A stretch of DNA of 32,079 nt from Deltaproteobacteria bacterium (GTDB taxonomy: Bacteria; Desulfobacterota; SM23-61): NCBI GenBank assembly GCA_026388915.1, contig JAPLIW010000424.1, forward strand, positions 1-32,079, in the 5' to 3' direction. Numbering within the stretch: the first letter of the stretch is position 1; the number at the start of each line of letters is the position of its first letter. The notes under the pieces were generated by a model. That model saw nothing but the letters and a program-made list of their open reading frames with translations. It had not been told where the DNA came from and made no database searches. The position numbers were made by a program, and so were the translations under genes. This document shows positions 1-32,079 of this stretch, in pieces.

Positions 1-765
1 GGGGAAATGGCTACTGGGGTAGTTCACCGGTTGACTCGCTCCGGCATCCGCGTCTGCATCACCGAAATTCCCGAGCCCCTGGCGGTACGGCGGGAGGTGG
101 CCTTTTGCGAGGCGGTCTTCGACGGTCGGAAAGAGGTAGAAGGACTCGTCGCCCGCCGGGTGGCCGATACAAAGGAAATCCTGGAGGCTTGGGAAGAGGG
201 AATGATCCCCCTCCTGGTCGACCCGGAATGTAAAATCCGTGAAGTGCTGAAGCCGCAGGTGCTGGTGGACGCCATTATGGCCAAGAGAAACGTGGGAACC
301 CGGATGGGGGATGCTCCCCTGGTGATCGGCCTGGGCCCCGGGTTCTGCGCCGGAAAGGATGTTCATCTGGTGGTGGAAACCAACCGCGGGCACAACCTGG
401 GGAGGGTGATCGAGGAAGGGGAGGCGGAACCGAACAGCGGCATTCCCGGGGAGATTGGGGGATATACCTGGGAAAGAGTTTTGCGGGCGCCGGGAAGCGG
501 AAGATTGCTGGGAAGCAAGAAAATCGGAGACCCGGTAAAAAAGGGGGAAGGGGTTGCCCGGGTGGAAGGGGCCGTGGTGGAGGCCGGGATCGATGGGGTC
601 CTTAGGGGCATCCTTAGGGACGGCCTTTCAGTCCATCAGGGGATGAAAGTCGGGGACATCGATCCCCGGGGGATTCGGGCCCATTGTTTTACCATTTCCG
701 ACAAGGCCCGGGCTATCGGAGGAGGGGTCCTGGAAGCGATTCTGATGGGGTATGACCAACTCTAG
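1..765 (+). CDS. yqeB: YqeB-type selenium-dependent molybdenum hydroxylase maturation protein (5' end beyond window)
   Basis: Frame is open to base 1 (ggg gaa atg = G-E-M-A-T-G-V, resembling the family's GDLATGVAYRL N-terminal region). TEIPEPLAVRREVAFCEAV, GLGPGFCAGKDVHLVVETNRGHNLGRV and the C-terminal GGGVLEAIL fit the family. The listed ATG at 7 is probably internal. Confidence 0.85.
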   Translation, partial: GEMATGVVHRLTRSGIRVCITEIPEPLAVRREVAFCEAVFDGRKEVEGLVARRVADTKEILEAWEEGMIPLLVDPECKIREVLKPQVLVDAIMAKRNVGTRMGDAPLVIGLGPGFCAGKDVHLVVETNRGHNLGRVIEEGEAEPNSGIPGEIGGYTWERVLRAPGSGRLLGSKKIGDPVKKGEGVARVEGAVVEAGIDGVLRGILRDGLSVHQGMKVGDIDPRGIRAHCFTISDKARAIGGGVLEAILMGYDQL

Positions 766-777
766 GAGAAAGAGTCG

Positions 778-1566
778 ATGCAAGATCTGTACGAGGAGAT
801 TGTAAGAATCAAAGAGGAAGGAAAGAGGGGAGTCCTGGCAACGGTCGTCCGCACGCAAGGCTCGACGCCGCGGGAAGTGGGGGCGAAAATGCTGGTTCAT
901 GAAGACGGCTCGATCTCGGGGACCATCGGAGGAGGGCGTCTGGAGGCGGCGGTCATAAAAGAGGCCTTGGACACGCTGGCCACGGGAGAACCCCGCACGA
1001 TTCACCATGATCTGACCGGCCCGGAAGCCTCCGAGGTGGGGATGATCTGCGGGGGGACTCTGGAAGTCTACCTCGAACCCATCCTTTCGGGCCCCAAGGT
1101 CTTTCTTTTCGGGGGGGGCCATGTATCCCTACCCGTGGCCCGGCTTTCGAAAATGGCGGGTTTCCGGGTGGCGGTGATCGACGACCGGCCTGAATTTGCC
1201 AACCGGGAACGGTTTCCCGAAGCGGAAGAGGTGATTGCCGAGGAATTTCCCTCGGCCCTGAAAAAATTGAAGACCCACCGCGAGAGCTACCTGGTCATCC
1301 TTACCCGGGGCCACGCCTACGATCAAGAGGTTCTGGAGTGGGCTTTGGGGACGGCGGCCCGCTACGTCGGCATGATCGGAAGCCGGAAGAAAGTCCAGAC
1401 GGTTTTCAGCAACCTGAAGGAGAAGGGCGTATCAGCGGAAAAGCTGAATTCCGTCCATTCGCCCATCGGCCTGGACATCGGGGGCAAGACCCCGGAAGAG
1501 ATCGCCGTGAGCATCGTGGCGGAAATGATCCAGGAAAGGCGCAAGGGGAAGGGCAGGGGGGTATGA
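778..1566 (+). CDS. XdhC/CoxI family protein
   Basis: Motifs ATVVRTQGSTPREVGAKMLV, GTIGGGRLEAAV, LFGGGHVSLPVARLSKMAGFRVAVIDDRPEFANRERFP and YVGMIGSRKK are typical of XdhC. Confidence 0.92.
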   Translation: MQDLYEEIVRIKEEGKRGVLATVVRTQGSTPREVGAKMLVHEDGSISGTIGGGRLEAAVIKEALDTLATGEPRTIHHDLTGPEASEVGMICGGTLEVYLEPILSGPKVFLFGGGHVSLPVARLSKMAGFRVAVIDDRPEFANRERFPEAEEVIAEEFPSALKKLKTHRESYLVILTRGHAYDQEVLEWALGTAARYVGMIGSRKKVQTVFSNLKEKGVSAEKLNSVHSPIGLDIGGKTPEEIAVSIVAEMIQERRKGKGRGV

Positions 1567-2618
1567 TTTCGGCCATCATCCTGGCGGCCGGCGAATCCCG
1601 GAGAATGGGGAGACCCAAGCTGATCCTGGACTGGCAGGGGAAAACCATCCTGCAGCATGTTCTTGACGCGCTGCGGGGTTCTCCCGTGGGCGAAGTGGTT
1701 CTGGTCCTGGGACACGAAGCCGAGCGGATTCGGGGGAGGATTCAGGCTCCGGGGGTCAAGATCGTCATAAACCCCGATTATCGGGAAGGAATGAGCACTT
1801 CTCTCCGTAGGGGCATCCTGGCGGCAGACCCGGACACCCAGGCCTTTCTGGTGGTCCTGGCTGACCAGCCCGGAATCAATCCAAAAATCATCGATGAGTT
1901 AATCCTGAATTTCCGCCAAGCCTTTCCCGGGAAGAACATCGTCGTCCCGGTGATCGAACGAAAAGGGGTCATCGTAACAACCACCACCAAAATCTGGGAG
2001 CCCGCGCCCTCTCCTTCTTTTTCCTTATTCTGTTCCTCTCAGTTTCCCCTGGTAAAGGAATGGGTTACCGGAAAGCTGGGAAGTGTTCCTTATCTGGTCG
2101 TTGCCCGGGAGAAGTTGAACAACGGAAAACTGCGGGGAATTCCTCCCGCATGGATTGAAGAACTCGGATCCTTACCCGGAGTCTCCTTCTTAATTACCGA
2201 AGCGGACGGGGCTGCGGGCCGCTCCCTCAAGGCCGCCCGGGAGGACGAACCCGTTCTGCCGGCCAATTCCAGCCTCCTGGTTCCGGTGGTGGGCATGGAT
2301 GCCTTAGGCTGTCCCTTGGACGACAAGCATGTATTCCGGGCGGATTTGGCCGCCCGTCTTCTCGGCGTGAATCCGGGAATCGAAATCACCGAAGAAGTCA
2401 TAGCCCGTCTTTTAGTGCATATTCTGAGGGACACTCCCCCCAAAGCCAGGGTAATCCCCTTTCTCAACAAGGTCGATCTCCCCGGATGTCTGGAGAAGGG
2501 CAAAAGCCTGGCCAGATATCTCTTATCCTTCAAACCTCCGGGTATTCAGCGGGTGGTCCTGGGTCATGCCCGACAATCTCCGCCGGTGAAAGAAATCATC
2601 GAAAAGCCAAAAGCCTGA
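1563..2618 (+). CDS. MocA-like nucleotidyltransferase N-terminus fused to YqeC C-terminus (probable deletion fusion)
   Basis: Start overlaps the XdhC stop (ATGA at 1563-1566). N-terminal ISAIILAAGESRRMGRPKLILDW is MobA/MocA; from about base 1969 VIVTTTTKIWEP...ITEADGAAGRSLKAAREDEPVLP...VVGMDALGCPLDDKHVFR...FLNKVDL is YqeC. The 1338 start in the ORF track is a spurious extension. Confidence 0.85.
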   Translation: MISAIILAAGESRRMGRPKLILDWQGKTILQHVLDALRGSPVGEVVLVLGHEAERIRGRIQAPGVKIVINPDYREGMSTSLRRGILAADPDTQAFLVVLADQPGINPKIIDELILNFRQAFPGKNIVVPVIERKGVIVTTTTKIWEPAPSPSFSLFCSSQFPLVKEWVTGKLGSVPYLVVAREKLNNGKLRGIPPAWIEELGSLPGVSFLITEADGAAGRSLKAAREDEPVLPANSSLLVPVVGMDALGCPLDDKHVFRADLAARLLGVNPGIEITEEVIARLLVHILRDTPPKARVIPFLNKVDLPGCLEKGKSLARYLLSFKPPGIQRVVLGHARQSPPVKEIIEKPKA

Positions 2619-2825
2619 AGATTGAATCAGAGGACTATTCTTTTAATCCGCAATCCGCAATCGGAAATCCGAAATGCCAACGAAGATTTCTTCTTGACCC
2701 TGACCCGCCGGTCCCCATATACTTTCCAGGAGAGGAAATCTTGAATTAAAATCAAGTCTGCTGAGTACCTTGAGAACTGAGCAGAGGTCGGTTATGGCAG
2801 ACCGGTCTGCGTTGGAGAATAGAAG

Positions 2826-3218
2826 ATGGAAAAAACATCCCGTGTCTTCAAGATCAAAGAGATGAAACCGGTGGACCGCGGTCCCGGTTTGAGGGGCTGG
2901 CCGCTGGTAACCGGCGAAATCGGTTCGGAACATCTGACCACCGGAATCACCGAATTCCAGCCGGGGGCCTTCCTGGCCATGCATATTCACAACTGCGAAG
3001 AGCAGGTCACGGTCATCGAAGGAAAAGCCACGGCGGTCATTGATGGAATCTCCCATCAAGTAACCGCTCCGGATACGACATTCATATTCCCGGGCGTGCC
3101 CCATCGGTTCATCAACACCGGCGACAAACCCATGAAGATTATGTGGGTGTACACGACCACCCAGGTGACCCGGACTTTCGTGGACACGGGGAAAAAAGAA
3201 GATTACTTGAAAAAATGA
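2826..3218 (+). CDS. Cupin-domain protein
   Basis: Cupin motifs MHIHNCEEQVTVIEGKATAVIDG and TFIFPGVPHRFINTGDKPMKIMWVY. Confidence 0.85.
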   Translation: MEKTSRVFKIKEMKPVDRGPGLRGWPLVTGEIGSEHLTTGITEFQPGAFLAMHIHNCEEQVTVIEGKATAVIDGISHQVTAPDTTFIFPGVPHRFINTGDKPMKIMWVYTTTQVTRTFVDTGKKEDYLKK

Positions 3219-3314
3219 ACCAGTTTCGCCGGTTATATCTCTGCGCTCTTTTACTACTAACGTGCAGATTCTTTAAATTCTGCAAAGAAAATTTTCTTTA
3301 GGCAACGATTCTCT

Positions 3315-3362
3315 GAAATCCCCCCAACCCCCCTTTATCAAAGGGGGGCGAGGGGGGATTTC
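3315..3362. repeat. Perfect-ended inverted repeat GAAATCCCCCC..CCCCCCTTT-atc-AAAGGGGGG..GGGGGGATTTC
   Basis: Read directly; arms of about 22 nt with a short loop. Confidence 0.9.
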
Positions 3363-3421
3363 TGGGATGACGGGTGTTGATATGAAAAATTTTGCGGTTT
3401 GTTAAGATTTTTTTCTCGATC

Positions 3422-3451
3422 TTTATCCGCGTTTATCCGTGTTCATCCGCG
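3422..3451. repeat. Three tandem decamers TTTATCCGCG / TTTATCCGTG / TTCATCCGCG
   Basis: Read directly from sequence. Confidence 0.9.
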
Positions 3452-3508
3452 TCCCATTAGGTCTTTTGTCTTTAAGTCTTTGGCGAATATAAAAGAGGCT
3501 ACCCGATC

Positions 3509-4564
3509 ATGGAATACGTTCGACCTTCCATTGCTGCGATGAAAGGCTATGTGCCGGGAATCCAGCCGGACCCCGCTCAGAAATACATTAAGCTCAACAG
3601 CAACGAGAACCCCTATCCGCCGTCTCCGCGGGTGAGAGAAGTCCTTCAGCGGCTGCATTACGATGATTTGCGGATCTACCCCGACCCGATGAGCCTTGAA
3701 CTCCGGGAAAAACTGGCCCGCCTCCATGGCTTCTCGGCAGAACAAATCATCTGCGGAAACGGTTCGGATGACATCCTGAACATGATCGTGCGGACTTTTG
3801 CCCAGCCCGGCGAAGCCATCGGTTTCTATGAGCCTACTTTCCCGCTGTACAAAGTGCTGGGCGTAATTCAGGGGGTCCGGAACCTGGCCATTCCGGTTAC
3901 CGAGCCCTATGACCGGCCCCCGGACCCGCCTTCGGAAGTAAAAGTCTTTTTCCTGGCCAACCCCAACTCCCCGGTGGGATTCCTGTACCCCCTTTCCTTG
4001 GTCCGGGACCTGGCCCGGAAGGTTCGGGGAGTCTTCGTGGTTGATGAGGCCTACGTTGAATTCGCCCCGGAAAACGCGCTGAGCTTTGTCCGGCAGGTGG
4101 AAAACGTGATCGTGGTTCGCACGGTCTCCAAGTCTTACTCCCTGGCCGGTGTGCGGCTGGGGTATGCCATCGGAAGGGAGACCCTGGTCCAGGAAATGTT
4201 CAAGGTGAAAGACCCTTTCAACGTGAACCGTTTGACCCAGGCAGTGGTGTCGACGGCGCTGGAGGATCAGGATTACTTCCGAAAAAATATTTCCCGGGTC
4301 GTGGGAACCCGAGACTGGTTTAGCCGGGAGGCGCGGGCCCTGGGATACCGGATCATTTCTTCTCAGGGGAACTTCGTGTTCCCTCAACCGCCCCAGAAGG
4401 GGAGAGGAATCAAATTTTTCCAAACCCTCTTCGATCGAAAGATTTTAACCCGCCACTATGATGTAGAGGGACTGCGGGACGGGGTTCGGATGTCCATCGG
4501 CACCCGCGAGGAGATGGAGATCACCCTTCAGGTGATGAGCGACATACTAAAAATACTGAAGTAA
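3509..4564 (+). CDS. hisC: Histidinol-phosphate aminotransferase
   Basis: IKLNSNENPYPPSPRVREVL, CGNGSDDILNMIVRTF, FLANPNSPVG, VVDEAYVEFA, VRTVSKSYSLAGVRLGYAIG. Confidence 0.92.
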   Translation: MEYVRPSIAAMKGYVPGIQPDPAQKYIKLNSNENPYPPSPRVREVLQRLHYDDLRIYPDPMSLELREKLARLHGFSAEQIICGNGSDDILNMIVRTFAQPGEAIGFYEPTFPLYKVLGVIQGVRNLAIPVTEPYDRPPDPPSEVKVFFLANPNSPVGFLYPLSLVRDLARKVRGVFVVDEAYVEFAPENALSFVRQVENVIVVRTVSKSYSLAGVRLGYAIGRETLVQEMFKVKDPFNVNRLTQAVVSTALEDQDYFRKNISRVVGTRDWFSREARALGYRIISSQGNFVFPQPPQKGRGIKFFQTLFDRKILTRHYDVEGLRDGVRMSIGTREEMEITLQVMSDILKILK

Positions 4565-4598
4565 CGGAAGGTTAGAAAAGAAAAAATTCCCACCCAAT

Positions 4599-4630
4599 AT
4601 TCTATCATTCCAACATTCCACTATTCCATT
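4599..4630. repeat. Four tandem octamers ATTCTATC/ATTCCAAC/ATTCCACT/ATTCCATT just upstream of the aminotransferase
   Basis: Read directly; period 8. Confidence 0.88.
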
Positions 4631-4643
4631 TTGAGGAGATTAT

Positions 4644-5828
4644 ATGGCCATTTCAACGAAAATCCAGGGTTACATGGAGCGGGCCTCCTGGATCCGAAAG
4701 ATGTTCGAACAGGGATTGGAGTTAAAAGCCAAAATCGGGGCGGACAAGGTTTTCGATTTCAGCCTGGGAAACCCGAACCTGGAGCCGCCGGAGAAAGTGC
4801 GGAAGACGATCCTGGAAGTCATCGGAGACGAGCGCCCCGGGAAACATGCTTATATGCCCAACGCAGGGTTGAAAGAGACCCGGGAGGCAGTGGCCGGGTT
4901 CCTTGCTAAGGAACACGGGGTTCCCATGACCTGGGAGCAGGTGATCATGACCTGCGGGGCCGGCGGAGCCCTCAACGTTGCCTTGAAAACCATCCTGGAC
5001 GCCGGGGATGAAGTAATCGTCCTGTCCCCCTATTTCGTCGAGTATCTGTTTTATATCGATAATCATAACGGTGTCGGTAAGTTAGCTAAAACAAATGAAG
5101 ATTTTACTTTAAATTTAAAGGAGATTGAGGCGACCATCACTCCCAAGACCAAGGCCATCATTTTGAACTCGCCCAACAATCCATCGGGCCGTATTTATGA
5201 TGAAAAAAGTTTAAGGAATTTGGGAGAACTGTTTGAAACAATTAAACAAAAAAACAATCAAACAATCTATCTCTTATCCGATGAACCCTACAGCAAGATC
5301 GTTTATGACGGAGCCAGGGTTCCGAGTATTTATCAGGCGTACACAGAGAGCATCATTGTCACTTCATACTCCAAGGATCTTTCTTTGCCCGGAGAGCGGA
5401 TCGGCTACCTGGGTGTGAATCCCCGGATGGAAAATTGGAAACAAGCTGTCGACGGCCTCACTTTCTGCAACCGGATTTTAGGTTTTGTGAACGCCCCGGC
5501 TTTGATGCAACGCATCCTTGTCAAGCTTCAGGGGGTATCGGTCAACGTGGCCGAGTATAAATGGAAGAGGGATAACCTGTGCCGGGGATTGGCTGAGGCC
5601 GGGTATTCCTTCGTCAAGCCGGAGGGGGCGTTTTATCTGTTTCCCAAGTCTCCCATCGCTGACGATGTTAAGTTCGTGAATATCCTCCTACAGGAGAATA
5701 TTCTCGGGGTTCCCGGGACAGGCTTTGGAACTCCGGGACATTTCCGTCTCGCATACTGCGTGGAAGACCGGGTCATCGAAGGGTCCCTTGAAGGCTTCCG
5801 CCGGGCTATCCAGAAGGTCTCTCGTTAA
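4644..5828 (+). CDS. Pyridoxal-phosphate-dependent aminotransferase (class I/II)
   Basis: FDFSLGNPNLEPP, LNSPNNPSGRIYDEKSL, LLSDEPYSKIVYDG, TSYSKDLSLPGERIGYLGV. Upstream GAGGAG. Confidence 0.9.
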   Translation: MAISTKIQGYMERASWIRKMFEQGLELKAKIGADKVFDFSLGNPNLEPPEKVRKTILEVIGDERPGKHAYMPNAGLKETREAVAGFLAKEHGVPMTWEQVIMTCGAGGALNVALKTILDAGDEVIVLSPYFVEYLFYIDNHNGVGKLAKTNEDFTLNLKEIEATITPKTKAIILNSPNNPSGRIYDEKSLRNLGELFETIKQKNNQTIYLLSDEPYSKIVYDGARVPSIYQAYTESIIVTSYSKDLSLPGERIGYLGVNPRMENWKQAVDGLTFCNRILGFVNAPALMQRILVKLQGVSVNVAEYKWKRDNLCRGLAEAGYSFVKPEGAFYLFPKSPIADDVKFVNILLQENILGVPGTGFGTPGHFRLAYCVEDRVIEGSLEGFRRAIQKVSR

Positions 5829-6096
5829 ACATACTCACGCCCTGCCAAGCATGAAAGGGGCCTGGCTTTTGCCCTCCTTAAGAAATTACTTTAGGGCCCT
5901 ATAACGTCTGATAATATATATTATGTAAACTAGAAGAAGAAAAAATCTGTGAGCCTGGGCCAGGACCCGGGGATTAGGCGGTACCCTTTAACCTCCCCCT
6001 CCGCAGGCCAATGAAAGTCACGTTTCCTGGGTGATCCGAAAAAAAAGACAATCTCTGCCAAATCCACTTGAACCACCATAATTTCCTTAAGGTAAA

Positions 6097-6509
6097 CTCC
6101 CGGCTCTGCCGGGGGATCTATTAGAGTTTGAAATTTCCGGGATGCTTGAGTTGTGGCCCGGGGGCAAGGAGTTTCTGGGCAAAAAGCATCGGCCGGCCTG
6201 GCCCTTTCCTTGGAGGCTTCGACCGGCTTCCGCAGGATGCGGCGGGTCGATCGGGCGTGCCAAATTCGGAATTCGGAATGTGGAATTCGGAATTTCTTGT
6301 TTTTTTTTTCATTCCGCATTCCGCACTCTACATTCCGCATTTCCATTGCCCGCCTAGCCCATGAAATGGAAGCCGCCTCATGATTTTTGCCCAGAAGCTC
6401 CTTGCCCCCGGGCCTGGCATCCGCCCGAAGGCCACCTTTCGGTGTGGCGCCCATTTCAATCCGCTTTGAGCGGTTCACTCTTTTTCATACCTCCGGCTCT
6501 GCCGGAGGT
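6097..6509. repeat. Intergenic palindrome-rich island with nested inverted repeats
   Basis: 34-nt inverted arms 6156-6189 and 6380-6413 (32/34 matches); inner iterated ATTCCGC/GCGGAAT inverted repeat 6262-6343; hairpins 6097-6115 (CCCGGC-TCT-GCCGGG core), 6461-6473 (CCGCT-TTG-AGCGG) and 6489-6509 (ACCTCCGGC-TCT-GCCGGAGGT). Confidence 0.85.
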
Positions 6510-6532
6510 CATGATTGGAGGGGAAATTGCCC

Positions 6533-6562
6533 TTGACACTCTCCTCCCCTATTTGTTAACCT
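6533..6562 (+). promoter_or_regulatory. Possible sigma70-like promoter for the ABC transporter operon
   Basis: TTGACA at 6533-6538 followed about 18 nt later by TAACCT; 36 nt upstream of the 6598 start. Confidence 0.35.
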
Positions 6563-6597
6563 TTTAAAGATTTATTGCCGAAAAAAGGAATTGGAGC

Positions 6598-7326
6598 ATG
6601 ATTGAATTCAAAGCGGTCCATAAATGGTTCGGCTCAATCCATGTCCTGAACGAAATTGACCTCTTTATCAAGCCGGGAGAAGTCGTCGTGGTCTGCGGGC
6701 CCAGCGGTTCGGGCAAAAGCACGCTCATCCGGTGCATAAACCGCCTGGAACCGATCCAAAAAGGCAACATTATTGTGGACGGCATTTCCCTCCAGGACCG
6801 CAAGACCAACCTTGCCAAACTGCGGGCCGAAGTGGGGATGGTTTTCCAGCAGTTCAACCTCTATCCCCACAAAACCGCTTTGCAAAATATCGTGCTGGCC
6901 CCGATGAAAGTGCGCAAACAGTCCCGGGAGGAGGCCGAGAGGATCGCCAAGAACCTGATGGCCAAAGTCGGCATTCCGGATAAAATCGGGAGCTATCCGG
7001 CCAACCTCTCGGGCGGCCAACAGCAGCGGGTGGCGATTGCCCGCGCCCTGGCCATGCAGCCCAAAATCATGCTCTTCGATGAACCCACTTCCGCCCTGGA
7101 CCCGGAGATGATCAACGAAGTCCTCGAGGTTATGACCAACCTGGCCCGCGAAGGCATGACCATGATTGTGGTCACCCATGAAATGGGATTTGCCCGGAGG
7201 GTCTCCCACCGCATCATCTTCATGGATGAAGGTCGGATCGTCGAAGAGGGCTCCCCCGACACTTTCTTCTCCCAGCCCAAGAGCGACAGAACGAAGGCCT
7301 TTTTGAGTACCATCTTGACTCACTAA
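6598..7326 (+). CDS. glnQ: Polar amino-acid ABC transporter ATP-binding protein
   Basis: Walker A GPSGSGKS, signature [36 protein letters not shown]-loop VTHEMGFAR. Confidence 0.93.
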
Positions 7327-7367
7327 ATCACCCGTCTAAGAAAAACCCCTAAAGGAGGTAAAAAGAG

Positions 7368-8228
7368 ATGAAACGATTCGGACTCGCTTTGATTTTGTCC
7401 CTTATTATTTTGAGCCTTGCGGCCTCCGCCCCGGCTCAGACCCAGTCCACCCTGGAAAAGATCAAAAACTCGGGTGTCTTTACCATCGGGGTGCGCAACG
7501 CCTCCGCCCCCTTCTCTTTCATCAACAAACAGAATGAAAGAGCCGGCTTCTCCAATGACCTGGCTGAGCTGGTTCATAAGGCCATCGAGAAGAAACTGGG
7601 AAAGCAGATCAAATTGGAGATGAAGGAAACCAGCCCGGCCACCCGGATTGCGCTGCTCACCAGCATGTCGGTAGACCTGATTACTGAAACGATGACCGAC
7701 ACCCGGCCCCGAAGGGACAGCGTCGATTTCAGCCTTACCTATTTTGTAACCGGAGCCGACTTCATTGTTAAGAAGGGAAGCCCCATTAAAGGGACCAAGG
7801 ATATCGCCGGGAAACGAATCGGCACCCAGCAGGGGTCGACCAATGAGCGGGTCCTGAGGGAGAAATACACCCAGGCCCAGCTGGTCACCTTCCCGGACCA
7901 GGCCGCTGCTTTCATGGCTCTGCAGCAGGGAAAGCTCGACGCTTACTGTAATGACGCGATTCAGCTCTGGGGGTTGAAGTATAAATCCGCCACTCCCGAC
8001 CAGTGGGTTGTCGTGGGAGACTGGATCAGCTACGAACCCTACGGGTTCGCGATGCGCAAGAATGACTCCGATTTCCGCGCCGTGGTAAACAACGCCCTGA
8101 TGGAAGCCATCGAGGGAGGAGAGTACTTCAAGCTCTATGAGAAATGGTTCGGGACCAAGAGCGACGTGCCCTACCCCATGAACCAGACCTTTAAGACCTT
8201 CCTCCTTTACCAGGTAGTTCCCAAATAA
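7368..8228 (+). CDS. Amino-acid ABC transporter substrate-binding protein
   Basis: Signal peptide, then LEKIKNSGVFTIGVRNASAPFSF...GKRIGTQQGSTNERVLRE...PYGFAMRKNDSDFRAVVN; SD aaaggagg upstream. Confidence 0.92.
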   Translation: MKRFGLALILSLIILSLAASAPAQTQSTLEKIKNSGVFTIGVRNASAPFSFINKQNERAGFSNDLAELVHKAIEKKLGKQIKLEMKETSPATRIALLTSMSVDLITETMTDTRPRRDSVDFSLTYFVTGADFIVKKGSPIKGTKDIAGKRIGTQQGSTNERVLREKYTQAQLVTFPDQAAAFMALQQGKLDAYCNDAIQLWGLKYKSATPDQWVVVGDWISYEPYGFAMRKNDSDFRAVVNNALMEAIEGGEYFKLYEKWFGTKSDVPYPMNQTFKTFLLYQVVPK

Positions 8229-8283
8229 TAGGCACCAGGAAAAGACTCCGGGGAGGCAACTCCTCCCCGGATTTGGGTCCGGG

Positions 8284-9030
8284 ATGATTTTTGGATTTCT
8301 AGGCATGACCTATGAGTTCAAGTGGTCCGTTCTGTGGGCCCAGCCGCATCTTACCTGGCTCATCGACGGGCTCCTGACCACCCTTCGGCTGGCCTCGATC
8401 AGCTGGTGCATCGCCGTTCTTCTGGGGATTGTCTTCGGGGCCATGCGGACCGTCCCCTTCCGGCCGGTCCGGGTCGTGGCGACCGCCTACGTGGAGTTCT
8501 TCCGCAACGTCCCCCTGCTGGTGTGGCTTTTTTTCTGGTATTTCGGAGCCCCGGAAGCCTTTCCCGAACCGGTCCGCCAATGGTTCATTCACCACGGGAT
8601 TGAATTCTGGTCCGCGGTTGCGGGCATCAGCGTCTACCACGGGGCCAGGTTTGCGGAGGTCATCCGGGCGGGGATCCAAGCCATCCCCAGGACCCAGCTC
8701 GAAGCCGGGCTTTCTTCCGGGCTCTCGGTGGCCGCCACCTATCGGCTGATCATTATCCCCATCGCCCTGCGCCTCATCGTTCCCCCGGCCACCAACGAAT
8801 CTTTGAACCTTCTGAAGAACACCTCCTTGGCCATGACCATCGGCGTAGCCGAGCTTACTTTCGCCGCCCGCCAGATCGAGACCTACACGGCCAAGGCCGT
8901 GGAAGCCCTGACCTCGGCGGCCTTGATCTACCTGGTCCTCTGCCTGTCGATTTCCAGCGTCATGAACTGGCTTGAGGGAAAATTCGCCATTCCCGGGCTC
9001 ATCGCCCGGGGGACGAGGGCCGAACATTGA
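8284..9030 (+). CDS. Amino-acid ABC transporter permease
   Basis: HisM/GltJ-type permease: GLLTTLRLASISWCIAVLLGI, YVEFFRNVPLLVWLFFWYFG, EVIRAGIQAIPRTQLEAGLSSGLS. Confidence 0.9.
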   Translation: MIFGFLGMTYEFKWSVLWAQPHLTWLIDGLLTTLRLASISWCIAVLLGIVFGAMRTVPFRPVRVVATAYVEFFRNVPLLVWLFFWYFGAPEAFPEPVRQWFIHHGIEFWSAVAGISVYHGARFAEVIRAGIQAIPRTQLEAGLSSGLSVAATYRLIIIPIALRLIVPPATNESLNLLKNTSLAMTIGVAELTFAARQIETYTAKAVEALTSAALIYLVLCLSISSVMNWLEGKFAIPGLIARGTRAEH

Positions 9031-9716
9031 GCTTTGACTGGGGCGCCATCCTTGCCAATGCCAAATTTCTCCTGGTCCAGGGCCTGCTGGGGTTCGGGAT
9101 TTACGGGGGGGGAACGCTCCGGCTCGCCATTCCCGCCATCCTGTTCGGATTCGTGATCGGGATCATCCTTGGCTTGGCTCGTCTGGCCCAGCGTCCCTGG
9201 ATCCATTACCCGGCCGTGGTCTATATCGAATTCATCCGCGGGGTCCCCCTGATTATCGTTATTTTCTATTTCTGGTTTCTGGTTCCGGTCCTGATCGGCC
9301 GCCCCGTTCCCGAGTACTGGGTGGCGCTGACGGCTTTTGTGGTCTTTGAAGGGGCCTACATCGGGGAAATCATCCGGGCCGGGATCCAGTCCGTGGCCAA
9401 AGGACAGGTCGACGCGGCCACCGCGTCCGGGCTTAATTACGCCCATACCATGATCCATGTGATTCTGCCCCAGGCGGTCCGCAACATGATTCCTTCGCTG
9501 GTCACTCAGTTCATCGTCCTTTTCAAGGATACCTCCCTGGCCTCAATCATCGGCATGATGGACCTGACCAAGGCGGCCCAGACGGTGAGCGAGAGGGAGA
9601 TCAAGCCCTTCGAAATGTACCTCTTCATCGCTGTCGTGTACTGGTGCTTTACCTACAGCATGTCCCGTTTCGCCCAGTGGCTGGAGACCCGCATGTCTCC
9701 CGACCGGGTTCGCTGA
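9027..9716 (+). CDS. Amino-acid ABC transporter permease (TTG start overlapping the upstream stop: TTGA)
   Basis: GGGTLRLAIPAILFGFVIGI, YIEFIRGVPLIIVIFYFWF, EIIRAGIQSVAKGQVDAATASGL. Confidence 0.9.
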   Translation: MSFDWGAILANAKFLLVQGLLGFGIYGGGTLRLAIPAILFGFVIGIILGLARLAQRPWIHYPAVVYIEFIRGVPLIIVIFYFWFLVPVLIGRPVPEYWVALTAFVVFEGAYIGEIIRAGIQSVAKGQVDAATASGLNYAHTMIHVILPQAVRNMIPSLVTQFIVLFKDTSLASIIGMMDLTKAAQTVSEREIKPFEMYLFIAVVYWCFTYSMSRFAQWLETRMSPDRVR

Positions 9717-9851
9717 AAGCTTTTCCCCCTACCACAAAAATTCAAAGAGTTCCGGCAGGTTGCCCTGCCCAATTTATGCCTTGGCAAGAAGGATATAATT
9801 CTATAAGAATTCTATTCTTGCGGAACGAGGGGGAGTGAATTCCGGACTATC

Positions 9852-10274
9852 CTAAGCTCCTAGTAAACAAGAGCCAAGTATTTCCACTGCCGGCTGGTAA
9901 AACTGTTTCATGAAAATCTCCGGATTGAGGTAAAGCTCATTTTCCACAAATCCGGACCCTCTCCGGAGCTTTCGGGCAATGATCACCTGCGGGATTTTCA
10001 GCAGAAGCAAGTCTCCTTCCTTCATGTGCTGGCGATAGCTTTTGAGGACATGGAAATTCTGGGTGGCCTTACCATCTTTCTCCAAAAGTAGGCGATAAAA
10101 GGTGGAATCAATTTCCAGGAGGCGGAAATGCTCGAAGTACTCAGTTACACTTTCAACCGGGAGGGTTTCTTCGTTGAAGGTTTTGTCCCCGACTTTATGG
10201 CTCCTGCGGGTAATCCCCTTTTTCGTATCGCCCTTCTGAATAAATCTGCCCGATCCATCGGGCATAACGATCAC
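9852..10274 (-). pseudogene. Truncated DUF72 family protein
   Basis: FEHFRLLEIDSTFYRLLLEKDGKATQNFHVLKSYRQHMKEGDLLLLKIPQVIIARKLRRG...LNPEIFMKQFYQPAVEILG resembles the N-terminal half of DUF72; it stops after EILGSCLLGA, where the family normally continues. Confidence 0.65.
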
Positions 10275-10376
10275 TGGCCGTTCCGATGAGAATGCCCGGA
10301 TGAAGGTTGCGAAAGCGATATGGATTCGATTCTAAATCAGCGGCCGTTCTCATCTCTTTCCTCAACGCCCCCCAAG

Positions 10377-10574
10377 CTAGCCTTCTATTATTTTCTTAAC
10401 CCGGCCAATTTCACCGCCCTCTAAGCGGACTTTAATGCCATGGGGGTGAGTCGGAGATTTTGTTAGAATGTCCTTCACTATGCCTTCCGTTAGTTTCCCG
10501 GAACTTTGGTCTTTCTTTAACACGATCAAAACCCTTACCCCTGATTTTATATCCCTGCGATTTGTACCGTTCAT
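10377..10574 (-). CDS. YwbE family protein (DUF2196), 65 aa
   Basis: NRRDIKSGVRVLIVLKKDQSSGKLTEGIVKDILTKSPTHPHGIKVRLEGGEIGRVKKII. The start is the internal ATG at 10574 overlapping the upstream stop. Confidence 0.88.
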   Translation of the reverse strand: MNGTNRRDIKSGVRVLIVLKKDQSSGKLTEGIVKDILTKSPTHPHGIKVRLEGGEIGRVKKIIEG

Positions 10575-11047
10575 AATCCCGCTTTCATTGCCCCCTGCTT
10601 CCTGGTACGTAGGGCTTGGATCGTTTCGTCGAGGCGCTGGAGGAAACGGGAGCGGTCTCGTTTCCCGAAGGGAGCTGGCCCCCCTGTTAGGGTCCCGAGA
10701 TCGCGGAGGTGGGACAGAAGCCCCCGGCTCGCGAGGGCTTCGCCGATGCTTTCCTTGGTGAAAATGCGACCCGACGGACCGAGCACCCGGGCATCCTTTT
10801 CCAAGCACCGAGAAGCCAGGGGGATATCCCCGGTGATCACGATATCATTCTCGCTCACATGCTCGACAATCCAATCATCGGCCGCGTTGAACTGCCCATC
10901 CACAATAACTACTTCGAGCCAGTCCTTCTGCGGGGTCCTCATCCGCGAGTTCGAAACCAAGGTGACCTTGAGCCCATAGCGCTTGGCCACACGATAGACT
11001 TCCTGCTTTACCGGGCAGCCATCCGCATCGATAAAGATGTCTAACAA
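10571..11047 (-). CDS. YaiI/YqxD family protein (DUF188)
   Basis: FIDADGCPVKQEVYRVAKRYGL, DDWIVEHVSENDIVITGDIPLASRCLEKDARVLGPSGRIFT. Confidence 0.92.
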   Translation of the reverse strand: MLDIFIDADGCPVKQEVYRVAKRYGLKVTLVSNSRMRTPQKDWLEVVIVDGQFNAADDWIVEHVSENDIVITGDIPLASRCLEKDARVLGPSGRIFTKESIGEALASRGLLSHLRDLGTLTGGPAPFGKRDRSRFLQRLDETIQALRTRKQGAMKAGL

Positions 11048-11311
11048 GCATGGACCTTTCTATGCGAAGATAGGGGCGAGGGAGTACCGGGCACCTTTTA
11101 CACCGACAATTACGTGGTAGAGGGCACCGCGGAAATAAACTTTCGGTCTTCGAGCCATGGGCGCTTTATTCCGCAGCAAGCATAATTGGTCAGTACTTTA
11201 TTATAATAGCCTGACCTGTCCCAAGACGGACTTGAGTTGACAGCGCAGGGAGAGAAAGGAGTGTAGGGGCAGTCCAGGGACGGTGTTTTTTGCAAATTCC
11301 TCAATGATATC

Positions 11312-11388
11312 TGGTGGCGGTGCAGGGATTTGAACCCCGGACACTGCGGATATGAGCCGCATGCTCTGACCACCTGAGCTACACCGCC
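11312..11388 (-). tRNA. tRNA-Met (CAT anticodon), CCA encoded
   Basis: Minus strand GGCGGTGTAGCTCAGGTGGTCAGAGCATGCGGCTCATATCCGCAGTGTCCGGGGTTCAAATCCCTGCACCGCCACCA folds as a cloverleaf; anticodon arm TGCGG-CTCATAT-CCGCA. Confidence 0.93.
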
Positions 11389-11460
11389 ACGCGCTTGAAA
11401 GGGTATTAAAATTTATAATTCGATTTTTGGTGGGTTGTCAACAGAAAAGAGAGCAAAAAC

Positions 11461-11529
11461 AGCTCATAGCTGATAGCTCAAGGCAAAAGCTTTAGGACCA
11501 TGAGCTACGAGCTATGAGCCATGAGCTAT
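11461..11529. repeat. Iterated, inverted AGCTCATAGC / GAGCTATGAGCC repeat
   Basis: AGCTCATAGCTGATAGCTCA, then TGAGCTACGAGCTATGAGCCATGAGCTAT in opposite orientation; it reaches the ttcA stop codon. Confidence 0.85.
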
Positions 11530-12263
11530 TTGATCAGCAGATAATCCGGCTTCACATGCATCATGGCCTTGAAGATGTTTTCCTTGACCCCCCGGTGATC
11601 CTTGTCCAATTTCTTGATCAAATCTTTTATGTACTCCCTCTTGGTGTGATTCGCCGTGGGGCATGGATTTTCCATGACCGGGAGCTCCGCCTCCCGCGCG
11701 AACCGCTTCAACAGGTGCTCGTCCGTGTAGGCAAAGGGCCGGATGAGAAAGAACTCCCCTTGAAAATAAGACTGATAGGGGATCATGGTGCTGATTTCCC
11801 GTCCGAAAAATATGTTCAGAAGAAGAGTTTCGATGACGTCGTCCTTATTGTGAGCCAGGGCCAATTTATTGCATTTGTAATCCCGGGCCAGTTCAAAGAG
11901 CTTCCGGCGGCGCAGCCGGGAGCAGAGAAAGCAGGGGCTGGCCTTGCGGTTGTAATCGCTGTGCGACAAAAGGCCGATGTTCGATTTTTCGATGCGGTAA
12001 GGGACCCCCTCTTTCTCGAAGTAGTCCTTCAGGATCTGTGCCGGCTGCCCGTTCGTCCCCTCGAATCCCAGGTCCACATAGACGGCGAGAACGAATTCCG
12101 GCCTGGGCACGAAAAGAAGGGGGCCGGTGATCAGCTTTAGCAGCGTCAAGCTGTCCGCCCCGCCCGAAACCCCCACCAATACACGGTCTCCTTCCGCGAG
12201 CATTCCGTGTTTGAGAACCGCCTGCTCGAATCGTTTCCGGAGGTGAAGATAGAGCTTGCTCAT
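11526..12263 (-). CDS. ttcA: TtcA-like PP-loop tRNA thiolation/ATP-binding protein
   Basis: PP-loop VLVGVSGGADSLTLL, CxxC in SPCFLCSRLRRRKLFELA, LALAHNKDDVIETLLLN, ENPCPTANHTKR. Start moved to MSKLYLHLRKRF. Confidence 0.8.
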   Translation of the reverse strand: MSKLYLHLRKRFEQAVLKHGMLAEGDRVLVGVSGGADSLTLLKLITGPLLFVPRPEFVLAVYVDLGFEGTNGQPAQILKDYFEKEGVPYRIEKSNIGLLSHSDYNRKASPCFLCSRLRRRKLFELARDYKCNKLALAHNKDDVIETLLLNIFFGREISTMIPYQSYFQGEFFLIRPFAYTDEHLLKRFAREAELPVMENPCPTANHTKREYIKDLIKKLDKDHRGVKENIFKAMMHVKPDYLLIK

Positions 12264-12314
12264 TTCCTTTCGCCACAGAGCGCCTAACGCGGCCGGCGAC
12301 AATCAAAAACAATG

Positions 12315-12470
12315 AACCGCAGAGCACGCAGAGACCGCAGAGGTCATTCCCCCCAAAAAACCGTCAAATCTAAGGTAATCTTTGCAATTTATTTACCCAT
12401 CTTACCTTGTACCTCGGGACTTGGGCCCTTAACCATTATCACCTCTGTGTCCTCTGCGAACTCTGTGGTT
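12315..12470. repeat. Inverted pair of 30-nt iterated CGCAGAG/CACAGAG repeats
   Basis: AACCGCAGAGCACGCAGAGACCGCAGAGGT (12315-12344) against the reverse complement of 12441-12470, AACCACAGAGTTCGCAGAGGACACAGAGGT (24/30). Confidence 0.85.
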
Positions 12471-12527
12471 AAGTTTTAATATTCTTATCATACCCCAAAT
12501 GCGCTGAATCAGGTCAAGAATTCGGGG

Positions 12528-13676
12528 TCATCGGTAGCCGAGCAGTCGGTAGGTAAGCAGAAAAAGCTTCCAGCCTTCCGGCAGGTAAAAAGAAAATAGA
12601 TTTCCCGCGGTCAGTGGTTTTTCTTCAGGGTCTATGTGGGAAAAGGTTTTTAGGATCTTCATGCACACCTTTTCCGAATGCGGAGCGGCCTGGGCCAGCC
12701 GAAGAGTTTCCGTAAAAGGGATCAAGTCGTCATCTTCCCCGTGGGCCAGAATCAGGCTGGCCCGGAGGTCTTTAAACACCGGGGCCACCGCCAGGGCATT
12801 CATGGAAGATCGGATCGCCGGGGGTAATTTCCGGATAAAGGACTCAGTCTGAGAAGGATCGGCATGGGAGAGGAGGTCCAGCACGTTCCTCCCCTCCCCT
12901 CCCAGCTGGGATAAAAATGAGTCGATGGGCGCGCGTTCGTCCCGCAGTTTGACCTTCAGGATCTTTCTCAAGACGGCTCGGTCTTCCGCAGACTCGACCC
13001 AATCGAGGTTATTGGCCAGGAAGACCCATTTGCCGTATTCCTGGGGCTTGCGGAAATAGCGATGCCCCTGGAATTCAAAATGGCCGGTGGCGATGAAAGA
13101 AAGGACATTCCTCAGGTCGTAATACCCCCCGAAGGAGACCACAAACCGAACCTTCGCGCGAATCTCCGGGCGGCAGGCGGCGATGATCGTGGGGCCGGCT
13201 CCGTAGCTGAACCCGAAGAGACCGCAGGAGTCCGCCCGGACCTCCTGCCGGGAAAGCAAGTGAGAAAAGGCCGCCTTGATTTCCTCTATATCCGAGGGGG
13301 CGATGCGAAAGGCCCTCATTCCTTTCAGGTCGGGGACGAAGACCACGAACCCCGCCCGGCAGAGCATCGAGGCAAAGCGTTTCAACCGGGGGTCATCCTT
13401 CCCGGTGTCAATGACCCCGTGATTCAGCAGAATTCCGCCCCTTTTCCCTTCGGGGTGGGGAAGATAGAGGTCGGCTTTCATGAATCCCATCGGGCCTTCC
13501 CAAGAGACTTCCTTTACTACCGGGCGGGGAGGGGTTTTTTCCAACCATCCTGGTTTTTCGAAATTCAGAAGTTCGCTTAAGAGCAGAACACTCCTGAAGG
13601 TCCTCTCGCCGTAAAGGAGGGAGAGAAAAGCCCCTAAAGCCAGGCCCAAAAACAAAGCGAGGGTTCTTTTCTTCAC
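12528..13676 (-). CDS. Alpha/beta hydrolase family protein
   Basis: GGILLNHGVIDTGKDDPRLKRFA, GLFGFSYGAGPTI (GxSxG nucleophile elbow), LILAHGEDDDLIPFTET, FSHID. Confidence 0.78.
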   Translation of the reverse strand: MKKRTLALFLGLALGAFLSLLYGERTFRSVLLLSELLNFEKPGWLEKTPPRPVVKEVSWEGPMGFMKADLYLPHPEGKRGGILLNHGVIDTGKDDPRLKRFASMLCRAGFVVFVPDLKGMRAFRIAPSDIEEIKAAFSHLLSRQEVRADSCGLFGFSYGAGPTIIAACRPEIRAKVRFVVSFGGYYDLRNVLSFIATGHFEFQGHRYFRKPQEYGKWVFLANNLDWVESAEDRAVLRKILKVKLRDERAPIDSFLSQLGGEGRNVLDLLSHADPSQTESFIRKLPPAIRSSMNALAVAPVFKDLRASLILAHGEDDDLIPFTETLRLAQAAPHSEKVCMKILKTFSHIDPEEKPLTAGNLFSFYLPEGWKLFLLTYRLLGYR

Positions 13677-14503
13677 TTTGAGCCCAGAAGGCGAGCCAGG
13701 GTACAGAACTTTTCCAGATTCAAAGTCTCACCCCGGGCCAGGGGGGAAATGCCGGCTATGGACAAAGCTTCCTTGATCAGAGGGGCGGGAAAACCTCCCA
13801 GCTGGAGAGCCTTACCCAGGGTCTTCCGGCGGTAGGTGAAAGCCGAACGTACGACCTTTCCCAGGTTCTTTTCGTCCTCCACCACGACTCTTGGCTTGGG
13901 GAGAACCCTGAATTTCACCACGGCAGAGTGCACTTTGGGCGGGGGGAGAAAGGAATTGGGCTTCACTTGAAAGGCAATCTTCACGTCGCTGTAAAGCTGG
14001 GACCAGACGCTGAGGGGCCCGTAGTCCCCGGTGCCCGGTTGGGCCGCGAGTCTTCGGGCCACCTCGAGCTGGAGCATCAAAACCAATAAGGAAAAGCATT
14101 CCCTTTCTTTCAACAGACGAAAGATCATGGGGGTGGAAATCTCGTACGGGAGATTGGCCACCACCTTGATTTTTCGTTTCCACCGGCGAAAGGGAGCGCC
14201 AAAGTCAAACTGCAGGGCATCCGCCCAGACGACCTCCACCGTGTCCCCGCCGGAGAACCGGTCTTTCAAAGCATCCGCGAGGGAGGAATCGATCTCCAGG
14301 GCATAGACCTTTTTCACCCGCCGGGCCAACGGCTCGGTCAGACTCCCCAACCCGGCCCCGATCTCCACCACCACATCCTCAGGCTCGAGCGACGCTGCTT
14401 CGATGATCTTGCGGAGGATGTTGGGGTCGTGGACAAAATGCTGGCCCAGGCTCTTCTTCGGCCGGATATGCAGCTCTTTAAGTTGTTTTTGAAGAGAAGT
14501 CAA
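13673..14503 (-). CDS. rsmA: 16S rRNA (adenine(1518)-N6/adenine(1519)-N6)-dimethyltransferase
   Basis: IRPKKSLGQHFVHDPNILRKI, VVEIGAGLGSLTEPLA, VVANLPYEISTPMIF. Confidence 0.94.
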   Translation of the reverse strand: MTSLQKQLKELHIRPKKSLGQHFVHDPNILRKIIEAASLEPEDVVVEIGAGLGSLTEPLARRVKKVYALEIDSSLADALKDRFSGGDTVEVVWADALQFDFGAPFRRWKRKIKVVANLPYEISTPMIFRLLKERECFSLLVLMLQLEVARRLAAQPGTGDYGPLSVWSQLYSDVKIAFQVKPNSFLPPPKVHSAVVKFRVLPKPRVVVEDEKNLGKVVRSAFTYRRKTLGKALQLGGFPAPLIKEALSIAGISPLARGETLNLEKFCTLARLLGSK

Positions 14504-15014
14504 TTTTCTCCAATCGCCTTCTTCGCCTTTCGCGGTAAAGCAGGACGATTTTCTTGGTCATGAAGTAGGTCGGGATCACCGCAAGCGATCCGACGACGAT
14601 CCCCCCGACGAGGAGGGGGTAATAGATTTCCCAGCCCAGATTGAGAACGTAGGAGGCGGAAAAATCGGCAGAGACCAGGGAGGGCCCGCTGGCGCCGGTG
14701 ATCGCCTGCCCCACCCTGTAATCCAGGATATAAATGAAGGGAAGGAAAAAAGGATTCGCCACCTGGCCTCCCAGGGCCGCGGCCAGTTTGCTTTTGCCCA
14801 GAAGAAAGGCGATGAAAACCCCCAGGACCAGATGCAACGGGACCGTGGGAGTAAAGCCGATGGCGACGCCGATGGCCATCCCCCCGGCCACTTCTTCCGG
14901 CTCCCCGCGCAGCCGCAGGATCCGGAGGTAGAGGAGACGAAACCGCCTCTTCCATCGGGCTCCCAGGCTTTTTGAATTCCCGTTTTTTTTCGCTTCCCTG
15001 TTTTCCATCCCCAT
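14478..15014 (-). CDS. DUF2062 domain membrane protein
   Basis: GEPEEVAGGMAIGVAIGFTPTVPLHLVLGVFIAFLLGKSKLAAALGGQVANPFFLPFIY. Confidence 0.85.
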   Translation of the reverse strand: MGMENREAKKNGNSKSLGARWKRRFRLLYLRILRLRGEPEEVAGGMAIGVAIGFTPTVPLHLVLGVFIAFLLGKSKLAAALGGQVANPFFLPFIYILDYRVGQAITGASGPSLVSADFSASYVLNLGWEIYYPLLVGGIVVGSLAVIPTYFMTKKIVLLYRERRRRRLEKIDFSSKTT

Positions 15015-15020
15015 GACGGA

Positions 15021-16025
15021 TTATCTTATACCCATACGGGAATAGGCGTTCAAAGTCAAGTCCGCGCGAAAGCCTTCCTGGAGGAGGTGGAACCCGGCCA
15101 CGCCGATCATAGCCGCGTTGTCCGTGCACAGAGCGGGAGCAGGAAAGCATACCTCCATGCCGGATTCTTTTCCCTCCTGAGATAACTTCTCCCGCAGGCG
15201 GGAATTGCAGGCCACTCCTCCGGCCACGACCACTTCGCGGATTCCTTCCTGGCGCGCCGCCCGAAAGACCTTGGAGACCAGGGTATCCACCACTGCTTCC
15301 TGAAAAGAGGCGGCCACATCCCGGACCTGAGAGGGAGTCAGTTTCCCCCCCAATCCCTTTACGTAGTTCAAAACGGCGGTCTTCAGCCCGCTGAAACTGA
15401 AGTCGAGAGAGTCCGGTTCCAGCAGGGTCCGGGGAAACGCAATGGCCCTCCGGTCCCCTTCCCTGCTCAGCCGGTCGATGATTTCTCCCCCGGGGTAACC
15501 CAGCTCCAGAAGCTTGGCCACTTTATCGAAGGCCTCCCCGGCAGCGTCATCCCGGGTTCGGCCGATGAGGGCCATCCGGGTCCGGGACTCCACCCGGAAG
15601 AGGCTCGTATGGCCTCCCGACACCACCAGCGAAATGAATGGAAATTTCAGGCCGGAAAAGTCAAGAAATATGGCCGCCACATGGCCCAGGATATGATTGA
15701 CCCCCACGATCGGAAGGTTGAGAACGTAGGCCAGGGATTTAGCCGCGGCGATGCCCACGAGGAGAGAACCCACCAGGCCCGGCCCCTGGGTGACGGCGAT
15801 CCCCTCCAGGCCCGCCAGGTTGATTTCCGCTTGGGAGAGGGCTTCCTGGATAACCGGCAGGATAGCTTCCACATGGTGACGGGAAGCCAGTTCCGGAACC
15901 ACTCCCCCGTATTTCCGGTGGATGGAAACCTGGGAAGCGACGACGCTGGACCGGACCTTTTGCCCATCCTCCACCACTGCGGCCGCAGTCTCATCGCAGG
16001 AGGATTCAATTGCTAAAATGTTCAT
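15021..16025 (-). CDS. tsaD: tRNA N6-adenosine threonylcarbamoyltransferase
   Basis: MNILAIESSCDETAAAVVEDG, GVNHILGHVAAIFLD, LVVSGGHTSLF, VVAGGVACNSRLRE. Confidence 0.95.
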   Translation of the reverse strand: MNILAIESSCDETAAAVVEDGQKVRSSVVASQVSIHRKYGGVVPELASRHHVEAILPVIQEALSQAEINLAGLEGIAVTQGPGLVGSLLVGIAAAKSLAYVLNLPIVGVNHILGHVAAIFLDFSGLKFPFISLVVSGGHTSLFRVESRTRMALIGRTRDDAAGEAFDKVAKLLELGYPGGEIIDRLSREGDRRAIAFPRTLLEPDSLDFSFSGLKTAVLNYVKGLGGKLTPSQVRDVAASFQEAVVDTLVSKVFRAARQEGIREVVVAGGVACNSRLREKLSQEGKESGMEVCFPAPALCTDNAAMIGVAGFHLLQEGFRADLTLNAYSRMGIR

Positions 16026-16232
16026 TCGAGGGTCAGTGGTTCAAACGCTCCCGGGGGATTGGAAGACCGCAATCGAGCAGCGGATCGATTGAGCGGATAT
16101 TCACAGAATATCATATCGATGGCGGAACCGGAAGCCCACTGGGTAGGAAAACTCCTCCCCTTCCGGGCTTGGGGCGAAAGGGACATCTCTTGCCCGGCGG
16201 GAGAAACTCGATGCGTCCGGTAGAAAAGCCGA

Positions 16233-17444
16233 TTAGCCCAGAACCGCGGCCATCTTGAAGATGGGCAGGTACATGGCGATGACCAGGGCTCCGATGGCGG
16301 CCCCCAGGAAGACCATGAGAACCGGCTCCAGCAGCGAAGTCAGGGCGGAGACCGCCGAATCCACCTCGTCGTCGTAAAAATCGGCGATCTTCGACAGCAT
16401 GGAATCCAGGGCCCCGGTCGATTCCCCCACCGAGATCATCTGCACCACCATGGGCGGGAAAATGCCGCTGGCCCCCAGAGGTTCGGCGACCGTTTTCCCT
16501 TCCCCGATGCTGACGCGGGTCTTCAAAATGGCTTTCTCGATAATCTTGTTTCCCGAGGTACGGGCCACAATGTCCAATCCCTCCAGGATGGGAACTCCGC
16601 TGGAGAGCATAGTGCTCAGGGTGCGGGTGAACTTGGCGATGGCCACCTTTTTAACCAGCATCCCGAATACGGGAAGCTTGAGAATACAATCGTCTATTCT
16701 CTCGTGCCCCTTTTCGGTCCGGTAATAATAGCGGAAGCCGAAGCCAAGAACGACGAGGAAGAGCCCGATGGCCCACCAGTAGGCGCGCAACATATCACTG
16801 AGGTTGATCACCAGCTGGGTGAACGCCGGGAGGGTTCCCCCCATGTCGGCAAACATCTTCTGGAAGACCGGGATGACGAAGAGTAAGAGCGATCCGACAA
16901 CCAGCAGGGCGACGCAGAGTACGACCCCCGGGTACACCATGGCCCCCTTGACCTTTTTCTTGAGGTTCATCGTCTTTTCGATATAGACCGCCAGACGGTT
17001 CAGGATGGTGTCCAGAATTCCTCCCGCCTCTCCCGCGGCCACCAGGTTGCAGAAGAGATCGTTGAACACCGTGGGGTGCTTCCGCAGGGCGTCGGCAAAA
17101 GTCGATCCGGCTTCCACATCGCCCTTTACCCGGAGAAGGACCTCTTTAAAAAAGGGGTTGTCCTGCTGGCTGGAGAGGATTTCCAGGCACTGGACCAGGG
17201 GCAGTCCGGCGTCGATCATGGTGGCAAACTGACGGGTGAAGACCACGATCTCTTTTTCCCGGACCCGGTTCCTCCAGGGTAACTTGATTCCTCTCAGGAT
17301 ATCCTTCGGTTTGGGCGCGATCTTGGTGGCCAGAATCTGCTGGCGGCGGAGGATCATTCTCACGGCGCCTTCGTTGCTCGCCTCCATCTCCCCCTTTTCG
17401 ATCGTCCCCTTGCGGGATTTTCCTTCCCAAACATATGCTCCCAT
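16233..17444 (-). CDS. pilC: Type IV pilus / type II secretion inner-membrane platform protein
   Basis: T2SSF repeats: FTRQFATMIDAGLPLVQCLEILSSQ, FTRTLSTMLSSGVPILEGLDIV, MVQMISVGESTGALDSMLSKIADFYDDEVD. Confidence 0.93.
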   Translation of the reverse strand: MGAYVWEGKSRKGTIEKGEMEASNEGAVRMILRRQQILATKIAPKPKDILRGIKLPWRNRVREKEIVVFTRQFATMIDAGLPLVQCLEILSSQQDNPFFKEVLLRVKGDVEAGSTFADALRKHPTVFNDLFCNLVAAGEAGGILDTILNRLAVYIEKTMNLKKKVKGAMVYPGVVLCVALLVVGSLLLFVIPVFQKMFADMGGTLPAFTQLVINLSDMLRAYWWAIGLFLVVLGFGFRYYYRTEKGHERIDDCILKLPVFGMLVKKVAIAKFTRTLSTMLSSGVPILEGLDIVARTSGNKIIEKAILKTRVSIGEGKTVAEPLGASGIFPPMVVQMISVGESTGALDSMLSKIADFYDDEVDSAVSALTSLLEPVLMVFLGAAIGALVIAMYLPIFKMAAVLG

Positions 17445-17480
17445 TGGCGTCCTCCGATTATGATCCGGGCGGTTTCTCGG

Positions 17481-19178
17481 TTAATCCTCCACCGTGACCT
17501 TCAGGACTTCTTCTACGCTCGTGACCCCTTCCTTGAGCTTCTGCAGTGCCGCCTGCCGCAAGCTTTTCATCCCCAGGCTGACGGCCTCCTTCTTGATTTC
17601 CCCGGCTGAAGCCCCCTGGAGGATTTGCTCCCGGACCTCTTCGCGGACGGGGAGAACTTCATATAGGGCCACGCGCCCCTTGTAGCCGGTGTTGCTGCAG
17701 CGGGCGCATCCCGCCCCCTTGTAACAGGTAAACCCCTGGAGTTCCTCGGAAGGAACTCCCAGATTCAGGAGCATCTGGGGAGAGACCTGGACCACGGTCC
17801 TGCAGGCATCGCAAACTTTCCTTGCCAGTCTCTGGGCAACGATCAGATTCACCGCCGAGGCCACCAAAAAGGGCTCGATGCCCATGTTCAGCAGACGGCT
17901 GATGGTGGCGGGGGCGTCATTGGTGTGGAGCGTGCTCAACACCATATGCCCGGTCAGGGCGGCCTTGATGGCGATTTCAGCGGTCTCAAAGTCCCGAATC
18001 TCCCCCACCATGATGATGTCCGGATCCTGGCGCAGGAAGGAACGGAGGCAGTTGGCGAAACTCAGCCCGATTTCCTCGTGGATCTGGACCTGGTTGATTC
18101 CCATGAGGTTGTACTCCACCGGGTCCTCGGCGGTGGAAATATTTTCGGATATCTGGTTCAATTCGGTCAGGGCCGAGTAGAGGGTCGTGGTCTTCCCGCT
18201 TCCCGTCGGCCCGGTCACCAGGACCATGCCGAAAGGCTTGTGAATGGCGTCGCGGAACTCCAGGAGGGGTTTTTCTTCGAACCCCAGCTTGGTCATGTCC
18301 AGCTGCAGGCTGGATTTGTCCAGTAACCGCATGACCACCTTTTCCCCGAAGAGGGTGGGCAGGACGGATACGCGGAAGTCCATCTCTTTATCTTTCCCGT
18401 ATTTCACCTTGATCCGGCCGTCCTGGGGAAGGCGGCGTTCAGCGATGTCCAGCTTGGACATGATCTTCACGCGGGAAGTGATGGCATTCTTGAGCTTCAG
18501 CGGGGGCTTCATGAACTCATACAGTACCCCGTCCACCCGCAGGCGGACCCGGAAGACTTTTTCATAGGGCTCGATATGGATGTCGCTGGCGGCCCTATTG
18601 ATCGCCTCGTTCAGAACCAGGTTTACCAGCTTCACCACCGGAGCATCTTCGACCGCCTGCTTCAGCGCGCTGACGTCGATGTCCTCCGAGTCCTCCAGAA
18701 GATCAATCGTTTCCCCTTCTTTGATGCCATCCATGATATCGTTGAGGGCATCGGAGGGGTCATAGAGCCGGTCAATGACCGTCTTAATGGCGCTTTCCGT
18801 GGAGACGAACACCTCTACATGGCAGCCGGCGAGAAATTTGATATCATCGATGGCCAGGATATTAGAGGGGTCGCTCATGGCAACCCGAAGGGTGGACCCG
18901 ACTCGTTTGATGGGAATCGCCTGGTATTTAAAAATCACGTCGGCCGGGATCATCTTCATGGCGTCCGGGTCGATCTGGATTTCATTCAGATCGATGGCCG
19001 GGACGCCGTAATGGCGGCTGAGGAAAGAAACCAGGGTCTTTTCACTTATGTATCCCAGCTTTACCAGGCCGGAACCCAGCTTGCTTCCCGAGAGTTTTTG
19101 ATCCTGGAGGGCTTTTTCCAGTTGTGCGGGGGTAATTAAGCCATTGCTGACCAAAAGGTCACCCAATCGGCCGGCCAT
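17481..19178 (-). CDS. pilB: Type IV pilus assembly ATPase with N-terminal MshEN domain
   Basis: N-terminal RLGDLLVSNGLITPAQLEKALQDQ; Walker A GPTGSGKTTTLYS; RQDPDIIMVGEIRDFETAEIAIKAALTGH; C-terminal CDAC...CARC. Confidence 0.94.
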   Translation of the reverse strand: MAGRLGDLLVSNGLITPAQLEKALQDQKLSGSKLGSGLVKLGYISEKTLVSFLSRHYGVPAIDLNEIQIDPDAMKMIPADVIFKYQAIPIKRVGSTLRVAMSDPSNILAIDDIKFLAGCHVEVFVSTESAIKTVIDRLYDPSDALNDIMDGIKEGETIDLLEDSEDIDVSALKQAVEDAPVVKLVNLVLNEAINRAASDIHIEPYEKVFRVRLRVDGVLYEFMKPPLKLKNAITSRVKIMSKLDIAERRLPQDGRIKVKYGKDKEMDFRVSVLPTLFGEKVVMRLLDKSSLQLDMTKLGFEEKPLLEFRDAIHKPFGMVLVTGPTGSGKTTTLYSALTELNQISENISTAEDPVEYNLMGINQVQIHEEIGLSFANCLRSFLRQDPDIIMVGEIRDFETAEIAIKAALTGHMVLSTLHTNDAPATISRLLNMGIEPFLVASAVNLIVAQRLARKVCDACRTVVQVSPQMLLNLGVPSEELQGFTCYKGAGCARCSNTGYKGRVALYEVLPVREEVREQILQGASAGEIKKEAVSLGMKSLRQAALQKLKEGVTSVEEVLKVTVED

Positions 19179-19350
19179 ACGCTATCTCTCCACAATTATA
19201 TTGTTTTCAAAAAAATATAGAAGGCTATCAGGGTCTTGTCAAGAAATTTCCAATCTTGTCTAAAGCATTATCGTCACCGGGCAGAAGAATCTGAAATCTT
19301 ATCCATACCTTTACTACCTGCATGGGCAGGCCGAAGAGGATATCTTTCTA

Positions 19351-19379
19351 TTGACAACCCTTTGGAAAGAGAGTACTTT
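19351..19379 (+). promoter_or_regulatory. Possible sigma70-like promoter upstream of pgpA
   Basis: TTGACA - 17 nt - TACTTT, about 175 nt upstream of the pgpA start. Confidence 0.3.
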
Positions 19380-19552
19380 TTCTCCTTGGTTGAAAATTTG
19401 CACCCTATCACGGCAAATAAAATTACCCTGCCCAATGGGGGTATACGGGATAAATCATTTTAACTTCGCTATAAAGAAAAATAAAGGCCATATCGGGGGG
19501 GTTGGGGATTTTTTATCCTTTTCGCGTGCTAAGCGCTGGGAGGTAATGAAGT

Positions 19553-20020
19553 TTGAATCGCTTGATTATCGCCATGGCTTCTGTCGGCTATGCAGGTTTT
19601 TCTCCCCGGGCGCCGGGAACCGCGGGAACGGCGGTGGGGATTCTGGTCTATCTTCTTTACTCCTCCTTCCCTCCCCTGCTCTATTTCCTCAGCACGGGGG
19701 CTTTTTTAATCCTGGCCTGCTGGATTTCGGAGCGGGCCGAGGTTCTGCTGGGCCAGAAAGACAGCCCGAAGATTGTCATCGATGAAGTCACCGGCTATTT
19801 GATAACCATGGCTTTTGTCCCCTGCACCCCATCATCGATGGTGATTGGATTTCTTTTTTTCCGGGTTTTGGATATAATAAAACCGCCCCCTGCAAATTGG
19901 ATCAACCGGGAGATGAAGGGCGGCTGGGCGGTTGTTCTGGACGATGCGGTGGCCGGAGGGTACGCGAATGTTCTCCTCCGTCTGACTGCTGTTTTTTATC
20001 CGGGCCTTTTCCTTGTCTGA
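19553..20020 (+). CDS. pgpA: Phosphatidylglycerophosphatase A (TTG start)
   Basis: GYAGFSPRAPGTAGTAVGILVYL, VIDEVTGYLITMAFVP, FLFFRVLDIIKPPPANWINREMKGGWAVVLDDAVAGGYANVLLR; SD GGGAGGT. Confidence 0.92.
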   Translation: MNRLIIAMASVGYAGFSPRAPGTAGTAVGILVYLLYSSFPPLLYFLSTGAFLILACWISERAEVLLGQKDSPKIVIDEVTGYLITMAFVPCTPSSMVIGFLFFRVLDIIKPPPANWINREMKGGWAVVLDDAVAGGYANVLLRLTAVFYPGLFLV

Positions 20021-20055
20021 ATCGATCACGCCGAAGGCTCAAGAGGAGTCATTCC

Positions 20056-21318
20056 TTGCGCGTCGAACTTATTACCATTGGGAACGAACTGACTTCCGGG
20101 GAAGTGGTGGACACCAACGCGGCGTTCATGGCTGAACTCCTGTCGGAAGCCGGCCTGGAGGTGGTTTTCATCACCACCACCGGGGATGAGGCCCTGCGCA
20201 TCGAGGATTCCCTCCGCCGGGCGCAGGAGCGCGTTGAGGTCATCATCGTGAGCGGAGGCCTGGGGCCCACCAAAGATGACATCACCGCGAGTTCTGCGGC
20301 CAAGGCCATGAAGCTTGATCTGGTTCTAAACCGGGAGGTCCTGGAGAATCTGAAGAAACGCTTTGCCGAAGGGGGAATGGAAATGCCGATTTCCAACGAG
20401 AAGCAGGCTTTTTTCCCCCGGCAGGCCGAAATCATTCCCAACCCCATGGGTACGGCCTGCGGTTTCATCGTCCGGCGGCCGGGCAAGGTCTTTATCTTTC
20501 TCCCCGGCGTCCCGCGAGAGCTGAAGGTTTTGATGAGAGAAAAGGTAATTCCCTTCCTGGAGAAAGAAAGAAAGGAAAAGGTCTTGGTGCGCTCTCGCAC
20601 CCTGAAAGTCTTCGGCTTCACCGAATCCGCCATCGCCGATTTGCTGAAGGATGTGAGACCCCAGGATTTTTCCGCCACCCTGGCGTACCTTCCCCGGTAT
20701 CCCGAGAATCATGTGAAGATCATCATCCGGGGACGGGTTGCCGAAGAAGCGGAAGATAACCTCCGGAAGCTGGAAAGCCTGATCCGCGAAAAACTCCAGG
20801 GGCGGGTCATCGCCGTTGACCGGGAGACTCTGGAGGAGATCGTCGGTCAACTCCTCCGTGCCGAGCGGGCGAACCTGGCCGTGGCTGAATCCTGCACCGG
20901 GGGGCTCGTGGCTCGTCGCCTGACCCAAATCGCCGGCAGTTCCGATTACTTCGAGAGATCCGTGGTCGTCTACAGCAATGCCGCCAAGGTTCAAATGCTG
21001 GGGATTCCGGGAGATTTGATCGACCGCGTCGGCGCGGTGAGTGCGGAAGTGGCGGAGAAGATGGCCGAAGGCGTGCGCCGGGTCAGCAACGCCACTCTGG
21101 GATTGGCCATTACCGGGATTGCGGGACCCGCGGGCGGATCGGAAGAAAAACCGGTGGGCACGGTCTTCATCGCCCTGGCGAGCCCCAAAGGAACCGTGTC
21201 CAGGCGATACCCGTTCATGGGTGACCGGGACCAGATTCAGACCATTTCCGCCTACACGGCGATTGACTGGGTGCGAAGGTATTTTTTGAATTTGATACCG
21301 GCTTTCAAGAACTTGTAG
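20056..21318 (+). CDS. cinA: CinA family competence/damage-inducible protein / nicotinamide-nucleotide amidase (TTG start)
   Basis: LRVELITIGNELTSGEVVDTNAAFMAELL, SGGLGPTKDDIT, LAVAESCTGGLVARRLTQIAGSSDYF, GIAGPAGGSEEKPVGTV. Start set at TTG 20056 after AAGAGGAG; the 19897 start is a spurious extension. Confidence 0.92.
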   Translation: MRVELITIGNELTSGEVVDTNAAFMAELLSEAGLEVVFITTTGDEALRIEDSLRRAQERVEVIIVSGGLGPTKDDITASSAAKAMKLDLVLNREVLENLKKRFAEGGMEMPISNEKQAFFPRQAEIIPNPMGTACGFIVRRPGKVFIFLPGVPRELKVLMREKVIPFLEKERKEKVLVRSRTLKVFGFTESAIADLLKDVRPQDFSATLAYLPRYPENHVKIIIRGRVAEEAEDNLRKLESLIREKLQGRVIAVDRETLEEIVGQLLRAERANLAVAESCTGGLVARRLTQIAGSSDYFERSVVVYSNAAKVQMLGIPGDLIDRVGAVSAEVAEKMAEGVRRVSNATLGLAITGIAGPAGGSEEKPVGTVFIALASPKGTVSRRYPFMGDRDQIQTISAYTAIDWVRRYFLNLIPAFKNL

Positions 21319-21353
21319 GACCGGGTTTCCAACCCGCCCTCACGGCTATTTTT

Positions 21354-21926
21354 ATGGACGACATTCGATCTTTCATCGCCATTGAAGTTCCCCAGGCCCT
21401 GAAATCGCGGATGGATGAGCTCCAGCGGGAGCTCCGCCGGACGGAGGCGGATGTGAAATGGGTGCGTCCGGAGGGGATTCATCTGACTCTCAAGTTTCTC
21501 GGCTCCATCCGCCAGGAGGATGTAGAGCGCATTTCCCAGTCCATCGCGCCGGCGATCGCGGGGTGGGAGCCCTTTGAGGTGCGGGTGCAGGGCATGGGCT
21601 GTTTCCCCAATCCCCGCAACCCCAGGGTCGTCTGGCTGGGGATGGACCGGGGAAAAGAAATTCTCACGGCGCTGCAACAGGCGGTGGAAAAGAAGATGGC
21701 CGAGCTGTCTTTCCCGGCGGAAGAGCGCCCCTTTTCTCCCCACCTGACGCTGGGAAGGATCCGGTCTCCCAGGGGCAAAGGAGGATTGGCCCAGGCGATT
21801 GACAAACATCGGGGAGCGGAAGTGGGAACTTTTCAGGTCCGGGAGGTTTTTCTCTTCCGGAGCGAACTCCGTCCTTCCGGAGCGGTTTACACGAAACTAA
21901 AAGAATTCCCGATGCGGCGAGATTAA
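21354..21926 (+). CDS. thpR: RNA 2',3'-cyclic phosphodiesterase
   Basis: RSFIAIEVPQALKSRM plus two HxTx motifs (HLTLKFLG, HLTLGRIR). Confidence 0.93.
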   Translation: MDDIRSFIAIEVPQALKSRMDELQRELRRTEADVKWVRPEGIHLTLKFLGSIRQEDVERISQSIAPAIAGWEPFEVRVQGMGCFPNPRNPRVVWLGMDRGKEILTALQQAVEKKMAELSFPAEERPFSPHLTLGRIRSPRGKGGLAQAIDKHRGAEVGTFQVREVFLFRSELRPSGAVYTKLKEFPMRRD

Positions 21927-21960
21927 AATTTTTCCCAAAATATTCCCCTAAGGAGGATCC

Positions 21961-22977
21961 ATGCCAGCGGAGAGCCCGAAAGAGAAAGCCATTGAACTGG
22001 CCGTCAGCCAGATCGAACGCCAATTTGGCAAGGGATCGATCATGCGTCTGGGGACGGACGCCGTGCTCCCGGAGATACCGGTCATCTCCACGGGCTCTCT
22101 GGCCCTGGATATAGCCCTCGGCGTGGGCGGGGTGCCCCGCGGGCGGGTGGTGGAGATCTACGGCCCGGAAGCCTCGGGCAAGACCACGCTGGCCCTTCAT
22201 ATCGTCGCCGAAGCCCAGAAAAAGGGGGGGATTGCGGGTTTCATCGACGCCGAGCATGCCCTGGACGTAGCCTATTCCCAGAAGCTGGGGGTGAAGACCG
22301 ATGACCTGCTGATCTCCCAACCCGATACCGGGGAACAGGCACTGGAGATTACCGATATGCTTGTGCGGAGCGGGGCCATCGACGTCGTGGTCGTCGACTC
22401 GGTGGCTGCTCTGGTTCCCAAGGCGGAACTGGAGGGGGAGATGGGCGATGCCCACATGGGGCTGCAGGCCCGCCTCATGTCCCAGGCCCTGCGGAAACTT
22501 ACCTCCACCATCAGCAAATCCAACACCTGCGTCATCTTCATCAACCAGATCCGCATGAAGATCGGCGTTTTTATGGGCAATCCGGAGACCACGACCGGCG
22601 GAAATGCCTTAAAATTTTACGCCTCGGTTCGTCTGGATATCCGGCGCATCGGAACCATCAAGGACGGGCAGGAGGCCATCGGAAATCGGACCAAGGTCAA
22701 GGTGGTGAAGAATAAAATGGCCCCTCCCTTCCGGGAAGTGGAGTTTGACATCATGTACGGGGAAGGGATTTCCCGGGAAGGGGACCTGGTGGACCTGGCG
22801 GTGGAAAAGGAGATCATCCAGAAGAGCGGGGCGTGGTTCTCCTTCGACGATGAGCGGATCGGACAGGGCCGGGAGAATGCCAAGGTTTTCCTGAAAGAGC
22901 ACCCGGAGACCGCCCGGGCTATTGAAGAAAATCTCAGAGAAAAATTGGGGCTGGTGAAAAAACCAAAGGAAGATTAA
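21961..22977 (+). CDS. recA: Recombinase RecA
   Basis: [82 protein letters not shown]. Confidence 0.97.
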
Positions 22978-22981
22978 ACGA

Positions 22982-23054
22982 AATGCGGAGTGCGGAATTC
23001 GGAATGCGGAATGAAAAAATGAAGCTTGAAATTCCGCATTCCGCATTCCGAATT
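22982..23054. repeat. Iterated GCGGAAT/ATTCCGC inverted repeat between recA and recX
   Basis: AATGCGGAGTGCGGAATTCGGAATGCGGAAT (22982-23012) and ATTCCGCATTCCGCATTCCGAATT (23031-23054); 21/24 complementary. Confidence 0.9.
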
Positions 23055-23075
23055 AGAAAAGTCCCTTACCCTTCT

Positions 23076-23567
23076 ATGCCGACCCAGCGATCGAAGTCTC
23101 CGGAAAGCGCAGAGACGTCCGCCATGCGCCTTCTGGGCAGGCGCGATTACAGCCGTCAGGAGCTGCTGCGCAAGCTCATCGGGAAAGGATTTTTAGCCGG
23201 AGAGGTGGAGGGGGTCCTCGTAAAATTCGAGAGCCTTGGACTCCTGGATGATCGAAAATTGGCCCAGCGCCTGGTTGACTATTATTCTGGGGAGAAGCTC
23301 TGGGGTCCGCAAAAGGTTTTACAGAAATTGGTTCAAAGGGGGATCCCGGCTGAGTGTGCCCGGGACCTGGTCGACGGGGAAGAGGAAAGCGGGAAGGCAC
23401 CGGAACGACTTCGAAAGGTTCTGCATCTTAAATCGAAAAGCCAAGACCTCCATTCTCTGTCGCCTCAGGGAAAGCGACGGCTGGCCAACTACCTCCGGCA
23501 GAGGGGGTATGGCTGGAATGATATCTGGGAGGCCTTGCAGGAAATCGGAGGTTCGGTAGAAGAATGA
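23076..23567 (+). CDS. recX: Regulatory protein RecX
   Basis: AMRLLGRRDYSRQELLRKLIGKGF, VLVKFESLGLLDDRKLAQRLVDYY, LVQRGIPAECARDLVD. The listed N-terminus (22983) is repeat-derived; start reassigned to ATG 23076, internal to that ORF. Confidence 0.85.
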   Translation: MPTQRSKSPESAETSAMRLLGRRDYSRQELLRKLIGKGFLAGEVEGVLVKFESLGLLDDRKLAQRLVDYYSGEKLWGPQKVLQKLVQRGIPAECARDLVDGEEESGKAPERLRKVLHLKSKSQDLHSLSPQGKRRLANYLRQRGYGWNDIWEALQEIGGSVEE

Positions 23568-26212
23568 TGACCGGAAGCGCGGTACGCCAGAAATTTCTGG
23601 ATTACTTCAAGAGCAAAGGGCATGCCATCGTGAGCAGTTCCTCACTGGTTCCCCAGAAGGACCCTACCCTGCTCTTCACCAATGCGGGAATGGTCCAGTT
23701 CAAGAATTACTTCACCGGCGAAGAAAAGACCCCTTTTCCCCGCGCTACGACCTCGCAGAAGTGCGTGCGTGCCGGGGGAAAGCACAACGACCTGGAGAAC
23801 GTGGGTTACACCGCCCGCCATCATACCTTCTTCGAAATGCTGGGAAACTTCTCCTTCGGCGATTATTTCAAAGAAGGGGCCATTGCTATGGGATGGGAGT
23901 TCCTCGTGGATATCCTGGGCCTGCCCCCGGACAAGCTCTGGGTTACCATTCACGAAGGGGAAAAATCCCTGGGAATCGGGGCGGATGAAGAGGCGCGGAA
24001 ACTCTGGAGAAAATACGTCCCGGAAGAAAGGATCCTCACTTTTCCCAGCAAGGATAATTTCTGGCAGATGGGAGACACCGGCCCCTGCGGCCCCTGCTCG
24101 GAGATCGTCATCGACCAGGGTCCGACAGTGGGATGCGGGCGTCCGGAGTGTGCCCCGGGCTGTGACTGTGACCGGTACCTGGAGCTGTGGAACCTGGTCT
24201 TCATGCAGTTCGAGCGCTATGCCGACGGCACGATCAAGCCCCTGCCCAAACCGAGCATCGACACCGGCATGGGCCTAGAGCGGATTACGGCGATCGTTCA
24301 GGGGGTGGAGAGCAATTACGACACGGACCTCTTTACCCTCATCTTGAAGGCGATCGGGGGATCCTGCGGGAAAAAATATGATCCCCCATCCCCGGCGGGC
24401 GTTTCTTTCCGGGTGATCGCCGATCATGCCCGCGCGGCAACTTTCCTGATCAGCGACGGCGTCCTCCCTTCCAATGAAGGGCGGGGCTACGTGCTGCGCC
24501 GGATCATGCGCCGGGCCATGCGGCACGGCAAGAAACTGGGAATCCACGAGCCCTTCCTCTTCCGGCTGACCGATGAAGTGATCGCCCTCATGCAGGATGC
24601 CTATCCGGAACTCGTAAGTCACCGGGAAATGGTCAAAAACATGATCTCCAACGAGGAGGAGCGCTTCTCCGAGACCCTGAGCACGGGGCTTCGCCTCTGG
24701 GGCGATGAAATCCGCAAACTGAAAGAGCGGAAATCGAAGGTCATTCCCGGAGAATTGATCTTCAAGCTCTATGACACCTACGGGTTCCCCCTGGACCTGA
24801 CCGAAGAGATCGCCCGCGATGAAGGGTTTCCCCTGGATAAAAAAGGATTTGAAGAAGCCATGGAAGCCCAGCGGGAACGAGCCCGGGAATCCTGGAAGGG
24901 TTCGGGGGAAGAAGCTTTGAAGGAGGTTTACAAGTCCCTGGCGGCCCTCAAGCTGAAGACTGAATTCGTGGGCTATGACCGCCTGGAGACCGAGGGAAAG
25001 ATTCTGAAGATGTTCAAAGGCGAGGCGGAAGTGGAGAGCGGAAAAGAAGGCGAAGAGGTGGAAGTGATCACCGACCGAAGCCCCTTCTACGGAGAAGCGG
25101 GGGGCCAGCAGGGAGACCAGGGGATTCTGTCCGGCAACGGATCCCGGATGGAGGTTTTCCGCTCGAGCAGACCCCTGCCCGACGTGATCGTCCATCACGG
25201 GACCATCCAATCCGGAGCCTTCCGGGTGGGAGACACCCTCAAGCTGCGGGTGAATGCCGAGAGCCGGGGCAAGACCGCTCTCAACCACACGGCCACCCAT
25301 CTGCTGCAGGCCGCCCTGCGGCAGGTGCTGGGGGACCACGTCAAACAGGCCGGGTCTCTGGTGACTCCCGACCGCCTCCGTTTTGACTACACCCACTTCT
25401 CCCCCCTTTCAGAGGAAGAAATCGACCGGGTCGAGGAGATTGTGAATTCCCGGATCCGGCAGAACCTGCAGGTCTGTGTGTCCCATATTCCCTATAAAGA
25501 GGCCGTTCAGAAAGGGGCCATGGCCCTTTTCGGCGAAAAGTACGGGGATGTCGTCCGCCTGGTCCAGGTGGGGGAAATCAGCGCGGAACTCTGCGGAGGC
25601 ACCCATACGACCCGCAGCGGGGATATCGGTCTTTTCAAGATCCTGTCCGAGACCGGAGTGGCTTCCGGGGTACGGCGGATTGAAGCGGCCAGCGGAGAGG
25701 GGGCCTGGAAAGCCCTCAAGAAAGAAGAGGCTGAGCTTCGGGCGATATCCGATCTGGTGAAAGCGAAGCCGGGAGAGGTGGCGGAGAAGGTCCAGCGGAT
25801 TCTGAAACAGCAGAAGGATCTGGAGAGGGAATATCAGGTCCTCCAGGTTAGAATCGCTTCGGGGAAGACCAAAGACCTGATCTCCTCGGTCCGGGAAGTC
25901 AAGGGCGTTCGGGTTTTGTCCGCCCGGGTGGAGACGAAAGACCCGAAGAGCCTGCGGGAGGCGGCCGACCGTCTGAAGGACCAGATCAAGTCAGGCATCA
26001 TTCTGCTGGGCGCCCAGGGAGACGGGAAAGTCATGCTTCTCTGCGCGGTGACCCCGGACCTGGCCGGAAAGTACCCGGCCCAGAAACTGGTTAAAGAAAT
26101 TGCTCAGATCGTGGGGGGGACCGGAGGAGGGCGGGCCGACATGGCCCAGGCCGGCGGTACGAAAGTCGAAGCGTTGGCGGAGGCGCTGGAAAAAATCTAC
26201 TACCTCATTTAA
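23564..26212 (+). CDS. alaS: Alanyl-tRNA synthetase
   Basis: VRQKFLDYFKSKGHAIVSSSSLVPQKDPTLLFTNAGMVQFKNYF, HTATHLLQAALRQVLG, CGGTHTTRSGDIG, C-terminal GGTGGGRADMAQAGG. Confidence 0.97.
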   Translation: MMTGSAVRQKFLDYFKSKGHAIVSSSSLVPQKDPTLLFTNAGMVQFKNYFTGEEKTPFPRATTSQKCVRAGGKHNDLENVGYTARHHTFFEMLGNFSFGDYFKEGAIAMGWEFLVDILGLPPDKLWVTIHEGEKSLGIGADEEARKLWRKYVPEERILTFPSKDNFWQMGDTGPCGPCSEIVIDQGPTVGCGRPECAPGCDCDRYLELWNLVFMQFERYADGTIKPLPKPSIDTGMGLERITAIVQGVESNYDTDLFTLILKAIGGSCGKKYDPPSPAGVSFRVIADHARAATFLISDGVLPSNEGRGYVLRRIMRRAMRHGKKLGIHEPFLFRLTDEVIALMQDAYPELVSHREMVKNMISNEEERFSETLSTGLRLWGDEIRKLKERKSKVIPGELIFKLYDTYGFPLDLTEEIARDEGFPLDKKGFEEAMEAQRERARESWKGSGEEALKEVYKSLAALKLKTEFVGYDRLETEGKILKMFKGEAEVESGKEGEEVEVITDRSPFYGEAGGQQGDQGILSGNGSRMEVFRSSRPLPDVIVHHGTIQSGAFRVGDTLKLRVNAESRGKTALNHTATHLLQAALRQVLGDHVKQAGSLVTPDRLRFDYTHFSPLSEEEIDRVEEIVNSRIRQNLQVCVSHIPYKEAVQKGAMALFGEKYGDVVRLVQVGEISAELCGGTHTTRSGDIGLFKILSETGVASGVRRIEAASGEGAWKALKKEEAELRAISDLVKAKPGEVAEKVQRILKQQKDLEREYQVLQVRIASGKTKDLISSVREVKGVRVLSARVETKDPKSLREAADRLKDQIKSGIILLGAQGDGKVMLLCAVTPDLAGKYPAQKLVKEIAQIVGGTGGGRADMAQAGGTKVEALAEALEKIYYLI

Positions 26213-26251
26213 AAGCAAAGACCAAGGAGCGGAGAGCAGGGAGCGCTGCCT

Positions 26252-26989
26252 TTATGATTGTTTCTTCTTCTTGGCTTCTTTCTCCTCTTTTTCCTTTCGC
26301 TTTTTCTCTTCTTTGGCAATCTTTTCCCGGCAGGTCGGCAGGAGGGGATTGATCTTTCCCTCGAGGCCCACATCCGGGTATTTCTTTAAAATCTCCTCGA
26401 AGCGGCCCAGGGCGGCCTTGTAGTGCCCTTTCCGGTAGTAGAAATGCCCGATGTAATACTCATGGTCGGCAAGCTGGCGCCGGCAGATCTGCATCCGGGT
26501 TTTGGCGTCGGAGGTGTATTTGCTCTGGGGAAAATTTTCGACGACATAACGAAACTGTTCCAGGGCTTTCTCGGTTACGGTCTGATCCCGGTCGATCGAG
26601 AGCATTTGTTTGGAATGACACATCCCGACCTGGTAGATGGCGTAAGGGATCTCCGGATGAATGGGATGGAGTTTCTTAAAGTCTTCATACTGGACGATGG
26701 CCTCGGCGTAATTCTTGTCGAAATAGAGGGAATCGGCCAGGCGGAGTTCGGCCAGGGGGGTGTAGGTACTCAGCGGAAAGTCCTCCTTGAACTTCCGGAA
26801 AGCCTCGGCCGAGCGTTCATATTTTTTCTTTTCCAGCAGACGGAGACCCTCTTCATACGCCATCTGCGGCGTCCTCTCCGGCTCCTTTTTCTCAAAAAGA
26901 GCACACCCGCCAACCCAGAACAGCAGAGAGAGGGCGACGAAGATCACAAACGAAGAAAAGCTTGTTTCTTTACCTTTCGACCTTCTCAT
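26252..26989 (-). CDS. bamD: Outer-membrane assembly lipoprotein BamD-like
   Basis: Hydrophobic N-terminus with a Cys (WVGGC), TPR-like YEEGLRLLEKKKYERSAEAFRKFKEDFPLSTYTPLAELRLADSLY, Lys-rich tail. Confidence 0.85.
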   Translation of the reverse strand: MRRSKGKETSFSSFVIFVALSLLFWVGGCALFEKKEPERTPQMAYEEGLRLLEKKKYERSAEAFRKFKEDFPLSTYTPLAELRLADSLYFDKNYAEAIVQYEDFKKLHPIHPEIPYAIYQVGMCHSKQMLSIDRDQTVTEKALEQFRYVVENFPQSKYTSDAKTRMQICRRQLADHEYYIGHFYYRKGHYKAALGRFEEILKKYPDVGLEGKINPLLPTCREKIAKEEKKRKEKEEKEAKKKKQS

Positions 26990-27135
26990 ACCTCAATTCA
27001 TTTCCTGCGCTTTTTGAGAAAAGATCCAATTCCAATATATATTCCCCACCCTCTGCTGTCAATCGGAAGGTATTCCGCATTCCGGTAACTTTTCCATTCC
27101 GCCCTTCGTATTGGAGGTTTTTGGTACTTGCCTCA

Positions 27136-27221
27136 AGCGAAGCGCTCCTCAACTCACGCCCATGGCGTGACGCTCCTCGAGTCCCGCCTCAGGCGGGACG
27201 GTCCTCAAGACCCGAAGGGTC
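27136..27221. repeat. Array of four small hairpins separated by CGSTCCTCRAS spacers
   Basis: AGCG-aag-CGCT (27136-27146), TCACGCC-cat-GGCGTGA (27154-27170), TCCCGCC-tca-GGCGGGA (27182-27198), GACCC-gaa-GGGTC (27209-27221). Confidence 0.85.
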
Positions 27222-27244
27222 GGTCCATTTCTATTCCGCATTCT

Positions 27245-28048
27245 CTAGAACTTCATCCCTGGAAGGTTCAGGGAAGCGGTGTTGCCGCCGTCCACCGGAA
27301 GGGACTGGCCGGTTATGTAGCTGGCCTCGTCGCTGGCCAAAAACAAAATGGCACGAGCGACCTCTTCGGGTCGGCCGTAGCGCCGCAGCTCACAGCGACT
27401 GCCCAGTTTGCCAAACTTGCCCCTCTGGCGGGCCAGCTCAAAGATAGGCCGGGTCATCCCCGTTTCGATCAGGCCCGGGCAGACCGCGTTGACCCGGATA
27501 TTATAGCCGCCCAGGTCGCAGGCGGCCGTTTGAGTAAAGTTGATCAAGGCGGCCTTGCTGGCGCTGTAGGCGTTCGTCCCCGCACCGGATCGGATCCCGG
27601 CAACCGAGGCCGTGTTCACGATGGAACCGGTCTCCCTTTCCTTCATGTGCCTGGCGGCGTATTTCGTCGCATAAACCGCCCCCAGCACATTCACGGAGTA
27701 AACTTTGTGCCAGTCGTCCCCGTCCTCGTGTTCCAGATCTGCCAGCGCCCCGGTAATCCCGGCATTGTTGCAAAGAATATCGGTTTGGGAATAATTTTTT
27801 AGGGCCAGGTCGATCAATTCCTTCACTTCGGCTTCCCTGGCGACATCGGTCTTTTTGATAATTCCCTCGCCATTTTCCTTCTGCACTAGGACCATGGTTC
27901 TTTTCAACCCCTCTTCGTTGACATCGGCCAAAACCAGCCTGGCTCCTTCCCGGGCAAAAAGAACCGCTGCAGCCTGCCCGATGCCGTCGGCCGCCCCCGT
28001 AATAATGGCCACCTTCCCTTCCAGACGCCCTTTTCGCTCCCGGCCCAT
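27245..28048 (-). CDS. SDR family NAD(P)-dependent oxidoreductase
   Basis: GKVAIITGAADGIGQAAAVLFAREGARLVLADVN, CNNAGITG, AYSASKAALINFTQTAACDLG, NAVCPGLIETGM; SD GGGAGGTAG. Confidence 0.9.
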   Translation of the reverse strand: MGRERKGRLEGKVAIITGAADGIGQAAAVLFAREGARLVLADVNEEGLKRTMVLVQKENGEGIIKKTDVAREAEVKELIDLALKNYSQTDILCNNAGITGALADLEHEDGDDWHKVYSVNVLGAVYATKYAARHMKERETGSIVNTASVAGIRSGAGTNAYSASKAALINFTQTAACDLGGYNIRVNAVCPGLIETGMTRPIFELARQRGKFGKLGSRCELRRYGRPEEVARAILFLASDEASYITGQSLPVDGGNTASLNLPGMKF

Positions 28049-28054
28049 GACTAT

Positions 28055-28138
28055 CTACCTCCCTTCAAACCGCGGGGATCGTTTTTCATGGAAAGCCTGC
28101 AACCCTTCCTGATGGTTCCGGGTCAGGCGGCAGAGGAC
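28055..28138 (-). pseudogene. Enoyl-CoA hydratase/isomerase C-terminal relic (27 codons)
   Basis: Minus frame VLCRLTRNHQEGLQAFHEKRSPRFEGR*, bounded upstream by an in-frame TAG (28139-28141); resembles the crotonase C-terminal EGLxAFLEKRxPxFxGR tail. Confidence 0.65.
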
Positions 28139-28153
28139 CTAGCGTTCATCCCT

Positions 28154-28909
28154 TCACAAAATGCCCCCGTCCATGTGGATGATCTTGCCGGTGATGTAGG
28201 AGGCTTTGTCGGAGGCGAGGAATACGGCGAGGTGGCCAAGGTCTTCCGGGTTGGCGATTCTTCCCAGGGGGGTCAGCTTCAACCGGGCCTTCACCACCTC
28301 TTCCCCCATGGCCTTCATGAGCCGGTCGCCCATGTCGGTCTTGACGATGCCGGGGGCGATGGCGTTGACCCGGATGCCCCGGGGCCCCTCTTCCTTGGCG
28401 AGAACTTTGGTGAACGCTTCCAATCCGGCCTTGGAAACGGCATAAGGAGAATGTCCCGCCTGCAGAATGCTGGCGGCGATGGAAGAGATGTTGATGATGT
28501 TCCCCTTTTTATTCCGGTGCATGTATTCCAGGACGGTTTTGGAGCAGAAGAAGGCCGCGTTGAGGTTAGTGGAAAGGACACGGCTCCATTCCTCCACCTC
28601 TGTCTTTTCCACGAAGTTTCCGCGGGAGGCGATCCCCGCGCTGTTTACCAGAATGTCGATCCGGGCGAAGGCCCGGAATGCCTGCCTCATCAAATCCTGG
28701 GCAGCGTCAAAGTTCGACACGTCCCCTCGCACGGCGATTGCCTTTCGGCCCATGCCTTGGATCCGGCTGACCGTTTCTTCCGCTGCCTTTTCATCCTTCC
28801 GGTAATTGATCGCCAGATCCGCACCGGCTTCAGCCAGCGCCAGAGCGATTCCCCTTCCGATTCCCCGGGACCCGCCGGTGACCACAGCAACCTGTCCGAG
28901 CAATTCCAT
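28154..28909 (-). CDS. SDR family oxidoreductase (FabG-like)
   Basis: GQVAVVTGGSRGIGRGIALALAEAGADLAINYR, LVNSAGIASRGNF, YAVSKAGLEAFTKVLAKE, NAIAPGIVKTDM, YITGKIIHMDGG. Confidence 0.9.
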   Translation of the reverse strand: MELLGQVAVVTGGSRGIGRGIALALAEAGADLAINYRKDEKAAEETVSRIQGMGRKAIAVRGDVSNFDAAQDLMRQAFRAFARIDILVNSAGIASRGNFVEKTEVEEWSRVLSTNLNAAFFCSKTVLEYMHRNKKGNIINISSIAASILQAGHSPYAVSKAGLEAFTKVLAKEEGPRGIRVNAIAPGIVKTDMGDRLMKAMGEEVVKARLKLTPLGRIANPEDLGHLAVFLASDKASYITGKIIHMDGGIL

Positions 28910-29181
28910 TTTTCTTATGCTCCCCGTTGAGTTAAATCCGAATATCGAATTTCGAAATCCGAAACAGATTCAAGGAATATTTTTCTCGCAGAGCCCGCAG
29001 GGATCGCAGAGAAGACCCGCAACTCAATAACCGCTTATATCCTGGCCATTATCTTGGCATTGTATTTAGAAAAATATTTCTGTTTTCCCTATGGCCTCTG
29101 CGGCCTCTAGCGAAGCGGGCGAGAGAAAAGCCTTTGTCTTTTTCGGGTTTCGAGTTTAGGGATTGCGCCCTATGCGGTTTA

Positions 29182-29598
29182 TCAGCTTTTCGGATTTATA
29201 TGGGTCTTCACCCATTCGATGATATCTTCGGTGGAAGCTCCGGGGGTGAAGACCGCCTGAATTCCCTGTTCTTTCAGCCAGGCGATGTCATCCCGGGGAA
29301 TGACCCCTCCCCCAAAGACCTGGATGTCTCCCGACTGCTGGTCTCTTAATAATTCCACAACCGCCGGGAAAAGAACCCGATGGGCTCCGGAGAGGAGACT
29401 CAGCCCGACGGCATCCACGTCTTCCTGGATGGCCGCGGAAACGATCTGTTCCGGCGTCTGGTGGAGGCCGGTGTAAACAACTTCAAATCCTGCATCCCGT
29501 AAGGCCCGGGCCACCACCTTGGCCCCCCGGTCGTGCCCGTCCAGGCCGGGCTTGGCGATCAGAATCCGTATCTTCCGTTCCATCTCTCCTCCAGACAA
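29182..29598 (-). CDS. Cobalamin-binding small subunit of an acyl-CoA mutase
   Basis: [43 protein letters not shown] (DxHxxG B12 motif), [20 protein letters not shown]. Confidence 0.93.
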
Positions 29599-29603
29599 AA
29601 ACG

Positions 29604-29656
29604 TTCACCACAAAGGCACAGAGAACTCTCTGTGTCCTCTGTGCCTCTGTGGTGAA
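29604..29656. repeat. Inverted repeat TTCACCACAAAGGCACAGAG ... CTCTGTGCCTCTGTGGTGAA between the mutase subunits
   Basis: 20-nt arms (29604-29623, 29637-29656), one mismatch, 13-nt loop. Confidence 0.92.
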
Positions 29657-29662
29657 AAGCTT

Positions 29663-31339
29663 TTAAAACATCCCCGGGTCGCGGTAGGTCCCGAAGACCT
29701 CCCGGAAGACATCGCAGATCTCTTGAAGGGTGGCGTATTCCTTGACTGCCGCCAGGATAGTGGGCATCAGATTCTCCGACCCTTTGGAGGCTTTCTTCAG
29801 TTCCACCAGGCAGGCTTGCACCCGGGCATTGTTCCGGGTCCGTTTCACTTCTTTGAGCCGCCCAATCTGCTTCTCTTCCACTTCCGGGTCGATCTTCAGG
29901 TATTCCAGGGGCTTTTCCTCATCCACCTGGTACTTGTTCACCCCCACCACGATCTTTTCTTTCCGCTCGACCTGCTTCTGGTAGGCATAGGCCGCATTGG
30001 CGATTTCCTGCTGCGGATAGCCAAGTTCGATGGCCCGGACGATTCCGCCCAGCTCATCGATCTTGTTGATATACTTCAGCGCCTCTTCTTCCATTTTGTT
30101 CGTCAAAGCTTCCACGAAATAGGACCCCCCCAGGGGATCGATAGTATGGGTGACCCCGGTCTCTTCGGCAATGACCTGTTGCGTCCGCAGCGCGATCGTC
30201 GCGGCCATCTCCGTGGGAACCGCGTATACCTCGTCCAGCGAGTTGGTATGGAGCGATTGGGTCCCCCCCAGGACCGCGGCCAGAGCCTCCATGGTAGTGC
30301 GGATCACGTTGTTGTAGGGCTGCTGGGCGGTCAGGGAGCACCCTGCGGTCTGGGTGTGGAAGCGGAGCATCCAGGAACGGGGGTTTTGGGCCTTGAACCG
30401 TTCCCGCATGATTTTGGCCCATATTCTCCGGGCAGCCCGGTACTTGGCGATCTCTTCGAAGAAGTCGATGTGCGAGTTGAAGAAAAACGAGAGACGGCCG
30501 GCAAAATCATCCACCTTCAGGCCTCTTCCGATGCAGGCTTGCACATATCCGATCCCATCCGCCAGGGTGAAGGCAAGCTCCTGCACGGCGGTCGAGCCGG
30601 CCTCCCGGATGTGGTAGCCGCTGATGCTGATGGTATTCCACTTGGGAACTTCACGAGTGCAATACTCCACCGTATCCACAATGAGCCGGACGGAAGGCCG
30701 CGGGGGGAGCATGAAGGTCTTCTGGGCGATGAATTCCTTGAGCATGTCGTTCTGGATCGTACCGCCGATCTCTTTTTTGCTGACCCCCTGTTTTTCCGCC
30801 ACGGCGATGTACATGGCCAGGAGGATCGCCGCCGGGGGGTTGATGGTCATGGAGGTGGTCACTTTATCCAGGGGGATTCCGTCAAAGAGGATCTCCATGT
30901 CCTTCAGGGTGTCGATGGCCACACCGCACTGCCCCACCTCCCCCCTGGAACGGGGGCTGTCGGAGTCATACCCCATCAGCGTTGGATAATGAAAAGCCAC
31001 GGAAAGGCCGGTCTGCCCCTGGGAGAGGAGGTACTTGTACCTCCGGTTGGTGTCTTCCGCGCTCCCGAAACCGGAGAACATCCTCATCGTCCATAGCCGT
31101 CCCCGGTACATGGAAGCCTGCACCCCGCGGGTATAGGGATACTGGCTGGGAAATCCGATGTCCCGCATAAAATCCATCCGGCCGATATCCTCCGGACTAT
31201 AGAGCTTATCGATCTCCAGGTCTGAAACCGTGGAAAACCTGGACAGCCGTTCCGGGCTCTGCTTCAGCGAAGGCTGGTAGCATTCCTTCTCCCAGGATTC
31301 CTTGGCTTTCACGCTACCTTTGAGTTTCCTGTCCACCAC
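29663..31339 (-). CDS. B12-dependent acyl-CoA mutase large subunit (annotated as methylmalonyl-CoA mutase; residues suggest isobutyryl-CoA mutase)
   Basis: [101 protein letters not shown]. Confidence 0.93.
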
Positions 31340-31391
31340 CTCTCCCTCCGTTCTACCGCCTGCTCATTTCTCTTACGCTCTGCCCTATGCT

Positions 31392-31736
31392 CTATGCGCG
31401 AGGTGTCTTTTCAATATCGGAAACGCCCCCGGGACGAATGACCAGGCTGGCTTTCGAATTCTTTCGAATTTCTTCTCTTTCCGCGCAGGCCGTGGGGCAC
31501 CCGTTGATGGCCATAAGAAGATCCGACTCTCCCTCCCAGGAAACCCATCGGGCTTCAGCCAATTCCTCCCGGATTTTCCGGGCCACCTCTCCCCGTTCGA
31601 TGAGGGGGTTGCACCCGCCGCAGAATTTGATCGCCAGCCGGGGAGTGAACCTTCCTCCCCTGCCCTCTGTTTCCTCTTCCAGCCAATTGCGGACCCGCTG
31701 GACGGCTTCCCTGGCCAGTTTCTCTTCTTCGCTCAA
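31392..31736 (-). CDS. Small uncharacterised cysteine-motif protein (CGGCNP ... GCPTAC)
   Basis: 114-aa ORF in operonic orientation; LAIKFCGGCNPLIERGEVARKIREEL and DLLMAINGCPTACAEREEI look like conserved functional motifs. Confidence 0.7.
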   Translation of the reverse strand: MSEEEKLAREAVQRVRNWLEEETEGRGGRFTPRLAIKFCGGCNPLIERGEVARKIREELAEARWVSWEGESDLLMAINGCPTACAEREEIRKNSKASLVIRPGGVSDIEKTPRA

Positions 31737-31861
31737 CCTGAAAGCTTATCTCTTTGCTTATTCCCCCTCCCCCTGGATGAGGGAGGTTTAGGGATAAGTA
31801 AAAAATTGAAACTCCTTGCTGAAACGATCAAAACGAGGGCAATCAAGGTGCCTACCTTCAT

Positions 31862-31979
31862 CTTTTGGAGTGCGCCGGCAGGACGGCGCTTTTCCGAGGC
31901 CAACGGGCTGGTCCGTTCTCTGGCTGGCGCGACGTGTCGCGCCTCCTGAAAGCGGCGACCCGTCGCCGCACTCCAAAAG
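31862..31979. repeat. Multi-hairpin element with perfect 13-nt terminal inverted repeats
   Basis: CTTTTGGAGTGCG (31862-31874) / CGCACTCCAAAAG (31967-31979), enclosing hairpins 31872-31889, 31902-31917, 31926-31943; hairpin 31952-31969 abuts the right end. Confidence 0.88.
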
Positions 31980-32004
31980 CCTATGCTCTCCGCTCTCTGC
32001 TTCT

Positions 32005-32079
32005 TTATTTCTGGTAGTCGTAGAACCCTTTGCCGGTTTTTCTGCCGAAATGGCCGGCCCGGACAATCTTCCTGAGGAG
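32005..32079 (-). CDS. 3-hydroxyacyl-CoA (3-hydroxybutyryl-CoA) dehydrogenase, C-terminal 24 codons only
   Basis: Minus strand LLRKIVRAGHFGRKTGKGFYDYQK*, matching the GRKTGKGFYDY C-terminus of the 3HCDH family; continues past the window. Confidence 0.8.
   Translation of the reverse strand, partial: LLRKIVRAGHFGRKTGKGFYDYQK

Follow-up and report, generated by a model that had tools for sequence, protein, structure and literature searches.

Tandem hairpin arrays with covarying stems on a fixed linker in a deltaproteobacterial genome and its relatives

Anatomy and grammar of the array

The stretch of DNA that was analysed, hereafter the window, comprises the 32,079 nt of contig JAPLIW010000424.1 from Deltaproteobacteria bacterium (assembly GCA_026388915.1). 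In the gap between a BamD/YfiO-like gene and a short-chain dehydrogenase gene, downstream of the latter, lies an array of hairpin cores of 7, 19, 19 and 13 nt, which are strung together by a constant GSTCCTCRA linker (Table 1). The sequence-only reading had reported four successive hairpins with 3-nt loops and a common spacer here, and all four can be read in the sequence at 27137-27221. The first had been drawn as AGCG-AAG-CGCT; a hairpin is indeed present, but GC-GAA-GC is a better reading than the 4-bp register, because the pair closing the GNA loop covaries and the GCT that the longer register needs occurs in only 28 of 55 copies. The spacer is likewise common to the units, but not with the bounds first given to it: the linkers are the 9 nt of GSTCCTCRA, and the first and last bases of the earlier spacers belong to the stems as a G...C closing pair. 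Tandem Repeats Finder independently called 27143-27214 with a period of 28. Only 1 of 200 shuffled sequences matched or exceeded the plus strand in folding (z -2.8), whereas the folding of the minus strand was unremarkable (z -1.4).

Table 1. Features of the window and of related loci; positions without a locus label (L) are those of the window
Feature	Position or locus	Strand	Remark
Whole array: head, leader mini-hairpin, three hairpin units, tail	27130..27226	+	grammar common to ~40 arrays
Array head GCCTCAA	27130..27136	+	follows a T-rich stretch, as most copies do
Leader unit GC-GAA-GC	27137..27143	+	d(GCGNAGC)-type mini-hairpin; DNA stability of GCGAAGC: PMC4686876
Linker GCTCCTCAA	27144..27152	+	
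Hairpin unit CTCACGCC-CAT-GGCGTGAC	27153..27171	+	7/8 paired, outermost pair broken; commonest stem type of the family
Linker GCTCCTCGA	27172..27180	+	
Hairpin unit GTCCCGCC-TCA-GGCGGGAC	27181..27199	+	8/8 paired
Linker GGTCCTCAA	27200..27208	+	
Hairpin unit GACCC-GAA-GGGTC	27209..27221	+	5/5 paired
Array tail GGTCC	27222..27226	+	
Neighbour gene, BamD/YfiO-like outer membrane lipoprotein	26252..26989	-	context, outside element; Pfam PF13525 E 9e-42
Neighbour gene, short-chain dehydrogenase (SDR)	27245..28048	-	context, outside element; Pfam PF13561 E 2e-66
~430-bp repeat	6085-6520		3-nt-loop hairpins near ends
Inverted arms of the ~430-bp repeat	6155-6197 / 6372-6414		
Heptad repeats, ATTCCGC/AATTCGG type	6263-6342 and 22982-23013		
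tRNA-His-site arrays	L349 (G000:C783), L358 (G002:C28)		adjoining gene reads as tRNA-His
Recurrent GTGAAGCC-NNN-GGCGGAAC units	L273:2747, L297:3224, L305:2910, L358		
CCCTGAACC-N6-GGTTCAGGG insertions	L306:2396-2431, L279, L295, L296, L304, L305, L354, L355, L359		
CCCTGTGGAATA...TATTCCAC(A/G)GGG insertions	L300 (2700-3170), L310, L312	reverse (L300)	

Across the family, an array starts with GCCTCRA, usually after a T-rich stretch; in many copies this head is followed by the 7-nt leader hairpin GCGAAGC, 1-4 further units and a terminal GSTCC. Core lengths cluster at 7, 11, 13 and 18-19 nt. The unit stems measure 2 to 9 bp, the loops are mostly of 3 nt, and the units run head-to-tail on the fixed linker. 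The shortest unit is GC-GNA-GC, with the variants GT-GNA-AC and AT-GAA-AT, and at some loci two arrays stand head-to-head, joined by inverted GAGGCAAA...TTTTGCCTC. Tandem 33-bp units with the linker of the arrays and a non-hairpin core, GGCCTGTCATTCTTTGATCCATTC, were seen at two loci, L311 (G143:C135) and L343 (G397:C124).

Distribution of the family and covariation of its stems

The genomes compared included the source genome (G000, 4.85 Mb), two congeners (G001 and G002) and a sister genus (G004). The linker CGSTCCTCRA alone occurred 137 times in G000, compared with 82 times for the reversed control, and many of the occurrences followed one another in ~28-bp steps. Two linkers separated by 8-28 nt were found 39 times in G000, 24 times in G002 and once in G001, and not at all in the reversed control; the array in the window is therefore not a chance arrangement at the genome scale. 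A search for further copies in the source genome and its relatives, as the sequence-only reading had suggested, was thus amply answered. In five other genomes of the taxonomic family, the same pattern search returned nothing. When the 19-nt units were built into a covariance model, it detected 43 units in G000, 35 in G002 and none in G001, as well as one in G004, where the array shows the same grammar as those of G000. A survey of 395 genomes of the phylum, in which the hairpins served as the criterion for genuine arrays, found such arrays at low copy in two additional family groups; for one of these groups, 17 genomes were then searched. The named carriers are Deltaproteobacteria bacterium RBG_13_43_22 (L146), Desulfobacterales CSMAG_771 (L115) and Deltaproteobacteria CSMAG_1936 (L137); among the matches listed in the pattern scan of named genomes, only these three loci are genuine, and most others are chance matches in coding DNA. 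The family is thus nearly absent from congener G001 and sparse elsewhere in the phylum. The array loci examined contain 89 units in G000 and 51 in G002, and they are intergenic nearly throughout.

The combination of a fixed linker and compensatory stem changes, first proposed from the window alone, is borne out by 42 aligned 19-nt units, in which each of the 8 stem pairs shows changes in both arms. In this set, which was chosen with a pairing filter, 98.2% of the cells are paired compared with 81.5% in shuffles, 46 cells are changed on both sides compared with 6.8 in shuffles, and 14 carry single changes; none of the slid stem registers came near the true register in pairing. Swapping arms between units of G000 lowered pairing from 94.5% to 71.9%, and units gathered without a pairing filter were still nearly all paired. 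The excess of double (46) over single (14) changes is also what would be expected if the repeats had no function and template switching at replicating hairpins both created their palindromes and kept them perfect, the linkers being shared through descent and unit duplication, a scenario that we consider very unlikely. Non-Watson-Crick units of the form GTGAAGCC-NNN-GGCGGAAC recur in G000 and G002 with their G-A type stem positions conserved, a pattern that a simple palindrome-repair process would not preserve.

Evolution at orthologous sites

The flanks of 14 arrays of G000 were mapped to G002 and G001. At contig C582, a 246-bp gap in G000 corresponds to a 6-bp gap at the syntenic site of G002, from which the composite is cleanly absent; at C439, ~255 bp of head-to-head arrays in G000 are likewise cleanly absent from the syntenic G002 site. 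G002 is also without arrays at the sites of C250, C533, C931, C123 and C649, and in G001 there was no array at any mapped G000 site whose ortholog was inspected. Arrays are common to G000 and G002 in the gap of the window, at C415, C924, C600, C92, C66 and C427 and at a tRNA-His site, and a relic persists at C289. However, even shared sites differ in their units: at C415 and at the tRNA-His site, the unit content of the two genomes is entirely different. These observations reveal that the repeat is mobile or turns over fast, and such rapid turnover of unit number and content would also suit template switching. The near-absence from G001 and the clean empty sites, however, call for movement or loss and so tell against it. 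No clear target-site duplication was found around the composites, and the empty sites could instead be precise deletions.

At the site of the window, the last unit reads GACCC-GAA-GGGTC in G000 and GGCCC-GAA-GGGCC in G002, a compensated change. In G002, one unit of this array is broken by heptad-repeat DNA, and a 24-nt palindrome, CCCTGAACC...GGTTCAGGG, lies inside the leader. Over the 11 unit pairs that could be aligned by eye between the two genomes, with 76 stem pairs, 55 pairs are unchanged, 6 are compensated, 4 have become G-T and 11 are unpaired in one genome. Compensation is real, since about 0.6 compensated pairs would be expected by chance at ~15% change per arm site, although three of the 6 sit in one unit that was perhaps replaced rather than mutated. 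Nevertheless, uncompensated change is the commoner in orthologous arrays (15 stem pairs vs. 6), which suggests that pairing is maintained chiefly in the lineage that is being copied and less in the individual arrays once inserted. That orthologous stems often decay and are not repaired also tells against template switching. The proposal that structure is selected, or arises from a copying process, therefore agrees with covariation at the family level and holds less well for arrays once inserted; structure over sequence is upheld for the family and weakened at single loci. We take this to mean that pairing is enforced among the copies that go on to spread, and that inserted copies mostly decay.

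Folded form, mobility and relation to known repeats

On the TCCTC strand, the loops of 75 distinct cores include the GNA triloop in 33 cases and its complementary type, TNC, in 4. GNA loops occupy 21 of the 28 cores with stems of up to 6 bp, compared with 12 of 47 with longer stems (Fisher p 4e-5, with related units treated as independent). A strand-symmetric process such as template switching does not predict GNA loops that lie on one strand and are concentrated in short stems. Among 80 units of 7 nt taken without a pairing filter, 55 fit NN-GNA-N'N', against a background of 0.5%; all four bases occur at the N of the loop, and both the loop-closing pair (C-G or T-A) and the outer pair (G-C or A-T) covary. 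As RNA, a 2-bp stem closed by a GNA loop should be weak or unstable. As DNA, in contrast, d(GCGNAGC) forms an extraordinarily stable mini-hairpin, with a Tm of 78 C for GCGAAGC (PMC4686876), a motif credited through that source to Hirao and Yoshizawa. The 7-nt leader belongs to exactly this sequence class; the difference is that d(GCGNAGC) is known as a chemical and structural motif, whereas here it is a genomic unit that is repeated and has a covarying stem. The stability of the DNA form, together with the expected weakness of the RNA, makes single-stranded DNA the likely folded form, as inferred from loop identity. Nearest-neighbour energies clearly favour neither strand, and this comparison is uninformative because both strands of the GCGAAGC leader receive the same value.

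Several features could instead be taken to indicate a structured RNA element, such as a terminator, an mRNA stabiliser or a sponge: the covariation is strong; on the minus strand, AGGA lies between the hairpins, as it does in CsrA-binding sRNAs; the plus strand carries CUCCUC resembling an anti-Shine-Dalgarno sequence; and a T-rich stretch follows many arrays. The plus-strand stems also contain 10 G-T pairs vs. 3 A-C mismatches, which is suggestive only (p 0.09). We nonetheless regard an RNA role as decidedly unlikely. First, the strands of the upstream and downstream genes relative to the array (++10, --9, -+7, +-3, with genes defined by a simple ORF rule) show a random orientation, divergent gaps included, which is not what a terminator or a cis-acting RNA would show. 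Second, Rfam gave no match at the gathering threshold in the region of the window array or in 16 array loci (80 kb). Third, head-to-head pairs would yield opposite RNAs, the 2-bp units should not be stable in this form, and units decay at orthologous sites. An intrinsic terminator in particular was rejected, as 5-6 nt separate the hairpin from the T stretch and gene orientation is random. The Pfam matches among 10 neighbours of other arrays were to ABC transporter, AMP-ligase, T2SS and similar proteins, and the genes matched next to arrays are unrelated. Array orientation did not correlate with local GC skew, a weak test in which no lagging-strand bias was seen.

As short palindromic hairpin repeats of high copy number in intergenic DNA, the arrays belong to the REP/BIME superfamily in its general sense. 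They resemble GTAG-REPs and BIMEs in being intergenic palindromes of 20-40 bp with 2-3 nt loops and one unpaired side motif, in their complementary-stem subfamilies and tandem and inverted groupings, in a patchy, lineage-specific amplification, and in serving as a target for other insertions (PMC3733652, PMC2817692, PMC1525189). Di Nocera and colleagues described REPs tagged GTAG or CGTC with stems mostly of 6-9 bp, short loops, complementary stem subfamilies, and dimers and groups (PMC3733652). Here, however, TCCTCRA or GSTCC (reverse TYGAGGASC) stands by the stem in aligned copies instead of a GTAG/GYRG-type tag, the runs are strictly head-to-tail and have a GCGNAGC leader and a fixed 9-nt linker, stems go down to 2 bp with GNA loops, and no RAYT gene is flanked by the repeats. 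The CGTC-REPs are similar in being palindromic repeats without a dedicated transposase (PMC3733652); they differ in that their stems measure 8-9 bp and begin with A-T pairs at positions 1-2, their loops span 4-5 nt and they occur mostly as head-head dimers. The present units close with a G-C pair, have mainly 3-nt loops, run in direct tandem and carry no CGTC tag. We therefore place the family within the REP/BIME kind and with neither the GTAG- nor the CGTC-REPs, since it bears neither tag and does not flank RAYT genes. CRISPR arrays share the short tandem alternation of a repeat with a variable part, but the logic here is inverse, the linker being constant and the variable parts self-complementary palindromes; no cas gene was seen beside the window array or among those of 10 examined neighbours of other arrays that had Pfam matches. 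CRISPR was excluded on this anatomy and the lack of cas, and integron attC sites were excluded on anatomy as well. Our literature search, whose coverage was incomplete, found no description of the GSTCCTCRA linker or of GNA mini-hairpin arrays, and no record of such palindromic repeats in Desulfobacterota. The suggestion of an under-described class is fair for Desulfobacterota but not for the general kind, as REP/BIME repeats with complementary stem variation are known elsewhere (PMC3733652).

If the units were true REP elements, they would be moved by a host RAYT (TnpA-REP) and would carry an unusual tag, GAGGASCG, before the hairpin on the reverse strand instead of GTAG. REP_Tyr_transposase-like (RAYT-like) proteins are present in G000 and G002 (NF047646 E 1e-18 to 2e-20, just below the curated cut-off), and a hairpin with an unpaired tag, tandem and inverted grouping and complementary stem subfamilies is REP anatomy (PMC3733652). 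However, Y1 transposases (Y1_Tnp) occur in all 19 genomes examined, array-free ones included, and among ~40 Y1 loci scanned, only two have arrays within 1.5 kb; both are on one G002 contig, where the arrays lie ~0.6 kb from RAYT-type genes that they do not flank. With the GTAG and CGTC tags both absent, this explanation is unlikely, and a link to RAYT is unsupported by the ~40 loci of the 19 genomes.

We give about even chances to the reading that the array in the window is a single copy of a REP/BIME-like repeat that is dispersed and non-autonomous and that works as a hairpin of single-stranded DNA. The TCCTC strand would fold as single-stranded DNA, for example when exposed in replication, and a putative nuclease/transposase or recombination activity would recognise the hairpins and the linker and copy or move units and composites. 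Stems could then change freely by compensation while pairing holds in copies that are still moving, and copies would decay after insertion. A more tentative possibility is that the arrays represent a separate class of single-strand DNA mobile repeat, apart from RAYT/REP, in which a one-strand run of GNA mini-hairpins rather than a fixed sequence is recognised. Stems would then drift freely under pairing on a linker that does not change, and arrays would gain, lose and exchange units internally.

The REP/BIME-like reading would extend palindromic extragenic repeats to a group of uncultured Desulfobacterota and offer an unusually clear example of a structure that persists as its sequence changes. 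The GNA bias suggests that what is selected is folding as single-stranded DNA, something that sequence alone seldom reveals. The family also serves as a caution that strong stem covariation need not imply a functional RNA. Should the hairpins be recognised by an enzyme through their shape, that enzyme could be turned into a tool for reading structure instead of sequence.

Other elements were observed in and around the arrays. The 24-nt palindrome, CCCTGAACC-N6-GGTTCAGGG in full, sits in leader units flanked by copies of CGAAG, and two orthologous sites have a plain leader in G000 and a palindrome-filled leader in G002. A second palindrome, CCCTGTGGAATA...TATTCCAC(A/G)GGG, has entered leader units in two distinct families within the phylum; in G215 (L314), the leader is empty. 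Such insertions into the leader recall the IS insertions reported in REPs (PMC1525189). The hairpins at 6097-6509, which had been credited with the same architecture as the array, prove to belong to a different repeat of ~430 bp, which has 43-nt inverted arms and lacks GSTCCTCRA linkers; of its 78 matches in G000, ~10 are long or nearly full-length copies (74-89% identity), and fragments occur in two congeners. Heptad repeats, of the ATTCCGC/AATTCGG type in the window and of the ATAACGA and GGCAACC types elsewhere, often lie in inverted arms within intergenic gaps, where they flank or interrupt hairpin arrays.
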